DNA of 64,000 nt. It comes from Gemmatimonadetes bacterium T265 (GTDB taxonomy: Bacteria > Gemmatimonadota > Gemmatimonadetes > Gemmatimonadales > Gemmatimonadaceae). The position numbers were made by a program, and so were the translations under genes. The notes under the pieces were generated by a model. That model saw only the letters and a list, made by a program, of their open reading frames with translations. It was not told where the DNA came from and ran no database searches. Positions 1 through 64,000 of the stretch are shown in pieces. Numbering within the stretch: the stretch's first letter is position 1; each line of letters starts with the position of its first letter. The DNA lies in the NCBI GenBank assembly GCA_019973575.1, contig BPUI01000002.1, forward strand, positions 496,001 to 560,000, given 5' to 3'.

Positions 1-413
1 GGGGCGTCGGGCGAATGCCGGTCGACGTGGGTGCTGTGGAAGTCGGTGTCGGAGATCGAGGCGTCGCTGAGGATTGCCCGCGGGCCGATCGTGATCGACT
101 GGCTGCACCCGAACTTGGTTCCGTTCAGGAAGCTGCCGCTGCCGATCTCGATGACGGCCTCGGGCGTGTTGGTCCAGGGCGTGACGACGCGTGCAACGTT
201 CACGTTGTCGCCGAAGATCACCCGGCCGGGGCCGCGGATGACGAGGCGCCCGCTGACCCGCAGGTTGCGCCCCGCGGTCACGCGTCTGCCGAGCAGGCGG
301 CACCAGAGGAGTGTCCAGCGCCCCCGCGCGAGGGCGGAGACGTACCGGACCCCTCCCAGCGGGTCGGCAAGTCCCTGCCTCAGCTTCGACCGGCCGCTCC
401 CTGGAATGCTCAC
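1..413 (-). CDS. Hexapeptide-repeat acyltransferase, N-terminal part (cut by window edge)
   Basis: Read on the minus strand from a GTG at 411-413, an open frame runs off the left edge (about 137 codons). After a basic N-terminus, the residues show the spaced Ile/Val-Gly-x-x pattern of a left-handed beta-helix (IRGPGRVIFGDNVNVA, then IEIGSGSFLNG, then ITIGPRAILSDASISD). It ends with a DTDFHS stretch like the His-containing active-site coil of the WcaF/maltose-acetyltransferase type. The family moves acyl groups onto sugars, usually for exopolysaccharide or O-antigen. A second GTG lies at 423-425 in the same frame. The acyl donor, the acceptor and the C-terminus cannot be seen. Confidence 0.7.
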   Translation of the reverse strand, partial: MSIPGSGRSKLRQGLADPLGGVRYVSALARGRWTLLWCRLLGRRVTAGRNLRVSGRLVIRGPGRVIFGDNVNVARVVTPWTNTPEAVIEIGSGSFLNGTKFGCSQSITIGPRAILSDASISDTDFHSTHVDRHSPDA

Positions 414-664
414 CGCTCTACTCACCGGATGGTCGCGCGACGTCTCGGCTCTCGCGCATATGTGATGTCCCTCGCACCGTGGGCCGCGTTCTGCGCGCGG
501 CGGGTTCGACCCCAAGTTATCAATCGGAGTCGGGACACTGGTGCTCGTCGCGCGGGCGAGGACGCGCCCGGACAGCTGGCGCCGTCGTCTGAACGCCGCA
601 ATGTTGGGCTGCACACGACGCGGCCGTTCACCCGCACGACCGACGCGCGGTCGGTGCGACGGTC

Positions 665-1966
665 TTGCCGCACCGCTCGCGCATGGCACTCGGGATCGGT
701 CGATCAGTTCGGGAATATCGGGGCACGCCCGCGACCGCCCCGGGGGAGGCACTCGGCGTCGTGCCGAGGGGTGCGTTGCTGACCGCGGGCGCTCGCCGCG
801 ATGGGTGGCCGGTCACCCACGCGGTGGGCTGGCTGCGTCGGCTGTTCGCGGTCCCCGACAACGCGCACGCGGTCCCGGCGCTCGACGGCGTCCGCGCGCT
901 CGCCGCGAGTCTGGTCTTTCTGGTCCACTATCAGGCCGCGTTTCGATTCCTGCTCGTTTCGAACCCGCCCCTGTATAACGCCGGCGAATACGCCGCGCTC
1001 GTCGGGTTCCACGGCGTCTACGTCTTCTTCGTGCTGAGCGGGTTTCTGATCTACGGCTCGCTCATCGCCCGGCCGGTGAGGCCGACGCGGTATCTATGGC
1101 GGCGCGTCCAGCGGATCTACCCCACGTTTCTCGTCGTTCTCGCCGTGTACCTCGTCATCGGCGCGTTCGCGCCCGTGCGGAGCAAGCTGCCGTCCGGGGT
1201 GAACGGGCTCCGGCTGATCGCCGCGAACGTGTTGCTGCTGCCCGGGGTGTTTCGGATCCGCCCGATCATCACCGTGTCGTGGTCGCTCAGCTTCGAGCTG
1301 GTCTTCTACGTCCTGATCCTCGCGGTGGTCGTCGCGCTCGGGCTCCGCCGCTGGGATTCCCGCGGCCGCGTCCTGCTGTGGACGGGGCTCCTCGTGCTGT
1401 GGCTCGCGGGTGGGACGGCGGCGATCCGTGTCGTGCGCGATTTCATCATGTTCCTTCCCGGCATTCTGCTGGCCGAGGCGGCCCGGTCTGAGCGCGCGCG
1501 CGCGCTGGTGGCCCTCGTTCCGGTCTGGCTCGCGGCGTTGCTGGCCGGGTCGGCGATCGCGGCGCAGCCGCTGTTCATCGCGTGGGGGGCGGTGCCGGGG
1601 GCGCGCGTCCTCTGGCTCGCGCCGACGGTGGTGGCGTTGCTGCTCCTGTCGGCGACGACGTCGCTGTTGTTGTTTCGCCTGCTGCAAGGGCCGCGGACCG
1701 CGACGATCTTTGCGCACGAACCGCTACGCCGGCTCGGCGTCGTGAGTTACTCGTTCTACCTGAGCCACGGGCTCGTCATCCACGTCATCGCCGGGCTGTG
1801 CGCGCGCACGGCGGTCCTCCGGGCGCTGCACGCGGTCGGGCCGGGGGCGTACGTGCTGCTGTTCGCCCCGGCGTTCGCGGCCGCGGTCGTGGCGGCGTTC
1901 GTCCTCTTCCGCGCCGTCGAGGAGCCGCTCTCGCTCCGGGCACTCGCCGCGGCTCGTTCCGGCTGA
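665..1966 (+). CDS. Acyltransferase family 3 membrane protein (OafA/NodX-like)
   Basis: An integral-membrane acyltransferase, probably O-acetylating a cell-surface glycan or glycolipid. The opening LDGVRALAASLVFLVHY carries the family's conserved Arg and the essential His. It is followed by FFVLSGFLIYGSL and roughly ten hydrophobic segments to the C-terminus. The ATG at 665 adds about 50 residues with no family resemblance. A GTG at 761 with a GGGGGAGG ribosome-binding site at 742-749 fits the family N-terminus better, so the true start may be there. It diverges from the hexapeptide acyltransferase to its left, so both may decorate the same envelope polysaccharide. The substrate is unknown. 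Confidence 0.85.
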   Translation: MPHRSRMALGIGRSVREYRGTPATAPGEALGVVPRGALLTAGARRDGWPVTHAVGWLRRLFAVPDNAHAVPALDGVRALAASLVFLVHYQAAFRFLLVSNPPLYNAGEYAALVGFHGVYVFFVLSGFLIYGSLIARPVRPTRYLWRRVQRIYPTFLVVLAVYLVIGAFAPVRSKLPSGVNGLRLIAANVLLLPGVFRIRPIITVSWSLSFELVFYVLILAVVVALGLRRWDSRGRVLLWTGLLVLWLAGGTAAIRVVRDFIMFLPGILLAEAARSERARALVALVPVWLAALLAGSAIAAQPLFIAWGAVPGARVLWLAPTVVALLLLSATTSLLLFRLLQGPRTATIFAHEPLRRLGVVSYSFYLSHGLVIHVIAGLCARTAVLRALHAVGPGAYVLLFAPAFAAAVVAAFVLFRAVEEPLSLRALAAARSG

Positions 1967-2135
1967 ACGGGGTTGGGCCAAGTAGATCGGTGGCGGGCGC
2001 ACGCGCGCGGGCATGCGAGGGCCCGGCCACGTCTGGCCCGCCGTTCCGGCCCGGGCGCCGCGGGAACGGCGCCGGCGGGCGGTGTACCAACCCGTGTGTG
2101 AGGGGCATGTGTCAGGAGCACAAGCGCCGCGTCCG

Positions 2136-3287
2136 ATGAACATACCTATGCGCCATTCCGTCCGGGTTCCGATCACGCTCTGTACGGCCCTACTGCTCGC
2201 GGGCGGCGTCGCGGCCGGGTCCGCGGCCGCCGCTGACGGAGTCGCGGGCCGACAGCCTCCGCCGTCCACGGCGGCCGTCGTGGCGCCGGCGGCGGTGTTG
2301 GCCTTCATGGCCGCGCCTAACACGCCGTCGGTCGGGGCGGTGCGGGCCAAGGGCGGCGTGTACGCGAAGTACGAGTCGGACTTCGTCAAGTACGCCGACT
2401 ACCACTGGGGGCTGACGAACCCGGACAGCACCTCGTTCGGCGCGAACTTTTACGACCGGGCGATGATCTACTACGTGTGGTGGGCCCGCACCGGGAACGC
2501 GACGTACCTCGACCGCGCCAACAAGCTGGCGATCCAGGCGCGCACGGACCTCGAGGGGTGGCACCACTACCCGATGACGTACAACATGATGCTGGACGGC
2601 GTGGCGCTGCACGCGCTCGTGACCGGCGACCAGCACTCGGCGGCGGTGGTGGCCAAGGTCGCCGACAACATGGCAAACCCGAAGGGTTGGTTCTCGTACG
2701 TCGCCGGGCACACGGGCGACGCGGAGGGCGACAGCCGCAACTCGGCCCGGATCCTCGGGGCGGTGCTCGACGCGTACCTGCTGAAGGTGAAGAGCCCGGC
2801 GGGGTACGACTACGCCGCGCGGTTGCGTGACATCGAAAATCGTATCCTGGCCACCCAGAGCCCCGACGGCGCGTACCGCTGGCCGAACCAGTGCGGCTAC
2901 GACAAGCCGTACATGACGGGGATGCTGAACGACGCGCTGATCCGCTACTACGCGTCGTTCCAGCCCGACCCGCGCATCCCGGTCGCGGTCAAGAAGGCGG
3001 TCGACTATCTGTGGGCCAACGACTGGGTCCCGAGCGCGCACGGCTTCCGGTACCTCGGCGGGGTCTGCAAGACGCCGAGCGGCGGCGATCCGTCGGTCAC
3101 GGCCGATCTCAACAGCCTGATCGTGTCCGGCTTCGCGTTCGTGGCCAAGCTGACCGGGGACGTGACCTACGACGAGAAGGCGGACGCGGTGTTCGCCGGC
3201 GGCGTGAACGGCGCGTGGATGAACGGGCCCAAGCAGTTCAACCAGGCGTACACCGCGTCGTACCGGTACCTCTCGCTCCGGTTCTGA
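2136..3287 (+). CDS. Secreted protein of probable alpha/alpha-barrel fold (glycan-active-like)
   Basis: A Sec signal peptide (hydrophobic run ITLCTALLLAGGVAAGSAAAA) is followed by about 350 residues rich in Trp, Tyr and Asp. Repeated helical-hairpin motifs (YYVWWARTGNATYLDRAN, YPMTYNMMLDGVALHAL, then DGAYRWPNQCG and MTGMLNDALIRYY) resemble the barrels of polysaccharide lyases and glycoside hydrolases such as the GH76 and GH88/105 types, but I cannot place it in a named family. It is a close paralogue of the protein at 4238-5848 but lacks that protein's lectin domain. ATG 2136 and ATG 2148 are both possible starts; the only AGGAG (2114-2118) is too far upstream to decide. Confidence 0.75.
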   Translation: MNIPMRHSVRVPITLCTALLLAGGVAAGSAAAADGVAGRQPPPSTAAVVAPAAVLAFMAAPNTPSVGAVRAKGGVYAKYESDFVKYADYHWGLTNPDSTSFGANFYDRAMIYYVWWARTGNATYLDRANKLAIQARTDLEGWHHYPMTYNMMLDGVALHALVTGDQHSAAVVAKVADNMANPKGWFSYVAGHTGDAEGDSRNSARILGAVLDAYLLKVKSPAGYDYAARLRDIENRILATQSPDGAYRWPNQCGYDKPYMTGMLNDALIRYYASFQPDPRIPVAVKKAVDYLWANDWVPSAHGFRYLGGVCKTPSGGDPSVTADLNSLIVSGFAFVAKLTGDVTYDEKADAVFAGGVNGAWMNGPKQFNQAYTASYRYLSLRF

Positions 3288-3361
3288 CGCGCAGCGCTGG
3301 GCGCCCCGCGCGGCGGCGGACTCGGGCGACACACGTCGGGCTCGGCGCGCCGCATGCGCCG

Positions 3362-3859
3362 CTACGACTCCGGGTGCGCGAACACCCAGTATCGTTGCAG
3401 CACGAAGTTGGTGACGGTGGTGGCGCCGGTGGCAATCACCCACCACACGGATGCGGTTAGGCGCCCCGACCACACGCCGAGTTGGATCGTGAGGAGGGAA
3501 AGGAGCAGCGACCCCCCGTGGGCGACGAGGAAGCGGACGGCGGTGCGTCCGTGCGGGGCCGTACTCCCGAACGTCCACCGCCGATTGACGACGTAGCTGA
3601 CGGCGACGCCGGTCGCGTACGCACTGGCCTGCGCCAGGCTGGCGGCCCACCGCTGGTCGCCCGCGACTCGCAGCAGAAGTCGGAAGATGAGGAACGTCCC
3701 GGCCGCGTTCGTGCCCCCGGCGACGAGGAAGCGTGCAGCGGCGCTCCGAAGCGTACTGCCGGACGCCGCGGGGCTCGTGAGCGTCGTCGCGGATGGGGAT
3801 GGATTCGTGCTCGAGGCGTCGCGCCCGGGGTCACGAGCTACCGCGCCGCGACGATGCAC
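3362..3859 (-). CDS. GtrA-like membrane protein
   Basis: Four hydrophobic segments in the GtrA/DPMS-flippase arrangement: ARFLVAGGTNAAGTFLIFRLL, then ASAYATGVAVSYVVNRRWTFG, a third helix, and a last helix ending TNFVLQRYWVFA. The two VNRRWTF/LQRYWVF-type motifs are diagnostic. Members move lipid-linked sugars across the membrane or assist glycosyltransferases. The frame is open up to 3997, but the first 45 residues from there look non-coding. A GTG at 3857-3859 gives 165 residues, close to the family size of 120-160. It sits between the two secreted paralogues, on the opposite strand. One copy of the GTTAGGC motif (3456-3462) lies inside it, read here as CTA-ACC. Confidence 0.75.
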   Translation of the reverse strand: MHRRGAVARDPGRDASSTNPSPSATTLTSPAASGSTLRSAAARFLVAGGTNAAGTFLIFRLLLRVAGDQRWAASLAQASAYATGVAVSYVVNRRWTFGSTAPHGRTAVRFLVAHGGSLLLSLLTIQLGVWSGRLTASVWWVIATGATTVTNFVLQRYWVFAHPES

Positions 3860-4084
3860 GTGGCCGCGTGCGGCGAATTGCGGCAGGCCTGCTACGCGCC
3901 AGTGCTCGCATCGTGAGGCGCGTTCACGCGCGAGGTAGCGCTGTCGACGTGATGCGCGAGTGGCCACAGCGGCAGCAGCCGACGTGCGCTGAGTCACGCG
4001 TTTAGGACGAGCGCCGACCGGCCGACATTATCGACTGCCGCCGGCGCTCAGTCGCAGCGGCGTGCTCTGAGGTACGCGTGTATC

Positions 4085-4175
4085 GCGGATTCCCAGGGCG
4101 ACAATGGCAAACCCGTCGAAAGGCGGGGACGCAAAGCTACGAGGCTACCGCTCGGCTGCCGCACGTGCGCAACAC
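4085..4175 (+). promoter_or_regulatory. c-di-GMP-I (GEMM) riboswitch
   Basis: The invariant GEMM core is present: GGCAAACC at 4106-4113, a six-pair stem capped by a GAAA tetraloop (4112-4117 with 4122-4127, loop 4118-4121), GGGACGCAAAGC at 4126-4136, then CTACGAGG and a second arm GGCTACC...GGCTGCCG to about 4172. This matches the known two-stem c-di-GMP aptamer, with GNRA loop and receptor. It lies 60-150 bases upstream of the ATG at 4238, same strand. So translation or transcription of the lectin protein downstream is probably set by c-di-GMP. The off/on direction and the expression platform in 4176-4237 could not be determined. Confidence 0.88.
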
Positions 4176-4237
4176 GCGTGCGACGGCCGCTGCCACGTCA
4201 GTCGGGCTGCCGAACCCCCTCCACACCTCCCCGCGAC

Positions 4238-5848
4238 ATGCAGTTCCCCTCCCTCGCCGGCGGTTATCCGTCCGGCCGTCTCCGCCGCGCCCTGTCCGCG
4301 GCCGTCCTCGCGCTCGCGGGCACCGCGTGCCAGGACAACAACGTAACCGGCCCGGCCTCGACCGAGACGTTCCCCCCGGCCTTCAGCACCGGCGCAACGC
4401 AGGGCACGTCCGCTGCGGGCTCGATCGTCAGCCGCGTGAGCCCCACGCGGTGCATGGACGTTCTCGGCACGGGCGCGACGCACGACCCGCGGATCGGGAT
4501 CTACTCCTGCGACGGCAGTGCGGAGCAGCAGTTCGTCTCGACGGCGGCGGGCGAGCTCCGTAACGGCGCGATGTGCGTCGACGTGGCTGGCGCCGGCCGC
4601 AGCGGCGACGCGGTCATCGGCCGTGCCTGCAGCGGCAGTGCGAACCAGCGTTGGGCCAGGACGTCCGACGGCACGATCCGGGGCATCAACGGGCGGTGCA
4701 TCGAAGTTCCCGGCGGCAACACGGCGAACGCGACGAAGCTCGTGTTGAACGACTGCCGCGGCGGGACGAACCAGATCTGGGACAACGTCCGGTCGACCGC
4801 CACGGCCACGGCCGCGATGCCGAAGTCGACCGTGAAGCCGTCGGCCGTGCTCGCCTTCATGGGCGCGGCGAGCGTGCCCGGTGTCGCCGCCGTGCAGGCG
4901 AAGGGCGGCGTGTACGCGCGCTACGAGAGCAACTTCAGCAAGTACGAGCAGTACCAGTGGACCTTGACCGCCAACGGCATCGACAGCACGTCGTTCGAGG
5001 CGAACTTCTACGACCGCGCGATGATCTACTACGTGTGGTGGGCCCGCACCGGCGACGCGACGTACCTCGACCGCGCCAACAAGCTGGCGGTGAGTGCACG
5101 GACGTACCTGGAGGGGCTGAAGTACTACCCGATGACGTACAACATGATGTTGGACGGGGTGGCGCTGCACGCGCTCGTGACGGGCGACCAGCGGTCGGCG
5201 ACGACGGTGGCGAAGGTCGCCGACAACCTGGCGAACCCGAACGGCTGGTTCTCGTACGTCGCCGGGCACGCCGGGGACGCGGAGGGCGACAGCCGCAACT
5301 CGGCCCGGATCCTCGCGGCCGTGCTCGACGCCTACCTGCTGAAGGTGAACAGCCCGGCGGGGTACAACTATGCCAAGCTCCTCCCGGACCTCGAGCGGCG
5401 GATCCTGGCGACGCAGAGCGCGGACGGCGCGTACCGCTGGCCGAACCAGTGCAACTCCGACAAGCCGTTCATGACCGGCATGTTGAACGACGCGCTGATC
5501 CGCTACTACACGTCGTTCCAGCCCGACACCCACATCCCGGGCGCGGTCAAGAAGGCGGTCGACTATCTGTGGGCCAACGACTGGGTGGCCGGCTCGCAGG
5601 GCTTCCGGTACCTCGGCGCGTACTGCAGCAACCCGAACAGCGGCGGCACCAACGGTCCCACGCCGGACCTGAACAGCCTGATCGTGTCCGGCTTCTCGTT
5701 CGTGGCCAAGCACACCGGGGACGCGAGCTACAACGCGAAGGCCGACGCGGTGTTCGCGGGCGGCGTGGCGAGCGCGTGGCTCAACGGGCCCAAGCAGTTC
5801 AACCAGGCGTACACGGCGTCGTACCGGTACCTCGCGCTGCGCTTCTGA
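4238..5848 (+). CDS. Secreted ricin-type lectin plus alpha/alpha-barrel protein under c-di-GMP riboswitch
   Basis: From ATG 4238 the protein has an export signal (RRALSAAVLALAGTAC, lipoprotein-like, although the residue at -3 is Gly and not the usual Leu). Next, about residues 60-185 form a ricin B-type beta-trefoil with three QxW-like repeats (QQF, QRW, QIW) and paired Cys. From about residue 200 comes a barrel domain very similar to the protein at 2136-3287. The lectin repeats suggest binding to a galactose- or xylan-like glycan. The barrel may act on the same polymer, but that is inference. The upstream GEMM aptamer ties its expression to the biofilm/motility second messenger. A strong hairpin (5866-5908) follows the stop. 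Confidence 0.8.
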   Translation: MQFPSLAGGYPSGRLRRALSAAVLALAGTACQDNNVTGPASTETFPPAFSTGATQGTSAAGSIVSRVSPTRCMDVLGTGATHDPRIGIYSCDGSAEQQFVSTAAGELRNGAMCVDVAGAGRSGDAVIGRACSGSANQRWARTSDGTIRGINGRCIEVPGGNTANATKLVLNDCRGGTNQIWDNVRSTATATAAMPKSTVKPSAVLAFMGAASVPGVAAVQAKGGVYARYESNFSKYEQYQWTLTANGIDSTSFEANFYDRAMIYYVWWARTGDATYLDRANKLAVSARTYLEGLKYYPMTYNMMLDGVALHALVTGDQRSATTVAKVADNLANPNGWFSYVAGHAGDAEGDSRNSARILAAVLDAYLLKVNSPAGYNYAKLLPDLERRILATQSADGAYRWPNQCNSDKPFMTGMLNDALIRYYTSFQPDTHIPGAVKKAVDYLWANDWVAGSQGFRYLGAYCSNPNSGGTNGPTPDLNSLIVSGFSFVAKHTGDASYNAKADAVFAGGVASAWLNGPKQFNQAYTASYRYLALRF

Positions 5849-5865
5849 GCCCGGCGGGGGACACG

Positions 5866-5908
5866 CGAAGGGGGGTGGGGCCGCCGGGACGGCCCCCACC
5901 CCCCTTCG
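5866..5908. terminator. Bidirectional hairpin terminator between convergent genes
   Basis: A long GC stem: 5866-5883 pairs with 5890-5908 (about 16 pairs including AAGGGGGGTGGGG against CCCCACCCCCCTT), with one bulged base and a loop of about six. It lies between the ends of the plus-strand lectin gene and the minus-strand vWA gene and could serve both. Confidence 0.75.
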
Positions 5909-5920
5909 GCGTTCCGGACC

Positions 5921-7204
5921 CTACTGCACCGTCTTCGTCTTCCGCCGCAGGAAGTCCATCAGCACGAACTGGCCTAACGTCATCGTGCTTGTGAAGTAGG
6001 CCTTTCCGCGCGCGATCTCGCTCACCCGCTTGACGAACTCGACGAGCGAGCGGTCGCGCGCGAGCATGAACGTGTTGATCATGATCCCCGCGCGGCGGCA
6101 GTCGGCGACCTCCTTCAGCGTCTCCGCGAGGACGCCCGCGTCGAGCCCCATCGGGTTCTTGTAGATCATCCCGTTGGGCAGCGTGAGCGCGCTCGGCTTG
6201 CCGTCGGTGATCATCACGATCTGGCGCATGTCTTTCTTCTGCGCCTGGAGGATGCGGCGCGCGAGCTTGAGACCCTCGGCGGTGTTCGTGTGGTACGGGC
6301 CGACCTGCGCGTGGGCGAGCTGCGAGATCGGGATCTCCTCGGCCGAGTCGTGGAAGAGGACGACGCGGACCGTGTCGCCGGGGAACTGCGTGCGGATGAG
6401 GTGCGCGAGCGCGAGCGCGACCTTCTTAGCGGGGGTGAAGCGGTCCTCGCCGTAGAGGATCATCGAGTGCGACGTGTCGAGCATGAGCACCGTCGCGCAG
6501 CTCGACCGGTACTCGGCCTGGCGCACCATGAGGTCCGGGTAGTCGAGGTCCATCGGGACCTCGATCCGGCCCGTGCGGGCGAGCGAGTTCTTGAGCGTCT
6601 CGTTGACGTCGAGGTTCAGCACGTCGCCGAACTCGTACGGCTTGCTGAAGCCGTCGCTCTCGACGCCGGTCGCGAGGTACGGCGTGTCGTGGCTGCCGAC
6701 GCTGCTCTTGCCGAGGCTGCCTAACAGATGGCGGAGCGTCTTGTAGCCGAGGAAGTCGATGCCCTTGTCGGTGAGGTTGAACTGGACGTCCTTGCTCGCC
6801 GCGTGGCCGACGGAGCCCTTGCCGGTGACCGGCTGCTGCGCGCCGGGCATCTGGGGCGGGGGGCCGTCCGTCTTCAGGTACCCCTCGCTCACGAGGCGCT
6901 GGACGAGCTGGTCGAGGAGCTCGGCGAGCTTGGCGTTCGCGTCCTCGTCACCGTCGCCGCGGAGCGCCTCGAGCATCTCGGGGGTGAACTGGCCGCTCTC
7001 GAGGAGGGCGTCGAGGATGGCCTGCTTGAGGCCGTCGAGCGAGCGGTCGGCGTCCTCGCCGGTCTCGCCCCAGAACGGGTGCGACTGGGCGCCGCCGGCG
7101 AACCCCGAATCGAGCAGGAAGCCGGCGAGCTTGTCGAGCAGCGACTGCAGGTCGACGGCGTCGGCGATCTCGGGGCTGTACTTCGTGTAAGTGTGGAAGC
7201 GCAT
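5921..7204 (-). CDS. von Willebrand factor A domain protein, chelatase-D-like partner of a MoxR-type ATPase
   Basis: 427 residues. The acidic, helical N-terminal half (to about 200) is family-specific. The C-terminal half is a vWA domain whose metal-ion-dependent adhesion site reads DTSHS (the DxSxS motif), with downstream ITDGKPS supplying the later Asp. Such proteins pair with AAA+ ATPases of the magnesium-chelatase/MoxR class, which is exactly the gene at 10184-11671 in the same operon. Together they probably form a chaperone or remodelling complex of unknown client. Start ATG 7202-7204. Two GTTAGGC motifs (5972, 6719) are read as Leu-Gly inside this gene. Confidence 0.85.
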
Positions 7205-7317
7205 CGACGACGGCTCGCGGCAGGAAGCGGGGAGGGCGACTACGGGAAGCTACCGGGTCTTACCCGGGCGAGGGGCGGAGGTGCGGGGGCGCGGGCGCCC
7301 GTGTCGCGCAACCGTGG

Positions 7318-7337
7318 ACCCCTGCGTTCGCAGGGGT
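7318..7337. terminator. Hairpin in kinase-vWA intergenic gap
   Basis: ACCCCTGCG and CGCAGGGGT pair around a TT turn. A smaller hairpin (CCGGGT/ACCCGG) sits at 7253-7267. The 144-base gap holds no gene; the hairpins may attenuate read-through from the kinase gene or stabilise message ends. Confidence 0.45.
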
Positions 7338-7348
7338 GACGGCTCTGG

Positions 7349-10183
7349 TCACACCGCCGCCGGATCGATGCCGAGGACGGCGGCGACGCGGCCGACGAGG
7401 ACCTCGGGGGTGAAGGGCTTCGGGAGGAAGGCCACGGCGTCGGCGGAGACGCCGCGGTGGAGCACCTCGTCTTCCGTGTAGCCGGAGGTGAACAGCACGC
7501 GTGTGTCCGGACGTTCCTGCGCGAGCGCTTCGGCGAGTTCGCGGCCGCTCAGGCCGGGCATGACGACGTCGGTGAGCAGGAGGTCGATCGGGCCGCGGTG
7601 CGTGCGGGCCACGGCGAGTGCCTGCATTCCCTCTTCGGCCACGAGCACGCGGTACCCGCCGCGCACGAGCGCCTCGCGCGCGATGGTGCGCACGGTGCGC
7701 TCGTCCTCGACGAGCAGGACGGTCGCGGGTGAATCGTCGCCGTCGGGGGCGCGGGCGGCGGCGCGCGCGGGCGCGCCAACGTAGACGCCGTTCGCCGGGG
7801 TGGCCTGGCGGTCCGTCGCGGCGGCCACGCGCGGCAGGTAGAGCACGAACGTGCTCCCCTCGCCAGGGGCGCTGGTCACGCGCACCAGGCCGCCGGCCTG
7901 GGTGACGATCCCGTACACGGTCGCGAGCCCCAGACCGGTGCCCTTGCCGCGCGCCTTGGTCGTGAAGAACGGCTCGAAGATGCGGGCCTGCGTGGCGTCG
8001 TCCATCCCGATGCCGCTATCGCACACGGCCAGGCGCACCCACGGACCGGTCGGGACCCCAGGGTGGTCGGGGTCGGGCGCGTGCACGTCGACGTCCGAGA
8101 CGTCCACGCCGAGCGTGCCGCCGGAGGGCATCGCGTCGCGCGCGTTGAGCACGAGGTTCATCACGACCTGCTCGAGCTGGCCGCGGTCGGCGAGGACGCG
8201 GCCCGTCGCCGGGCGTGCTGCGGCGTCGCCTTCCGGCGCGCCGTTCGCCGACGTGCCGTTCGGCCGCCCGATGCCGCTCGTCTTCAGGCGCACGTCCTCG
8301 CCGATGACGCGGGCGAGCATGGGCTCCAGTTCGGCGACGACGTCGGCGGGGGCGAGGACGCTGAACTGGGTGACGTGGCCGCGGCTGAAGCTGAGGATCT
8401 GCCCGGTAAGCGCGGCGGCGCGCCGGGCGGAGTCGCGGATCAGCGCGACGTCGTCGCGCACGGGGGAGTCGTGCGGCAGGTCGGCGAGGGCGAGGTCGCA
8501 GGCGCCGAGGATGCCGGTGAGAAGGTTGTTGAAGTCGTGCGCGATGCCACCCGCGAAACGGCCCAGTGCTTCCATCTTCTGACCGCGGCGGAGCTGCTCC
8601 TGCGACTCGGCGAGGGCGCGCTCGGCCTCGCGGCGCGCGGTGACGTCGACGGTGACGGAGAGCCGGGCGGGTCGGCCTTCGTACTCGGTGTCGGCCGTGT
8701 AGACCTCCGCGTCGAACTCGGTACCGTCGCGACGCAGGTGGCGCGTGACGCGCGGGGTCCGCCGGGTGCCGGCCGCGGGCGACCGCCAGACGTGCGACTC
8801 GGCGAGGAAGATGAGGCGCTCGGACTCGGGGCGGAGGTCGAGCAGGGTGCGGCGTGTGAACTCGTGACCGGTGTAACCGTACTGGGCGAGGGCGGCGTCG
8901 TTGGCGGCGAGCACGGTGTAGGTGCCGACGTCGGCGAGGTACATCGGCAGCGGCGACGCCTCGAAGAGCGAGCGGTAGCGCTGCTCGCTCCGGTGCAGCT
9001 CGGCGGTGCGGGCCGTGAGCGTCGCAGCCATCTCGCTGAAGGTCGCGGCGAGCGTGCCGAGCTCGCCGGGCAGGTCGGCGGGCGTGCGGCGGGTGTGGTC
9101 GCCGGCGGCGAGCGCGGTGGCATCGGCCGTGAGGTCCCCCAGCGGGCGCGTGATGCGTCGGGCGGCGACGAGGGCGAGGAGGAGTGCGACGCCGAGCGTC
9201 AAACCGCCGAGCGTGATGTCGCGCCGTAGCTCGTGCTGGACCGGGGCGAACGCGGCCGAGGTGGGGAGTACGACGTAGACGCGCCATGGCAGCAGCCGCG
9301 GACGGACGGCGGCGATCAGGCGACCGGGGTCGGGGCGGCCGTCCGCGCGGGCGTCCTCGTCCACGCTGACGCCGTCCGCGCCGTCGAGCGTGTGCGGCGG
9401 GCGGACGGTCGCGTCAAGGGGGCGGCCGATCCAGGCGGGGACGATCGGCGCGCTCGCGACGACGTGGCCGTGTGCGTCGGCGAGGACGACGGTCGAGCCG
9501 GGTGGAAGGCCCGTGGCGTCGAGCGTGTGGCCGAGAGTCGGGAGGTGGACGGTGCCGAGGACGACGGCCTGCACGTCGCCTGCGGCGGTCGTGACCGGGT
9601 GCGCGAAGATGACCGACCAGATGCTCGAGTCGGGGCGCGCGCGCACGGGGTCGCTGACGGTCGGGCGGCGCGTCGCGAGCGCCTCCTGGAAATACGGGCG
9701 GTCGGCGGCGTTGATCGCTGCGCGCGGCGGGACGGGACGACGCGACGTGCCGATGTTCGCGCCGGTGCGGTCCTGCACCCAGAGGTTGGTGACGGCGGGC
9801 GCGGGGAGCGTGCTCTTGACCGCGAGCAGGAGGGAGTCGTTCGCGGCCGTGCCGGCGCTGGTGCGGCGTACCTGCGGTGCGAGCGCGCTCAGCAGCGTGC
9901 CGATGACCTCGGAGCGTGCGTCGAGGCGGGCGGCGACGATGTGGGCCGTCTCGAGGGCGCGCGATGCCGCGGCCGCGCGTGCCTCGGCGGCCCGCGTGCG
10001 GGCGCGCCAGACGGTGAGCACGATGAACGGCGCCGTCGCGGCGCAGGCGAGCAGGAGCAGGCCGGCCCGCACACTCGGGCCGCGGCGCCGCCAGCCGACG
10101 GCGGCGCGGCCGGGCCTACGGACTCGCGGCGTGACCACGGGCGGGGCCGGCGAAGTGTTCGCCGGCCCTGAGCGTGCGGGCAT
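7349..10183 (-). CDS. Hybrid sensor histidine kinase with receiver domain
   Basis: 944 residues. A first membrane helix lies near residue 40-60, then an extracytoplasmic Cache-like sensor to about 315, a second helix (LTLGVALLLALVAA), HAMP, PAS (about 410-530), HisKA with the phospho-acceptor His in GRFAGGIAHDFNNLL, and HATPase_c with LVLNARDAM, DSGIGM and GTGLGLATVYG. It ends with a receiver domain (TVLLVEDE, phospho-Asp in LLLTDVVMPG, Lys in FLPKPF). The His/receiver arrangement is that of a phosphorelay or self-regulating kinase. Its ATG follows the TGA of the AAA+ gene directly (TGAATG), so translation is probably coupled. The ligand is unknown and no output domain is attached. Confidence 0.92.
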   Translation of the reverse strand: MPARSGPANTSPAPPVVTPRVRRPGRAAVGWRRRGPSVRAGLLLLACAATAPFIVLTVWRARTRAAEARAAAASRALETAHIVAARLDARSEVIGTLLSALAPQVRRTSAGTAANDSLLLAVKSTLPAPAVTNLWVQDRTGANIGTSRRPVPPRAAINAADRPYFQEALATRRPTVSDPVRARPDSSIWSVIFAHPVTTAAGDVQAVVLGTVHLPTLGHTLDATGLPPGSTVVLADAHGHVVASAPIVPAWIGRPLDATVRPPHTLDGADGVSVDEDARADGRPDPGRLIAAVRPRLLPWRVYVVLPTSAAFAPVQHELRRDITLGGLTLGVALLLALVAARRITRPLGDLTADATALAAGDHTRRTPADLPGELGTLAATFSEMAATLTARTAELHRSEQRYRSLFEASPLPMYLADVGTYTVLAANDAALAQYGYTGHEFTRRTLLDLRPESERLIFLAESHVWRSPAAGTRRTPRVTRHLRRDGTEFDAEVYTADTEYEGRPARLSVTVDVTARREAERALAESQEQLRRGQKMEALGRFAGGIAHDFNNLLTGILGACDLALADLPHDSPVRDDVALIRDSARRAAALTGQILSFSRGHVTQFSVLAPADVVAELEPMLARVIGEDVRLKTSGIGRPNGTSANGAPEGDAAARPATGRVLADRGQLEQVVMNLVLNARDAMPSGGTLGVDVSDVDVHAPDPDHPGVPTGPWVRLAVCDSGIGMDDATQARIFEPFFTTKARGKGTGLGLATVYGIVTQAGGLVRVTSAPGEGSTFVLYLPRVAAATDRQATPANGVYVGAPARAAARAPDGDDSPATVLLVEDERTVRTIAREALVRGGYRVLVAEEGMQALAVARTHRGPIDLLLTDVVMPGLSGRELAEALAQERPDTRVLFTSGYTEDEVLHRGVSADAVAFLPKPFTPEVLVGRVAAVLGIDPAAV

Positions 10184-11671
10184 TCAGGATCCGAAGAGGT
10201 CCTCGCCCGGACGGCGGCGCTTCTCGCTCACCGCGCGGCCATACTGGCCGCGGTCGTTGCGCGAGATCTTGCGCCGGGCGACGAGCGCCTCGAGCACGAG
10301 CTCGCAGGCCGCCGCGGTCGCGCCCGGGTCGTCGGGGGTCGCGAGGCCGGTGTGGTGCACGATGTCGAGGAGCTGCGGCACCGCGCTGAACGCCTGGGCG
10401 ACGAGCGCGGACGGCTGCTCGTCGTCGACCTGGAGCGCGCCGCCCTCGTCGAACCAGATGATGACCTGGTCGAGGTTGGGCGTGCCGGCGCGGGCCTTGA
10501 GCGTGGCGTCGGCCGCGCGGCGGATCAGCTCGCGCGCGATCGAGGCGCCGCCGACGAGCTCGCCCTCGTACTCCAGCTCGAGCTTGCCGGTGATCGCGGG
10601 GAGCGCGGCGAAGACGTCGGCGATGCGCGGCACGACCTCGGTCTCGCCCGTGCGGACGGCACGTCGCTCGGCGTTGCTCACGACGTTCTCCATCGCCGTG
10701 ATGGGCATGCGCTGCGAGACGCCGGAGCGCTTGTCGATGCGCTTGTCGCCGCGCGCCTCGAAGGCGACGCGCTCGATGACCTCCGAGACGAGCTCGGGGA
10801 GGCGCACCGGGCGCGAAAACTCGTCGCGCGTCTCGCCCGCGCCCTGGCGCGCGGTCCAGGCCTCCTGCTGCGTGATTGCCATCCCGAGCTCGATCTCTTC
10901 GGGGTAGTGGGTCACGATCTCGGAGCCGATGCGGTCCTTGAGCGGGGTGATGATCTTGCCGCGCGCCGTATAGTCCTCGGGGTTGGCGGTGAAGCAGAGG
11001 AGGACGTCGAGCGGGAGGCGGACGGGGTAGCCCTTAATCTGGACGTCCCCTTCCTGCATGATGTTGAACAGGCCGACCTGCACCTTGCCGGCGAGGTCGG
11101 GGAGCTCGTTGAGGGCGAAGATGCCGCGGTTGGCGCGCGGCAGCATGCCGTACTGGATGGTGAGCTCGTCGGAGAGCAGGTGGCCGCCGCGCGCGGCCTT
11201 GATCGGGTCGACGTCGCCGATGATGTCGGCGATCGTCACGTCGGGGGTGGCGAGCTTCTCGACGAAGCGCATGTCGCGGTCGACCCAGGCGATCGGCGCG
11301 TCCTCGCCCTGCTCGGCGATGAGTTGCTTGGCGAACTTGCTGATCGGCCGGAACGGGTCGTCGTTCACCTCGCTCCCGGCGACGACGGGCATCTCGGGGT
11401 CGAGGAGGGTGACGAGGGCGCGCAGGATGCGGCTCTTCGCCTGGCCGCGCAGGCCGAGGAGGATGAAGTTGTGCCGCGAGAGGAGGGCGTTGACGATCTG
11501 CGGCATGACGGTGTCCTCGTAGCCGAGGACGCCCTCGAAGAGCGGGCCGCCGCCGGCGAGGCGGGCGAGCAGGTTGCGGCGCAGTTCGTCCTTGACCGAG
11601 CGCGCGCGGCGTTCGGCGTACCCCGCGGCGCGGAGGGCGCCGAGGGTGGTGGGGAGCGTGGTCGTCGACAC
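10184..11671 (-). CDS. MoxR/magnesium-chelatase-type AAA+ ATPase
   Basis: 495 residues from GTG 11669-11671. The core has a P-loop-like GLRGQAKSRILRAL (Lys-Ser with a variant spacing), the sensor region LLCFTANPEDYTARG, and ANRGIFALNELPDLAG carrying Walker B; this is the ChlI/BchI-like AAA+ arrangement. It is about 150 residues longer than typical MoxR, and the extra sequence is C-terminal and helical. It is the first gene of the operon ATPase - hybrid kinase - vWA protein, and pairing with the vWA protein is expected from the family. Having a sensor kinase between the two partners suggests that remodelling activity is linked to an external signal; this is inference. Confidence 0.88.
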   Translation of the reverse strand: MSTTTLPTTLGALRAAGYAERRARSVKDELRRNLLARLAGGGPLFEGVLGYEDTVMPQIVNALLSRHNFILLGLRGQAKSRILRALVTLLDPEMPVVAGSEVNDDPFRPISKFAKQLIAEQGEDAPIAWVDRDMRFVEKLATPDVTIADIIGDVDPIKAARGGHLLSDELTIQYGMLPRANRGIFALNELPDLAGKVQVGLFNIMQEGDVQIKGYPVRLPLDVLLCFTANPEDYTARGKIITPLKDRIGSEIVTHYPEEIELGMAITQQEAWTARQGAGETRDEFSRPVRLPELVSEVIERVAFEARGDKRIDKRSGVSQRMPITAMENVVSNAERRAVRTGETEVVPRIADVFAALPAITGKLELEYEGELVGGASIARELIRRAADATLKARAGTPNLDQVIIWFDEGGALQVDDEQPSALVAQAFSAVPQLLDIVHHTGLATPDDPGATAAACELVLEALVARRKISRNDRGQYGRAVSEKRRRPGEDLFGS

Positions 11672-11781
11672 GAAAGGGAGCGAGAGAGAGCGGGACGCGA
11701 GGGGCGGACGCAGAGGACGGGGGGCTCGCGCGACGGGCGAATTACCGGGTGCGTGCTAGCAAGTGCAACGCCCGGCGCGGC

Positions 11782-11809
11782 TTGACACGTTTCCGGGGGT
11801 CCGTAACTT
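11782..11809 (+). promoter_or_regulatory. Sigma70-type promoter for the small lipoprotein
   Basis: A perfect -35 TTGACA (11782-11787), a 16-base spacer and TAACTT (11804-11809) as -10. Transcription would start near 11817, leaving a leader of about 108 bases before ATG 11925. The 253-base gap 11672-11924 otherwise shows nothing recognisable. Confidence 0.65.
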
Positions 11810-11924
11810 CTCGACGCCGATCCCGAGTTTGGCGGCCGTCGTTTGCTGATGGCCAGTCGCTCGGAGCGTGGCGTGTTCATCCCCGTACGCGCCCGATACC
11901 CCCGATCCTCCCGAGGAGATCCTG

Positions 11925-12203
11925 ATGAAGCGCTTCGCTCTCGCCGCTGCCGCGGTGGTGCTCGCCGCCTGCTCGACCAAGGAACAGACCCCCGCGACCG
12001 ACACGGCCGCCCCGGCGATGACCCCGGCCCCGGCCGCCGGCACGACGACGACGACCACGACCGACAGCACCGCGATGAAGAGCGGCATGAAGGCGGATAC
12101 GGGCGCGATGAAGGCGGACACGGGCGCGATGAAGATGGGTGACTCGTCCGCGATGAAGAGCAGCACGAAGACGACCACCAAGAGCACCACCAAGACGCCG
12201 TGA
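11925..12203 (+). CDS. Small Thr/Lys/Met-rich lipoprotein with MKADTGA repeats
   Basis: 92 residues. The start is fixed by GAGGAG at 11913-11918, six bases before the ATG. The signal peptide MKRFALAAAAVVLAAC has a perfect lipobox (LAAC), so it is lipid-anchored. The mature part is low-complexity: a run of Thr, tandem MKADTGA units, then a Ser/Thr/Lys tail. It resembles Met-x-Lys-Asp-repeat small exported proteins of unknown function. It has its own consensus promoter and a strong terminator, so it is probably a well-expressed single-gene unit. A structural or metal/anion-binding envelope role is possible but unproven. Confidence 0.8.
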   Translation: MKRFALAAAAVVLAACSTKEQTPATDTAAPAMTPAPAAGTTTTTTTDSTAMKSGMKADTGAMKADTGAMKMGDSSAMKSSTKTTTKSTTKTP

Positions 12204-12244
12204 TGTCGGTCGGCCGCGCGAGCGGTCGACGAGCGGTTGAACGA

Positions 12245-12276
12245 ACAGAGGGCGGCGCTGCGGCGCCGTCCTCTGT
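12245..12276 (+). terminator. Intrinsic terminator after the small lipoprotein
   Basis: ACAGAGGGCGGCGC pairs with GCGCCGTCCTCTGT around TGCG (14 pairs, one G-T), followed by GCTTT. It also faces the end of ygfZ. Confidence 0.8.
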
Positions 12277-12318
12277 GCTTTGGGGGACGGTGACGCCCCG
12301 GGGACGACACGGCTGGGG

Positions 12319-13482
12319 TTAGGCGGGGTCGGCGTGCGGGTGGCCGGGGAACGGGAGCGCGGAAACGGTCACGCCGCGCTCGCCGCCTTCCCATCTGGCC
12401 TGGAGCGTTGCGCCGGGAGGAACCTCGCGGCGCACCATGCCGATCGCGACGCCGCCCAGGCGCGGCGAGATGGCGCTGCTGCGCACGTCGCCGACGATCT
12501 TGCCGCCCTCGTCGGCGAGCTCGGCGCCGGTCGGGATGGCCGGGTCGTCGGGCGGGTAGGCGATGCCGCGGAGGTGGCGGTTGACGTGGCCGCGGAAGTG
12601 GATGCGCGCGACGACTTCCTGCCCCGTGTAGCAGCCCTTCGTGTACGAGATGGCGTGCAGGTCGTCGAGGTTGGCTTCCTGCGGGATCGTCGTCTCGTCG
12701 ATGTCGACGCCCCACTCGGGGTAGCCGGCTTCGATGCGGGCGATCGTGTACGCGTCCTCGTCGCCGACGACCACGCCGGAGACGGCGCTCCGCACGCGCT
12801 CCCAGACCGTCTCGTGCTGGCCCTGGGGGCCGACGAGGAGGAAGCCGTCGACGCCGAGGTCGGGGACGCGCGCGACGAGGAGGCGCGTGTTCTCGACGCT
12901 GATGGTCGCGTGCGCGTAGGTGGGGAGCGCGGCGAGGGCGGCCGGGGGGGCGCCGAAGGCGTCGGCGATCGCGTTGCGCGCGCGCACGCCGTAGATGCCG
13001 AACGCGCGGAGGCGCTCGTGCTCGCGGCGGTAGGGTGCCGACCGCGGGTTGACGAACTTGCGAATCAGGGCGCCCCATCCCTCCGCCGCGCGCGGCGGGA
13101 CGTCGACGACGAGGGTGACGCCGTCGAGCCAGTCGGTGCCGGCCGCGGCTGGGTTAGCTACTTCGCAAACGAAGATGCGGACGTCGGCAACGATGCGGCC
13201 CTTGGCCGTGAGCGCGGCCGCGTAACACCCGAGCCCAGGCGCGAGGCCGGCGACATCGTTCGTGACGAGGCCGGTGACGGTCTCCGCCGCCTTCGGCCCG
13301 CGGAAGGTCCAGAGGTCGCGCGCGCCGTGGTCGACGAGCAGGGCCCCGCTCCGGAGCGCGGCGTACTGCGTTGCAACGTCGCGCTCGGGCTGCGCCTCGG
13401 CCGGGGCGAGCGCGGTTCCGCCGAGCGCGAGACTGCGTGCGGACGAGATCGGGATGACCGCGGGCTCGGACGTGTCGCTCAT
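12319..13482 (-). CDS. ygfZ: Folate-binding YgfZ/GcvT-like protein
   Basis: 387 residues with the aminomethyltransferase (GcvT) fold and the diagnostic YgfZ signature KGCYTGQE (Cys in the K-G-C-Y-x-G-Q-E motif) near residue 280. YgfZ proteins bind tetrahydrofolate and help build or repair certain [4Fe-4S] enzymes such as MiaB. The C-terminal barrel (LGGVAIGMVRREVPPG) is present. The ATG overlaps the TGA of the upstream HAD-like gene (TGATG at 13484-13480), so the two are translated together. Its own stop TAA lies within a GCCTAAC motif copy (plus strand 12318-12324). Confidence 0.92.
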   Translation of the reverse strand: MSDTSEPAVIPISSARSLALGGTALAPAEAQPERDVATQYAALRSGALLVDHGARDLWTFRGPKAAETVTGLVTNDVAGLAPGLGCYAAALTAKGRIVADVRIFVCEVANPAAAGTDWLDGVTLVVDVPPRAAEGWGALIRKFVNPRSAPYRREHERLRAFGIYGVRARNAIADAFGAPPAALAALPTYAHATISVENTRLLVARVPDLGVDGFLLVGPQGQHETVWERVRSAVSGVVVGDEDAYTIARIEAGYPEWGVDIDETTIPQEANLDDLHAISYTKGCYTGQEVVARIHFRGHVNRHLRGIAYPPDDPAIPTGAELADEGGKIVGDVRSSAISPRLGGVAIGMVRREVPPGATLQARWEGGERGVTVSALPFPGHPHADPA

Positions 13483-14180
13483 CAGGGCGGGGTCGACGTA
13501 ATTACGAGGGACGAAGCGCCGAGCGACGACTCGCGATCGATGAGCTCGGCGAGGCGGTCGGGGGTGAGCATGCGCAGTGGAAGATGATCGCCGACGCGCA
13601 CGGCGCGCGCGCCAGCCGCGCGCGCGGCGTCGACGCTGCTGCGGCCGACCACTGCGAGCACTCTAGCCGCGTCGGTCATTCCGGGGCGCGCGAGGCGTGC
13701 GACGGCGCGCGCGAATCGCACGGTCGTGGATGCGAACGCCGGGCCGTCGTCCGCCGCGACGACGAAGCGGACGCTCGCGTCGAGGCCCGCCAGCGCGAGC
13801 ACGCGCTCCGCGTCGACGCGGTGCCACCCCGTCACGATCCCGACGCGCCACCCGACGGCGCACGCCTCGACGAGCGCGCGCGCACCGTCGACCAGCGTCA
13901 CGCCCGCGGCGATGCGCCGCGCGTACTCGCGCTCGGCGCGAAGGGCGACGAGCGCGAGGGCGGTGTCGTCGAGCGCGCCCGCGCCAACGTCGCCCGCACG
14001 GGCGCGCGCGGCGGCGACGGCGCGGGCGAGGTCGTCGAACGACGCGGACGTGTCGAGAACGTCGAGGACCGGGCGCGCGGCGACGCTCTCCGTCGCGAAA
14101 GCTGCGGCGAGCGACTCTGTGCGCGGCACACGCGTGTCGACGAGCACGCCGTCGAGTTCGAAGAGGATCGCCGTCCGCAT
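13482..14180 (-). CDS. HAD-superfamily-like protein lacking catalytic residues
   Basis: 232 residues that align with phosphoglycolate-phosphatase-type HAD proteins: opening LFELDGVLVDT, then GIVTGW and VGRSSVDAARAAGARAVRVGD. The usual nucleophile Asp of FDLDGTL is Glu (codon GAA), the motif III Lys is not found, and the GD of motif IV is GR. Only the second motif I Asp and the motif II Thr remain. So the fold is clear but phosphatase chemistry is unlikely; it may be a regulatory or sugar-phosphate-binding pseudo-enzyme. It is coupled to ygfZ by a one-base stop/start overlap. The frame is intact and codon use is normal, so it is not a decaying gene. Confidence 0.75.
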   Translation of the reverse strand: MRTAILFELDGVLVDTRVPRTESLAAAFATESVAARPVLDVLDTSASFDDLARAVAAARARAGDVGAGALDDTALALVALRAEREYARRIAAGVTLVDGARALVEACAVGWRVGIVTGWHRVDAERVLALAGLDASVRFVVAADDGPAFASTTVRFARAVARLARPGMTDAARVLAVVGRSSVDAARAAGARAVRVGDHLPLRMLTPDRLAELIDRESSLGASSLVITSTPP

Positions 14181-14255
14181 CCCGAACGGTAACCGCTCGG
14201 GCGGCGACTCCCATGCTGGGACGGCGTGTGATGCGACGGCGTGGTCGTCGCGCGG

Positions 14256-14954
14256 TCAGGCCGTCGCGTCCGGGGCGTCGTGCGGGCCGTGGCCGTTCGA
14301 GCGGGCGCGCCCGTGGAGTTCGGCACGGGCCTCGACGTCGGGCACCGCGCGCTCGAGCAGGCGGGCGACGTACGCGGTGCGTTCGGCGGGTTCGGGGGAG
14401 GCGAGGACGCGCTGGCGGGTCGTGAGTTCGAGTTCGACGGCCGCGGCGACGGCGAACGCGACGGCCGCGTCGTCGTCCGGGAGGGGCGCGACCTCGGCGG
14501 CGGGTTCGTCGGCGAGCGCGCGTGCGGCGCCGAGGACGCGGGCGAAGGCCGCGCGGGCGCGGCTGGCGGCGTCCGCGAGGGCGATGGGGTCGCGCACCGC
14601 CTCGTCGCGGAACGGCCGCACTTCGGCCACGTAGTACGGCGTCCCCGCGTCGATGAGGCGATCGACCGCAAACCGCTCGCCCGCGTCGACGAGGACGTTG
14701 CTGCGGCCGTCGCCGAGCGGCACCGCCTCGCGCACGATGGCGTAGCAGCCGACGTAGCCGCGCGGGATCGCACGCTCGTCGTCGCCCGCGCGCAGAACGA
14801 TGCCGAACCGGCCGTCGGCCGCGCGGACGTCGGCGAGCATGGCGCGGTAGCGCGGCTCGAAGATGTGCAGCGGGAGTTGCGTGCCCGGAAAGAGGACGAG
14901 CCCGAGCGGGAAGAGGGGGACGCGCGTCAGCCCGTCGGACCGGCCGCCGGTCAC
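14256..14954 (-). CDS. LON substrate-binding (PUA-like) domain protein
   Basis: The start is the GTG at 14952-14954, whose last two bases belong to the TGA of the response-regulator gene (GTGA overlap). This gives 232 residues beginning VTGGRSDGLTRVPLFPLGLVLFPG. The N-terminal half is the Lon N-terminal domain (LPLHIFEPRYRAML, RGYVGCYAIV); the helical C-terminal half (LTTRQRVLASPEPAERTAYVARLL) matches the family. It has no ATPase or protease domain. Stand-alone proteins of this kind are thought to recognise proteins or peptides, but a function here is not established. Confidence 0.88.
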   Translation of the reverse strand: MTGGRSDGLTRVPLFPLGLVLFPGTQLPLHIFEPRYRAMLADVRAADGRFGIVLRAGDDERAIPRGYVGCYAIVREAVPLGDGRSNVLVDAGERFAVDRLIDAGTPYYVAEVRPFRDEAVRDPIALADAASRARAAFARVLGAARALADEPAAEVAPLPDDDAAVAFAVAAAVELELTTRQRVLASPEPAERTAYVARLLERAVPDVEARAELHGRARSNGHGPHDAPDATA

Positions 14955-15370
14955 GACACCGCGCCGACCATGCGCCCGACCATCGCGCGGAGCTCGGCTA
15001 ACTCGAACGGTTTGTTGAGCACCGGGCACGCCGAGCGGCGGAGGAACTCGGACGCTTCGGACGACACGGAGTCGCCTGTCGAGAGGATCAGCCGGTCGAG
15101 GAGCGCGGGGCGTTGGGCGGCGAGCCGTTCGTAGAGGTCCATGCCCGAGATGTCGGGCATGCGCAGGTCCGAGATGATGACGTCGTAGTGCGGGCCGTTG
15201 TCGGCGAGCAAGATTTCGAGCGCCTGGCTGCCATTTTCCGCCTCGTCGACCGCCCAGCCCTGCCGTTGGAAGAAGCGACGGAGGGCGTGACGGATGACGG
15301 CCTCGTCGTCGACGAGGAGGGCGCGGCGCGGCGCGGCGCGGCGCGTGTCATTCTGCATGGCGTCCTGCAT
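14951..15370 (-). CDS. Single-domain response regulator
   Basis: From ATG 15368-15370 the protein is 139 residues, essentially one receiver domain: ALLVDDEAVIRHALRRFF (acidic pocket), phospho-Asp in VIISDLRMPDISG, Thr in LILSTGD and Lys in VLNKPFEL. There is no output domain, so it probably passes phosphate in a relay or binds a target protein. The frame extends back to a TTG at 15433, but those residues look non-domain. A GCGCG tandem run (about 15326-15342) falls in its N-terminus. It is co-translated with the LON-domain gene. A hybrid kinase lies about 5 kb away, but linkage between them is only a guess. Confidence 0.85.
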   Translation of the reverse strand: MQDAMQNDTRRAAPRRALLVDDEAVIRHALRRFFQRQGWAVDEAENGSQALEILLADNGPHYDVIISDLRMPDISGMDLYERLAAQRPALLDRLILSTGDSVSSEASEFLRRSACPVLNKPFELAELRAMVGRMVGAVS

Positions 15371-15550
15371 GGCGTCGGGGCGAGAGTTGGCCGACGCCTG
15401 CCATGGCGGCGTCGGGCACGGTGATGCGTTCAAGATCGCGCGCGTGCGGCTCGCGGCGACGGCGCCCGCTCGATCTGCGGCCCCGCGCTCCCGGACAAAT
15501 TAGTGAACTCCGTGAGCGCCGACGTAAGGATCTGCTACCGAATCAATCGC

Positions 15551-16456
15551 TCACGCTGCGGTCCAGTAGTCGCTCAGTGCCGGGCCGTCGGCCGATTCGC
15601 GCAGTTTGGCGAAGGCGCGCTCGCGGATTTGCCGGATGCGCTCGCGCGTCACGCCCATGACGTCGCCAATGCGCTCGAGGGTCATCTCTTCCGAGCCGGG
15701 CTCGAGACCGTAGTAGAGGATGAGAATGCGCCGTTCGCGCGGGGTGAGGTAGTGCTGCAGGGCGTGCTCGAGGTGCTCGTGGACCAACCGGTCGCTCAGC
15801 GCGTCCTCGATGGCCGACGCGTCGTCGTCGGCGATGCGTTCGCCGAAGGTGCCGGCCTCGCGGGCGCCGCGGTCGACCGGGGCGTCGAGCGCGATCTCGG
15901 GCGCGGACAGTTGACGGCTCTGGCGGACGGTGTCGGCCGGCTCGCCGAGAAGTTCGCCGAGCTCGTCGTCGGTGGGGTCGCGGCCGAGGCGCTGGGCGAG
16001 GATCGCGTGCGCCCGGCCGGCGCGGATGAGCGCGGTGTTCTGGTTGAGCGGCACGCGCACGGCGCGCGTCTGCTCGGCGAGCGCCTTGAGGACCGCCTGC
16101 CGGACCCACCAGACCGCGTAGGAGATGAACTTGACCCCCTGGTCCGGGTCGAACTTGCGCACCGCCTTGAGGAGCCCCTCGTTGCCGATCGCGACGAGGT
16201 CGGCGAGGTCGAGGCCGCGTCCCTGGTAGCGCTTCACGTACGAGATGACGAAGCGCAGGTTGGCGGTGACGAGGCGTTCGGCCGCGTCGGCGTCGCCGTT
16301 GCGGGCGAGGCGGGCGAGGCGGCGTTCCTCTTCGACAGTCGGGATGAGTGGGAGTCGCTGGATGTCGCTCAGGTACTGGTCGAACGAGGTGCCGCCGGGT
16401 GCTGCGGTGGGGTGGAGCGCGGGGCGGGCGCGGGGTGCGGCGGTCACACGCTGCAT
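15551..16456 (-). CDS. RpoD-family (group 2) sigma factor
   Basis: 301 residues from ATG 16454-16456, chosen because AGAGG sits five bases upstream (plus strand 16462-16466); an in-frame TTG at 16471 is the alternative. It shows region 1.2 (DQYLSDIQRLPLI), region 2 (LVTANLRFVISYVKRYQGRGLDLADLVAIGNEGLLKAVRKFD), region 2.4 (FISYAVWWVRQAV), region 3 and region 4 (TLERIGDVMGVTRERIRQIRERAFAKLRE). It lacks region 1.1 and is short, like RpoS- or HrdB-type alternative sigmas. It probably directs a stress or growth-phase regulon. It has its own promoter (16539-16567). Confidence 0.93.
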   Translation of the reverse strand: MQRVTAAPRARPALHPTAAPGGTSFDQYLSDIQRLPLIPTVEEERRLARLARNGDADAAERLVTANLRFVISYVKRYQGRGLDLADLVAIGNEGLLKAVRKFDPDQGVKFISYAVWWVRQAVLKALAEQTRAVRVPLNQNTALIRAGRAHAILAQRLGRDPTDDELGELLGEPADTVRQSRQLSAPEIALDAPVDRGAREAGTFGERIADDDASAIEDALSDRLVHEHLEHALQHYLTPRERRILILYYGLEPGSEEMTLERIGDVMGVTRERIRQIRERAFAKLRESADGPALSDYWTAA

Positions 16457-16538
16457 GGACACCTCTCGCAAGGGGGCGGCACGCGGGCGAGCGACGCCAG
16501 GGGGCGGGCGGCGCGCTCGGGGGGCCTACGGGAGCGCC

Positions 16539-16567
16539 ACGGTAATGCCGCGGTCCGAAGCGGTCAA
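16539..16567 (-). promoter_or_regulatory. Sigma70-type promoter of the sigma-factor gene
   Basis: On the minus strand TTGACC (plus 16562-16567), a 17-base spacer and TACCGT (plus 16539-16544) precede the sigma gene by about 75 bases. Confidence 0.6.
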
Positions 16568-16604
16568 TAGTCCGGCCCGGCCGGGGCCGGGGCCGCCGGC
16601 CGTG

Positions 16605-16775
16605 CTACGCGCGGGGGCGCCGGGGGCGCGCCGTGGCGACCGCGAGGGCGCCGGCCGCGGCGACGAGCACCGCGACCGCGGTCCAGAGCGGCGGGACGTT
16701 GAGCAGCGTCGCGCCGAACGCGACACCGGCGAGCAGCAGCGCGACCAGCGCGAGGAGGAGGGCCGTGGGCGTCAT
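16605..16775 (-). CDS. Small two-helix membrane protein
   Basis: A 56-residue protein from ATG 16773-16775 to TAG 16605-16607. Two hydrophobic helices (ALLLALVALLLAGVAFGATLL and WTAVAVLVAAAGALAVATA) are separated by a short NVPPL turn, with a basic tail RPRRPRA; this is a clean membrane-protein layout. It lies 46 bases after the 3D-domain gene on the same strand and is probably the last gene of the aroB operon. No family is recognised. Confidence 0.6.
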   Translation of the reverse strand: MTPTALLLALVALLLAGVAFGATLLNVPPLWTAVAVLVAAAGALAVATARPRRPRA

Positions 16776-16821
16776 GTTGGCTGCCGGGCCAAAAGGCGAG
16801 TGAGGAGCGCGGGGCGCCTGG

Positions 16822-17535
16822 TCACTCGCCGAGCGCGACGAGGGACGCGACGCCCGGTCGCGTGCCGAACCGCTCGGCGTCGTCGCAGTCGGGCGTCCAG
16901 ATGTCGATGTGGGCCCCGTGGACGGCGCCGCCGGTGTCCTCGATGCGGAAGCGGCCGAGGTAGCGGCCGGCGGCGAAGAGTTCGACGTGGCGGGCCATCG
17001 GAAAGATTCGCGGGTCGGCCGCGACGATGCCGGCGCGGGTGCGCGTCCCCTGGTTCGTGGTCCCGTGGAGGCAGTACGCGGTGAGAGTGACCGTGACCGG
17101 CTCGCCGGGGCGCGCGCGGGCGGCGAGGGCGCGCAGGGCGGGGAAGTCGGGGGTAAGCGCGCGCGGCACGCGGAGCCGCGGCATGATGAGCGGCGAGGCG
17201 AAGCTGCGCAGCGCGGCGAACGGGCGCGGAAGCCGGTCGCGCCGGGACGGCGGGTGCGCGGTCGCGCCGTCCGCGGCGATGCTGTCCGCGGGGGTGGCGA
17301 GGACCTCGACCGGGTCGTGCCACCACTCGCTCGTCACGACCACGGGCGGGTGGCGGGCGATGGTGTCCGCGAGCGGCGCGAGCAGCGGTGGCGCGTTCGG
17401 GTCGGGGGCCGGGCGCACCGTGCGCTGGCTGAGGACGATCACGCTCGCGAGGGCGAGCCAGCCGAAGACAGTCAGGGGATGCGGCGTGCGGCGCACGGGC
17501 CGCGGCACCTCCGACCCGGGCCCGGAACCAGTCAC
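16822..17535 (-). CDS. 3D-domain protein (MltA/RpfB-type cell-wall domain)
   Basis: 237 residues from a GTG at 17533-17535 that overlaps the aroB stop (GTGA). One N-terminal membrane helix (LTVFGWLALASVIVL) is followed by a proline-rich linker of about 110 residues. The C-terminal 3D domain (VTLTAYCLHGTTNQGTRTRAG, then VELFAAGRYLGRFRIEDTGG and HIDIWTPDCDDAERFG) has the three conserved Asp residues. 3D domains are found in lytic transglycosylases and resuscitation-type factors acting on peptidoglycan. It probably works in the periplasm, anchored to the inner membrane. Coupling to aroB is positional only. Confidence 0.85.
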   Translation of the reverse strand: MTGSGPGSEVPRPVRRTPHPLTVFGWLALASVIVLSQRTVRPAPDPNAPPLLAPLADTIARHPPVVVTSEWWHDPVEVLATPADSIAADGATAHPPSRRDRLPRPFAALRSFASPLIMPRLRVPRALTPDFPALRALAARARPGEPVTVTLTAYCLHGTTNQGTRTRAGIVAADPRIFPMARHVELFAAGRYLGRFRIEDTGGAVHGAHIDIWTPDCDDAERFGTRPGVASLVALGE

Positions 17536-18689
17536 GCGAGCGCGCCCGCCCGAGCGGGCGTGGGCGACGGCGCGCGGCAGGCCTCGATCGCCTCGCGCAC
17601 GAGCGGGTCGGGGAGCGGCACCGTCCACCGCCCGCCGCCGTCGGCCATCGCGCCGATGTCGGTCGGGACCGCGTACTCGAGCGTGCCGCGGCGGGCCTTC
17701 TTGTCGAGACGCGCGGCGTCGAGGATCGCGTCGGTTCGCATCGCGGGTGGGGGCGCGGTGGGGAGGCCGCCGGCGGCAAGCGCGTCGGCGATCCGGGCCG
17801 CGGTGCCCGCGGAGGCGATCCCGGCGCGTTCGGCCGCCGCAGCCTCGACGACCATCCCGATCGCGACGGCGTCGCCGTGGCGCAGGCCGTAGCCGCTGAG
17901 AAGTTCGACCGCGTGGCCGACGGTGTGGCCGAAGTTGAGCACGTGGCGCCGCCCGCGCTCGCGGGGGTCGTCGGCGACGATGCGGGCTTTGATCTCGACG
18001 CTCGCGGCGATGAGGGTCGCGAGGGAGTCGACGTCGGCTGCGGTCACACCCGCGTCGGCGGTGTGGGCGAGGAAGGCGGCCGCGTCGGCGAAGTGCGCGG
18101 GGCTCGCGATGACGCCGTGTTTGAGCGCCTCGACCGCACCCGAGCGGAGGTCGGCGGGGGGGAGGGTGGTGAGCGTCGTCGGGTCGATGACGACGAGCGC
18201 GGGCGGGTGAAAGGCGCCGACGAGGTTCTTTCCCGCGGGGGTGTCGACGGCCACCTTGCCGCCGACGCTCGCGTCGACCATCGCGAGAAGCGTGGTCGGG
18301 GCCTGCACGACGGGGACGCCGCGCATGTAGGTGGCGGCGACGAAGCCGGCCAGGTCGCCGACGACGCCGCCGCCGAGGGCGAGGACGGCGGTGTCGCGGC
18401 CGCAGCCGGCGGCGAGCATGCGGTCGGTGAGCGCGGCCCACTGCTCGCGGGTCTTGCTCACCTCGCCCGGGTGCACGGTGAGCAGCAGGGGCTCGGCGCC
18501 GCGGCGTGCTTCCGCGAGCGCTCGGAGGACGACGCCGGCGTGCGCCGCGGCGACGGCCGCGTCGGCGACGACGACCCAGCGCTCGGCGGCGACGCCGGCG
18601 ACGAGGGTGCCGAACGCGCCGAGTGCGCCGGCGCCGACCAGGACGCGGTAGGGAAGGAGGCCCGCGGCCGCGTCGGGGTACGTCGCCAC
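17532..18689 (-). CDS. aroB: 3-dehydroquinate synthase
   Basis: 385 residues, start GTG 18687-18689. It makes 3-dehydroquinate from DAHP, the second step of the shikimate pathway, in the cytoplasm with NAD and a divalent metal. Key stretches seen are LALGGGVVGDLAGFVAATYMRG (NAD site), PTTLLAMVDASVGGKVAVD, KNLVGAFH, and the metal ligands in RSGAVEALKHG and LNFGHTVGHAVE. Length and motif order are those of the family. It lies eight bases downstream of the cobalamin adenosyltransferase and overlaps the 3D-domain gene. Confidence 0.96.
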   Translation of the reverse strand: MATYPDAAAGLLPYRVLVGAGALGAFGTLVAGVAAERWVVVADAAVAAAHAGVVLRALAEARRGAEPLLLTVHPGEVSKTREQWAALTDRMLAAGCGRDTAVLALGGGVVGDLAGFVAATYMRGVPVVQAPTTLLAMVDASVGGKVAVDTPAGKNLVGAFHPPALVVIDPTTLTTLPPADLRSGAVEALKHGVIASPAHFADAAAFLAHTADAGVTAADVDSLATLIAASVEIKARIVADDPRERGRRHVLNFGHTVGHAVELLSGYGLRHGDAVAIGMVVEAAAAERAGIASAGTAARIADALAAGGLPTAPPPAMRTDAILDAARLDKKARRGTLEYAVPTDIGAMADGGGRWTVPLPDPLVREAIEACRAPSPTPARAGALA

Positions 18690-18696
18690 GGCCGCG

Positions 18697-19248
18697 CTAC
18701 CACATCGCCTCGTCCGCCCCCGCGCGCCGGTTGGCGACGCGGGCGAGGACGAAGAGCAGGTCGGAGAGCCGGTTGAGGTACATCACGACGAGGCTCGGCA
18801 CCTCGACCTCGCGGGCGAGCGCGACGACGCGGCGTTCGGCGCGGCGGCAGACCGTGCGGGCGACGTGGAGGGCGGCGGCCTTTGGCGTGCCGCCGGGGAG
18901 GATGAAGGCCTGGAGCGGGGCGAGCTCGTGGTCGCCGTCGTCGATCGCCTGCTCGAGCTCGGCGACGCGGTCCTCGCCGAGGCGGGCCTTGGCGAGTTGC
19001 TCGTGCATCCGGTCGCGGTCCGGGGTGGCGAGCAGGGCGCCGATCGCGAACAGGTCGCGCTGGATGGGGACGAGGACCTCGTCGACGCGCGGCATGAGCT
19101 CGATTGCGCGGGCGAGGCCGAGGGCGGCGTTGAGTTCGTCGACGTCGCCGTACGCGTCGACGCGGACGTCGTCCTTGCCGACGCGGCCGCCGCCGAAGAG
19201 GGCGGTGTCGCCGCGGTCGCCGGTCCGGGTGTAGATCTTGAGGGCCAT
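18697..19248 (-). CDS. Cob(I)alamin adenosyltransferase, PduO type
   Basis: 183 residues. It transfers adenosyl from ATP to cob(I)alamin to make coenzyme B12. The N-terminal ATP loop IYTRTGDRGDTALFGGGRVGKDD, then VDAYGDVDELNAALG and, near the end, RRAERRVVALA and YLNRLSDLLFVLARV are the PduO/MMAB hallmarks. First gene of the minus-strand run leading into aroB. No other cobalamin gene is seen in the window, so it may serve a salvaged cofactor for mutases or reductases elsewhere. Confidence 0.95.
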   Translation of the reverse strand: MALKIYTRTGDRGDTALFGGGRVGKDDVRVDAYGDVDELNAALGLARAIELMPRVDEVLVPIQRDLFAIGALLATPDRDRMHEQLAKARLGEDRVAELEQAIDDGDHELAPLQAFILPGGTPKAAALHVARTVCRRAERRVVALAREVEVPSLVVMYLNRLSDLLFVLARVANRRAGADEAMW

Positions 19249-19329
19249 AGCGCGCGTAGTGTAGGCGCGGGCGCCGGCGGCGGGGTAGGGGCGCGGCGGG
19301 GGGTCTGCCGGGGCCTCTTACTTTACGGG

Positions 19330-20376
19330 ATGCCAGGAGAGACGCATCCGATCGTCGACATCACGGTCATCGGCGCCGGCCCCGCGGGGCTGTTCGCCTC
19401 GTTCTACGCGGGCATGCGCCAGGCGACCGCGCAGGTGGTCGACGCGCTGCCGCAGCTCGGCGGGCAGCTGACGGCGCTGTACCCGGAGAAGTACATCTTC
19501 GACGTCGCGGGCTTTCCGCAGGTGCTCGCGAAGGACCTCGTGAAGTCGCTCGCCGACCAGGCGGGACGCTGGAACCACCCGGCGCACCTGAACCGCCGCG
19601 TCACGGGGCTCCGCGAGGAGGAGAACGGCGAGGGCCGCCCCCACTTCGTGCTCGAGACGACCGACGGCGAGTTCCCGACGCGCGCGCTGGTGATCGCGGC
19701 GGGGATCGGGGCGTTCAGCCCGCGGCGCCTGCCGCAGCCGGTCGCGGAGGGGTGGTACGGGCGCGGGATCTATGACGTGGTGACCAGTCCGGACGACTAC
19801 CGCGGCCAGCACGTCGTGATCATCGGCGGCGGGGACTCCGCGTTCGACTGGGGGACGCAGATGGTCGGCAAGGCCGCGCACGTGACGATCGTCCACCGGA
19901 GCGACCGGTTCCGCGCGCACGGGGCGACGGTCGCGGAGTTCAACGGGTACGTGGACGAGGGGCGGGCGTCGCTCTTCACCTTCCACGAGCTGGCGGACGT
20001 CCGCGTGCACGAGGGCGGCGAGCGGTTCAGTCACCTCGTGCTGAAGGACGTGAAGGCGAAGACGACGCGCGAGGTCGAGGCCGACGTGGTGCTCCCGATG
20101 CTCGGCTTCGTGAGCGACCTCGGGCCGCTAGCGGAGTGGGGGCTGACGCTCGACAAGGACGAGATCTGCGTCAACTCGCGGATGGAGACCGGGCGGCCGG
20201 GGATCTACGCGGCGGGCGACGTGACGGCGTACCCGGGGAAGTTGAAGCTGATTGCGTCGGGATTCTCGGAGGCGGCGATCGCGGTGAACCAAGCGGTGCA
20301 CTGGATCCACCCCGAGAAGAAGGTGACGCCGGGGCACAGCTCGAACATGATGGTGTTCGGGCAGAAGGACGACTGA
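19330..20376 (+). CDS. Ferredoxin-NADP reductase, thioredoxin-reductase-like (YumC type)
   Basis: 348 residues from ATG 19330. Two nucleotide-binding folds: FAD GAGPAGLFASFYAG near the start and NADPH VVIIGGGDSAFDW near residue 165. The closing GIYAAGDVTAYPGKLKLIASGFSEAAIAVNQA is typical. There is no CxxC redox pair, which separates it from true thioredoxin reductases and points to YumC-type ferredoxin/flavodoxin reductases. It moves electrons between NADPH and ferredoxin in the cytoplasm. It is transcribed divergently from the adenosyltransferase gene, across an 81-base gap. Confidence 0.93.
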   Translation: MPGETHPIVDITVIGAGPAGLFASFYAGMRQATAQVVDALPQLGGQLTALYPEKYIFDVAGFPQVLAKDLVKSLADQAGRWNHPAHLNRRVTGLREEENGEGRPHFVLETTDGEFPTRALVIAAGIGAFSPRRLPQPVAEGWYGRGIYDVVTSPDDYRGQHVVIIGGGDSAFDWGTQMVGKAAHVTIVHRSDRFRAHGATVAEFNGYVDEGRASLFTFHELADVRVHEGGERFSHLVLKDVKAKTTREVEADVVLPMLGFVSDLGPLAEWGLTLDKDEICVNSRMETGRPGIYAAGDVTAYPGKLKLIASGFSEAAIAVNQAVHWIHPEKKVTPGHSSNMMVFGQKDD

Positions 20377-20387
20377 CGAGGGCCGCG

Positions 20388-21320
20388 TCAGTCGTACCGC
20401 ACGCGCGGGTCGGCCTTCGCGTACGCGACGTCTGTGAGCAGGTTCACGAGCACGAAGATCCCGCTCAGGAAGAGTACGCTCCCCTGGATCGCGGGCAGGT
20501 CGCGGCGGCCGATCGCGTTGACGACGTAGCGGCCGATCCCCGGCCACGAAAAGATCGTCTCGGTGAGGATGCTGCCCGTGAGGTAGTAGCCGAAGTCGAG
20601 GCCGAGGACCGTGACGACGGGGATCAGCGCGTTGCGGAGCGCGTGCTTCGCGACGACCGCGCGCTCGGCGAGCCCCTTCGCGCGGGCCGTGCGGACGTAC
20701 TCGCCGCCTAACACCTCGAGCATTGCGGAGCGCGTGACGCGGGCGAGGAAGGCGACCGAGCGGGTGCCGAGGGCGAGGGCGGGGAGGACGAGGTACTTCG
20801 CCCCGGCGAGGCCGGGGGCGTAGCCGGAGGCCGGGAGCCAGCGGAGGCGCACGGCGAAGAGCAGGATCGCGAGCAGGCCCACCCAGTAGACGGGGAAGGA
20901 GATCCCGAGGTAGGCGGCGCCGAGCGCGAGGCGGTCGGCGGGGCCGCCGGGGCGGCGGGCGGAGAGGACGCCTAACGCGACGCCGGCGGCGGAGGCGAAG
21001 AGCATCGCCGTGCCCGCGAGCAGGAGCGTCTTCGGGAAGCGCTCGGCGACGTCGCGGGCGATCGGGCGGTCGGTGATGAAGGAGCGGCCGAGGTCCCCGC
21101 GGAGGACGCCGCCGGCGTAGTGGGCGAACTGCGCGGGGAGGGGCTCGTCGAGGTGCAGCTCGTGGCGGAGGCGGGCGATGGTGGCCGGGTCCGCGCGCTC
21201 GCCGACCATCTCCTGGACCGGGTCGCCGGGGGCGACGAAGAGGAGCAGAAAGGTGACGACGACGACGCCGGCCAGCGTGGGCACGGCGAGGAGGAGGCGG
21301 CGGAGGACGTAGGCGCCCAT
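20388..21320 (-). CDS. ABC transporter permease, DppB/OppB type
   Basis: 310 residues with six membrane helices. It carries the family signature near the C-terminus (ALRNALIPVVTVLGLDFGYYLTGSILTETIFSWPGIGRY). It would form half of the membrane channel of a peptide or nickel importer. Its start is 15 bases after the stop of the solute-binding protein, same operon. The expected second permease and two ATPases do not follow; the next gene is on the other strand and unrelated. The system must be completed elsewhere or form an atypical channel. Two GTTAGGC motifs (20706, 20970) encode Leu-Gly here. Confidence 0.92.
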   Translation of the reverse strand: MGAYVLRRLLLAVPTLAGVVVVTFLLLFVAPGDPVQEMVGERADPATIARLRHELHLDEPLPAQFAHYAGGVLRGDLGRSFITDRPIARDVAERFPKTLLLAGTAMLFASAAGVALGVLSARRPGGPADRLALGAAYLGISFPVYWVGLLAILLFAVRLRWLPASGYAPGLAGAKYLVLPALALGTRSVAFLARVTRSAMLEVLGGEYVRTARAKGLAERAVVAKHALRNALIPVVTVLGLDFGYYLTGSILTETIFSWPGIGRYVVNAIGRRDLPAIQGSVLFLSGIFVLVNLLTDVAYAKADPRVRYD

Positions 21321-21335
21321 CGGGGGCGATGGCGC

Positions 21336-23078
21336 CTAACGCGCGCCGCCCGGGGCGCCGCCGGCGGCCGCGCCGGAGGACGCCGCGCCGGAGGACGCCG
21401 CGCCGGAGGAGGCGGGTGCGGGGGGCGGGGGCGCGGCCGCCGCGCCGTTATTATGGTCGACCGAGACGCCGAGCCAGCGCTGGCCGTTGTAGATCACGGG
21501 CACCTGGAAGTTGCGGAGCCAGGGCTGGGTCGCGTAGAGCACGTTGTAGTGGAACAGGTAGAGCAGGGGCGCGTCGGCGAACGCGGCCGAGTCGGCCTGG
21601 CGGGAGAGCGCCGCCCGCTGCTGGTCGTCGGCGGTGCGCCGGGCGAGGGTGATGAGCGAATCGACGCACTTATTCGCGTAGAAGCTCAAATTGCCGCCGA
21701 CGCCCCTGCTCGTCGAGGCCAGGAGCGGGGTAAGGAAGGCGTCCGCGTCGGGGTAGTCGGCGAACCAGTCCTTCACCACGAGGTCGACCTGCCCGTTGCG
21801 TGCCGCCTCGCGCACGCTCGGCGCGTCGCGCTGGACGAGCGTGGCGCGGACGTTGGCGGCCTTGAGGTAGCCCTGGATCGCCTGCGCCATGCGCGCGACG
21901 GTGGGCTGCTGGGACGACCAGAGCTGGACGTCGATGCCGTTCGGGAACCCGGCGTCGGCGAGCAGCTGGCGGGCGCGCGCCGGGTCGTACGGGTAGGGGG
22001 CGCGGTCGTCGGCGAGCGAGTCGAGCGCGCCCGGGATGACGCCCGAGGCGCGGACGCCGCGCCCCGCGACGAGGCGGTCGAGGATCGCCTTCTTGTCGAC
22101 GGCCAGGTTGAGCGCCTGTCGCACGCGCACGTCGGCGAGCGGGCCGCGGGTGGTGTTGATCGCGACGTAGTAGAGCCGGAGCGCGGGAGCGCTCTGGAGG
22201 CGCGCCTGGCGCTCGTCGGTCTGCTCCCACGCGCGCGTCTCGCCCTCCGGGACGGCGAGGACGTCGACCGTACCGTTCTCGAACTCCGCGACGGCGGTCG
22301 ACGGCTCGGGGATGATGCGGGCGGTAAGCGTGTCGACGCCCGGGGTGCCACCCCAGTAGCCCGGGTTGCGCGCGAAACGCAGGTAGTCGTCGTGCTTCCA
22401 CTCGACGAAGCGCCAGGGGCCGGTGCCGACCGGGTGCTGGCCGAAGTCGGCGCCCGCGTTAGGCGCGACGACCGAGGCGACGGGCATCGCGAGCAGCTTG
22501 GGGAAGATCGCGAGCGCGGTGTCGAGCGTGACCTGGACCGTGCTGTCGTCGAGCGCGCGCGCGCCGGCCAGCGCGGGGGCGCGGCCGTCGGCGACGGCGC
22601 GTGCGCCCTGGATGGGGAAGAGCGGGAGCTTGTTGCCGCCCTTGATCGACGGGCCGAGCGCGCGCGCCCAGCTCGCGACGACGTGCCGGGCGAGGAGGGG
22701 GGTGCCGTCGTGGAAGCGGACGCCGGGGCGCAGGTGGAACGTGTAGACGCGTCCGTCGGGGGAGACCTCCCAGCGGGTGGCGAGCCCGGGCGCGACGCGC
22801 GCGTCCGGGGTGAAGCGCGTGAGGCCGTCGAACACGTACGAGACGACGCGCCCGGTCGGGACGTCGGTCGCGAGCGCGGGGTCGAGCGTGCGCGGGTCGT
22901 ACTCGTCGCGCGAATCGACGAAGCCGTCGCGGTTGGGCGCGGCGTCGCCGCCGCGGCACCCGGCGGCAAGGGTCGCGCACGCGGCGAGGGCGAGGGCCGC
23001 GGCCGCGCGGCGCGACGCGGCGGGGCGCGGGCAGAGGGTGCGGTCGGGCGTTCGGGCGGGCGGGGACAACGCGAGCAT
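21336..23078 (-). CDS. Peptide/solute-binding lipoprotein of an ABC importer (family 5)
   Basis: 580 residues. The signal peptide ends in a lipobox (LAAGC). The SBP_bac_5 core includes DPRTLDPALATDVPTGRVVSYVFDGL, FHLRPGVRFHDGTPL and VDVLAVPEGE, then LRLYYVAINTTRGPLADVRVRQALNLAVDK. It would hand peptides or related solutes to the DppB-like permease. The C-terminal 45 residues are unusual: proline runs and tandem SSGAA units from a repeated 15-base DNA unit (about 21361-21420), ending in Gly/Ala. Length variation there is likely. The stop TAG lies within a GTTAGGC copy (21334-21340). Start ATG 23078. Confidence 0.92.
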   Translation of the reverse strand: MLALSPPARTPDRTLCPRPAASRRAAAALALAACATLAAGCRGGDAAPNRDGFVDSRDEYDPRTLDPALATDVPTGRVVSYVFDGLTRFTPDARVAPGLATRWEVSPDGRVYTFHLRPGVRFHDGTPLLARHVVASWARALGPSIKGGNKLPLFPIQGARAVADGRAPALAGARALDDSTVQVTLDTALAIFPKLLAMPVASVVAPNAGADFGQHPVGTGPWRFVEWKHDDYLRFARNPGYWGGTPGVDTLTARIIPEPSTAVAEFENGTVDVLAVPEGETRAWEQTDERQARLQSAPALRLYYVAINTTRGPLADVRVRQALNLAVDKKAILDRLVAGRGVRASGVIPGALDSLADDRAPYPYDPARARQLLADAGFPNGIDVQLWSSQQPTVARMAQAIQGYLKAANVRATLVQRDAPSVREAARNGQVDLVVKDWFADYPDADAFLTPLLASTSRGVGGNLSFYANKCVDSLITLARRTADDQQRAALSRQADSAAFADAPLLYLFHYNVLYATQPWLRNFQVPVIYNGQRWLGVSVDHNNGAAAAPPPPAPASSGAASSGAASSGAAAGGAPGGAR

Positions 23079-23171
23079 GGATCGGGGCTGAGGGCGCGGG
23101 CGGGTAAGGTAATCCGCCCGGGATCGCCCCGGTCGCGCGGCGTTCGACGGCGGGGCGTCGGCGCCGGCGCG

Positions 23172-23200
23172 TTGACCCGCCCCGTCGCGGCGGAGAACTT
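23172..23200 (+). promoter_or_regulatory. Possible sigma70-type promoter for the tamA region
   Basis: TTGACC (23172-23177), a 17-base spacer and GAACTT (23195-23200), a -10 much like that at 11804. It is 11 bases before ATG 23212, so the leader would be very short. The rest of the 133-base divergent gap shows nothing else. Confidence 0.45.
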
Positions 23201-23211
23201 ACGCCCCGCTC

Positions 23212-23430
23212 ATGTCCGCCCGTCCCGCTCTCGTGCCCGCTCCGCCGACGGCGCGCCCGTTGCCCAGCGGCGCGGCGCGGAATGCCTACGCGCCTCGCGT
23301 CATCCTGCACCGCGCGCTCGCGCGCGACGACCGGGTCGCGGCCGCGGCCACCGGCGTCGCGGCCGGCCTCGCGGTGGGGCTCGCGACGTTCTACCTGACC
23401 ACGCTTTGGCGCGCGCGCGACCCGCGCTGA
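23212..23430 (+). CDS. Small single-helix membrane protein, hypothetical
   Basis: 72 residues. A Pro/Ala/Arg-rich N-terminus precedes one hydrophobic helix (AAAATGVAAGLAVGLATFYLTTLW) and a short basic tail. It overlaps the likely TTG start of the Omp85 protein by 25 bases. The promoter-like sequence just upstream and the membrane-helix pattern favour a real gene, but no family is recognised and an untranslated leader is possible. Confidence 0.45.
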   Translation: MSARPALVPAPPTARPLPSGAARNAYAPRVILHRALARDDRVAAAATGVAAGLAVGLATFYLTTLWRARDPR

Positions 23431-25682
23431 CGCGGCCGGCGCTCGGGCCGGCGCTCCGCCTGGCGCTCGCGGCGGGCGTGCTCGCCGCGTGCACGCCGGC
23501 GGCGCGGGCCGGCGCGCAGGACCTCCGCTGCGAGCGGGGCGACCGCGAGGTGCGCACGCTGCGCTTCACGGGCAACCACGCGTTCGGCGACGGCGAGCTC
23601 GCGCGCGTCGTCGTCACGACGCCCTCCGCGCTGCTCAGCGGCATCGGGCTCGGCGCGCGCCGCTGTCTCGACCCCGACGAGTTCGGGCGCGACGTGCTGC
23701 GCCTCGTCGCCTACTACCGGAAGCGCGGGTACCGCAGCGCGAGCGTCGACACCGTCGTGCACCAGACCGGCGGGTCGGCGGCGAGGCCGCGCGTGGCCGT
23801 GACCTTCGCGATTCACGAGGGGCGGCCCGTGCGGCTCGACTCGCTCACCGTCGTCGGGCTCGACGGCGTGCGCGCGCCGGTGCGCGCGCGGGCGCGCGCC
23901 GCGATCCGCCTGCGCCCGGGTGACGTGTTCGACCGCGTCGCGCTCGAGGCCGGGCGCGACACGCTGCGCGAGCGACTCCGCAACGGCGGCTACCCGCAGG
24001 CCGACGCGCTCGTTTCGTCCAACACCGACACGGCGACGCTGCGGGCCGAGGCGACGGTGACCGCGGTCCCGGGGCCGCTCACGCGCGTCGGGCGGATCGT
24101 CGTCCGGGGGAGCGGGCCGAACGGCGGCCCGCCGCACATCCCCGACCGCGTGGTGCGCGGCACGCTCGGCATCCGTCCGGGCGACCCGGTGCGCCTGGGC
24201 GACCTGCTCGAGGCGCAGCGGACGCTCTACCAGACCGACGCGTACCGGCGCGTCGAGGTGCGACTGGACACGATCCGGCCCGTGCCCACGCCCGGCGGCG
24301 CCGCGGCGGACGGCCCGGGCCTGGCGGTCGCCGACGTGCTCGTGACGGCCGACGAGGGCGCGCTGCGCGCCGCGGAGGCGTCGGCGGGGTGGGCGACGCT
24401 CGACTGCTTCCGGCTGCGCGCCGACGTCACCGACCGCTACTTCATCCCGCAGGCGCAGCGGTTGGAGCTGTCGGGGCGGCTCTCGCGGATCGGCGTCGGG
24501 CGCCCGCTCGCCTTCGCGCCCGGCCTCTGCGCGCCGCCGGCGCGGAGCGACGCCTACGGCGACCACGTCAACTACTACCTGGGCGCGACCGTGCGGCAGC
24601 CGTCGTTCTTCCGGCTGCGGCGGGTGCCGAGCGTGACGCTCTTCACGTCGCGGTCCTCGGAGTACAACGCGTTCGAGCGGGTGACGCCGTTAGGCGTGCT
24701 CTTTTCGCTCGCCTCGCGCCCGGGCTCGCGTCTGCCGAGCACGTTCACGTACCAGCTGGAGCGCGGCCGGACGGGGGCGAACGTGGCCGTGTTCTGCGCC
24801 GTGTTCTCCGCGTGCGACGACCTCACCCGCTCGGCGCTCGACCGCAACCGGACGGTCGGGACGCTGGGGTACGCGATCGTACGCAACCGCGCCAACGACC
24901 TGCTGAACCCGACGTCGGGCAACGTCGAGCGGCTCACGCTCCGCCACTCGTCGGCGCTCACGGGCTCGGAGGCGACGCAGCGCTTCAACAAGGCGGTGTT
25001 CGACGGCTCGTACTACCGGCCGTTCGCGGGCGGCGTGCTCACCCTGCACGCGCAGGGGGGCACGGTGCTCGGCGACGCGCCGCAGCAGGAGCGCCTGTTC
25101 GCGGGCGGACCGACGACGGTGCGCGGGTACCGGCAGAACGAGCTCGGGCCGCAGGTCTACCTGCTGACGAACGTGGTGGCCGACACGGTCGGGGGCGTGC
25201 TGACGTACCACGCCGCGCCGGGCGCCAAGCCGGAGCGGACGATCCCGGCCGGGGGCAACACGCTCGTCGTCGGCAACGTCGAGTTGCAGCTGCGCAGCCC
25301 GGTGCTGCCGGAGCTGCTCGCGCTCGCGCTGTTTACGGACGCGGGGGAGGTGTTCAACCGCGGCAGCGCGGGGACGACGGCGACGGGCGGGGGGCGGGCG
25401 TTGCGGGTGACGCCGGGGGCGGGGGTGCGCGTGCGCTCGCCGTTCGGGGCGATCCGGGTCGACCTCGGGTACAACCCGTACGCGGCGACGGCGGGGCCGG
25501 CCTACTACATCACGCCGGGGGACCCGCAGACGCAGCAGTTGTACTGCGTGTCGCCGGGGAGTCCGGGGACGGTGGTGGGGAACGGCAGCGGGGGGGGGTG
25601 CGTGCCGACGTACCGGCCGCCTAACACGAGCAGTTTTTTTCGAAGGTTGAATCCGAGTATATGGATCGGGCAGGCGTTTTGA
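23406..25682 (+). CDS. Omp85-family outer-membrane assembly protein (TamA/BamA-like)
   Basis: 758 residues from the TTG at 23406, the only start in frame that leaves a signal peptide (ALRLALAAGVLAACTPAARA). Three or so POTRA-like modules follow (VRTLRFTGNHAFGDGELARVV; RPVRLDSLTVVGLDGV; VGRIVVRGSG), then a 16-strand-type barrel. The conserved barrel element RLFAGGPTTVRGYRQNELGPQ contains the VRGY/F motif of lid loop L6. The end is ...SIWIGQAF with terminal Phe. The next gene is tamB, so TamA is the better name, although a BamA role is not excluded. It acts in the outer membrane, inserting or exporting proteins or lipids. Confidence 0.9.
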   Translation: MARARPALTRPALGPALRLALAAGVLAACTPAARAGAQDLRCERGDREVRTLRFTGNHAFGDGELARVVVTTPSALLSGIGLGARRCLDPDEFGRDVLRLVAYYRKRGYRSASVDTVVHQTGGSAARPRVAVTFAIHEGRPVRLDSLTVVGLDGVRAPVRARARAAIRLRPGDVFDRVALEAGRDTLRERLRNGGYPQADALVSSNTDTATLRAEATVTAVPGPLTRVGRIVVRGSGPNGGPPHIPDRVVRGTLGIRPGDPVRLGDLLEAQRTLYQTDAYRRVEVRLDTIRPVPTPGGAAADGPGLAVADVLVTADEGALRAAEASAGWATLDCFRLRADVTDRYFIPQAQRLELSGRLSRIGVGRPLAFAPGLCAPPARSDAYGDHVNYYLGATVRQPSFFRLRRVPSVTLFTSRSSEYNAFERVTPLGVLFSLASRPGSRLPSTFTYQLERGRTGANVAVFCAVFSACDDLTRSALDRNRTVGTLGYAIVRNRANDLLNPTSGNVERLTLRHSSALTGSEATQRFNKAVFDGSYYRPFAGGVLTLHAQGGTVLGDAPQQERLFAGGPTTVRGYRQNELGPQVYLLTNVVADTVGGVLTYHAAPGAKPERTIPAGGNTLVVGNVELQLRSPVLPELLALALFTDAGEVFNRGSAGTTATGGGRALRVTPGAGVRVRSPFGAIRVDLGYNPYAATAGPAYYITPGDPQTQQLYCVSPGSPGTVVGNGSGGGCVPTYRPPNTSSFFRRLNPSIWIGQAF

Positions 25683-25685
25683 GGG

Positions 25686-25972
25686 CGGTCGTACCGTTCG
25701 CGGTCGTACCGTCGGCGGTAGTGCCGCTGACGGTCGTGCGGCACCCGGGGCGGGGGACGGCCTCGGCCCGCCGGGGCCCGCGTCGCCAGTCGTGAGTGCA
25801 CCCGGATCTAGCGTGCTGCGCTCGCCCCCGCCCCAGCCCCACCAACCCCGGCGGTTCCGACCCTTGCACCACCCCAGCAGCGTCACCGATCCCGGCCGGT
25901 CACGGACCCACGCGACGGCCCACCCCGGGTGCAGTCCCACCGTCAGCCACCCCACCGCGAACGGTACGACCG
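25686..25972. repeat. Perfect 19-bp inverted repeat between tamA and tamB
   Basis: CGGTCGTACCGTTCGCGGT at 25686-25704 reappears as its exact complement at 25954-25972. The core CGGTCGTACC is also repeated directly at 25701-25710, and GGTCGTGCGG is close by. The arms are 249 bases apart. The 333-base gap between the stop of tamA and the probable start of tamB holds no gene otherwise, and its right half is pyrimidine-rich. The right arm would lie inside tamB if the GTG at 25929 is used. Confidence 0.7.
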
Positions 25973-26015
25973 TCTCCCACCGCTAATTTCCCCGTTTCCC
26001 CCCCTTTCCCCTCCA

Positions 26016-29000
26016 TTGCCCCGGTCCCGCCGTCGACTTGCCGCGTACGTCGCGGCCGGTACCCTGCTCGCCCTCACCGGAGCGACGGTCGGGCTCGTCG
26101 TCGGCGCGACGCAGACGGACTTCGGGCGCGACTATGTGCGGCGGACGCTGCTCGCGCGGGTCGCGCCCAACGTGCGCGGGCGGCTGTACGTCGGCGCGAT
26201 CCGGGGCGGGTTCTTTTCGGGGGTGACCGTCGATTCGGTCGAGTTGCGGAGCGCGGACGACTCACTCGTCGCGGCGGTCGGGCGGGTGCGCGTCGCGTAT
26301 AAGCTCGGCGACCTTGTCGACCGGCGCGTGCTGCTCAAGCAGGTCGAGATCGAGCGGCCGGTCGTGCACCTGCGGCAGTTCGAGGACGGGTCGTGGAACT
26401 ACAACGGCCTGTTCAAGAGCGGCGGGCCGAGCGCGCCGAAGACGGGGCCGGGGTTCGGCGACTACATCGTCGCGGACTCGGTCCGGGTGCGCGGGCTGCG
26501 GTTCGTGCTTACGCTCGCCTGGCACCCCGCCGACTCGCTGCGCGGCGTGCGGCGGGACAGCGCGGTCGCGTACGCGCTCGCGCAGCGCACGCAGGGCGGG
26601 GCGGAGATCCGGCGCGCGGGGCACTACCTGACGCGCACGTACCGCTGGAGCGGCGACGTCGACGCGCCCGCGGTCCGGATCGCGCGCCCCGACAGCGCGG
26701 GGATGCGCTTCGAACTCGCGCGCCTCGACCTCGACGAGACCGACCCGCCGTTCCGCTGGCGGAACATCCGCGGCGTCGTGCGGGTGCTGGGCGACAGCGT
26801 GTGGGCGCACCTGCCGCACTGGGACCTGCCGGGGAGCACCGGGCGCGGCCTCGCCAAGGTCGTCTGGGGGAGCGACCTCCCGATCCGTTGGGACGTGCGC
26901 GTGCACGCCGACTCGATGGCGCTCGCGGACGTCGCGTGGGTCTACCCGACGCTGCCGACGACGGGCGGCGGGACGATGGACCTGTACATGCACAACCGGC
27001 GGACCGACCTGCACGTCATCGAGTACGCGCTCTCGAACATGGACGTGCGTACGACGCGGTCGTCGCTCACGGGGGCGATGACGTTCGCGGTGGGCGGGCC
27101 CGTGTTAGGCGTGCAGGACGTCGACGTGCGGATGCGGCCGGTGGACTGGGCGCTCCTCCGGACGTTCAACGGCAAGCCGTTTCCGTACGACTTCGCGGGC
27201 ACGCTCACCGGGACGGTGCGGGCGCGCGGCGGTCCGCTCAACCGGTTCGTCGTCGACGACGCGGACGTGACGTGGGCGGACGCGCACGTGCCGGGCGCCG
27301 TCTCGCACGTGCGGGCGTCGGGCGGCCTCGACGTCCTCAAACCCGCGGAGACGCACTTCCGCGGGCTGCGCGTGACCGACGTATCGGTCGACCTCCGCAC
27401 GCTCGAGTTCCTCAACCCGAGTTTCCCGCACCTGCGCGGCGTCGTGACGGGGAGCGCGACGCTCGACTCGCTCTACACCGACGTGCGGCTGAGCGACGCG
27501 CGGCTCACGCACACCGACGGGCCGGGGACGCCGACGACGCTCGCCGGCGGCGGCCGCGTGACGTTCGGCGAGGGCCCGACGCCGACGAAGTACGATCTGA
27601 CGCTGACGGCCGAGCCGCTGTCGTTCACGATGCTCGCGCGGTCGTACCCGCTCCTGCTCGCGCGGGGGGCGTACACGGGGCCGCTGCGGATCACGGGCGC
27701 GACCGACACGCTGGGCCTCGTGACGACGTTGACCGGGCCGGCCGGGACGCTGACCTACGACGGCGTCGTGAACGCGCTAGACCCGCGCTATGGGGCCACG
27801 GGCGTGTTCACGGGGGCGGAGCTCGACGTGCGCGCGCTGTTCGACGACGCGCGGATGCCGCGCACGTCGCTCGCGCTGCGCGGGCAGGTCGGCCTCTTCG
27901 GCACGGGGCTCGCCGACCTCGTCGGGACGCTGCGCGCGGACCTCGGCCGCTCCGAGATCGGTGGGGTGCGCGCCTACGGCGGCGCGCTCGGGCTGCGCTT
28001 CGGCGGCGGGCGGCTCGGCGTCGACACGGTGCGGCTGGAGACGGCGGCGGGGCAGCTCGCGGGCGCGGGCGGCCTCGGCCTCGCGGGCCCGGCGCGGGAC
28101 TCGCTCCGCCTCGCGGTCACGGTCGATTCGTTAGGCGGCCTGCGGCGCTGGCTCGCGCCGGGCGCGGTGACGGCCGCGCGCGCGGCGGTCGCCGGCGCGA
28201 GCCCGGCGGCGCGGGCGGCGGCGCGGGACCCGGTGGCGCGGCTCGTCGACCGGGCCACGCGGCAGCCGGCGGGCGCCGTGCTCGCCGAGGCGGCGCGGGC
28301 GGCGCAGTCAGCCCCCGCGGCGGCGGACAGCGCGGCCGGGGCGCCGAATGCATCGCCTGACACGACGGCGGGCGCGCCCGTCGACTCGCTCGCGGGGACG
28401 CTCCGTGCTTCGGTCACGCTCGCGGGCACGCTCGACACGACGGTCGCCGACGGGCTCAGCGCCGCCGCGCGCGTCGACGGCCGCGACCTGGTCTACGGCG
28501 GGTTCGTGGCGCGGGCCCTCACGCTCACCGTGGGCGGCACGGCGCTGCGCTCGACGCCGACCGTGACCGTCGCCGCGACCGCGGATTCGGTCGGCGCGGG
28601 GCGGGTCACGTTTGCGACCGCGTCCGCGCACTTCTCCGGCGCGGCCGCGGGCGGGCGCTTCGACGTCGCGATGGGGAGCGACTCGGGGCTCTCGGTCGCC
28701 GCGGCGGGGCGCACGCTCTCCGCTGGCGACAGCACGGTGGTCGCGCTGGACAGCGCGCGCGTCGTACCACGGCCCGGGCACCTCTGGACGCTCGCCGCGC
28801 CGACGCGCTTCGTCGCGCGCGGCGGGACCGCGCTCGCGCCGGGAACCGCGGAGGCGGGCGGGGTGCTCGCGCTCGACTCGCTCACCCTGCGCGGTGAGGG
28901 CGAGGATCTGGGGTCGCGTCTCACGGCCGCTGCGACGTTACCCGAGCGCGGGGCGGTGACGGGAACGTTCCTCGCCAGCGCCGTGTCGGTGCAGGACGTG

Positions 29001-30869
29001 GCCGAGGTGGCGGGCGCCGGGCGCGCCGTGCTGCCGGTCGACGGTCGGCTGGACGCGACGGTGCGCCTCGCGGGCACGCGGGCCGAACCGCTGATCACGG
29101 CGCGGGCGGGCGTCGGCGCGCTGCGCGTCGGGACGGGCGCCGGCGCGGCGCGCCTGGACAGCGTGACCATGCGGGCGGACTACGCCGCGCACCACCTCGC
29201 GCTCGACCTCGGCGCGTTCGCGGCGGGGCGGCGCCTGCTCGAGGCGACGGGCGCGCTGCCGGTCGACCTCGCGCTCGAGCCGTCCGCGGGGCGGCTGCCG
29301 CAGGGCACGGCGGCGGCGGATTCACTCCGCGCGCGCGTGCGCGCCGACTCGCTCGACCTCGCGCTCGTGGCCGCGCTCGCGCCGGGCGTGCACGACGCGC
29401 GCGGGCATCTCGCCGCGACGTTCGACGTGGGCGGGACGTGGACCGCGCCGCGCCTAGACGGCGAGGTACGAATCCCAGCGGGCGCGCTCTCGGTCGAGGC
29501 GTCGGGCACGCGGCTGGAGGACGTGCGCGCGGACGTCGCGCTCTTGGGCGACAGCGTGGCGGTGCGGCGCTTCTCGGTGCGCAGCGGCGCGCCCGGCGAC
29601 ACGCTCGCCATCGTCGGCTGGGTGAAGCTGACGCCGAGCGACGACCCCGCGCTCGCGCTGCGGATCACGGCGCGGGACTTCCTCGCGGTCGACCGCGCGC
29701 GCCTCGCGACGCTCGCGATCTCGACGCCGACGCCGGTCGACATCACCGGCACGTTCCGCGCGGCCACGGTGGGCGGCGCGGTGCGCGCGGAGCGCGGGCG
29801 CATCTACATCCCGGAGCTGCTGGACAAGCGGATCATCGACCTCAGCGAGTACCGCGACGTCGTCGACACGACGGTGTTCCGCAACCGTACGCTGCTGCCC
29901 GGCGCGCCGACGGCATTCGTCGAGAACCTCGCGCTCAACGACGTGCGCCTCTCGGTGGGCGACGACGTCTGGCTGCGCAACGCGGAGGCGAACATCAAGC
30001 TCGGCGGGTCGGTCGCGGTCACGCGCGCCGTGGGGCGGGTGAACGGGCGCGCGGTGCCGCAGCTCGCGCTGCTGGGCTCGCTCGCGGTCGAGCGCGGCAC
30101 GTACCGGCTCGACCTGCTGCCGCTCGCGCAGCCGGTGTTCGACGTCGAGCCGGGGACGCTGCGCTTCTTCGGGGTGCCCGACCTCAACCCGACGCTCGAC
30201 ATCCGCGCGGTGCACGTGGTGCGGCAGACGCGGCAGCTGACCAACCGCCCCGACGTGCGCGTGCAGGTCGCGATCGGCGGGACGCTCAACCAGCCGACGT
30301 TGCAGCTGTCGAGCGCGGACAACCCGCCGATCCCGGACACGGACCTGATCAGCTACCTCGTGACCGGCGAGCCCGCGGCGGCGATCTTCGGGAACTCGCA
30401 GTCGACCGACCAGCTCGCGGCCGCGGCGTCGATCGTCTCGCGGCTCGCCGGGAGCCTCGTGTCGGGCGCGCTCTCGCGCGGCAACGGGCCGTTCGACATC
30501 GTCTCGGTCGAGACGGGCGCGGTGACCGCGGACCCGGCGCTCGCGCGCTCGACGAACAGCTTCTCGAACATCCTCTCGAGCACGCGCCTCGGCGTCGGCG
30601 GGCAGCTCGGGCAGAAGACGTTCTACACGTTCAGCACGGGCTTCTGCAGCTTCTCGCAGAACGCGGACGCGTCGACGAGCCTGTTCAACAACTTCACGCG
30701 CGGGCTCGGCGTGCAGATCGAGCGCCGCGTGACGAACTCGTTCTCGGTGCAGCTCGGCGTCGAGCCGGCGCTGCAGCAGCAGGCCTGCCTGAACAACGCG
30801 ACGACGCGCTTCTTCCAGCAGACGCCGTCGCAGGGGAGCATCGACTTCACGAAGCGGTGGTCGTTCTGA
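26016..30869 (+). CDS. tamB: TamB-like translocation and assembly module protein
   Basis: About 1617 residues, one N-terminal membrane helix (LAAYVAAGTLLALTGATVGLVVGA), then a long beta-repeat body typical of AsmA/TamB bridging proteins. The C-terminal TamB/DUF490 domain includes GRIYIPELLDKRIIDLSEY, LGGSVAVTRAVGRVNGRAV and DLISYLVTGEP, ending in terminal Phe (TKRWSF). Such proteins form a hydrophobic groove between inner and outer membrane for lipid transport and work with TamA. The frame is open back to GTG 25929, but residues before the TTG at 26016 look non-coding. An Ala/Pro-rich stretch (about residues 690-780) is a low-complexity linker. Confidence 0.9.
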   Translation: MPRSRRRLAAYVAAGTLLALTGATVGLVVGATQTDFGRDYVRRTLLARVAPNVRGRLYVGAIRGGFFSGVTVDSVELRSADDSLVAAVGRVRVAYKLGDLVDRRVLLKQVEIERPVVHLRQFEDGSWNYNGLFKSGGPSAPKTGPGFGDYIVADSVRVRGLRFVLTLAWHPADSLRGVRRDSAVAYALAQRTQGGAEIRRAGHYLTRTYRWSGDVDAPAVRIARPDSAGMRFELARLDLDETDPPFRWRNIRGVVRVLGDSVWAHLPHWDLPGSTGRGLAKVVWGSDLPIRWDVRVHADSMALADVAWVYPTLPTTGGGTMDLYMHNRRTDLHVIEYALSNMDVRTTRSSLTGAMTFAVGGPVLGVQDVDVRMRPVDWALLRTFNGKPFPYDFAGTLTGTVRARGGPLNRFVVDDADVTWADAHVPGAVSHVRASGGLDVLKPAETHFRGLRVTDVSVDLRTLEFLNPSFPHLRGVVTGSATLDSLYTDVRLSDARLTHTDGPGTPTTLAGGGRVTFGEGPTPTKYDLTLTAEPLSFTMLARSYPLLLARGAYTGPLRITGATDTLGLVTTLTGPAGTLTYDGVVNALDPRYGATGVFTGAELDVRALFDDARMPRTSLALRGQVGLFGTGLADLVGTLRADLGRSEIGGVRAYGGALGLRFGGGRLGVDTVRLETAAGQLAGAGGLGLAGPARDSLRLAVTVDSLGGLRRWLAPGAVTAARAAVAGASPAARAAARDPVARLVDRATRQPAGAVLAEAARAAQSAPAAADSAAGAPNASPDTTAGAPVDSLAGTLRASVTLAGTLDTTVADGLSAAARVDGRDLVYGGFVARALTLTVGGTALRSTPTVTVAATADSVGAGRVTFATASAHFSGAAAGGRFDVAMGSDSGLSVAAAGRTLSAGDSTVVALDSARVVPRPGHLWTLAAPTRFVARGGTALAPGTAEAGGVLALDSLTLRGEGEDLGSRLTAAATLPERGAVTGTFLASAVSVQDVAEVAGAGRAVLPVDGRLDATVRLAGTRAEPLITARAGVGALRVGTGAGAARLDSVTMRADYAAHHLALDLGAFAAGRRLLEATGALPVDLALEPSAGRLPQGTAAADSLRARVRADSLDLALVAALAPGVHDARGHLAATFDVGGTWTAPRLDGEVRIPAGALSVEASGTRLEDVRADVALLGDSVAVRRFSVRSGAPGDTLAIVGWVKLTPSDDPALALRITARDFLAVDRARLATLAISTPTPVDITGTFRAATVGGAVRAERGRIYIPELLDKRIIDLSEYRDVVDTTVFRNRTLLPGAPTAFVENLALNDVRLSVGDDVWLRNAEANIKLGGSVAVTRAVGRVNGRAVPQLALLGSLAVERGTYRLDLLPLAQPVFDVEPGTLRFFGVPDLNPTLDIRAVHVVRQTRQLTNRPDVRVQVAIGGTLNQPTLQLSSADNPPIPDTDLISYLVTGEPAAAIFGNSQSTDQLAAAASIVSRLAGSLVSGALSRGNGPFDIVSVETGAVTADPALARSTNSFSNILSSTRLGVGGQLGQKTFYTFSTGFCSFSQNADASTSLFNNFTRGLGVQIERRVTNSFSVQLGVEPALQQQACLNNATTRFFQQTPSQGSIDFTKRWSF

Positions 30870-31837
30870 CGGCGCGCGCGCCGGGCGACGCGCCGGGCGC
30901 GGTCCGCCGCGCGCTGCTCGTGGTGAACCCGGCGGCGCGTCGGGCCGGGCCGCGCGAGCGCGAGGCGGTGGCAGCGTTCGCGCGCGCGGGCGTCGCCTAT
31001 GACGTGCGCCGCACTGAGGCACCCGGGCACGCGGGGGCGCTCGCGCGCGGGCTGGCGCTCGCCGACGGCGCGGCATACGACGCCGTCTTCACGCTCGGGG
31101 GCGACGGGACGGCGATGGAGGTCGTCGGCGCGCTCGCCGGGAGCGGCGTGCCGGTCGGGGTGCTCCCGGGCGGCACGGGGAACCTCGTCGCGCGCACGCT
31201 CGGCATTCCGTTAGGCACCGGGCGCGCGGTGGCCGCGCTGCTCGCCGGCGGGCGGGCGCGGGTCGACCTCGGCGCGCTCCGCGTGGGGGGCGAGGCGGCG
31301 GGGCCCGCACACCTGTTCGCGTTCGCCGCGGGCGTGGGCGTCGACGCGCGGATGATCGAGGGGACGTCGGCGGCGTGGAAGCGGCGCGTCGGCGTGCTCG
31401 CCTACGCGGTGACCGCCGCGCGCGCGGTCGTCGCCCGCGAGCGGTTCGCCGTGCGCGTCGTCGTCGACGGCGAGGAGCTCACCGCCGACGCGACCGCGGT
31501 GATGGTCGCCAACTTCGGCGCGGTGCTCGGCGACCTGTTCCGCTTCGGGCCCGGCATCCGCGAGGACGACGGACTCCTCGACGTGTGCATCTTCCGCCCG
31601 GGGTCGTTCGCCGAATCGGCCATCGCGTTCGCGCGGCTGGTGCGGAAGGACTTCCGCCCGCACGCGGCGCTCCTCTACCGCTCGGGGCGCGCGATCGCGG
31701 TCGAGACGGACCCGCCGCGCCCGGTCCAGGCCGACGGCGAGCTGCTCGGCCGCACGCCGTTCGCGGTGCGCGCAGTGCCGCTCGCCGCGACGCTGCTCGT
31801 CCCGGCCGGGCGCCGGCCCCGGGCCGCGGCCGCCTAA
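30857..31837 (+). CDS. Diacylglycerol/lipid kinase family protein
   Basis: About 326 residues from a GTG at 30857 that overlaps the end of tamB by 13 bases. The N-terminal catalytic domain has RALLVVNPAARR, the nucleotide-binding FTLGGDGTAMEVV and GVLPGGTGNLVARTLG; the C-terminal beta-sandwich includes VMVANFGAVLGDLFRFGPG and DDGLLDVCIF. These are the DagK/YegS/LCB5 motifs. It phosphorylates a lipid such as diacylglycerol or undecaprenol-like substrates at the inner membrane. Lying directly after tamB, it may link to envelope lipid recycling. Its TAA stop is within a GCCTAAC copy (31832-31838). Confidence 0.9.
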   Translation: MVVLTARAPGDAPGAVRRALLVVNPAARRAGPREREAVAAFARAGVAYDVRRTEAPGHAGALARGLALADGAAYDAVFTLGGDGTAMEVVGALAGSGVPVGVLPGGTGNLVARTLGIPLGTGRAVAALLAGGRARVDLGALRVGGEAAGPAHLFAFAAGVGVDARMIEGTSAAWKRRVGVLAYAVTAARAVVARERFAVRVVVDGEELTADATAVMVANFGAVLGDLFRFGPGIREDDGLLDVCIFRPGSFAESAIAFARLVRKDFRPHAALLYRSGRAIAVETDPPRPVQADGELLGRTPFAVRAVPLAATLLVPAGRRPRAAAA

Positions 31838-31847
31838 CAAACCCACG

Positions 31848-32837
31848 GTGCGCGCGCCGACCGTCGACCTCGCGCCGTTCGGCCTCGCGCTCGGCCACGC
31901 CGCGGACGCGGCGGGCGCGACGGGGTGCACCGTCGTCCGGGGCGTCGACCGCGCGCTGCGGGCCGCGGCGGTGGTCGTCGGGCGCGCGACGGGGACGCGC
32001 GAGTTCGCCGCGCTCGCGCCGGAGCACCGCGTCGGGCGGGCGGACGCGGTGCTGCTCACCGGCGGCTCGGCCTACGGACTCGACGCCGCGGCGGGCGTGA
32101 TGCGGTGGATGGAGGCGCGCGGGCGCGGGTTCCCGGTCGGCGGGCCGGACGGCCGCGGCGTGGTGCCGATCGTCCCCGCCGCGGTGCTCTTCGACCTCGC
32201 CCCGTTAGGCCGCTTCGACGCCCGCCCGACGCCGGCGATGGCCTACGCCGCGTGCGACGCGGCCTCGCCGCTCGTGACCGAGCAGGGGAGCGTCGGCGCG
32301 GGCACGGGCGCGACGGTGGGGAAGGCCTTGGGCGCCGGTGCGGCGATGAAGGGTGGGATCGGATGCGCGACCGCCGGGACGGGCGAACTCCGCGCCGCCG
32401 CGGTCGCGGTGGTCAACGCGTTCGGCGACGTGCGCGACGCGTCGGGGGCGATCGTCGCGGGCGCGCGGTCGGCCGACGGCGGCTTCGTCGACACCGCCGC
32501 CCTGCTCGCGGGCGGCGGTGTGCGGACGTTCGCGGCCGGCGCGGCGACCAACACGACGCTCTGCGTCGTCGCGCTCATCGCCCCGGTCGACCGCGGCGCG
32601 CTCGCGCAGGTCGCGTCGGCGGCGACGGCCGCGCTCGCGCGTCGCGTCACGCCGAGCGGGACGAGCTTCGACGGCGACGTCGTGTTCGCGCTCTGCCCGG
32701 ACGCGCCCGCGGCGGCGGCCGAGCCGGCGTTCCTGCTGCGGGCGGAGGCGCTCGCGACCGCCGCGCTCGAGGCGGCGGTCGAGAACGCGGTGCGCTACGC
32801 GGTCGGGCGCGAGGGCGTGCCCGGGCTCGCGGGCTGA
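31848..32837 (+). CDS. P1 family (S58, DmpA-like) aminopeptidase
   Basis: 329 residues, start GTG 31848, 10 bases after the lipid-kinase stop. Family landmarks are VLLTGGSAYGLDAAAGVMRWM, VPIVPAAVLFDL, VGAGTGATVGKALGAGAAMKGGIG and the self-cleavage/nucleophile region AATNTTLCVVALI (the Thr after Asn). These are Ntn-type hydrolases that cleave themselves into two chains and then remove N-terminal or beta-amino acids. No signal peptide is present, so it is probably cytoplasmic. Confidence 0.9.
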   Translation: MRAPTVDLAPFGLALGHAADAAGATGCTVVRGVDRALRAAAVVVGRATGTREFAALAPEHRVGRADAVLLTGGSAYGLDAAAGVMRWMEARGRGFPVGGPDGRGVVPIVPAAVLFDLAPLGRFDARPTPAMAYAACDAASPLVTEQGSVGAGTGATVGKALGAGAAMKGGIGCATAGTGELRAAAVAVVNAFGDVRDASGAIVAGARSADGGFVDTAALLAGGGVRTFAAGAATNTTLCVVALIAPVDRGALAQVASAATAALARRVTPSGTSFDGDVVFALCPDAPAAAAEPAFLLRAEALATAALEAAVENAVRYAVGREGVPGLAG

Positions 32838-32840
32838 CGC

Positions 32841-32865
32841 CGCCGGCCGCGCCTAACGGCCGGCG
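32841..32865. terminator. Hairpin with the GCCTAAC motif in its loop
   Basis: GCCGGCCG (32842-32849) pairs with CGGCCGGC (32857-32864), plus one flanking pair. The seven-base loop is within the GCCTAAC copy at 32851-32857. It sits between convergent gene ends and also holds the TAG stop of the minus-strand lipoprotein. Confidence 0.6.
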
Positions 32866-33170
32866 CCGCTCGGCAGAACCGGCGCGCGCCGGGGCCGCGG
32901 GTCCGGCGTCGCGTCGGCGTTCGGGCGGGCGTCGCTCGGGGACCGCCACGCGCAGGTGTGGTTGTCGCCGACCTGCACCTTGTCGAACACGTCGCCCTTC
33001 ACGCGGCAGGTCGAGCCGTCGTCCGCGACCAGGGTTTTCTCGCCCTCCTTGCGGGCGACGAACGCCTTGCCGACGTAGCCGTATCGGGGAAGCGGGACGC
33101 ACCCCGTGCCGAGGACGAGTGCCGCGGCGGCGAGCGCGGGAAACCAGCGTCGATCGGTGTGACGGGGCAT
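32853..33170 (-). CDS. Small cysteine-containing lipoprotein, hypothetical
   Basis: 105 residues from ATG 33168-33170. The signal peptide WFPALAAAALVLGTGC ends in a Cys that is a plausible lipid site, although Gly instead of Leu occupies -3. The mature part has a short beta-rich body (YVGKAFVARKEGEKTLVADDGSTCRV, VGDNHTCAWR) with two further Cys that could form a disulfide, then a Pro/Arg-rich tail. Function unknown. It diverges from the NlpC/P60 gene, with a 141-base gap between. Confidence 0.65.
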   Translation of the reverse strand: MPRHTDRRWFPALAAAALVLGTGCVPLPRYGYVGKAFVARKEGEKTLVADDGSTCRVKGDVFDKVQVGDNHTCAWRSPSDARPNADATPDPRPRRAPVLPSGAGR

Positions 33171-33311
33171 GTGAAGGGCGGGGAGGTGTGTTTGGCGTCG
33201 GTCAAACGCTAAGAAGCTACAAAGTGGCTCGGCGTCGTGCGCGTCAGCCGATCGCGTCCGGCGGGACGGCGTGCGCTGTCGCGGGATCCGTCGCGCCGGC
33301 ACCTTTCGCCC

Positions 33312-34127
33312 ATGACTCAGACGTCGTCGGAGCCGGGATTCGCCCTTGTCCGGGTGCCGATCGCGCCCGTGCACGAGGCGCCGCGCGTGTCGAGCGCCCA
33401 GACCACGCAGGCGACGTTCGGGCACGTGGTCGTCCTCGGCTGCCGGGACGGGGACTGGTGCGACGCGCAGACCACACCGGACGGGTACCGCGGGTGGATC
33501 CATGCCGGGTACGTGACGCCGGTCGGGGGTGGAGAGGTGGCGGGAACGCCGGCCGCCGCGGGGCGGCCGGGCGCCGGGCTCCGCGTCTCGCTCGGCTGCA
33601 CGGCGCGCGCCGGGGCGCGGACGCTCCGGCTGCCGCTCGGCGCGTGGCTCGGTCCGGAGGTCGCGGTGCTCGACGGCGAGGCGGTCGCGATGGATGAACT
33701 GCCGGCACGGTTCGCGCGCGAGGGCGACGCGATCGCACGGAGCGCGGCGCGGTACTTCGGATCGACCAGTTACCAATGGGGCGGCGTCACGCCGTGGGGC
33801 GCGGACTGTTCGGGCTTCGTGCAGACGCTGTTCGCGCTGCACGGCGTCGACCTGCCGCGCGACGCGTCGCAGCAGGCGCGGGTCGGCGGCGAGGCGGCCC
33901 GCGAGCACGCCGCGCACGCCGCGCACGCCGCCGGCGACCTGCTCTTCTTCTCGGAGCGCGAGGACGGGCGCGTGACGCACGTCGGCGTCGCCGCGGGCGG
34001 CGGGCGCATGCTGCACGTCGCGCTCGGGCGCGGCGGCTTCGCGGAGGAGAACCTGGCGGGCGACGACGACCCGTACGTGGCGACGCTGCGCGCGCGGTTC
34101 GTGGGCGCGCGGCGCGTGCTCGGCTGA
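33312..34127 (+). CDS. NlpC/P60-family cell-wall endopeptidase with SH3-like N-terminus
   Basis: 271 residues from ATG 33312. The N-terminal half contains bacterial SH3-like stretches (PVHEAPRVSSAQTTQ, GYRGWIHAGYV). The C-terminal NlpC/P60 domain has the catalytic Cys in WGADCSGFVQTLF, the His in RVTHVGVAAGG and the third residue His in MLHVALG. It probably cuts the gamma-D-Glu-diamino acid bond in peptidoglycan peptides, likely in recycling, because no clear signal peptide is seen. Confidence 0.9.
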   Translation: MTQTSSEPGFALVRVPIAPVHEAPRVSSAQTTQATFGHVVVLGCRDGDWCDAQTTPDGYRGWIHAGYVTPVGGGEVAGTPAAAGRPGAGLRVSLGCTARAGARTLRLPLGAWLGPEVAVLDGEAVAMDELPARFAREGDAIARSAARYFGSTSYQWGGVTPWGADCSGFVQTLFALHGVDLPRDASQQARVGGEAAREHAAHAAHAAGDLLFFSEREDGRVTHVGVAAGGGRMLHVALGRGGFAEENLAGDDDPYVATLRARFVGARRVLG

Positions 34128-34187
34128 GCGCCGCGTCCGGCGGCCCCGGCGCGCGTCGCGGCCGGCCGGCGTCGTTAGCTTTGTGCG

Positions 34188-35183
34188 ATGGCAACGACTG
34201 TGCAGGGCCTCGCGCCCGGCCCGTCGGACGTCGCGCCGGCCGGCCCCGCGCCGGCGCCGACCCCGCGGCCGGGCGCGACGCGTGCCGCCCCACCTCCGAG
34301 CGCCCCGGCTGCGGGCACGCGCGCCGACCACCTGCTGCTCGTGCTGATGGCGCTCGTCTGGGGCGTCAACTTCAGCGTGCTCAAGGTCGGAACGCGCTAC
34401 GTCGACCCGGCGACCTTCAACGGCGCGCGCGTGCTGCTCGCGACCGCCGTGCTCGGCGCGATCGCCGCCGTCCGCCGCGCGCCGCTCCCGCAGCGCGCCG
34501 ATGCGGTCCGCCTCGTCCTGCTCGGCGTGCTCGGCCACGGCGTCTACCAGCTCCTCTTCATCGAGGGGCTCGCGCGGACGGCGAGCGGGACGACGGCGCT
34601 CATCCTCGCCGCCGGCCCGGCGTTCGTCGGCGTCGTCGGGCGGCTGCTCGGGGTCGAGCGGCCGACCGCGCGCGCGTGGGGCGGGATCGCGCTGCAGGTG
34701 GCCGGGATGGCGGGCGTGGTGCTCGGTTCGACGGCGGCGGCCGACGCGCGGGGCACCATTGCGCTCGCGGGCGTGCTGCTCGTGCTCGGCGCGTCGCTCG
34801 CCTGGTCGGTCTACGCCGTGCTGCTCAAGCCGCTCACGCGGCGCGTCGACGGCGTCCAGATGGCGGCGTGGACGCTCGTCGGCGGCGCGCTCACGTTAGG
34901 CGCGTCGGCCGTGCCCGCGCTCGCCCGCGGCGCGCTCGCGGCGCTGCCGGCCGAGGGGTGGGCGGCGATGCTCTACAGCGGCGTGCTCGCGCTCGCGCTC
35001 GCGTACCTCGTCTACTACCGCGGCGTGCGCACCGTGGGCCCGGTGCGGACGGCGATGTACAGCAACCTCCAGCCCGTGGTGGCGCTCGGCGTCGGCTTCG
35101 TCGTGCTCGGCGAGCGGCCGGGCGGGTGGCAGATCGCGGGCGCGGCCCTCATCGGCGCGGGGCTCCTCGCGTCGCGCCGCTGA
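34188..35183 (+). CDS. EamA-family (DMT) transporter
   Basis: 331 residues with ten hydrophobic helices as two five-helix EamA repeats, starting LLLVLMALVWGVNFSVLKVG and ending in the second repeat's VVALGVGFVVLGERPGGWQ, the typical G-E-x-P signature. A 45-residue Pro/Ala-rich cytoplasmic extension precedes the first helix and is unusual. It exports metabolites or amino acids; the substrate is unknown. It is followed five bases later by the HAD phosphatase gene. Confidence 0.9.
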   Translation: MATTVQGLAPGPSDVAPAGPAPAPTPRPGATRAAPPPSAPAAGTRADHLLLVLMALVWGVNFSVLKVGTRYVDPATFNGARVLLATAVLGAIAAVRRAPLPQRADAVRLVLLGVLGHGVYQLLFIEGLARTASGTTALILAAGPAFVGVVGRLLGVERPTARAWGGIALQVAGMAGVVLGSTAAADARGTIALAGVLLVLGASLAWSVYAVLLKPLTRRVDGVQMAAWTLVGGALTLGASAVPALARGALAALPAEGWAAMLYSGVLALALAYLVYYRGVRTVGPVRTAMYSNLQPVVALGVGFVVLGERPGGWQIAGAALIGAGLLASRR

Positions 35184-35187
35184 GGAC

Positions 35188-35889
35188 GTGACGGTGCCCG
35201 TCCGCCTCGTGCTGTTCGACATCGACGGCACGCTCATCCGCGGCAACGGCGCGGCCAAGCGCGCGTTCGAGGCCTCGCTCGCCGAGGCCTTCGGCAGCGC
35301 GGGGGACACGAGCATCCCGTTCGACGGGAAGACCGACCGCCAGATCGCGCGCGAACTCATGCGCCCCGCGGGGTTCGACGACGCGACGATCGACGCGCGC
35401 ATGGATGCGGTGGTCGCCGGCTACTTAGAGCGGCTACGGGCCGAAATCGCGCGCGGGACCGGCACGTTCGAGGCGTTGCCCGGCGTGCCCGCGCTGCTCG
35501 ACGCGCTCGACGGGCGCGACGACGTGGTGCTCGGCCTGCTGACGGGGAACGTCGCGCCGGGGGCGGCCGTGAAGCTGCACGCGGCCGGGATCGACCGCTC
35601 GCGCTTCCGCGTCGGCGCGTTCGGGTGCGACGCCGAGCACCGCCCGGATCTCCCCGAGCTGGCCCGCCGGCGCGGCGAGGAGCTGTTAGGCACCCCGGTC
35701 GCGGGCGCGGACGTGGTCGTGATCGGCGACACGCCGGCCGACGTCGCGTGCGCGCGCCCGATCGGCGCGCGGAGCGTCGCGGTCGCCTCGGGGCGTTATA
35801 GAGTTGACGAGCTCGCCGCGCACGGGGCCGCGGCGGTGCTCCCCGACCTGCGCGACACCGACGCGGCGGTCGCGGCGCTGCTGGGCTGA
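35188..35889 (+). CDS. HAD-superfamily phosphatase (Gph-like)
   Basis: 233 residues from GTG 35188. All catalytic motifs are intact: VLFDIDGTLIRG (nucleophile and acid Asp), LGLLTGN (Thr), and VVIGDTPADVACARPIGA (metal Asp). A helical cap follows motif I. It hydrolyses a small phosphoester, perhaps phosphoglycolate. It makes a useful contrast to the catalytically altered HAD protein at 13482-14180. It contains a TTA-GGC copy (35685) and a rare TTA outside that motif (35424). Confidence 0.88.
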   Translation: MTVPVRLVLFDIDGTLIRGNGAAKRAFEASLAEAFGSAGDTSIPFDGKTDRQIARELMRPAGFDDATIDARMDAVVAGYLERLRAEIARGTGTFEALPGVPALLDALDGRDDVVLGLLTGNVAPGAAVKLHAAGIDRSRFRVGAFGCDAEHRPDLPELARRRGEELLGTPVAGADVVVIGDTPADVACARPIGARSVAVASGRYRVDELAAHGAAAVLPDLRDTDAAVAALLG

Positions 35890-35892
35890 CGC

Positions 35893-36444
35893 GTGTCGGA
35901 GCCGCCGCCGGAACGGCCGTACGCGATCCCCGAGCTGACCCGCGCGCTGCGGGCCTTCGCGTCGCACCGCGGGGCGCCGGGGTCGGACCACGACCGCTAC
36001 TTCGCGCCGCTCGTCGACGCGCTCCGCTCGGCGCGCGACGCGGTCGCCGCGGACGGCGTCGCGCCGTGGCGGGCCGCGGCGCGCGTGGACGCGGAGGCGA
36101 TCGCGAACGCGGTGCGCGCCACGTGTGCGGCGCTCGCGGAGGAGCGGTCGGCGGGCGCCGCGCCGGCGCGGCGCGCGCTCGAGGCGGAGCTGGTCGAACT
36201 GGCGGAGCCGTTGTTCGCGGCGCTGGCCGACGTGGGGACGGCGGCGCGCGCCCTCGCCGCGGCGCCGGAGGCCGCGCGCCCGGCCGCGTGGAACGCGTGG
36301 ACCGCCGCGTTCGGCCGCGCGTTCGCGGCGGCCGACGCATGCTGGGAGGCGTCGCTCCCCGCGCTCGCCGATCCGCGCGGCGGCGTCGGGCGCCTCTGGC
36401 GCTCGCTTCTCCGCCAGCGCGGCGTGCGGGGCGCCGGCCCGTGA
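35893..36444 (+). CDS. Hypothetical helical protein upstream of acpS
   Basis: 183 residues from GTG 35893, three bases after the HAD gene. Ala-rich and helical throughout, with no signal peptide, membrane helix or known motif. Its TGA overlaps the GTG of acpS (GTGA), so it is surely translated in this operon, but its function is not recognised. Confidence 0.65.
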   Translation: MSEPPPERPYAIPELTRALRAFASHRGAPGSDHDRYFAPLVDALRSARDAVAADGVAPWRAAARVDAEAIANAVRATCAALAEERSAGAAPARRALEAELVELAEPLFAALADVGTAARALAAAPEAARPAAWNAWTAAFGRAFAAADACWEASLPALADPRGGVGRLWRSLLRQRGVRGAGP

Positions 36445-36833
36445 TCCTCGGCGTCGGCTTCGACCTCGTCGACATCGCGCGCGTCGCGGCGCTGCTCGAG
36501 GCCAAGGGCGAGCGCGCGGTGGCGCGGCTGTTCTCGCCCGCGGAGGCCGAGTACGCGCGCGCGCGGGCCGAGCCGGCGCGCCACTTCGCCGCGCGGTTCG
36601 CGGCGAAGGAGGCCGTCTACAAGGCGCTCGCCGGGAGCGAGGACGCGCGGGGGATCGGCTGGCGCGACGCCGAGGTCGCGGTCGCGTGGGACGGGCGGCC
36701 GCGGCTGGCCCTGCACGGGCGCGCGGCCGAGCGGGCCGCGGTGTTAGGCGTCGTGCGCGTCCACCTCTCGCTCACGCACGCGGACCACGTGGCCGGCGCG
36801 GTGGTGGTGCTCGAGGGCACGCCGCCGCCGTAG
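36441..36833 (+). CDS. acpS: Holo-[acyl-carrier-protein] synthase
   Basis: 130 residues from the GTG at 36441. It transfers 4'-phosphopantetheine from CoA to acyl carrier protein. Motif I GVGFDLVDIARV (metal Asp) and motif II HFAARFAAKEAVYKAL (Glu, Lys) are present, with the closing VHLSLTHADHVAGAVVV. Length is right for AcpS. Its last 90 bases overlap the 3' end of the minus-strand MgtC-like gene. A TTA-GGC copy lies at 36743. Confidence 0.95.
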   Translation: MILGVGFDLVDIARVAALLEAKGERAVARLFSPAEAEYARARAEPARHFAARFAAKEAVYKALAGSEDARGIGWRDAEVAVAWDGRPRLALHGRAAERAAVLGVVRVHLSLTHADHVAGAVVVLEGTPPP

Positions 36834-37337
36834 GCGGCGCAGCAGCCGGCGCCGCACGGCCGCTTCGACCCGGCCGCCGGCGACGAGCACGGCGAGCGTG
36901 AGCCCGGTGCCGAGCAGTACGAGCACCCACGCGCCGAGTCCCGAGGCGAGACCGAGCCCGGCGGCGACCCAGACGGTGGCCGCAGTCGTCAGGCCGCGCA
37001 CGTCGCGCCGGCGCCGCGGGCGGCTCGGCCGTGCGGCGGCGCCGACGCCGCCGGAGCGGACGGCGACCGCGGGCGGGCGCGGGTGGAGGATCACGCCCGC
37101 GCCGATGAAGCCGATGCCGGTGATCACGCCCTGCATCACGCGGGTCGCGCCGGCGGGGTCGGCGCCCGCCGCGGCGGCCGTGACGAGGGCAGCGCCTAAC
37201 GCGACGAGGGCGTGCGTGCGCAGCCCGGCTGCCTTGCCGCGGAGGTTGCGGTTGACGCCGAGTGTGGCGCCGGCGATCGTCGCTGTGGCGAGGCGCGCCG
37301 CCGCCTCGGCGGCGGGCAGGACGGTCGCGGACGTCAC
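36744..37337 (-). CDS. MgtC/SapB-family membrane protein
   Basis: 197 residues from a GTG at 37335-37337 sharing bases with the TGA of the DUF2252 gene. Family signatures are ATIAGATLGVNRNLRGKAAGLRTHALV and GVITGIGFIGAGVIL, then VRGLTTAATVWVAAGLGLASG. An Arg-rich loop (SRPRRRRD) between helices is larger than usual. The basic C-terminal tail extends into acpS on the other strand. MgtC proteins modulate membrane potential or ATP synthase under Mg limitation. Confidence 0.9.
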   Translation of the reverse strand: MTSATVLPAAEAAARLATATIAGATLGVNRNLRGKAAGLRTHALVALGAALVTAAAAGADPAGATRVMQGVITGIGFIGAGVILHPRPPAVAVRSGGVGAAARPSRPRRRRDVRGLTTAATVWVAAGLGLASGLGAWVLVLLGTGLTLAVLVAGGRVEAAVRRRLLRRLRRRRALEHHHRAGHVVRVREREVDAHDA

Positions 37338-38443
37338 GCCGGCTCCGCGCGCCACGCCGTCCAGTCCGCGACCACGGTCCCCGTCATGCGCGCCGCGGCG
37401 TCGGCGAGCCAGTGCGGGCCGTGGGCGCGTTCGACCGCGCGCAGCTCCGATGCGAGCACGCGGCGCGTCGTGCCGCCGAGGTGCACGTTCGCCGTCTCCC
37501 AGCCCATCGCGTGCAGGAGGTGACGTTCGTCGTGGCGGCGTGGCAGCTCGGCGATGTCGAACCGTCGCATGTCGGGCGCGAGGCGTCGCACGAGCCAGCG
37601 GCGTCGCGCGCGGTAGAACGGGTCCGCGCACCGGACTGCGCGCTCGACCGTCTCGCGGATGTGTACGTCCGCGGCGCGCGGCGGGCACCCCGCCGCCCAA
37701 GCGGCCGCGCTCGGCGCCACGGCCTTGACCTCGCGCGCGATGCGCCCGCCCTGCCATTCGGCGATGGCGACGAGCCGCGTCCGCCCCAGACTGCCGAGCC
37801 CGGCGACGCGCCGGACGAGGCGGTGCGCGAGGTCGGGCGCGGGGAGCGAGCGGGCGAGCGTGCGGCGCGCGCCGGGCCGCACCGCGTCGTCTGCCGCGAG
37901 CGCGGGCAGCGCGTCGAGCCTTGCCCAGAACACGCCGGCGTCCGGCCGCTGCGCCTGCCAGAAGGCGCGCAGGGTCGGGTGCTGCTCGGCGAGGACGTAG
38001 GGCATGCCGCCCGCGACGACGGCGTCGCGGTAGCCGCCTAACACCGCGCTGGCGACGTCGCGCGGGTCGGTCGCGAGCGCGCCGCGCTCGGCGGCCAGGT
38101 GCGCGCTCGCGGCGAGGCGCACGAGGTCCTGCGGCCAGGCGAGCGGCCACGCCTCGTCGAAGTCGTTCACCCCCCACGCCACGCGCCCCTCGGCGTCGCG
38201 CCACGTGCCGAAGTTTTCGACGTGCAGGTCGCCGACGCTCGGGACGGGCGGCCTCGCGGCCAGCTCCGGGCAGCGGACCGGCCACCGGCTCGCCCACCGG
38301 TAGTACGTCGCGCGCAGGAACACGAAAGCGCTCTCGCACATGCGCTCGTGCTTGCGCGCGAGGTCCGGCGCGACGACCGGCGTGTAGCGCGCGAGCCACT
38401 GCTCGTAGTCGGCGGTCGCGTGCTGGATGGTCCCAAGGGGCAT
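37334..38443 (-). CDS. DUF2252 family protein (kinase-like fold)
   Basis: 369 residues from ATG 38441-38443; the frame extends to 38575 but the added residues look non-coding. It contains SVGDLHVENFGTW and WGVNDFDEAWPLAWPQDLVRLA, the HxxN and DFD-type motifs that link DUF2252 to aminoglycoside phosphotransferase/protein-kinase folds. C-terminal RDPFYRARR-like segments also match. The function of the family is unknown; phosphorylation of a small molecule is plausible. Coupled to the MgtC-like gene by a GTGA overlap. Confidence 0.85.
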   Translation of the reverse strand: MPLGTIQHATADYEQWLARYTPVVAPDLARKHERMCESAFVFLRATYYRWASRWPVRCPELAARPPVPSVGDLHVENFGTWRDAEGRVAWGVNDFDEAWPLAWPQDLVRLAASAHLAAERGALATDPRDVASAVLGGYRDAVVAGGMPYVLAEQHPTLRAFWQAQRPDAGVFWARLDALPALAADDAVRPGARRTLARSLPAPDLAHRLVRRVAGLGSLGRTRLVAIAEWQGGRIAREVKAVAPSAAAWAAGCPPRAADVHIRETVERAVRCADPFYRARRRWLVRRLAPDMRRFDIAELPRRHDERHLLHAMGWETANVHLGGTTRRVLASELRAVERAHGPHWLADAAARMTGTVVADWTAWRAEPA

Positions 38444-38589
38444 GGCGCACGATGGCGGCCGGCGCGCGCGGGCGCCAGCAGCTGACGGCGTTAAACCGCG
38501 ATCAAGCGCGCGGGCGCGACGCGGCCCCATCTTTCGCCCGGTCGCCTCTGCGCCTGATACTCTCGTCGACGTCACTCTTCGAGTTCCTC

Positions 38590-38982
38590 GTGCCGACCGA
38601 CCCGCTGTCCCGTCTGCGCGCGCTCTGCCTGGCGCTGCCCGAGGCGCACGAGGCGCTTGCCTGGGGCGAGCCGACCTTCCGCGTGCGCAACAAGCTGTTC
38701 GCGACGTACGCCAGCGCCGGCAGTCACCACGGCGCCGGTCGACCGGCCGTCTGGGTCAAGGCCACGTCTACGAACCAGGCCCTTCTCGTCGAGGCCGCCC
38801 CGGCGCGCTACTTCGTCCCGCCGTACGTCGGCGCGAGCGGCTGGGTCGGCGTGTGGTTGGACCGGCGGCCGGCGTGGCGCGCGCTGGAGGGCCTCCTGCG
38901 CGACGCGTACTGTCGGACGGCTCCGAAGACCCTGGTCGCACGACTCGCGGGCGAATCGCCCGCCGGGCGCGAGCGGCGCTAA
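38590..38982 (+). CDS. MmcQ/YjbR-family protein
   Basis: 130 residues from the GTG at 38590. It begins LSRLRALCLALPEAHEALAWG, then PTFRVRNKLFATY, VWVKATSTNQALLV, YFVPPYVGASGWVGVWLD, the CyaY-like alpha/beta fold of MmcQ/YjbR. DNA binding has been proposed for the family but is not well proven. Transcribed away from the DUF2252 gene across a 146-base gap. Confidence 0.85.
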   Translation: MPTDPLSRLRALCLALPEAHEALAWGEPTFRVRNKLFATYASAGSHHGAGRPAVWVKATSTNQALLVEAAPARYFVPPYVGASGWVGVWLDRRPAWRALEGLLRDAYCRTAPKTLVARLAGESPAGRERR

Positions 38983-39029
38983 ACTCGGCTGTGGCTAACG
39001 TGTGGACCGCGGCGAACGCCCACCGCGGG

Positions 39030-39188
39030 TCAGCTCTTCGCCCAGTCGCCGGTCGCGCCCGACGCGGTGGTCCCACACCCGCAGCCGTCGCCGCACCCGG
39101 CCTTGGCGGGCCGCAGCGTCTGCCACGCCCTGCGGGCGACGAAGCCGAGTGCCACGGCGACGACGAGGACGATGATCAGCGTCTGCAT
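39030..39188 (-). CDS. FeoB-associated Cys-rich membrane protein
   Basis: 52 residues from ATG 39186-39188. One N-terminal helix (TLIIVLVVAVALGFVARRAW) is followed by AGCGDGCGCGTTAS, with four Cys. This layout, directly downstream (18 bases) of feoB, fits the FeoB-associated Cys-rich protein family, sometimes functionally compared to FeoC. It may bind iron or an Fe-S cluster at the FeoB pore; that is inference. Confidence 0.82.
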   Translation of the reverse strand: MQTLIIVLVVAVALGFVARRAWQTLRPAKAGCGDGCGCGTTASGATGDWAKS

Positions 39189-39206
39189 GCGAGTGTTCTC
39201 CTCCGG

Positions 39207-41426
39207 TTAGCCCAGCCCGAGCAGCCGTCCGCCCTGGTACACCACGAGCGCCGCGACGTACGCGAGCGCGAGCATGTACCCGAACTGCACCGCCGCCCAC
39301 CGCCACCCCGCCGCGCCGCCGCCCGTCTCGCGCACGGTCACCGCGACGGTGCTCATGCACATGAGTGCGTAGACGTAGAACACCATCAGCCCGATCGCGA
39401 CGAGCGGCGTGTAGGTCGCCCGGCCGGTGCGCGCGTCGCGGTCGGCGCGCAGCCGGTCGCGCAGCGCCGCGTCGGCTTTGCCCGAGCCGTCGTCCTCGCC
39501 GACGCCGTAGATCGTGCCCATCGTCGAGACGAACACCTCGCGCGCGGCGAAGCTGGCGGCGATCGAGACGCCGATCTTCCAGTCGTAGCCGAGCGGGCGT
39601 ACGGCGGGCTCGATCGCGCGGCCGAGGCGGCCGAGGGCGGAGTGCTCGAGCTGGGCCTCCTTCTGCGCGGGCTCGGGGAGGCGCGGGTCGACGGGCGACT
39701 TGGGGTACGTCGCCGCCGCCCACAGCACCACCGAGAGCGCGAGGATCACCGTGCCCGCGCGCTTCAGGAACAGCTTCGCACGCCCGGTCACCGAGATCGC
39801 CAGACTGCGCACGCTCGGCCGGCGGTACGGCGGGAGCTCGAGGATCATCGGGCGCGCGGGGCCGCGGAGCAGCGTGCGCTTGAACAGCGCCGCCGCGCCG
39901 AGCGCGGTCGCGGTGCCTAACACGTACATCACGAGCATCGCCGCGCCCTGCAGCGTGAGCAGCCCGCCGAGCAGCGGGAGCGCGGGCACGAAGGCGCCGA
40001 TGAGGAGCGTGTAGACCGGCAGCCGCGCCGAGCAGCTCATCAGCGGCACGACCATGATCGTCGCGAGGCGGTCCTTTTCGTGCTCGACCGTGCGCGTCGC
40101 CATGATGCCGGGGACCGCGCACGCGTAGCCCGAGAGCATCGGGATGAAGCTCTTCCCGTGCAGCCCCACGCGGCGCATCACGCCGTCCATGAGGAACGCC
40201 GCGCGCGCCATGTAGCCCGTGTCCTCGAGCACGCCGATGAACAGGAAGAGCATCGCGATCTGCGGCAGGAAGACGATCACGCTCCCCACGCCCGCGATCA
40301 CGCCGTCGACGACGAGCGAGCGCAGGTCGCCGGGCGGCATCCACCCGCTGACGGTCGTGCCGATCCAGCCGACCGCGGTCTGCATCGCGTTGCCGATCGG
40401 CAGCCCGACCGAGAACACCGACTGGAAGACGAGCGCCATGAGGACGACGAACACCAGCCACCCCCAGACGCGGTGCAGCGCGACCGCGTCGAGGCGGTCC
40501 GTGGCCGTGCGGCCGCGCCGCGGCGCGCGGTGCACGGCGCGGGCGAGCACGCCGCCGATCCAGCCGTAGCGGATCTCGGCCTCGACGCGCTCGGGCGCGA
40601 GGCCCGCCGCGCGCAGCGCCGCGCGGGCGCGGTCGAGCGCGTCGGCCAGCCCTGGCACGCCGGCGACGTGCGACTCGGGGACCGCGACGCCTAACAACCG
40701 CAGCGCCTCCATCCCGGCGGGGTCGGCGGCGAAGCCCGCGCTGCGGAGGCACGCCTCGACCGGCGCGAGCGCGGCCGCGACGGGCTCGGGGAGCAGAAAC
40801 GGGCGGCTCGCGCGCGGCAGGCCGGGCGCCCGGGCGATCGCGCGCTTGAGCTGCTCGAGTCCCTCGCCGCGCTTGGCGACGGTCGGGATGGCCGTCGCGC
40901 CTAACTCGTGGATCAGTTCGGGCACGTCGACGGTCACGCCGGCGGCCATCGCCGCGTCGACCTGGTTGAGCGCGACGACGACCGGCAGGCCGAGCTCGAG
41001 CACCTGGCTCAGCAGGAACAGGTTGCGCTCGAGGTGCTGCGCGTCGGCAACGACGACGACGACGTCCGGCACGGGCACGTCGCGCCCGCGGCCGAGCAGG
41101 ACTTCGAGCGCGATGCGTTCGTCGGGCGAGCCGGCGGAGAGGGAGTAGCTCCCCGGCAGGTCGAGCACGCTCACGCGGCCGCCGTCGTCCGTCCGGTAGT
41201 GGCCTTCGGTGCGCTCGACGGTGACGCCGGCGAAGTTGCCGACCTTCTGCCGCAGCCCGGTGAGGGCGTTGAAGAGGGTCGTCTTGCCGGTGTTCGGGTT
41301 GCCGACCAGGGCGACGCGCAGGACGCCGTTGCGCGGGGGCGCGCTCGGCGGGGCCGCGCCGGCGAGGGGCGGCCGGAGGTGGGGCGCGGCGCCAACGCCC
41401 GCCGCCGTAGGCGCGGGCGGTGTCAT
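39207..41426 (-). CDS. feoB: Ferrous iron transporter B
   Basis: 739 residues from ATG 41424-41426, two bases after the feoA stop (TAAGGATG). The G domain has G1 ALVGNPNTGKTTLFN, G3 LDLPGSYSLS and G4 ALNQVD. The membrane part includes the two gate regions (LPQIAMLFLFIGVLEDTGYMARAAF; MLSGYACAVPGIMATRT) and a second core (RAGTVILALSVVLWA, AREVFVSTMGTIYGV). It imports Fe(II) across the inner membrane. It carries three TTA-GGC copies. The operon is feoA-feoB-Cys-rich protein. Confidence 0.96.
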   Translation of the reverse strand: MTPPAPTAAGVGAAPHLRPPLAGAAPPSAPPRNGVLRVALVGNPNTGKTTLFNALTGLRQKVGNFAGVTVERTEGHYRTDDGGRVSVLDLPGSYSLSAGSPDERIALEVLLGRGRDVPVPDVVVVVADAQHLERNLFLLSQVLELGLPVVVALNQVDAAMAAGVTVDVPELIHELGATAIPTVAKRGEGLEQLKRAIARAPGLPRASRPFLLPEPVAAALAPVEACLRSAGFAADPAGMEALRLLGVAVPESHVAGVPGLADALDRARAALRAAGLAPERVEAEIRYGWIGGVLARAVHRAPRRGRTATDRLDAVALHRVWGWLVFVVLMALVFQSVFSVGLPIGNAMQTAVGWIGTTVSGWMPPGDLRSLVVDGVIAGVGSVIVFLPQIAMLFLFIGVLEDTGYMARAAFLMDGVMRRVGLHGKSFIPMLSGYACAVPGIMATRTVEHEKDRLATIMVVPLMSCSARLPVYTLLIGAFVPALPLLGGLLTLQGAAMLVMYVLGTATALGAAALFKRTLLRGPARPMILELPPYRRPSVRSLAISVTGRAKLFLKRAGTVILALSVVLWAAATYPKSPVDPRLPEPAQKEAQLEHSALGRLGRAIEPAVRPLGYDWKIGVSIAASFAAREVFVSTMGTIYGVGEDDGSGKADAALRDRLRADRDARTGRATYTPLVAIGLMVFYVYALMCMSTVAVTVRETGGGAAGWRWAAVQFGYMLALAYVAALVVYQGGRLLGLG

Positions 41427-41428
41427 CC

Positions 41429-41812
41429 TTAGTGGGCCGGCGCGGTCGCGCCCGGCAGGGCGCCGTTCCGCACGCCCGGGCCGGCCGTCGTCGCGTCGAT
41501 CGGGCGGACGGTGATCCCGGCGCCGAGCGCGCGGCCGAGGGCGATGCGCGTACCCCGCACTTCGAGCAACACGGCGTTGCGCGCGTCCACCACGTTGATG
41601 CGGGCGCCTTCGCAGAGGCCGAGGGCGCGGAGGCGACACGCCTCCTGGTCGCCGCAGTGCACCTCCATCACCGTCGCCCACGAGCCGGCGCGGCAGCTCG
41701 CGAGTGTACACGCGCCTGCGACGGCCGCCGGCTGCGGGAGTGCAGCGGGGGCGACGATCGGCAACGCGCGGCGCGGCGGATGGCCTTGCGAACGACGGAG
41801 GAAGCGGAACAC
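41429..41812 (-). CDS. feoA: FeoA-domain protein
   Basis: 127 residues if the GTG at 41810-41812 is the start; the frame continues to 41971 and the true start is uncertain. The FeoA SH3-like core runs from CRAGSWATVMEVHCGDQ through LRALGLCEGARINVVDARN to GRALGAGITVRPI. Two or three Cys before the core (ACTLASC) are unusual. FeoA is required for FeoB activity and interacts with its cytosolic part. Confidence 0.88.
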   Translation of the reverse strand: MFRFLRRSQGHPPRRALPIVAPAALPQPAAVAGACTLASCRAGSWATVMEVHCGDQEACRLRALGLCEGARINVVDARNAVLLEVRGTRIALGRALGAGITVRPIDATTAGPGVRNGALPGATAPAH

Positions 41813-41895
41813 GGGCGGGTGCGGCGGAAAGGCGACGGCCCGCGGGTGCGGGACGTGTCGCGTGTTGTGCAATCTGGTGGCCGCTCGGAATCCCG

Positions 41896-42528
41896 TCAAT
41901 ACGGTTCGGAATTCTGTAGCTCGGGCTGTGGCGCCAGCCGCGCGTCGAGCGCGGCGCGGACGGCGGGCCACTCGTCCCGGAGCACGCTGAAATACACGGT
42001 GTCGCGCGTTTCCCCCGACTCATTGATCATGTGGCGGCGGAGCGTGCCCTCCTCCACCGCGCCGATGCGGGCGATCGCCGCGCGGGAGCGAACGTTGCGG
42101 GCGCTGGTCTTGAGCTCGACGCGCGCGGCGCCGAGTGTGTCGAACGCGTGGGCGAGGAGGAGGCGCTTGGCTTCGGTGTTCGTCGGGGTGCGCTGGAAGG
42201 GTTTGGCGAGCCACGTCCAGCCGATCTCGACGCGGTGGTGCTGGGGTTCGTAGTTGGCGAGGCGCGTCGAGCCGATCACGTCGCCGCTCCGGACGTCGAC
42301 CTGGGCGAACGGGAGTGCGCTCCCCCGCGCCTGCTCGGCGAGAGCGGTCTCGACGTAGCGGCGCATGTCGTCGGGGGTGCGGACGACGATCGTCGTAAAG
42401 GCCCAGAGGTCGGGGTCGAGGCCGACCGCGGTCAGCGCGGTGAGGTGCGCGAGGGTCAGCGGCTCGAGGCGGACGTGCGCGCCGGTGAGCGTGACGGGGG
42501 TGAACGGCGGGAGGGGGGCGGGGCGCAT
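41896..42528 (-). CDS. GNAT acetyltransferase, RimJ/RimL-like
   Basis: 210 residues from ATG 42526-42528. HVRLEPLTLAHLTAL opens the GNAT domain; VIGSTRLANYEPQHHRVEIGWTWLAKPFQ and the acetyl-CoA loop region followed by RVELKTSARNVRSRAAIARIGAVEEGTLRRHM are typical of RimJ/RimL N-acetyltransferases. It acetylates an N-terminus or small amine. It lies upstream of feoA on the same strand with an 83-base gap. The 242-base gap on its other side contains a half-copy of the 46.5-kb repeat. Confidence 0.88.
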   Translation of the reverse strand: MRPAPLPPFTPVTLTGAHVRLEPLTLAHLTALTAVGLDPDLWAFTTIVVRTPDDMRRYVETALAEQARGSALPFAQVDVRSGDVIGSTRLANYEPQHHRVEIGWTWLAKPFQRTPTNTEAKRLLLAHAFDTLGAARVELKTSARNVRSRAAIARIGAVEEGTLRRHMINESGETRDTVYFSVLRDEWPAVRAALDARLAPQPELQNSEPY

Positions 42529-42559
42529 CGGCCGGCGGGCGAGCGTGTCGGATGCGAGT

Positions 42560-42606
42560 GCTGTCGTCCCGAGCGCAGCGAGGGACCTGCCGTCCGAGGC
42601 GACGGG
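42560..42606. repeat. Half-copy of the 46.5-kb palindromic repeat
   Basis: GCTGTCGTCCCGAGCGCAGC, then GAGGGACCTGCCGTCCGAGGCGAC, matches the left arm of the element at 46456-46578 base by base with a handful of changes. No right arm follows. It lies upstream of the GNAT gene. Confidence 0.7.
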
Positions 42607-42770
42607 GCGGTCATCGGGCGAGACGGTCGCGTGCGCGGGCGGCGGCGCGGGGCGCTCCGCGCGCTCAGCGACGCACGGCCCATGGATCGTCGCGAGGGCG
42701 GGTGATGGGTGGGCCGCGACGTCGACGCGCGCTCCGGTCCCGCGCCGCCGCCCGCGCCGACCGCGAGCCG

Positions 42771-43634
42771 TTAGGCGGGTAGCGGTTCGGGTATAGAGTC
42801 GGCGTACACGCCGGGGCGACCGGGGCCGGGGACGCGGCGGAGCTGCATCAAGGCGACGCCGACGAGCATCACCAGGACCGAGATCGCCTGCGCGGTCGTG
42901 AAGGGGCCGAGGAAGCGGTCGTCCTTGGCGCGGAAGAACTCGACGACGAAGCGTTCCACGCCGGCGAGCACGCAGTAGAGGCCGAACAGCCAGCCCTCGG
43001 CGTGGCGGTGGCCGCGTAGGCGCCAGAGGACGGCGAACATGATCAGGCCCATCGCCACTTCGTAGAGCTGCGTGGGGTGGACGGCGACGACCGCGTCGGG
43101 CGGGGTGCCCGCCGGCAGCCGCGCGCCGAACACCTGCGTCAGGTTCGCCGCGGTGCTCGGCGGGGCGCCGTTCGGGAAGGTGACCGCGAGCGGGCCGTTC
43201 CAGGGGCGGCCGTAGTCGTCGCCGACCGCCCAGCAACCCGTGCGGCCGACCGCGTACCCGGCGGCGATCGCGATCCCGGCCACGTCGGCGTAGCGCGCGA
43301 ACGAGAGCTTCTTGTAGCGCACGGTCGCGTAGCAGAGCGCGACCGACCCGATGAAACCGCCCCAGAACACAAAGCCGCCGCGGCTGAAGATCGCGTGCCA
43401 GTCGCGCATCAAGATGACGTAGTAGAGCTTCGCGCCGATCATCGTGCCGAGCAGTGCGGCGAGGACGACGTCGGGGGCGCTCGCGGCATGGTCGAGGTGG
43501 CCGCGGCGCGTGAGCTCGCACACGACGACGACCTGCGCGATCGCGAAGGCCGCGAGCACGGCGAGGCCGAAGCCCGTGAACTGGAGCGGGCCGACGTTGA
43601 ACTGGAGGGGCTGTGCGACGATCGGGTGCGGCAT
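42771..43634 (-). CDS. lgt: Prolipoprotein diacylglyceryl transferase
   Basis: 287 residues, about seven hydrophobic helices. It moves diacylglycerol from phosphatidylglycerol to the lipobox Cys of lipoproteins. GAKLYYVILMRDW, GGFVFWGGFIGSVAL, the AAGYAVGRTGCWAVGDDYGRPWNG signature (Arg, Gly-Asp) and HPTQLYEVAMGL are all seen. Several lipoprotein substrates are predicted in this very window. The stop TAA is inside a GCCTAAC copy (42770-42776). Last gene of the long minus-strand run. Confidence 0.94.
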   Translation of the reverse strand: MPHPIVAQPLQFNVGPLQFTGFGLAVLAAFAIAQVVVVCELTRRGHLDHAASAPDVVLAALLGTMIGAKLYYVILMRDWHAIFSRGGFVFWGGFIGSVALCYATVRYKKLSFARYADVAGIAIAAGYAVGRTGCWAVGDDYGRPWNGPLAVTFPNGAPPSTAANLTQVFGARLPAGTPPDAVVAVHPTQLYEVAMGLIMFAVLWRLRGHRHAEGWLFGLYCVLAGVERFVVEFFRAKDDRFLGPFTTAQAISVLVMLVGVALMQLRRVPGPGRPGVYADSIPEPLPA

Positions 43635-43658
43635 GGCGGACAGGTTGTGGGGAACAAC

Positions 43659-44795
43659 TTACTGCCGAGGTGGCCTTTCCGGTCGCGTGCGCAGTCCGGG
43701 GATGGGCAGCGAGGCGCGCGCGCCGAGCCCGAGCCCGGCGACGTCGCCGCGCGCGAGGCGGAAGAGTCCGGCCCGCGCGATCATCGCGGCGTTGTCGGTG
43801 GCGAGGCGGACAGAGGGCGCGTACACGCGCACGCCGCGCGGGCCGAGCCGCGTCCGCATCGCGGCGACGAGCGCGCCGTTGCAGGCCACGCCGCCGCCGA
43901 GCACGACGCGCGTGCGGCCGAACGCGCGCGCGGCGCGGTACGTCTTCTCGACGAGCGTGTCGACGAGCGCGTCCTGGAAGCCGCGGGCGATGCCGGCGCG
44001 CTCGCCTGCCGCGCCCGCGCCGTCGAGCGTGCCACGCGCCTCGGCCGCGCGTACGGCGTGCAGGACCGCGGTCTTCAGGCCGGAGAACGAGACGTCGTAG
44101 TAGTCCGCGTCGTCCGGCCGCTGGTTGGCGCGGAGCATCGGGCGCGGGAAGCGCGGCACGTCGGGGGCCGCCTCCGCCGCCAGCCGCTCGACGTGCCGGC
44201 CGCCGGGGTACGGGAGGCCGAGCAGCTTGGCGACCTTGTCGAACGCCTCGCCCGCGGCGTCGTCGCGCGTCGCGCCGAGCAGGGTGTACTCGCCCCACGC
44301 TGCGACGTCGAGCAGCAGCGTGTGGCCGCCGGACACGAGGAGCGCGGTGAACGGCGGCTCGGCCTCGGGGTGCTCGAGCGTGGCGGCGAAGAGGTGCCCT
44401 TCCATGTGGTGCACGGGCACGAGCGGGACGCGTAACGCGTAGGCGAGCGCCTTGGCGTAGCTCACGCCGACGAGCAGGGCGCCGACGAGGCCCGGCGCGT
44501 GCGTGACCGCGACTGCGCCGACGTCGCCGACCGCGAGGCCCGCGTCGGCCAGGGCGCGTTCGGCCACGGGGACGACGGCGGTGAGGTGCGCGCGGCTCGC
44601 CAGCTCGGGGACGACGCCGCCGAAAAGGCGGTGCACGTCCTGCGAGTAGATGACGAGCGAGCGGAGCGCGGCGCGGCCTCCGCCGTCGTCGCCCGCGCCT
44701 TCGACCACGGCGGCCGAGGTTTCGTCGCAGGAGGTCTCGATCCCGAGCACGCGCACCGCGGCGGTCGTCGCGGGCGCGGCGGCCGGCGCGGTCAC
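43659..44795 (-). CDS. tsaD: tRNA N6-threonylcarbamoyladenosine transferase
   Basis: 378 residues from a GTG at 44793-44795 overlapping the previous gene's stop (GTGA). It transfers the threonylcarbamoyl group to A37 of ANN-reading tRNAs, with TsaB/TsaE. Present: VLGIETSCDETSAAVV, SRAHLTAVVPV, PLVPVHHMEGHLFA (metal His), LLVSGGHT and VSFSGLKTAVLHAV. Conserved everywhere and essential in most bacteria. It comes after rpe-tlpA-YbbR-like and before lgt. Confidence 0.96.
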   Translation of the reverse strand: MTAPAAAPATTAAVRVLGIETSCDETSAAVVEGAGDDGGGRAALRSLVIYSQDVHRLFGGVVPELASRAHLTAVVPVAERALADAGLAVGDVGAVAVTHAPGLVGALLVGVSYAKALAYALRVPLVPVHHMEGHLFAATLEHPEAEPPFTALLVSGGHTLLLDVAAWGEYTLLGATRDDAAGEAFDKVAKLLGLPYPGGRHVERLAAEAAPDVPRFPRPMLRANQRPDDADYYDVSFSGLKTAVLHAVRAAEARGTLDGAGAAGERAGIARGFQDALVDTLVEKTYRAARAFGRTRVVLGGGVACNGALVAAMRTRLGPRGVRVYAPSVRLATDNAAMIARAGLFRLARGDVAGLGLGARASLPIPGLRTRPERPPRQ

Positions 44796-45145
44796 GGCCG
44801 GTCGCCGACGACGACGTTGCGCACGCTGAGGCCGGCCAGCCCGCGGGGGAGGATCACGTCGTCCGGGCGGAGTCCCGCGGTGCCCGGCGCCTGCGTCGCG
44901 GCGCGGGCACGCAGCACGGGCGGGCGCACCGCGAGGAGGGCGAGCGTCCCGGCCGAGCCGTCGACGAGCGCGTACACGCCGCCCGCGGCCGCGTACGCGC
45001 TCGCCGTGCGTCCGAACACGCGCACCGGCACGTACGCGCGTGCGGGCTCGAGCGCGCGCACGAACACCCAGAGCGCGACCGCGACGACCGCGCCCGCGAC
45101 CTTCTGCGGGACGTGGCGCGCGTACCAGCGGTCGGGGACGTTCAC
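44792..45145 (-). CDS. Single-helix membrane protein, possibly YbbR-like
   Basis: 117 residues from the GTG at 45143-45145 (GTGA overlap with the thioredoxin-like gene; its own TGA overlaps the tsaD start). One helix, KVAGAVVAVALWVFVRAL, near the N-terminus, then a beta-rich extracytoplasmic part (VPVRVFGRTASAY, LALLAVRPPVLRARA, LRPDDVILPRGLAGLSV). The pattern resembles the start of a YbbR/CdaR domain, but only one repeat is present, so the assignment is weak. Confidence 0.65.
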   Translation of the reverse strand: MNVPDRWYARHVPQKVAGAVVAVALWVFVRALEPARAYVPVRVFGRTASAYAAAGGVYALVDGSAGTLALLAVRPPVLRARAATQAPGTAGLRPDDVILPRGLAGLSVRNVVVGDRP

Positions 45146-45732
45146 TGCGCGCCCGGCTCGTCGAGCAGCCGGCCGACGAGGGCGCGGTTCTCGGGCGAGT
45201 TCCAGTCCTGCGCGTAGGCCTTCTTGCGGACGACGCCGTCGGCGCCGATCACGAAATTCTCGGGGTACCCGGTGACGTGGAACGCTTTCTGGACGGAGCC
45301 GTCCGCGTCGTGCAGGATGTCGTACGTGACGTGGTACGGCGCGAGAAACTCGCGGATCTTGCGCGGGGCGTCGGCGCCGTCGTCCACGCTGACCGCGACG
45401 ATCTTGAACCCGCGGGGCGCGAAGTCCTTGTAGAGCGCCTCGAGGCTCGGGATTTCCTCGCGGCAGGGCGCGCACCACGTCGCCCAGATGTTGACGAGCA
45501 CGACCTGGCCGGGGTAGTCGGCGAGCCCGCGCGCGCCGGCGGCGGTCCGCGCCGCGCGCGCCGCGCCGGGCGGCGTCGCGGGCGGCACGACGTTCGCCGT
45601 AAACTGCGGCGCCCTACTGCCCGGGTCGACGGACGAGATCTCGTCGCCTAACGTCCGCGTCGCCACCCAGCCGCCGAGCCCGAGCAGCGCGACGACGGCC
45701 GCGATGACCGTCCACTGCTGGCGGACGGTCAC
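45142..45732 (-). CDS. TlpA/ResA-type thioredoxin-like protein
   Basis: 196 residues from a GTG at 45730-45732 (GTGA overlap with rpe). An N-terminal membrane anchor (WTVIAAVVALLGLGGWVA) precedes a thioredoxin fold with the redox pair in NIWATWCAPCREEIPSLE, and cis-Pro in VTGYPENFVIGADG. It acts on the periplasmic side, probably reducing disulfides for cytochrome c or other exported proteins. Confidence 0.93.
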   Translation of the reverse strand: MTVRQQWTVIAAVVALLGLGGWVATRTLGDEISSVDPGSRAPQFTANVVPPATPPGAARAARTAAGARGLADYPGQVVLVNIWATWCAPCREEIPSLEALYKDFAPRGFKIVAVSVDDGADAPRKIREFLAPYHVTYDILHDADGSVQKAFHVTGYPENFVIGADGVVRKKAYAQDWNSPENRALVGRLLDEPGAQ

Positions 45733-46406
45733 GCGAGGACCTCCGTCGCGCGCTCGGCCGCCGCGCGGAGCGCGCGCACCGCCGCGGCCGGGTCGGGCGC
45801 GGCGAACACGGCGTTGCCGGCCACGAAGGTGTCCGCGCCCGCCCGCCGGCAGCGCACGATCGTGTCGGCCGCGACGCCGCCGTCGACCTCCAGGTGCGCC
45901 GGGCTTCCGGCCGCGTCGAGCAGTTGCCGCGCGCGCGCGATCTTGCCCTCGGTGTAGGGGATGAACTCCTGCCCGCCGAAGCCGGGGTTCACGGTCATCA
46001 CGAGCAGCAGGTCGAGCTCGCCGACGACCTCGCTCACGTGCGCGAGCGGCGTCGCGGGGTTGAGCGCCACCCCCGCGCGGCAGCCGACCTCGTGAATGTG
46101 CGCGAGCTGCCGGTCGAGGTGCGGCACGGCCTCGGCGTGGATCGTCATCCCCGTCGCGCCCGCGGCCGCGAAGTCGTCGAAGTAGCGCTCCGGGTGCTCG
46201 ACCATCATGTGCACGTCGATCGGCAGCGCCGTGGACCGGCGCACGGCGTCGATGACCTTCGCGCCGAAGGTGAGGTTCGGGACGAAGTGGCCGTCCATCA
46301 CGTCGACGTGGACCTGGTCGGCGCCGCCGGCCTCGGCGCGCGCGAGGTCGTCGGCCAGGCGCGCGAAGTCGGCGGAGAGGATGGAGGGGGCGATGCGGAT
46401 GGGCAC
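45729..46406 (-). CDS. rpe: Ribulose-phosphate 3-epimerase
   Basis: 225 residues from GTG 46404-46406. Interconverts ribulose 5-phosphate and xylulose 5-phosphate in the pentose phosphate pathway. TIM-barrel motifs: IAPSILSADFARL, VHVDVMDGHFVPNLTFG (metal Asp, His), DVHMMVEHP, VMTVNPGFGGQEFI and LEVDGGV. It is separated from the upstream PASTA gene by the palindromic repeat at 46456-46578, which may end or re-start the transcript. Confidence 0.96.
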   Translation of the reverse strand: MPIRIAPSILSADFARLADDLARAEAGGADQVHVDVMDGHFVPNLTFGAKVIDAVRRSTALPIDVHMMVEHPERYFDDFAAAGATGMTIHAEAVPHLDRQLAHIHEVGCRAGVALNPATPLAHVSEVVGELDLLLVMTVNPGFGGQEFIPYTEGKIARARQLLDAAGSPAHLEVDGGVAADTIVRCRRAGADTFVAGNAVFAAPDPAAAVRALRAAAERATEVLA

Positions 46407-46455
46407 GGGGCGTGAGGTAGAGCGTCTAACGGTCGGAGGTCGCCCAGAACGAGGC

Positions 46456-46578
46456 TGTCATCCTGAGCGCAGCGAAGGATCGCTGTCCGAGGCGACCAGG
46501 CCCGCATGTGCGGACGTCGACGTCCGTCGCCGGGGGTAGCGATCCTTCGCCTGCGCTGCGCTCCTGCTCAGGATGACA
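46456..46578. repeat. Palindromic intergenic repeat (REP/BIME-like)
   Basis: TGTCATCCTGAGCGCAGCGAAGGATCGCT on the left is mirrored by AGCGATCCTTCGCCTGCGCTGCGCTCCTGCTCAGGATGACA on the right, with a central loop GTCCGAGG...GGGGGTAG. The sequence type (TCATCCTGAGCGCAGCGAAGGAT) is found dispersed in many bacterial genomes. One related half-copy lies at 42560-42606. It occupies most of the gap between rpe and the PASTA gene, and the hairpin could affect message stability. Confidence 0.85.
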
Positions 46579-46612
46579 CGCGGCGTGCGACACCGATGGT
46601 ACACCGGCGACC

Positions 46613-46942
46613 TCACGGCTGCGCCGCCGCGACGATCGTCACCGTCGCCCCGCGCGGCTTCTGGGTCGCGGGCGCGGGCGACTGGTCGAGCACCGTCCCG
46701 GCGGGCACCGACGCGTTCACGCGCGGCGCCCCGGTCTGCGCGTCGAACCCCGCCGCGCGCAGCGTGCGCTCCGCGTCGTCGACGAGCTGGCCGCGCACGT
46801 CGGGCACGGGGCGGTCGTCGGGGACGAGGCGCGTCGGGAAGACGAACACGTACACGAGCACGTAGGCGAGCAGGAACCCGGACGCGGCCGCCACGGCGTA
46901 CGGAATCGACCCGCGGGCCGCGGCGCGCCACCGCCCGATCAC
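46613..46942 (-). CDS. Membrane-anchored single-PASTA-domain protein
   Basis: 109 residues from a GTG at 46940-46942, overlapping the rsmB stop (GTGA). A helix (IPYAVAAASGFLLAYVLVYVFVF) is followed by one PASTA domain: PVPDVRGQLVDDAERTLRAAG, then VLDQSPAPATQKPRGATVTI. PASTA domains bind peptidoglycan or muropeptides. There is no kinase or transpeptidase domain, so its role is unclear. It sits where a PASTA kinase or penicillin-binding protein would be expected only by analogy. Confidence 0.85.
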   Translation of the reverse strand: MIGRWRAAARGSIPYAVAAASGFLLAYVLVYVFVFPTRLVPDDRPVPDVRGQLVDDAERTLRAAGFDAQTGAPRVNASVPAGTVLDQSPAPATQKPRGATVTIVAAAQP

Positions 46943-48357
46943 GACGCGCCCGCCCGGCGCATCCGCGCCGCGAACGCGCCGTCCACGCCGTGCTGCTGCG
47001 GCAGCACGCGGAGCCGACCCCGGTCGAGCACCGCGTCCGGGACCGTGCCGGCCGGCGGCGGGTCGAGCGTCCACTCGCCCGCGCCGGCGGCGAGGAACCG
47101 GTCGACCACGTCGTCGTTCTCCTCCCCCTCGATCGAGCAGGTCGAATAGACGAGCAGCCCGCCCGGGCGGACGAGCGCGGCGGCCGCGCGGAGGATCGCG
47201 TGCTGCGCCGCGCTCGTCACCGCGACGTCCGACGGCTTGAGGCGCCAGCGCGCGTCCGGGTGCCGGCGGAAGGTCCCCGTCCCGGTGCACGGCGCGTCGA
47301 CGAGCACCGCGTCGACGGCGCGAAGCGGCGCGTCGAGCACGTCGCCCGCATACGGAAAGACGTTAGGCACGTCGAGCCGGGCGACGTTCGCCCGCACGCG
47401 GGCGAGGCGCGCGGGGGAGCGGTCGCCCGCGTACACGGCGGCGGCCGAACGCGCGAGCTCGAGCGCCTTGCCGCCGGGCGCGGCGCAAACGTCGGCGGCG
47501 TGCGCGCCGGGCGGGAACGCGGCGTAGAGCGTCACGAACGTCGAGGCCGGGTCCTGCACGTGCATGCGCCGGCCGACCGCGCGCCCCTCCGCCGCCGCGT
47601 CGCGCCCGAGGAGCGCGCCGACGGCCGTGCCGCGCGCGAGGCGCACGCTGTCCGCCGGCCACGCGGCACCGTCGGGCGGCGGTTCGGTGACGACGCCAAA
47701 CGCTTCCAGCGCGTCGACGAGCGCGGCCGCGCTCACGCCGTACGGGCGCGCGACGACCGGCGCCTCCGCGTTGTTCGCGCGCAGCAGCGTCGCGGTCGCG
47801 TCGAGTCCCCAACGCTCCGCCCAGCGCGTGACGAGCCAGAGCGGGTGCGACTCCGCGAGCGCGAGCCGTTCGAGCGGGTCGTCCGGGAGGGCGACCGGCG
47901 GCACGCCGTCGGGGCCGCGCTCGCGGTCGACGCGCCGCAGGACGGCGTTGGCGAGCGCGCCCGCGCCGTGCCCGGCGCGGGTCTTCGCCAGCTCGACCGT
48001 CTCGCCGATCGCGGCGTACGCGGGCACGCTCGCCATCGCGAGCAGCTGGTAGGCGCCGAGCCGCAGCAAGTCGACGACGTCCGGGTCGAGGCGGAGCAGC
48101 CCGCCGCGCACGCGCTCGGCGAGGAGCGCGTCGAGCCAGGCGCGGCGGCGGAGCGTGCCCCAGACGAGCTCGTGGGCCCAGCGGCGGTCGCGGGCGTCGA
48201 GCGCCGCCGCGCGCCGCTCGAAGGCGGCGTCGAGGAGTACGCCGTCGCGCAGGTCGGCGAGGACCGCGGCCGCGCCCGCGCGCGCCGGGGTGACGGCGGT
48301 CGCGCGCGCGGGCCGCGCGCCCGGCCCGCGCCGGCCGGCCGCCGCCCGCGCCGTCAT
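46939..48357 (-). CDS. rsmB: 16S rRNA (cytosine-967-C5) methyltransferase
   Basis: 472 residues. The N-terminal NusB-like RNA-binding domain ([32 protein letters not shown] and so on) is followed by the SAM methyltransferase: [36 protein letters not shown] and [16 protein letters not shown], with the two catalytic Cys. It methylates C967 of 16S rRNA. def-fmt-rsmB is a classic cluster; here a VIT-family gene is inserted before rsmB (ATGA overlap at 48354-48357). Confidence 0.95.
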
Positions 48358-48929
48358 CCGCCCACGCCGGGGGCGCCTAACGTGCCGAGCCAGATCCCGA
48401 CCGCGAAGACGATTCCGCCGCCCACGATCACCTGCGCGACCGTGCGGCCGAGCGGGCTCTCCATGAAGTGGTAGCGGATGTAGGCGATGACGAGCAGCTC
48501 GACGACGACGACGCCGTACGCGACCCAGAGCGCGGTGCGCAGGTCGTTGATCAGGAACGGGAGGGTGTGTCCCATCCCGCCGAAGAGGGTGCCGCCGCCG
48601 GTGACGATCCCGCGCGTGATCGGGCTGCCGCGCCCGCTCACCTTGCCGTCGTCCGAGAGCGCCTCGGCGAGCCCCATGCTGATCGCCGCGCCGACCGACG
48701 CCGCGAGGCCGACGAAGAAGGCGTCGTGCGCGCTGTTGGTGAGGCGGGCGGTCGCGAAGATCGGCGCGAGCGTCGAGACCGAGCCGTCCATCAGGCCTAA
48801 TAACCCCGGCTGCACGACCTGGAGCACGAACTTGTGCTCCTCGGGCGGCGTCGGGATCGGCGGCGTGTCGGCCGCGGCCGGGGCGGGCGCGCCCGGCCCG
48901 GGGCCGGCGTCGACGAGGGTTTCAGCCAC
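48354..48929 (-). CDS. VIT-family membrane protein (iron/manganese-type)
   Basis: 191 residues from GTG 48927-48929. A Pro/Ala-rich N-terminal tail is followed by [19 protein letters not shown], a VIT1/CCC1 or MbfA-like opening helix with the conserved Asp-Gly, then [24 protein letters not shown] and [11 protein letters not shown]. These proteins move Fe(II) or Mn(II), often out of the cytoplasm. It overlaps fmt by 8 bases and rsmB by 4. A near-copy of the motif (GCCTAAT) is at 48795, with two TTA codons together. Confidence 0.85.
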
Positions 48930-49902
48930 GGGAGGCGTCCGCCGGGTTGGGGTCGAAGAGGTCGCCGAGCTCGGCGCCGCGGCCGCGCACCCAATCGGCG
49001 GCGGCGGTCCGCGGGCGCCCGGCGGGCTGGACGTACGTCACGCGCACCGCGTCCTCCCCGCACTTCACGACGAGGCCGTCCGTGCCTAACGCGACGACCT
49101 CGCCGGCCGCGACGTCCGGGCGCTCCTCGACGGCGACGGCGCGCGCGCCGAAGAGCTTCACCTCGACCGGGTCGCGCCCCGCGCCGCGCAGCACGCCGTA
49201 CGCGCCCGGGCGCGGGTCGTACGCCCGCACCGCGCGGGCGACGTCCTCCGCGGGGCGGGTCCAGTCCAGCCGCGCGTCGGCGCGCTCGGTCTTCGGCGCG
49301 TAGGTCGCGCGGGCGTCGTCCTGCGGCGTCTCGCGCGCCGCGCCGACCTCGATCAGCGTCAGCGCCTCGACGAGCGCCTGTGCGCCGAGTTCGGCCAGGC
49401 GCTCCCACAACTCGCCGTACGTCTCGTCGTCGGCGACCGGGGTCTCGAGCGTGTGGAGGACGGGGCCGGCGTCGAGCGCGGGGACCATGCGCATGATCGA
49501 CACGCCGGTCGTCGCAACGCCGTGCAGCAGCGCGGCGCGGATCGGGTCCGCGCCGCGGAACGCGGGGAGGAGCGAGGCGTGGATGTTGACCGTGCCGAGG
49601 CGCGGCAGGTCGATCGCCGCCTTCGGCAGGATGTGCCCGTACGCGACGACGACCGAGAGGTCGGGCGCGAGCGCCGCGAGCTCCGACAGGAACGCGTCGC
49701 CGCGCGGCTTCTCCGGCTGGAGCACCGGCAGCCCCTCCGCGGCCGCGAGCGCCTTCACCGGCGACGGGTCGAGCCGCGAGCGCGAGCGCCCGCGCGGCTT
49801 GTCGACGCCGGTCACCACGCCGACCACGTCGTACCCCTCGCTCAGCAGGGCGCGGAGCGGCGGGACCGCGAAGTCGGGGGTGCCCCAGAAGAGGACGCGC
49901 AC
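48922..49902 (-). CDS. fmt: Methionyl-tRNA formyltransferase
   Basis: 326 residues from GTG 49900-49902. It formylates initiator Met-tRNA using formyl-tetrahydrofolate. Seen: [54 protein letters not shown] with the catalytic Asn and His, and [16 protein letters not shown]. The C-terminal OB-like domain ([19 protein letters not shown]) is present. It follows def on the same strand. Confidence 0.96.
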
Positions 49903-49950
49903 GGTCGCCGGCCTAACGCTGCTCGGTCACGCGGCGGCGCTCACGGGCGC

Positions 49951-50511
49951 TCACAGCGCCTCGTCGTGGTGCTGCCCGGCGAGGTCCTTCGGCGCGACGG
50001 TGAGCGCGCGCCGCAGCGCCGGGTACTTCGCCTTTTCCCGCTCCCACTTCGCGAGCGCGGAGCGGCGCTTGAACGGGCTCAGGTGGTCGAGAAAGAGGCG
50101 GCCGTGCAGGTGGTCGATCTCGTGCTGCAGGCAGCGGCCGAGGAGCTCGGTCGCCTCGATCTCGACCTCCTCGCCGTCGCGCCCGACGCCGCGCACGACC
50201 ACGCGCGCGGCGCGCTCGACGTCGGCGTAGACGTCGGGGATCGACAGGCACCCCTCCTCCCCCTTGGCCTTCCCCTCGGCCGTGACGATCTCGGGGTTGA
50301 AGAGCGTGACGACTCGTTCGTCGACCTCGGCCACGAACAGGCGTTCGGTGCGCCCGACCTGCGGCGCGGCGAGGCCGATGCCGCGCGCGGCGTGCATCGT
50401 CTCGTGCATCTGGTCCGCGAGCGCGCGCAGCTCGTCGGTGACCTCCGCGACGGCGACGGTCGGCTGGCGCAACGCGGGCGCGCCGAGCACGTGGATGTCG
50501 AGCAGGGCCAT
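49951..50511 (-). CDS. def: Peptide deformylase
   Basis: 186 residues from ATG 50509-50511. It removes the formyl group from nascent proteins. The three motifs are intact: GIGLAAPQVG, EEGCLSIP (metal Cys) and QHEIDHLHGRLF (HExxH). The C-terminal extension of about 30 residues (KWEREKAKYPALRRALTV) is longer than in E. coli. A GCCTAAC copy (49911) lies in the 48-base gap before fmt. Confidence 0.96.
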   Translation of the reverse strand: MALLDIHVLGAPALRQPTVAVAEVTDELRALADQMHETMHAARGIGLAAPQVGRTERLFVAEVDERVVTLFNPEIVTAEGKAKGEEGCLSIPDVYADVERAARVVVRGVGRDGEEVEIEATELLGRCLQHEIDHLHGRLFLDHLSPFKRRSALAKWEREKAKYPALRRALTVAPKDLAGQHHDEAL

Positions 50512-50519
50512 GAGCCGCG

Positions 50520-50894
50520 TTACGCGCCCGGGCGCGCACCGGTCGTCGCGGCGGCGGGCCCGCCCACGCGCACGATGCGCCCGCGCTCGACGATCAGCCG
50601 CGACTCCGCACTCTTGATCGTAATCCGGTCCTCGTCGCCCGGCTGCCCGGACGTCCGCTCGGCGATGTGCACGACGTTGCCGACGATCCCGCCCGCGGTG
50701 AGCACCTCGTCGCCCGCGCGGAGCTTGCGCACGGTGTCCTGCTGCTGCTTGCGCTGCTGCGAGGTCGGGCGCCAGACGATGAAGTAGAAAATCGCCGCGA
50801 TCGCGACCGGCATGATCAGGTTCGCGAAGATCGCGTTCGGATTGCCGACCTGGAGCAGGGCGAGGGAGGCCAGGATGGGAGTGGGCGCTGACAT
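50520..50894 (-). CDS. yajC: Preprotein translocase subunit YajC
   Basis: 124 residues. One helix (NLIMPVAIAAIFYFIVWRP) then the QQRKQQQDTVRKLRAGDEVLTAGGIVG signature. It is an accessory to SecDF-YajC in protein export. queA-tgt-yajC is the order seen in E. coli; secD and secF do not follow here. Confidence 0.94.
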   Translation of the reverse strand: MSAPTPILASLALLQVGNPNAIFANLIMPVAIAAIFYFIVWRPTSQQRKQQQDTVRKLRAGDEVLTAGGIVGNVVHIAERTSGQPGDEDRITIKSAESRLIVERGRIVRVGGPAAATTGARPGA

Positions 50895-50949
50895 GCCCGG
50901 AATCTAACGCCGGCCGGGGGGCACTCCCTGGTCGAGGGTCCACCCGTGC

Positions 50950-53225
<2,276 letters not shown>

Positions 53226-53354
53226 GAGGGGAACGTAGCGCTGGCCAAACGTGGCAATGAAACGGCCCACTTCGCACGATTTTGACGCGCACGGCCGCGG
53301 CTGTGGTCACACAAATTCGCCACGCGGACTGTCCGCCGTGCTCATACGCGATCG

Positions 53355-53731
53355 GTGACTACACCTGCACCCCGGACAGTCGTGCCGCGCTCCACACGAT
53401 TTGTTCCCCGCCCGTCAGCACCTGAACGGCCGACCCGTTACTACCGCCTCGAATCTCCTACCCAGACCATGGAAGATGCCGCGCTCCAGGAGCGGAGCGG
53501 CGAATTCTGGGGCCGCGCACCCCGCGACTCCTATATTCCTGCGGTGAAGGCGTACTACGCTACGGCCCGTTACCGACGGGGCGGCGCGGAATCGAGTTCA
53601 CCACAGACGTACTGCCCGACACCCGCACACCTCCGACCGACGCCCGCTGGACAGGGCCGCGACCGGGCGTCATCATCGATGGAGAGTTTGCCCGAATCGC
53701 CATCCTCGTCACGACGAATACTCAGCGCTGA
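53355..53731 (+). pseudogene. Frameshifted small gene paired with a downstream partner
   Basis: The first half reads well in one frame (from GTG 53355 or ATG 53469: RSGEFWGRAPRDSYIPAVKAYY) and the second half in another (GPLPTGRRGIEFTTDVLPD, then ARWTGPRPGVIIDGEFARI). The switch falls between 53553 and 53569; removing five bases around GCTAC would join the two. The second frame's TGA (53729-53731) shares its A with the ATG of the next gene, as expected of a coupled pair. Base composition is visibly less GC-rich than the neighbours, suggesting transfer. Function is unknown; a toxin or effector module is possible. A sequencing error cannot be excluded. Confidence 0.55.
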
Positions 53732-54114
53732 TGCCACGGACACCAGTTCTCCCTGAGTATTCGGCCTTCACACCGGTCCTACTGGAAACGTTTCGCTGGC
53801 CGGGCGGCATCGACCAGGGACTCGTCGTCCTGCACGCCGAACCCGATGAACTCGCCGCCCGGTACGGCGTCGAGTTCGCCCGCGACCTCGACGACCTGGA
53901 TTGGCACCAGGTCGCGGTGGTGCGGCTGCGCTCCGGCCGGCTCGTCAAATTCTATCGTTACGAGCGGAGTCCTCACCCGGGCACCACTGTGACGATCGAC
54001 CGCAACGATTCGCTCGACGCAGCGTGGGCCGAATTGCGAGCGGCGCTCGGCGTCGACGACTCGGCGACGAACTGGCGTTCGGAGTTCATGCGCGGCGCTG
54101 CTCCGGCACCGTAG
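53731..54114 (+). CDS. Hypothetical partner of the frameshifted gene
   Basis: 127 residues. It starts at an ATG overlapping the upstream TGA (TGATG). Soluble, acidic, with several Asp/Trp motifs (LLETFRWPGGIDQGLVVL, AARYGVEFARDLDDLDWHQV, LVKFYRYERSPHPGTTV). Size, acidity and coupling are like those of immunity or anti-effector proteins, but no family is recognised. Its reading frame is intact. Confidence 0.6.
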   Translation: MPRTPVLPEYSAFTPVLLETFRWPGGIDQGLVVLHAEPDELAARYGVEFARDLDDLDWHQVAVVRLRSGRLVKFYRYERSPHPGTTVTIDRNDSLDAAWAELRAALGVDDSATNWRSEFMRGAAPAP

Positions 54115-54169
54115 TCGGCTGTTCAGCGCCGGATCGCGCCGGCGCGGGCCCGCTTCGCCCCATCACGGG

Positions 54170-55099
54170 ATGCCACGGAACGTCGTTCGGACACAATCGC
54201 CCCCGCTCGCGCGCGCGGCGGTCGCTGAGCTGCGCGCGGCCGAGCGGCGAGTTGACGGACCGGTCTGCGTGACTTGCGACCGGCCGGCAGATACGCCCTT
54301 CTGTCCACACTGCGGCGAGCGGCGCGCGGCGGACCGCGTCTACACGCTGCGCGCGCTCACCGCCGAGCTGTCGGAGCACGTGACGGCCGCCGACGGGCGG
54401 GCCGTCCGCTCGCTGTGGACGCTGGTCCGCCGGCCGGGCGCGCTCACGAGCACGTACATGCGCGGCGTGCGCCAGCCGTATTTGACGCCACTCGGCTTAT
54501 TCCTTTTCGTGAACGCCGGGTATTTCGTCTACGTGGGCGTCACGGGGCAGAACACGTTCACCACGCCGCTGCGCGTGCACGTCGCCGCGACGCCGTACGC
54601 GCCGGCGGCCGCGCGGTTGGTGGCACGGCGGTTGGCGGAGCGGCACGTCACCTTCGAGGCGTACGCGCGCCGCTTCGATCCGACGGCGGCGGCGCAGGCG
54701 AAGTCGCTCGTCGGCGCGATGGTCCCGGGATTCGCGCTGCTCGTCGCGGCCGTGGAGCTGCGCCGCCGCCGGCCGGTGCTGCAGCACCTCACGTTCTCCC
54801 TCCACGCGATGGCGGCGCTGCTCGTCGTGCTGATGACCGTGGGACTCCTCGGCGGTCTCGCGCTCGGACTCGCCGCGCGCCGGTACGGGCTCGACCTCGG
54901 TGCGCAGCGCGACGACAACATCGTGTCGAGCGCGCTCGCGCTCGCCCTCGCCACCTGGCTGACGCTCGGGTTGCGCCACGCGTACGGCGACGGCCCGCTC
55001 CGGAGTGTGGTGAAGGGAATCGGCCTGGCGTTCGGGACCGCGTGCGTCGTCTCGGCCTACCGCGCCCTGCTCTTCTTCACGACGTTCTGGGCGACGTGA
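54170..55099 (+). CDS. DUF3667-type membrane protein with N-terminal zinc ribbon
   Basis: 309 residues. CVTCDRPADTPFCPHCGERR is a four-Cys zinc ribbon; then YTLRALTAELSEHVTAADGRAVRSLWTLVRRPGALTSTYMRG with the RPG motif of DUF3667, and four or five membrane helices (GLFLFVNAGYFVYVGV; LVGAMVPGFALLVAAV; AMAALLVVLMTVGLLGGLALG). Function unknown. Its stop overlaps the GTG of the next gene. Confidence 0.8.
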   Translation: MPRNVVRTQSPPLARAAVAELRAAERRVDGPVCVTCDRPADTPFCPHCGERRAADRVYTLRALTAELSEHVTAADGRAVRSLWTLVRRPGALTSTYMRGVRQPYLTPLGLFLFVNAGYFVYVGVTGQNTFTTPLRVHVAATPYAPAAARLVARRLAERHVTFEAYARRFDPTAAAQAKSLVGAMVPGFALLVAAVELRRRRPVLQHLTFSLHAMAALLVVLMTVGLLGGLALGLAARRYGLDLGAQRDDNIVSSALALALATWLTLGLRHAYGDGPLRSVVKGIGLAFGTACVVSAYRALLFFTTFWAT

Positions 55100-56688
55100 G
55101 GGTGCGCGGCGCGCCGTCCACCCCGCCGCCGTTCGCGGCGCTGGACGGCGCCCGCACGCTCCGGCGCGCCGACTGGCGCTGGCTCCTCCCGCGCGCGACG
55201 TTCGACCGCGTCCTGTGCCTCGACGCGGCCGACCTGGCCGCCTCCGCGCGGAGCATCGCGCGCGAGCTCGGCGCCTGCGTTGACCGGGCAACGGTCGACA
55301 ACGCGACGGCGGTCGATACGTACGACCTCGTCCTCGCCGCGCGCACCGACGCGCGCACGCTCGGCCGCGCGCGTGTCGCGCTCCGGGCGGACGGCGTGCT
55401 CTACGTCGAGGGCCGCGCCGGTCACGCGCGCGGCGTTCCGGGCGGCGTGCGCGGGCTGCGGGCGCGGCTCGCGGCGGCGGGGTTCGCCGACGTGCAACCC
55501 GTCGCCCCGTGGCCCGCCGTCGGCTCGGCCCTCGCCTGGTTCCCCGTCGACCCGCCGGCGGCGGGCGCGCGCTACCTCCTGCTCCGCCACCCGCTGCCCG
55601 CGCGGCACCCGCTGCGCCGCCTCTGGATCGCGGCGCGGCGCCGGGCGGCGCTCGCGCGGCTCGCGGCGGGGCGGCCGGGGGAGGTCGTCGCGGTCGCGCG
55701 CGCGCCCGCGGCGCCGGACCCGATCGCGCCGTGGTGGGCGGCCGCCGTGCCTAACGCGCGCCCCGGCGACTGGGTCGTCCTCACGCCCGGGCGCGTCGAC
55801 GAGTCGCGCGTCGTCGGCATGCTCATCCTGCCGCGCGGGCGCCGGCCCGCGGCGGTCGTCAAGCTCGGCCGCACGCCGGACGCGCGCCGCCGCATGGCGC
55901 GCGGCGCCGACGTGCTCGACGTCCTGCGCGCGGCGGGGTTCACCGCGGACCGCCGCGCCCCCGCTCCGCTCGGGCGCCTGCGGGACGCGGACGGCGAGCT
56001 GGTCGCGGCGGCCGAGGTCGCGCTCCCCGGCCGCTGGCTCGACACCGCGCTGCGGGCGCGCACCCTCGTCGCCTACACCGAGGCCGCGACGGACTGGCTC
56101 ATCGCGCTCGCGCTCGCGACCCGCGGGCCGGCGCGCGACGACACCTGGGCGCGGTCGTTCGCGCCGGTGTTCCGGCGCTTCGCGCGCGCGTGCGGCGCGG
56201 TCGTCGACCGGGTGCTGCTCGACGAGGCCGCGGCGCTCCTGGCCTCGGTGCCGCCGACGCCGACGGTCCTCGCGCACGGGGACTTCCGGCCCTGGAACGT
56301 CTACGTCGGGCCGGGCCGGCGGCTCGCCGCGTTCGACTGGGACGGCGGCCGCGCGGACGGCCTCCCGCTCCTCGACCTCCTGCACGGCCACGCCGCGCTC
56401 GGCTTCACGCTCGACCGCGCGTTAGGCACGGGACGGTTCGCCGCGTCCCGGCGCCGGCGCGACGCGGGCGCGCCGGGCCGGGCGCGGCGCGACGGGGCGG
56501 CCCGGTACGCGCGGGCGGTCGGCGTCTCGGACCACGCCGCGCGCGCCGTCCGCGCCTTCGCCTGGATGGACCTCTCGGCCGACGAGGCCGACACCGCCCG
56601 CGAGGCGGGGCGCCCGGTCACGCGGGCGGACCTGCCGCGCACGTACCTCGGGCTCTGGGAGGACGAGGCGCGCGCGGCCCTCGCCTAA
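55096..56688 (+). CDS. Fusion of a degenerate methyltransferase-like domain and an APH-type kinase
   Basis: 530 residues from GTG 55096 (GTGA overlap with the DUF3667 gene). Residues about 30-160 resemble a Rossmann methyltransferase (FDRVLCLDAADLAASARSIA ... TYDLVLAAR ... VLYVEGRAGHARG) but without a clear SAM loop. From about 200 there is an aminoglycoside-phosphotransferase-like kinase: VVKLGRTPDARRR (ATP Lys), then LAHGDFRPWNVYVG (catalytic HGDxxxxN) and LAAFDWDGGRADG (metal DxD). It may phosphorylate a small molecule or sugar nucleotide. The two-domain order is also seen in some polysaccharide-cluster proteins. Confidence 0.7.
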   Translation: MRVRGAPSTPPPFAALDGARTLRRADWRWLLPRATFDRVLCLDAADLAASARSIARELGACVDRATVDNATAVDTYDLVLAARTDARTLGRARVALRADGVLYVEGRAGHARGVPGGVRGLRARLAAAGFADVQPVAPWPAVGSALAWFPVDPPAAGARYLLLRHPLPARHPLRRLWIAARRRAALARLAAGRPGEVVAVARAPAAPDPIAPWWAAAVPNARPGDWVVLTPGRVDESRVVGMLILPRGRRPAAVVKLGRTPDARRRMARGADVLDVLRAAGFTADRRAPAPLGRLRDADGELVAAAEVALPGRWLDTALRARTLVAYTEAATDWLIALALATRGPARDDTWARSFAPVFRRFARACGAVVDRVLLDEAAALLASVPPTPTVLAHGDFRPWNVYVGPGRRLAAFDWDGGRADGLPLLDLLHGHAALGFTLDRALGTGRFAASRRRRDAGAPGRARRDGAARYARAVGVSDHAARAVRAFAWMDLSADEADTAREAGRPVTRADLPRTYLGLWEDEARAALA

Positions 56689-56756
56689 AGCAGTGCGTAA
56701 TTGGGCGTGGCGCGACCCGCGAGGTGCCGGACCGTCCGCCGATCGTTAGACGGCCC

Positions 56757-57389
56757 TCACTGACGCACGTAGCGCACGTGGGTGGCGGCCGAACCGTCGA
56801 GCACCCTGTCGACGCGAAACCGCGGTCCGGGCTCGCGGAGGTTCTCGAAGAGACGCCGCCCGCCGCCGAACAACACGGGTGCCAGGGCGATCTCCAGCTC
56901 GTCGACGACACCCAGGTTCAGGTACTGTTGGATCACGTCCGCTCCACCCGCGATACGAATGTCACGACCGCCCGCGGATTCTCGCGCCAACTCGAGGGCG
57001 CGCTCCGGCCCGTCGTTGACGAAGTAAAAGGTCGTCCCACCGGGGCGCACCCAGGGTTCGCGTTGTTCGTGGGTCAGCACGTAGACCGGCGTGTGAAACG
57101 GCGCCTCTTCTGGCCAGGCGACCTCGCCCTGGTCGAACATGCGCTTGCCCATGACGTTGGCACCGATGCGCTCCGTGGTGCCGCGCACCAGGTCGTTGAC
57201 CGGGCCGGTCTCGCCCCCTGGTCCGAGCTTGAGGACGTTCTCGCGGAAGTACTGTTGCTTGAAGATCCAGGCCATCATCGCCCCCCACTTCGCGCCCCAA
57301 TTCTTGTACTCAGGCTTGCCCATGGTCATGCCCTCCGGTGCCATGTAGCCGTCGAGGCTCAGCCCGATGTTGACGAATACCGTGCTCAT
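56757..57389 (-). CDS. Dihydrofolate-reductase-like protein (RibD C-terminal domain)
   Basis: 210 residues from ATG 57387-57389, with AGGAG four bases upstream. It begins VFVNIGLSLDGYMAPEG and contains RIGANVMGKRMFDQGEVAW, IAGGADVIQQYLNLGVVDELEIALAPVLFGGGRRLFENL: the NADPH-binding and conserved Gly-rich features of the RibD_C/YyaP family. It reduces an unknown pterin-, flavin- or nitro-compound. Upstream, 57390-57609 holds a GCCTAAC copy (57418) and no gene. Confidence 0.9.
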   Translation of the reverse strand: MSTVFVNIGLSLDGYMAPEGMTMGKPEYKNWGAKWGAMMAWIFKQQYFRENVLKLGPGGETGPVNDLVRGTTERIGANVMGKRMFDQGEVAWPEEAPFHTPVYVLTHEQREPWVRPGGTTFYFVNDGPERALELARESAGGRDIRIAGGADVIQQYLNLGVVDELEIALAPVLFGGGRRLFENLREPGPRFRVDRVLDGSAATHVRYVRQ

Positions 57390-57609
57390 GATGCTCCTCT
57401 CGCATGTTCGGATGTCGGCCTAACGCCCCAGTTCCGCTGCGGGCCGTGAGAACGCGTCGGCCGCGACGGGAGCGGCGGTCGGTGAAGGCGCGTCACGCAC
57501 CCACGGTACGCGCGCGGCGGCGTCGAGGCGCACGCGGCGGACGTATCCGACATGTCCGGACGTAGTGGGGAGAGAGTGGCGTGCGCAGCCGCGAGGACGA
57601 TGGCCGCCG

Positions 57610-58716
57610 TCAGAACAGCGTCGCCTGCCCGTCCGCCGTGCCCGGCGGCGTGTACCCGAAGTGCCGGTACGCCTGCCCGGTCGCCACGCGTCCGCGCGGC
57701 GTGCGCTGCAGGAACCCGTGCTGCACGAGGAACGGCTCGTACACCTCCTCGATCGTCCCCGCGTCCTCCCCCACCGCGGCCGCGATCGTCGAGATCCCGA
57801 CCGGGCCGCCGTCGAACTTCTCGATGATCGCCTTCAGCACCCGCGCGTCCATGTCGTCGAGCCCGAACTCGTCGACGTCGAGGCGCTTGAGCGCGAGGTC
57901 CGCCACTTCGCGCGTGATGCGGCCCTCGGCCTCGACCTCGGCGTAGTCGCGCACGCGGCGCAGCAACCGGTTCGCGATGCGCGGGGTGCCGCGCGAGCGG
58001 CGTGCGATCTCGTGCGCGCCGCCCTGCTCGCACTCCACCTTGAGCACGTCGGCCGTCCGCTGCACGATCAGCTCGAGCGCGTCCTCGGGGTAGTAGTTGA
58101 GCCGCTCGACGACGCCGAAGCGCGCGCGCATCGGCGAGGTGAGCATCCCGAAGCGCGTCGTCGCGCCGACGAGCGTGAAGCGCTCGATCGGCATCGTGAT
58201 CGTCTGCGCCTTGGGCCCGTCGCTCAGGCGGATGTCGATCTTGTAGTCCTCCATCGCCGGGTAGAGGAACTCCTCGACGACGGGGCGGAGGCGGTGGATC
58301 TCGTCGATGAACAGCACGTCGCCGCGGCGCATGTTCGTCAGCCGCCCGACGAGGTCGCCCGGCTTCTCGATCGCGGGCCCGCTCGTCGTGTGGATGTTCA
58401 CGCCGAGCTCGCGCGCGATGAGCTCCGCGAGCGTCGTCTTGCCGAGCCCGGGCGGGCCGTGGAAGAGCGCGTGGTCGAGCGGCTCGCCGCGGCCGAGCGC
58501 GGCGGCGATCGCGATGCGGAGGTTGTCCTTGACCTTCTGCTGGCCGATGAACTCGGCGAGCCGCTGCGGTCTCAGCGACAACTCGACGACGCTCTCTTCC
58601 GAGAGCGCCTCGGGCGTGGTGATTTCGGCGCGCGGCGCCGTCACGGGTGTGAGGCTGGGCTCGACCGCGGGCGACTTGCGGGTGCGGCGGCGGGGGGGCG
58701 TCTCAGACATCGTCAT
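57610..58716 (-). CDS. ruvB: Holliday junction branch-migration helicase RuvB
   Basis: 368 residues; ATG 58716 or ATG 58710. AAA+ motifs: [18 protein letters not shown] (Walker A), [11 protein letters not shown] (Walker B), [21 protein letters not shown] (sensor) and the C-terminal winged helix ([23 protein letters not shown]). It drives branch migration with RuvA. A TATATT (58750-58755) is a possible -10 about 35 bases before the start. It is separated from ruvC-ruvA by 2.3 kb of unrelated genes. Confidence 0.97.
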
Positions 58717-58790
58717 GCGGGGTCGTCCGGCCGGTTGGGGTCAGGACGAAATATACCCAAACAGACGCCGAACACCCCGCGCCGAGCGTG

Positions 58791-59040
58791 CTACACGATC
58801 GACGGCGACCATTCCCCGCGTTCGGCCGCGACCGCTTCGAGCTCCGGGAGTGCCCAATGGTCCTTCGGGCGATTCGCGAAACGTTTCGCTTGAACGATGG
58901 CTTCAATACGCAGCGTGGGAACTACGACGCCGAACGTCGGTGACGATCGCGGACCCCTGAATCGACGCCGCGAAACCACCCACGACCACGATCCGTGCTG
59001 CGCGCGTCACGAGCGTCTGCACCATCGAAATCAGCGTCAT
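58791..59040 (-). pseudogene. Internally deleted nucleotidyltransferase-like gene
   Basis: The 5' part (from ATG 59038-59040) reads ARIVVVGGFAASIQGSAIVTD, the nucleotide-binding opening of a DUF1814/MNT-like nucleotidyltransferase. In the next frame the 3' part reads PTLRIEAIVQAKRFANRPKDHWALPELEAV, the C-terminus of the same family. The middle (about 90 residues, with the catalytic Asp pair) is missing and the frame is shifted at about 58935. Only about 80 residues remain, so it is a relic. It overlaps an intact small gene by ATGA. Confidence 0.7.
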
Positions 59041-59249
59041 GACGTCGCCGGTTCGGAACCCGCGACCGCATGCAGCCGTTGCCGTGCCTGCCGCATCGCG
59101 CGGACGAACTCGGCGGCCCCGCTTGCCAGGCGCATGCGCTCCTCCGGCGTCCGACGCAGCTTTGACCTGATCAGCGACAGATCGACGCCGAACGCCTCGG
59201 CATCGGCCAGTACCTGCTCCGGCGTCCGAAGGTCGCGGGGATCGGTCAT
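59037..59249 (-). CDS. Small helical protein, partner of the deleted nucleotidyltransferase
   Basis: 70 residues from ATG 59247-59249. Charged and helical: TPEQVLADAEAFGVDLSLIR, KLRRTPEERMRLASGAAEFVRAMRQAR. Proteins of this kind are often found immediately upstream of nucleotidyltransferase-like genes, in a possible toxin-antitoxin or modifier pair, and its TGA overlaps the ATG of the relic. The gene itself is intact. Confidence 0.72.
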   Translation of the reverse strand: MTDPRDLRTPEQVLADAEAFGVDLSLIRSKLRRTPEERMRLASGAAEFVRAMRQARQRLHAVAGSEPATS

Positions 59250-59292
59250 TATTGAACAATGCGCTTGGCTCGGCGCGCCGGCAACGTGGCGC

Positions 59293-60558
59293 CTACGCCC
59301 GCCCCGCCACCGCCAGCCCCGCGAGCCGCTCCGCCGCCGCCTCGAGCGTCTCGCGCCGCTTGCAGAACGCGAAGCGCACCATGCGCGCCTGCTCCCCCGC
59401 GGGCAGGAAGCTCGACACCGGCACCGTCGCGACGCCGACCTCGCGCGCGAGCCAGTGCGCGAAGGTGCGGTCGTCGTCGGCCGAGTGCGCGTCGTAGCCG
59501 GCGAGCACGTAGTACGCCCCCTCGGGCGGCGCGAGTGTGAACCCCGCCTCGGCCAGCGCGCCGCAGAGCAGGTCGCGCCGCGCGCGGTAGTCGGCCGCGA
59601 GGCGGTTGTAGTACTCCGCGTCGAAGGCGAGCCCCACTGCGCCCGCCGCCTGCAGCGGCGCCGGCGCGCCGACGGTGAGGAAGTCGTGCACCTTGCGGAT
59701 CGCGTTCGTCGCCGCGGCCGGCGCGATCGCGTAGCCGAGCCGCCAGCCGGTGCAGCTGAACGTCTTCGACAGCCCCGAGATCGTCACCGTGCGCTCGCGC
59801 ATCCCCGGCCACGTCGCGACCGGGTGGTGGTGCCCCGCGTAGACGATGTGCTCGTAGATCTCGTCGGTGAACACCCACGGCACGTCGTACCGCCGGACGA
59901 GCCGCACGACGAGGTCGACCTCCGCGCGCGTGAACACCTTCCCCGTCGGGTTGTGCGGCGTGTTGAGCACGAGCGCCTTCGGCCGCCGCGCGAGCGCGGC
60001 CTCAAGGCGCGCCTCGTCCAGCCGCCACGCGCCGCCCGCCGCACCGCCGGGCGCGCCGTCTGCGTTAGGCGGCAGTAGCGGCACGTACACCGGCCGCGCC
60101 CCGGCGAGGATCGCGTCGGGGCCGTAGTTCTCGTAGTACGGCGTGAGCACGACGACCTCGTCGCCGGGGTCGACGAGCGCGAGGAACGCCGACGCCATCG
60201 CCTCCGTCGCGCCGCAGGTGACCGTGACCTCGCGGTCGGGGTCGACCTCCAGCTCGTACCACCGGCGGTACTTCTCCGCGACCGCGAGCCGCAGCGCGGG
60301 CGACCCCCACGTCACCGCGTACTGGTTGACGTCGCCGTGGATCGCCGCGCACGCGGCGTCCTTCATCGGCGCCGGCATCGGGAAGTCGGGGAAGCCCTGC
60401 GCGAGGTTGATCGCGCCGTGCTGCTGCGCGACGCGGGTCATCTCGCGGATGACGCTCTCGGTGAAGGTCGAGGCGCGGAGTGAGGTCACGGCGTAGGAGA
60501 TAAAGGGGCGAGAATCGACGGCGGGAAGCGAGTCCGCGGACACCGTGCCGTCAAGCAC
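59293..60558 (-). CDS. Class I/II pyridoxal-phosphate aminotransferase
   Basis: 421 residues from GTG 60556-60558, or a GTG 15 bases further in. It contains INLAQGFPDFPMPAPMKDAA, YYENYGPDAILAG, the NTPHNPTGKVFTRAE Asn, the FTDEIYEHIVY Asp, and PLP Lys in TVTISGLSKTFSCTGWRLGY. It resembles kynurenine/methionine-type aminotransferases (KAT, YbdL). The amino donor is not known. Together with the DUF1801 gene it separates ruvA from ruvB. Confidence 0.92.
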   Translation of the reverse strand: MLDGTVSADSLPAVDSRPFISYAVTSLRASTFTESVIREMTRVAQQHGAINLAQGFPDFPMPAPMKDAACAAIHGDVNQYAVTWGSPALRLAVAEKYRRWYELEVDPDREVTVTCGATEAMASAFLALVDPGDEVVVLTPYYENYGPDAILAGARPVYVPLLPPNADGAPGGAAGGAWRLDEARLEAALARRPKALVLNTPHNPTGKVFTRAEVDLVVRLVRRYDVPWVFTDEIYEHIVYAGHHHPVATWPGMRERTVTISGLSKTFSCTGWRLGYAIAPAAATNAIRKVHDFLTVGAPAPLQAAGAVGLAFDAEYYNRLAADYRARRDLLCGALAEAGFTLAPPEGAYYVLAGYDAHSADDDRTFAHWLAREVGVATVPVSSFLPAGEQARMVRFAFCKRRETLEAAAERLAGLAVAGRA

Positions 60559-60970
60559 GCCGCCCCGGTCGTTGCGGCGTTGCCGACGCGTTCAGCGCGA
60601 CGGCCTCGCGGACGAGCGCTTGGAACGCCGGCGCGTCGAGCCGGTCGCCTTCGCGCAGGTCGATGGCGCGTCGGGCGTTGCCGTCGAGGCTGGCGTTGAA
60701 CAGCCGCGCGGGGTCCTGTAGCCGCGCGCCCTTGGCAAAGGTGAGCTTGACGACGCTCTTGTAGGTCTCGCCCGTGCAGATCAGTCCGTCGCGCGCCCAG
60801 ACGGGCACGCCGCGCCACTTCCACTCCTCGACGACGTCGGGGTCGGCCTGCTTGATGAGTCGGCGGACCGTTGCGAGCATCGCTCCGCGCCAGTCGCCCA
60901 GCTCTTCGATCCTCGCGTCGATGCGTTGGGCGGGTGACTCGCGCCCGTCCGAGTTGTTCGTCGCTGTCAT
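60551..60970 (-). CDS. DUF1801 (YdhG-like) protein
   Basis: 139 residues: RIEELGDWRGAMLATVRRLIKQADPDVVEEWKWRGVPVWARDGLICTGETYKSVVKLTFAKGARL is the YdhG/DUF1801 core (shown in part, motif EEWKW and WARDG). The fold is SRPBCC-like; function unknown. It overlaps the aminotransferase start by eight bases. Confidence 0.85.
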   Translation of the reverse strand: MTATNNSDGRESPAQRIDARIEELGDWRGAMLATVRRLIKQADPDVVEEWKWRGVPVWARDGLICTGETYKSVVKLTFAKGARLQDPARLFNASLDGNARRAIDLREGDRLDAPAFQALVREAVALNASATPQRPGRRA

Positions 60971-60990
60971 CGCGTACCCCGCGCCGTCGC

Positions 60991-61605
60991 CTACCGCCCG
61001 CCGAGCTTCGCAAGCGCCGCGCGGATGAGCTCCGTCGCGCTCATCTTCCCGCCGCCGTCGTCGATCGCCGTCTTCACCCCGCGCTCCGCGTCCGCCGTCG
61101 TGTAGCCGAGCGAGACGAGCGCGCGGATCGCGTCGTCGGCCGCGCCCCCGCCCGCCCCGCCGGCCGGGCGCGCGCCGGGCGCCCCCGCGTCGACCTGCAC
61201 GTCGTCCAGCTTGTCCGCGAGGTCGAGGACGATCTGCTCGGCCTTCTTCTTCCCCACGCGCGGCACGCCCTGCAGCGTCGCCACGTCGCGCTCGCGGATC
61301 GCGCGCGACAGCCGCTCGGCCGTGAGGGCGGAGAGCATGCCTAACGCGAGCGCCGGCCCGACGCCCTTGGCGGTCATCACGCGCTGGAACACCCGCCGCT
61401 CGAACGCCGTCGAGAAGCCGAACAGCTGCCAGCCGTCCTCCCGGACGACGAGGTGCGTGTGCAGCGCCGCGTCGTCGCCGAGCTTGGGGAGCGTCTCGTA
61501 GACCGAGAGCGGGATGAGCAGCTCGTAGCCGACGCCGCCCTTCGTGAGGATCTCGACGCGGTCGAGCTCCTTCGCGACCACGCGCCCCGCGACGTGCGCG
61601 ATCAC
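60991..61605 (-). CDS. ruvA: Holliday junction-binding protein RuvA
   Basis: 204 residues from a GTG at 61603-61605 (GTGA overlap with ruvC). Domain I begins AHVAGRVVAKELDRVEILTKGGVGYELLIP; the helix-hairpin-helix motifs VMTAKGVGPALALGML and LQGVPRVGKKKAEQIVLDLADKL follow; the C-terminal domain III (DAIRALVSLGYTTADAERGVK) binds RuvB. A Gly/Ala linker joins them. Confidence 0.97.
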   Translation of the reverse strand: MIAHVAGRVVAKELDRVEILTKGGVGYELLIPLSVYETLPKLGDDAALHTHLVVREDGWQLFGFSTAFERRVFQRVMTAKGVGPALALGMLSALTAERLSRAIRERDVATLQGVPRVGKKKAEQIVLDLADKLDDVQVDAGAPGARPAGGAGGGAADDAIRALVSLGYTTADAERGVKTAIDDGGGKMSATELIRAALAKLGGR

Positions 61606-62114
61606 CGGAGCGCCCCCACGCCCGCCGCCGACAACGACGGGAGCTGCGGCGCCATGCAGTAGGTGAGTGCGGCCGCGACCCCGTCCGCGGCGTCGGACGG
61701 GGTCGGGACGGACTTGAGTCGTAACAGCCGCGTCAACATGAACTGCACCTGCTCCTTGGTGGCCGCGCCGGTACCGACGACGGCCTTCTTGATTTCGGCG
61801 GGCGGGAACTCGTGCACGTTGAGCCCCGCCAACTCGCCCGCGAGGAGGATGACCCCGCGCGCGTGGCCGAGTGTGACGGTGGTGCGCACGTTCTTGGCGT
61901 AGAACACGCTCTCGACGGCCATCGTGTCCGGGCGGTGGCGGGCGATGAGCTCGGTGACCCCTTCGTACACCTCGCGCAGCCGCGCCGGCAGCGGGTCGCG
62001 CGCCCGCGTGCGCACCACGCCGCACTCGACGAGGCGCGCGAGCCCGCGCCGGTCGCGCGCGACGACGCCGTAGCCCGTCGCGGCCGTCCCGGGGTCGATG
62101 CCGAGGACGAGCAC
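61602..62114 (-). CDS. ruvC: Holliday junction resolvase RuvC
   Basis: 170 residues from GTG 62112-62114. The four catalytic acids are visible: Asp in LVLGIDPGTAATGYG, Glu in MAVESVFYAKN, and two Asp in SDAADGVAAALTY. It cuts Holliday junctions. It follows yebC with a four-base gap. Confidence 0.97.
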   Translation of the reverse strand: MLVLGIDPGTAATGYGVVARDRRGLARLVECGVVRTRARDPLPARLREVYEGVTELIARHRPDTMAVESVFYAKNVRTTVTLGHARGVILLAGELAGLNVHEFPPAEIKKAVVGTGAATKEQVQFMLTRLLRLKSVPTPSDAADGVAAALTYCMAPQLPSLSAAGVGALR

Positions 62115-62118
62115 GCGG

Positions 62119-62862
62119 CTACGCCTCGGCCATCGCGTCCGCGTCGATGTCGAAGTTGCCTTCCACCTTTTGCACGTCGTCGAGGTCCTCGAGCGCGTCG
62201 AGCAGCTTCACGAGCTGCTGCGCGTCGGCGCCGGCGACGTGCACGGTGCTCTTGGGCACCATCGCGATCGCGACCTCCGAGGTCGCGATCTTCTTCGCCT
62301 CGAGCCCCTCGCGCACGGCGTGCAGCGACGCCGGGTCGGTGGTCACGACGAATACGTCGTCGTCGAGCGCGACGTCTTCCGCGCCCGCCTCGAGCGCGGC
62401 CTCCATGACGGCGTCCTCGTCGTACTTGGCCGCGTCGACCTGCAGCTGCCCCTTGCGGTCGAACATCCAGGCGACCGAGTTGGAGGTGCCGAGGTTGCCG
62501 CCGCCGCGCGAGAGGCGGTGGCGCACGTCGGCGACCGTGCGCGTCGGGTTGTCGGTGAGCGCCTGGATCATCAGCGCGACGCCGCCCGGGCCGTACGCCT
62601 CGTACGTCGCCTCCTGGTAGTCCACGCCCTCGAGCTCGCCCGTGCCCTTTTTCACCGCGCGCTCGATGTTCTCCTTCGGCATCGAATTCTGCCGCGCGGT
62701 GTCGATCGCGAGGCGGAGGCGCGGGTTGCCGCCCGGGTCACCGCCGCCGGCCTTGGCCGCGACCGTGATCTCGCGGATGAGCTTCGTGAACAGCGCACCG
62801 CGCTTCGCGTCGGTGGCCGCCTTGTAGTGCTTGATCTGCTTCCATTTGCTGTGGCCGGCCAT
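62119..62862 (-). CDS. yebC: YebC/PmpR-type transcriptional regulator or translation factor
   Basis: 247 residues. AGHSKWKQIKHYKAATDAKRGALFTKLIREI is the conserved start (given in part), then PKENIERAVKKGTGELEG, YEAYGPGGVALMI and NLGTSNSVAWMFDRKG. yebC-ruvC is a widely kept order. Confidence 0.95.
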   Translation of the reverse strand: MAGHSKWKQIKHYKAATDAKRGALFTKLIREITVAAKAGGGDPGGNPRLRLAIDTARQNSMPKENIERAVKKGTGELEGVDYQEATYEAYGPGGVALMIQALTDNPTRTVADVRHRLSRGGGNLGTSNSVAWMFDRKGQLQVDAAKYDEDAVMEAALEAGAEDVALDDDVFVVTTDPASLHAVREGLEAKKIATSEVAIAMVPKSTVHVAGADAQQLVKLLDALEDLDDVQKVEGNFDIDADAMAEA

Positions 62863-62926
62863 CGGGACGCGCTCGCTCGTTGGGGTTCGGGTGGAGGCGG
62901 GGAAGATATGGCTAGATTCCCCGGCC

Positions 62927-64000
62927 GTGTACGCCCGCCTCCTGCGCTTTCTCCGCCCGCACCTCGGGCGGCTGGTCGGGGCCGTCCTCGCCAACGTCGG
63001 CGCGGCGGTCATGGACGTGTTCGCGTTCACGCTGCTCATCCCTTTCCTGAACGCGCTGTTCAACAAGCCGGCGTTCGCCGGGCACAACCTGCTGAACGAC
63101 GTGCTGCACGCGCTCGTCGGCCGCCTGCTCGCCGGCACCGACGCGATGGGCGCCCTCGGCCGCGTGGTCCTCGTCATCTTCGCCGCGGTCGCCGCGAAGA
63201 GCGCGCTGTCGTGGCTCGCCGGCAACCTCGGCGCGACGCTGCAGGAGTACGTGACGCGCGACCTGCGCAACGAGGTGTACGCGCACCTGCAGCGCCTCCC
63301 GCTCCCCTGGTTCGGCGGGATGAAGACGGGGCAGGTGCTCGCGCGCGTGCTGAACGACACCGCGCAGACCAAGCAGCTCATCACCGAGCTCGCGATGCGC
63401 TCGCTGCTCTCCGCGGCCACGGTCGTGACGACGATCGCCGGGCTGCTCGCCGTCTCGTGGAAGCTGACGCTGCTCGCGCTCCTCGTCGCGTCGCTCTTCG
63501 TGCCGGCGTTGCAGCCGCTGCTCGGGCGCCTGCGGCGCGGCTACCGCGAGACCGGCAACCAGGCCGGCGACCTCACCTCGGTCGTGCAGGAGTCGGTCAC
63601 CGGCGCGCGGCTCGTCAAGGCGTTCCGCGGCGAGGCGTACGAGGAGGCGCGCTTCCGCGCGGCGAGCGACCGGCTCGCGCGCGAGAGCGTGCGCGTGGCG
63701 CGCGTCAGCTTCCTCGCGCAGCCGGTCACCGAGACGCTCGGGACGGTGATCGCGATCATCGTGCTCTGGTTCGGCGCGCGGCAGGTGCTCGTCGCGGGCG
63801 CGCTGTCGAGCGCCGACCTAATCACCTTCCTCATCCTCGTCATGCGGCTGCTCGCGCCGCTCAAGCAGCTGTCGCAGGTGCCGACGACGGCGCAGCTCTC
63901 GCTCGCCTCCGCCGACCGCATCTTCGACATCCTCGACGCGCCCACCGAGGACGCGCTCGACCGCGGCACGCGCACCACGGCGGCCTTCACGCGCGACGTC
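62927..64000 (+). CDS. ABC exporter, transmembrane part (MsbA-like, cut by window edge)
   Basis: From GTG 62927 an open frame of 358 codons runs off the right edge. Six hydrophobic helices of an ABC_membrane domain: LVGAVLANVGAAVMDVFAFTLLIPFL, coupling-helix pattern (EYVTRDLRNEVYAHLQRLPLPWF, GQVLARVLNDTAQTKQL), SVVQESVTGARLVKAFRGE, and LITFLILVMRLLAPLKQLSQVP. The ATP-binding domain is beyond the window. Lipid or drug export is likely. It diverges from yebC. Confidence 0.88.
   Translation, partial: MYARLLRFLRPHLGRLVGAVLANVGAAVMDVFAFTLLIPFLNALFNKPAFAGHNLLNDVLHALVGRLLAGTDAMGALGRVVLVIFAAVAAKSALSWLAGNLGATLQEYVTRDLRNEVYAHLQRLPLPWFGGMKTGQVLARVLNDTAQTKQLITELAMRSLLSAATVVTTIAGLLAVSWKLTLLALLVASLFVPALQPLLGRLRRGYRETGNQAGDLTSVVQESVTGARLVKAFRGEAYEEARFRAASDRLARESVRVARVSFLAQPVTETLGTVIAIIVLWFGARQVLVAGALSSADLITFLILVMRLLAPLKQLSQVPTTAQLSLASADRIFDILDAPTEDALDRGTRTTAAFTRDV

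Follow-up and report, generated by a model that had tools for sequence, protein, structure and literature searches.

A c-di-GMP-I aptamer precedes a putative lectin lipoprotein with a PL26-like barrel in a Gemmatimonadetes bacterium and is a likely member of a lineage-wide regulon

Based on covariance-model searches, comparison with related genomes and structural modelling, we find that the single RNA detected in a 64 kb window of the genome of Gemmatimonadetes bacterium T265 (the whole stretch of DNA analysed here, to which all positions refer) is, by its sequence, a complete canonical c-di-GMP-I (GEMM-I) aptamer. It lies directly before the gene of a probable lipoprotein in which a ricin-type lectin is joined to an (alpha/alpha)6 barrel of an unnamed family, and we consider it likely that this riboswitch-lipoprotein locus belongs to a GEMM-I regulon of exported lipoproteins that extends across the lineage. 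The features of the locus are collected in Table 1.

Table 1. Features of the riboswitch locus in the 64 kb window (all on the + strand)
Feature	Position	Strand	Basis
Tandem barrel paralogue, no lectin, no riboswitch	2136-3287	+	Barrel 79% identical; Sec-type signal peptide
Candidate 5' regulatory arm, predicted to pair with the initiation region 4231-4244 (AUG 4238-4240 within)	4074-4088	+	Folds, duplex energy
c-di-GMP-I (GEMM-I) aptamer with long P3 apical hairpin	4096-4215	+	RF03167, 65.5 bits; RF01051, 65.8 bits
Closing helix P1: 4100-4211, 4099-4212, AA bulge 4213-4214, 4098-4215, 4097-4216, 4096-4217	4096-4217	+	Anchored covariation
Spacer from aptamer to start codon, C-rich	4218-4237	+	Sequence
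Lipoprotein gene, 536 aa, ATG 4238	4238-5848	+	ORF; aptamer-to-start spacing as in relatives
Predicted signal peptide and lipobox, Cys31	4238-4330	+	Cys31 column at least 90% conserved across the 79 GEMM-I targets
Ricin-type beta-trefoil lectin domain, residues 60-181	4415-4780	+	PF00652, E 2.8e-21
Predicted (alpha/alpha)6-barrel domain, unnamed family, PL26-like	4823-5845	+	AlphaFold2 model; structure matches

The Rfam scan labels the RNA c-di-GMP-I-GGC (RF03167; 4097-4215(+), 65.5 bits against a gathering threshold of 59, E 3e-13), and in the genome search the parent model RF01051 scores 65.8 bits at 4096-4214, well above its own threshold of 35. Neither search found a second GEMM-I match in the 5.63 Mb genome. 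Two stems, a GAAA tetraloop and three ligand-contact positions are all present, the contact residues G20, A47 and C92 of Vc2 (PMC4744006) corresponding by alignment to 4106, 4133 and 4210, respectively. The first-pass annotation had reported an essentially complete GEMM aptamer core, and the covariance-model score and these features bear this out. The class that it named, c-di-GMP-I, is likewise upheld by the model and the contact nucleotides, although the best Rfam label is that of the GGC variant. This label raises the question of whether the aptamer belongs to the GGC class, with an altered ligand or affinity. RF03167 is indeed the best model of the clan by E-value; however, RF01051 gives an equal bit score, and the consensus of RF03167 has G at position 47 (GACGCGAAG), which we read as the feature behind the name GGC, whereas the window RNA has A at this position (GACGCAAAG), as do all 91 related loci with a readable motif. 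As the defining nucleotide is absent, we rejected the altered-ligand class for the window RNA as very improbable and file the aptamer as canonical c-di-GMP-I, with c-di-GMP as its expected ligand. The host very probably both makes and degrades this messenger, since its genome contains 24 GGDEF and 14 EAL matches.

The start codon of the downstream gene follows the end of the aptamer by 23 nt, and its product carries a ricin-type lectin domain (76.4 bits against a curated cut-off of 29) followed by the predicted barrel, which confirms the earlier proposal of a riboswitch in front of a lectin-plus-barrel gene. That proposal also described the protein as secreted. A signal peptide does point to export, but it ends in a lipobox-like motif (...LAGTAC31), so that the protein is probably a membrane-anchored lipoprotein rather than a freely secreted one. 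We propose that it would hold glycan at the cell surface through its lectin.

The relatives give this locus its context. GEMM-I is found in 149 of 198 related genomes, and about 100 loci were fetched from these relatives. In 83 loci of Gemmatimonadales relatives the next start codon lies at most 45 nt from the aptamer end, typically 17-29 nt. By motif, a lipobox is present in 72 of 79 target proteins, compared with 5 of 42 roughly called genes of the window (Fisher p about 1e-18), and in an alignment of the 79 targets, whose mean identity is just 8%, the column of the lipobox cysteine is at least 90% conserved. The domains that they carry are diverse: Big_2 (40 proteins), subtilase (9), PKD (8), ricin lectin (5) and beta-helix (5), together with several polysaccharide-lyase families and GH6. 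As the GEMM-I targets of relatives are exported lipoproteins including lectins, subtilases and several polysaccharide-lyase families, matrix remodelling by the window protein is plausible and a reasonable hypothesis.

Some targets deserve separate mention. Peptidase_S8 and Inhibitor_I9 are each matched by 9 of the 79 proteins, and secreted subtilases thus seem to be recurrent in the regulon (e.g. L088, L091, L095 and L114, recognised by eye from their N-termini). Two GEMM-I aptamers stand directly before genes matching response-regulator and GGDEF models (L033:554-1489(-); L084:402-1337(+)), which suggests that c-di-GMP feeds back directly on a diguanylate cyclase. At four further loci (L123, L125, L129 and L130) the ORFs, which lie more than 100 nt after the aptamer, resemble by eye an ABC transporter ATPase or glycerate kinase rather than a lipoprotein; these loci may be arranged differently or belong to another sub-class.

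Comparison across loci also delineates the leader. The closing helix P1, the upstream hairpin P0 and the 5' arm were each tested by setting every locus against partners swapped in from other loci after removal of near-duplicates, a design which presumes that this redundancy filter took out most shared ancestry. P1 exceeds the Rfam model by three pairs beyond the AA bulge, and anchored covariation in 43 non-redundant loci finds its outer two pairs formed in 35 and 29 loci, where 23.2 and 19.1 were expected. Hairpin P0, directly upstream and sharing the 5' strand of P1, is likewise supported (z -5.6), with its outer stem formed in 45 of 74 loci against 21.5 expected. The 5' arm pairs with its own initiation region at -14.04 kcal/mol compared with -11.84 kcal/mol for swapped regions (z -5.5, permutation p 0.0002, n=48 loci), and five control regions (two coding, two further upstream and the 3' arm of P0) were null in the same test. 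Two other candidate structures were rejected. Pairing of the Shine-Dalgarno (SD) sequence in a local sequestering hairpin between aptamer and start is 0.41 in real leaders and 0.47 in shuffles, and a hairpin P4, formed between the 3' strand of P1 and the initiation region, is equally stable with own and swapped partners (p 0.51). These comparisons suggest that the output arm lies 5' of the aptamer, where it probably represses translation upon c-di-GMP binding. As a thermodynamic test of the switching step, enforcing P1 across loci raised SD pairing by just 0.04 (p 0.09), which is neither significant nor above swapped tails. Many GEMM-I aptamers (e.g. L035, L049, L077, L103) are preceded by a recurring GGCAGGATCGC motif, located some 30-40 nt upstream of their core; its ATCGC part forms P0, and its GGCAGG part may be a promoter or transcription start.

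At the window locus the alternative pairing of the 5' arm joins 4083-4086 (UCGC) to 4098-4101 (GCGA) to give P0. The regulatory unit, which had been taken to begin at 4085, seemingly starts further upstream, at about 4074. The AUG is paired at 0.95 in the free fold and at 1.00 when P1 is enforced, and the duplex of the window 5' arm with its own initiation region reaches -16.6 kcal/mol, against an average of -10.45 kcal/mol with the initiation regions of other loci, a pairing that is nevertheless unexceptional when set against shuffles (about 0.08) or random GC-rich 26-mers. The window leader has no Shine-Dalgarno sequence, whereas 69 of the 83 comparable loci do.

We infer that c-di-GMP binds the window aptamer and that control is exerted at the level of translation. 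In the mechanism that we propose, a c-di-GMP-I riboswitch would control a surface lipoprotein presenting a PL26-like barrel beside a glycan-holding lectin, and P1 and the 5' arm just upstream would together set whether the ribosome loads. With c-di-GMP bound, P1 would be stable and the 5' arm would pair across the aptamer with the initiation region, lowering translation; the site clamped in this way would be the SD in the relatives and the start codon at the window locus. With the ligand absent, the 5' arm would instead pair with the 5' strand of P1 as hairpin P0 and leave the initiation region free. As the arm would either break P1 through P0 or clamp the ribosome-binding site once c-di-GMP holds P1, the predicted sign is OFF, a prediction for which we put the chances at about even.

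The opposite sign would suit a role in adhesion: ligand-bound P1 would free the initiation region or block termination, and the lectin lipoproteins would be made in the biofilm. The precedent of Vc1, which activates gbpA in Vibrio cholerae (PMC4744006), and the many targets with Big_2, PKD or lectin domains, fitting adhesins, are consistent with such an ON switch. However, P1 and the pairing of the 5' arm with the initiation region are compatible, one nested within the other, and this speaks for repression upon binding; an anti-SD hairpin formed locally after the aptamer, of which an ON switch could make use, is not above chance. We regard ON control as possible, if on the doubtful side. A decaying riboswitch, in which the aptamer is intact but the window platform is lost, would leave the gene constitutive or silent and the work to the riboswitch-less tandem paralogue. 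The leader without an SD and the existence of two paralogues without a riboswitch would be in keeping with decay. Against it, five P1 pairs are kept, including a GGG/CCC combination in place of the commonest one, CCG/CGG, the 5' arm forms a far stronger duplex with its own initiation region than with those of other loci, and the reading frame is unbroken. Decay is improbable on this evidence, and we retain translational control through the 5' arm as the working model.

The sequence of the barrel finds nothing meaningful in PDB, Pfam, NCBIfam or PHROGs; weak cytochrome and MHC rows were put down to chance. AlphaFold2 models the C-terminal domain of about 340 residues as an (alpha/alpha)6 barrel (17 sequences, mean pLDDT 91.7, pTM 0.92). 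Its structural matches include cellobiose 2-epimerase (VIA Z 22.8), GH88 (21.9) and PL26 (18.8), within a superfamily comprising AGE epimerases, GH88, GH105, GH76 and PL26; the matches to GH88 and GH105 (Z 21.9 and 21.7) reflect a barrel common to many families and are not diagnostic. Most relatives of the barrel have an extra N-terminal domain with a 'GIPL...DGSLR..LVQF' signature where the window protein has its lectin. A model of the lectin-free RIFT-plus-barrel form aligns over 397 residues and both outer domains with the PL26 exo-rhamnogalacturonan lyase PcRGLX (PDB 5xqg, 5xqg_G; Z 19.4) at 15% identity, the highest among the matches listed for this model. PL26 enzymes consist of an N-terminal RIFT domain, a central beta-sandwich and an (alpha/alpha) toroid. 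The relatives align with the outer two and the middle domain is not seen in them, whereas the window protein matches the toroid alone and carries the ricin lectin where PL26 has its N-terminal domain. As 5xqg and PL26 have no sequence-profile match among PDB, Pfam and NCBIfam results, 'PL26-like' is used here as a term of architecture and not of proven membership.

We assign the barrel to an unnamed family whose architecture most resembles that of PL26; it is probably a polysaccharide lyase or hydrolase. The earlier call of a probable polysaccharide-active barrel survives as to fold, the structure prediction and family comparison giving an (alpha/alpha)6 domain with matches to epimerases, GH88 and PL26, and is corrected as to family. 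A non-catalytic sugar-binding or epimerase-like domain would also agree with this fold, which includes epimerases, and with the cellobiose 2-epimerases as top structural matches. It is nonetheless somewhat unlikely, given that PL26 aligns with both domains of the lectin-free relatives and that polysaccharide lyases occur among the other GEMM-I targets.

The distribution of the barrel also ties it to the riboswitch. The window genome has three clear barrel genes, namely the lectin copy, the tandem paralogue and a gene with a Big_2-like region on another contig; of the three, the lectin copy alone is preceded by a riboswitch. A single-protein scan of genome contigs yielded no named relatives of the barrel; a search with a small alignment found one, from Roseisolibacter sp. 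H3M3-2 (Gemmatimonadaceae), at 53% identity. Among the 149 genomes searched, the barrel is present in nine, window genome included, and in five of these nine it lies in a GEMM-I operon: in the window genome, in G008 (L056), in G016 (L057) and G053 (L059) with two barrel genes each, and in G003 (L055), where a small lipoprotein gene precedes it. As the rough chance expectation is about 0.012 (with some three GEMM-I per genome), we take the barrel to be the conserved cargo under GEMM-I and the lectin to be the variable part, one of several attachments. In the window, a GtrA-family gene (3362-3997, other strand) separates the tandem paralogue from the riboswitch gene, and the region beyond the latter (5924-11671, opposite strand) holds a gene with a VWA domain (5924-7204), one for a hybrid histidine kinase (7352-10183) and an ORF (10184-11671) that looks by eye like a MoxR-type AAA+ ATPase.

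Class I riboswitches before exported glycan-binding proteins are already known. In Vibrio cholerae, Vc1 precedes gbpA, which encodes such a protein, and has a positive effect on it; the mechanism was reported to be unclear, and the transcription start lies 244 nt from the translation start (PMC4744006). The window RNA shares the aptamer architecture, the tetraloop and G20/A47/C92 with Vc1 and Vc2 (RF01051), and its position before a probable exported glycan-binding protein with Vc1 (PMC4744006); it differs from both in the very short spacing between aptamer and start and in the upstream 5' arm and P0 hairpin. Cd1 of C. difficile and the pilM riboswitch of Geobacter, cyclic-dinucleotide riboswitches with closely related aptamers and strand exchange with P1, act via downstream transcription terminators (PMC9262584), whereas the exchange partner proposed here lies upstream and the output would be translation initiation. 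What appears to be new is that the riboswitch stands immediately in front of exported lipoproteins across the lineage, that its arm lies on the 5' side and that a PL26-like family still without a name is under its control. A limited literature search joining Gemmatimonad* with 'c-di-GMP riboswitch' found no paper.

As a broader reading, which we advance tentatively and consider rather unlikely in its full extent, c-di-GMP-I would be a standard module of Gemmatimonadales placed about 20 nt before the starts of many unrelated exported lipoproteins, with a platform 5' of the aptamer whose arm either forms a P1-destroying hairpin or clamps the ribosome-binding site; the matrix-degrading and glycan-binding lipoproteins of the regulon would then be kept off when c-di-GMP is high, which would amount to a dispersal programme. 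For the question of how class I c-di-GMP riboswitches without terminators, Vc1 and Vc2 included, control expression, this lineage holds many natural instances of an apparently translational, 5'-sided mechanism. The loci also point to a likely c-di-GMP regulon in a phylum that abounds in soil and has been little studied; the exported members of this regulon comprise lectins, proteases and polysaccharide enzymes, among them the unnamed PL26-like family.

Follow-up and report, generated by a model that had tools for sequence, protein, structure and literature searches.

In the window, by which we mean the whole 64,000-nucleotide stretch of DNA that was analysed, the minus strand carries a gene for a HAD-fold protein that runs directly into ygfZ (Table 1). 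Upstream of the HAD gene lie a response regulator gene and a LON-domain gene, instead of the glcF gene (glycolate oxidase Fe-S subunit) found there in relatives, as well as a sigma-70 factor gene. Downstream of ygfZ is a gene for a 495-residue protein with no Pfam match at E 1e-3; an ORF with a similar start sequence also follows ygfZ in the Gemmatimonas locus L244 (6742-8202). A small ORF convergent with ygfZ has a lipoprotein-like start, no Pfam match and a repetitive tail rich in Thr, Lys and Met (MKADTGA repeats).

Table 1. Features of the HAD-ygfZ locus, in window coordinates.
Feature	Position	Strand	Remark
495-aa protein	10184-11671	-	downstream of ygfZ
Small ORF	11868-12203	+	convergent with ygfZ
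ygfZ (CAF17/IBA57-like)	12319-13482	-	387 aa; KGCYTGQE motif intact
TGATG junction	13480-13484	-	HAD stop TGA and ygfZ start ATG, with base 13482 in common
HAD-fold protein, altered catalytic residues	13482-14180	-	ATG start; 232 aa plus stop
R180 codon	13641-13643	-	motif IV VVGRSS, without acidic metal ligand
A150 codon	13731-13733	-	occupies the motif III Lys column
R121 codon	13818-13820	-
T117 codon	13830-13832	-	motif II Ser/Thr, retained
D71 codon	13968-13970	-
R20 codon	14121-14123	-
D10 codon	14151-14153	-	general acid/base position, retained
E8 codon (GAA)	14157-14159	-	nucleophile position (Asp in canonical HAD enzymes)
LON substrate-binding-domain protein (PF02190), stand-alone	14256-15029	-	at the place of glcF in relatives
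Sigma-70 factor	15551-16471	-	similar (by eye) sigma factor upstream of glcD in locus L237

The HAD ORF contains no internal stops, and its GC content by codon position (0.80/0.58/0.88) is similar to that of ygfZ, the LON-type gene and aroB. Sequencing error, a frameshift and a chance ORF were ruled out by the intact frame, this normal codon-position GC and the altered motif I of relatives. The protein matches PF00702 at 31.4 bits (cut-off 26.4), and its AlphaFold2 model, built from an 85-sequence alignment, has a mean pLDDT of 87.3 and superimposes on beta-phosphoglucomutase 8q1d with a Z score of 20.8 and an rmsd of 2.8 over 205 residues, spanning residues 1-219. The frame and the fold, the latter as a predicted model, are thus as intact as the first-pass annotation had supposed. 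Measured against HAD subfamily IA (C1 cap), the window protein has the fold, D10 and T117, and lacks the motif I nucleophile, the motif III Lys and the motif IV acid. Its motif I reads FELDGVLVDT, with Glu (E8) at the nucleophile position and D10 intact, and its motif IV reads VVGRSSVD, with R180 where the VGDSxxD motif carries Asp. The MAFFT alignment sets the Glu-Asp of relatives against V178/gap, so that the motif IV acid is missing under either alignment. The three substitutions first proposed for this gene, nucleophile Asp to Glu, loss of the Lys and motif IV Asp to Arg, were therefore confirmed (E8, A150 and R180).

As described in parts of PMC11283535, beta-phosphoglucomutase (beta-PGM) uses D8 as nucleophile and D10 as general acid/base, contacts phosphate through K145 and includes E169-S171 in its catalytic Mg site. 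The window HAD shares the full-length, two-domain C1-cap fold of the subfamily IA proteins beta-PGM (L. lactis) and CbbY (R. sphaeroides), and a search with the HAD family profile hit CbbY 4uat (E 4e-35); in contrast to both, it has a Glu nucleophile and neither the motif III Lys nor the motif IV acid. It scores 26.2 bits against TIGR02009 (beta-phosphoglucomutase family hydrolase), where the cut-off is 153.35. The phosphoglycolate phosphatase Gph (TIGR01449), of the same HAD subfamily, would suit glycolate oxidase neighbours, but the window HAD, at 21.0 bits, falls far below its cut-off of 180 and is without the catalytic residues. These residues and curated cut-offs ruled out an ordinary active phosphatase, or phosphoglycolate phosphatase, as an identity for the window protein. 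Since the nucleophile Asp is missing along with the Lys of motif III and the metal ligand of motif IV, a phospho-aspartyl intermediate would no longer be formed or released, and, judging from the sequence, we infer that the window HAD has no phosphatase turnover.

We then surveyed the relatives. A search of 118 Gemmatimonadaceae genomes (threshold E 1e-3) gave a HAD match in 67, and a profile built from 24 ygfZ-linked HADs, run at E 1e-10 against 201 genomes from the order, found matches, paralogues included, in 175. Some sister-family profile matches contain in-frame stops, which we took as overextension of the profile beyond the HAD stop. The HAD-ygfZ set comprised 111 copies once 18 duplicates had been removed together with HADs without ygfZ behind them, taken as paralogues save for L050 and L092, which lie at contig ends. 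Also dropped before counting were L101 (a DFNG copy truncated by a contig end), L138 (a 300-base stretch), L126 (G032; without a profile match) and L131 (G047, from the Ala-type genus g23), in which the HAD frame meets no stop ahead of ygfZ and continues across that gene in another frame, through either a frameshift or a long overlap. Motif I is readable in 108 of the 111 copies, being missing from L095, L116 and L135, which are truncated at contig ends. Gemmatimonadaceae contributed 75 copies from 20 genera, and two sister families 36.

Across the three families, the full canonical catalytic set was found in none of the 108 readable copies. In Gemmatimonadaceae, the nucleophile position holds Glu in 52, Ala in 18 and Asp in 4 of 74 readable copies, and is thus Glu or Ala in 70/74. 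The motif III Lys is present in 42/75 and the motif IV Glu-Asp in 34/75; 32 of the 74 readable copies have both, all of them with a Glu nucleophile, and 32 have neither. The sister families keep the nucleophile Asp (34/34), the Lys (36/36), the Glu-Asp (36/36) and, invariably, the Ser, and carry Asn at the acid/base position (34/34). In their loci, L062-L096, D-x-N-G is strict (34/34 readable) with the remaining catalytic residues intact, making these proteins natural equivalents of D10N. Copies with Asp (DFDD), either kept or regained, come from genus g20 and a relative (L028, L029, L058 and L237); the first three lack motif IV as well as the Lys of motif III, and the rest of their group has Ala or Glu. 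HAD matches from outside the order had a canonical DxDG motif I in 20 of the 20 fetched, and ygfZ was absent from the stretches fetched around these matches. A single-genome oddity was ruled out by the altered orthologues in relatives. The earlier proposal of a conserved pseudo-enzyme thus holds for the conservation, for the catalytic alteration and for a nucleophile change that is nearly family-wide, with no orthologue found to have kept all catalytic residues. The same losses do not recur throughout: Lys and Glu-Asp are often retained within the family, and the sister families are of the DxN type with everything else intact.

The partner gene encodes an ordinary member of the YgfZ/IBA57 family (CAF17-like, TIGR03317), with the KGCYTGQE signature and a score of 89.2 bits (cut-off 49). 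ygfZ is the next gene after HAD, on the same strand, in all 29 first-fetched loci (own locus excluded), and 79 of 106 unique pairs allow a stop/start overlap of 4 nt. On the same strand upstream of HAD, glcF is found in 94 of the 108 HAD-ygfZ loci, its match mostly ending no more than about 165 nt from the HAD start, with the best-matching segment up to 0.9 kb away in some; the GlcF assignment scores 290.6 bits with NF008434, below the cut-off of 333 and well above other families. The coupling of HAD to ygfZ suggested by the first-pass annotation hence extends, as genomic coupling, over the family and the order, but the conserved neighbourhood is wider than that pair. Its usual form is a glcD-glcE-glcF-HAD-ygfZ operon, seen in Gemmatimonadales only; the reading frames of locus L237 (624-5975) run sigma factor, glcD, glcE (named from position only), glcF, HAD and ygfZ, and this glcD has partners 68-77% identical in relatives. 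The presence of glcDEF in Gemmatimonadota is reported in a passage of PMC10581226. In sister genera, reading of the sequence places an OmpA-like ORF immediately before HAD and glcF farther upstream, and in 10 loci with at least 1.4 kb of upstream sequence and no glcF match there, HAD and ygfZ are still paired. ygfZ closes the glcDEF operon in most Gemmatimonadales loci read, with or without HAD. We also chose 30 family genomes whose HAD match was weak or lacking. Every one of the 30 carries glcF upstream of ygfZ; in 27 the two adjoin, their matches separated by -49 to 295 nt, and a diverged VAVDG-type HAD sits between them in the other three. The Fe-S protein GlcF is a candidate client of YgfZ.

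The window departs from this arrangement. A LON-domain gene beside HAD was not found in 29 other loci, and the sigma factor, similar by eye between the window and L237, points to the same chromosomal slot. In the genome that holds the window, we found no glcF at E 1e-20 (best weak match 27%) and no close glcD (best glcD-like match 36% identity). With glcDEF absent and HAD-ygfZ present, the pair has outlasted glcDEF. Beyond the order, neither HAD nor glcF was found within the stored flank upstream of ygfZ in any of 52 loci outside Gemmatimonadota (our own count, of 80 named, with L291 labelled only 'bacterium') or in any of the 19 ygfZ loci that 24 genomes from the phylum's other orders and classes yielded. 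The window locus differs from both sets in its upstream HAD, and a widespread HAD-ygfZ pair was thereby ruled out. Our literature searches found no report joining ygfZ with glcF and nothing on a haloacid dehalogenase pseudoenzyme and its nucleophile; among papers on YgfZ and glycolate, or on haloacid dehalogenase and pseudoenzyme, none was by its title on the HAD-ygfZ subject.

Genera g16 and g17 fall together with the window (support 100) in a tree of YgfZ from 132 loci. Mapped on this tree, changes number at least eight for HAD presence, eight each for the Lys and motif IV and 13 for the nucleophile state (absence scored as a state), counts that are blind to gain versus loss and come from a quick method that leaves 40 of 129 inner branches open. 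In the HAD tree, Gemmatimonadaceae and sister-family copies stand together against 29 canonical HADs with a support of only 84, and the single origin that we propose for them draws mostly on the shared locus and on profile rank. The branch of the window HAD is long, at 1.4 changes per column, which would fit relaxed constraint. A history can be sketched in which a canonical HAD was recruited between glcF and ygfZ, after which the acid/base residue would have become Asn in one branch and the nucleophile Glu in the other, with further losses later.

We estimated dN/dS by the Nei-Gojobori method for 14 HAD pairs hand-picked from 258; GC-rich codon use makes the values rough, and they apply to the group of relatives, not to the window gene, whose genus had no close relative in the set surveyed. 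The ratio was 0.15 for E-type copies that keep Lys and Glu-Asp, 0.20 for E-type copies with losses, 0.18 for the Ala-type and 0.20 for the DxN-type, and was about equal between the two halves of the protein. For YgfZ, it ranged from 0.06 to 0.29 (17 hand-picked pairs, comprising 13 of the 14 HAD pairs and four others). Some more distant within-genus HAD pairs, many changes having accumulated between them, had higher ratios, up to 0.82 among the 45 listed. By these sequence comparisons, HAD copies without catalytic residues are under purifying selection (about 0.18), as are the other copies (0.15-0.20). In Gemmatimonadaceae, R20 and D71 are each found in 74/74 copies, R121 in 74/75 and T16 in 72/74, and all four positions are near-invariant also in copies without any catalytic residue, the Ala-type included; at position 20, CbbY and 34 of 35 sister-family copies carry His. 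This pattern of residues looks less like decay than like the replacement of one functional site by another. The model of a Gemmatimonas Ala-type protein has a pLDDT of 92.4, and a structure search with it returned HAD fold matches.

These observations bear on whether the HAD protein matters at all. The gene might be a decaying or leader ORF, selection keeping just an upstream frame that feeds ribosomes to ygfZ via translational coupling. The tight stop/start overlaps would suit this, as would the complete loss of HAD in several lineages (seen as changes of HAD state on the YgfZ tree and in the 27 of 30 picked genomes whose glcF and ygfZ adjoin), the repeated loss of Lys and motif IV and the faster divergence of HAD than of YgfZ over long distances (40% versus 63% between the window and L003). 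Nevertheless, we think it unlikely: dN/dS stays at 0.15-0.20 in every class and in both halves, so that the amino-acid sequence, not the frame alone, is under selection even in dead copies, while R20, D71 and R121 are near-invariant and dead copies have confident predicted folds. The protein might instead be an active enzyme with unusual chemistry, using Glu as the nucleophile or handling an activated substrate without one. Such an enzyme would account for the family members that retain both Lys and Glu-Asp, all with a Glu nucleophile, and for the sister families, which differ by D10N alone while keeping D8, Ser, Lys and Glu-Asp, a state that would make little sense if the pocket did not work. 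HAD phosphatases with an Asp-to-Glu mutation, however, are as a rule nearly inactive, 18 of the 74 readable family copies have an Ala nucleophile under selection that is no weaker, and the window protein also lacks the Lys and the metal ligand, making continued catalysis a distinctly improbable explanation. The 32/74 copies that combine Lys with Glu-Asp could still have a metal site and perhaps some residual chemistry, which counts against reading those relatives as pseudo-enzymes.

A third possibility is that the HAD protein acts as a ligand-binding sensor without a partner protein, sensing or buffering a (bis)phosphorylated metabolite from the glycolate pathway, its link to ygfZ reflecting only shared regulation. 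The best solved relative by sequence is CbbY, whose structures include a D10N mutant with bound xylulose bisphosphate, and the DxN sister proteins are the natural counterparts of beta-PGM D10N, a variant that, in the relevant passages of PMC11283535, binds bisphosphates without proton transfer. Seen in this way, with the DxN form equivalent to beta-PGM D10N, binding without turnover may have come first. The frequent glcF neighbour agrees with a sensor, but the window genome has HAD-ygfZ without glcDEF, and its protein is missing the pocket residues Lys and Glu-Asp; we consider a stand-alone sensor very unlikely.

We hold it to be probable, albeit with modest confidence, that the window HAD is a pseudo-enzyme of beta-phosphoglucomutase/CbbY ancestry, kept as a YgfZ-linked binding or regulatory partner. 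Catalytically dead phosphatase folds are likewise kept for binding and regulation in STYX, MK-STYX and the myotubularin-related pseudophosphatases, although these are eukaryotic protein or lipid phosphatase folds and, unlike the window HAD, neither HAD nor bacterial. For the window HAD, we infer a binding role with YgfZ or its clients as the partner. The HAD protein would be made in step with YgfZ; R20, R121 and T117 would bind an anionic ligand or else keep the cap permanently closed, E8 could possibly mimic a phosphorylated Asp, and the cap face would contact either YgfZ itself or one of its clients, GlcF for example, the HAD partner tuning YgfZ-dependent Fe-S assembly to metabolite state. 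The ancestral setting was probably maturation of the glycolate oxidase Fe-S subunit (glcDEF-HAD-ygfZ), and the window lineage has lost glcDEF and retained the HAD-ygfZ pair. Operon neighbours need not interact, and the partner role is weakened by the HAD-poor genomes in which glcF abuts ygfZ (27/30), where YgfZ can work without HAD.

We also offer, as speculation that we think unlikely to be right as it stands, that the protein is a HAD-fold adaptor dedicated to bacterial YgfZ/IBA57, in which phosphatase chemistry has been replaced by permanent ligand or phospho-mimic signalling that ties glycolate/phosphosugar status to Fe-S cluster delivery. Were this true, delivery would be directed first to GlcF and, where glcDEF has been lost, to other YgfZ clients, and the replacement would have run through an acid/base change from Asp to Asn in the sister families and, in Gemmatimonadaceae, a nucleophile change from Asp to either Glu or Ala.

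The precise role of YgfZ/IBA57 is called uncharacterized in a passage of PMC10002905; how these proteins act in Fe-S cluster work is unsettled, and the HAD link bears on that question. To the original reading of this gene, our analysis adds that the losses are graded, that selection is undiminished, that other residues have become invariant in their stead and that a glycolate oxidase operon was the likely ancestral setting. A ygfZ-linked gene with a stepwise dismantled catalytic site points to a binding function, for which glcF suggests a candidate Fe-S client, and the DxN, ExE/D and AxD series in one operon slot offers a natural experiment in the passage from HAD enzyme to pseudo-enzyme with selection unrelaxed.
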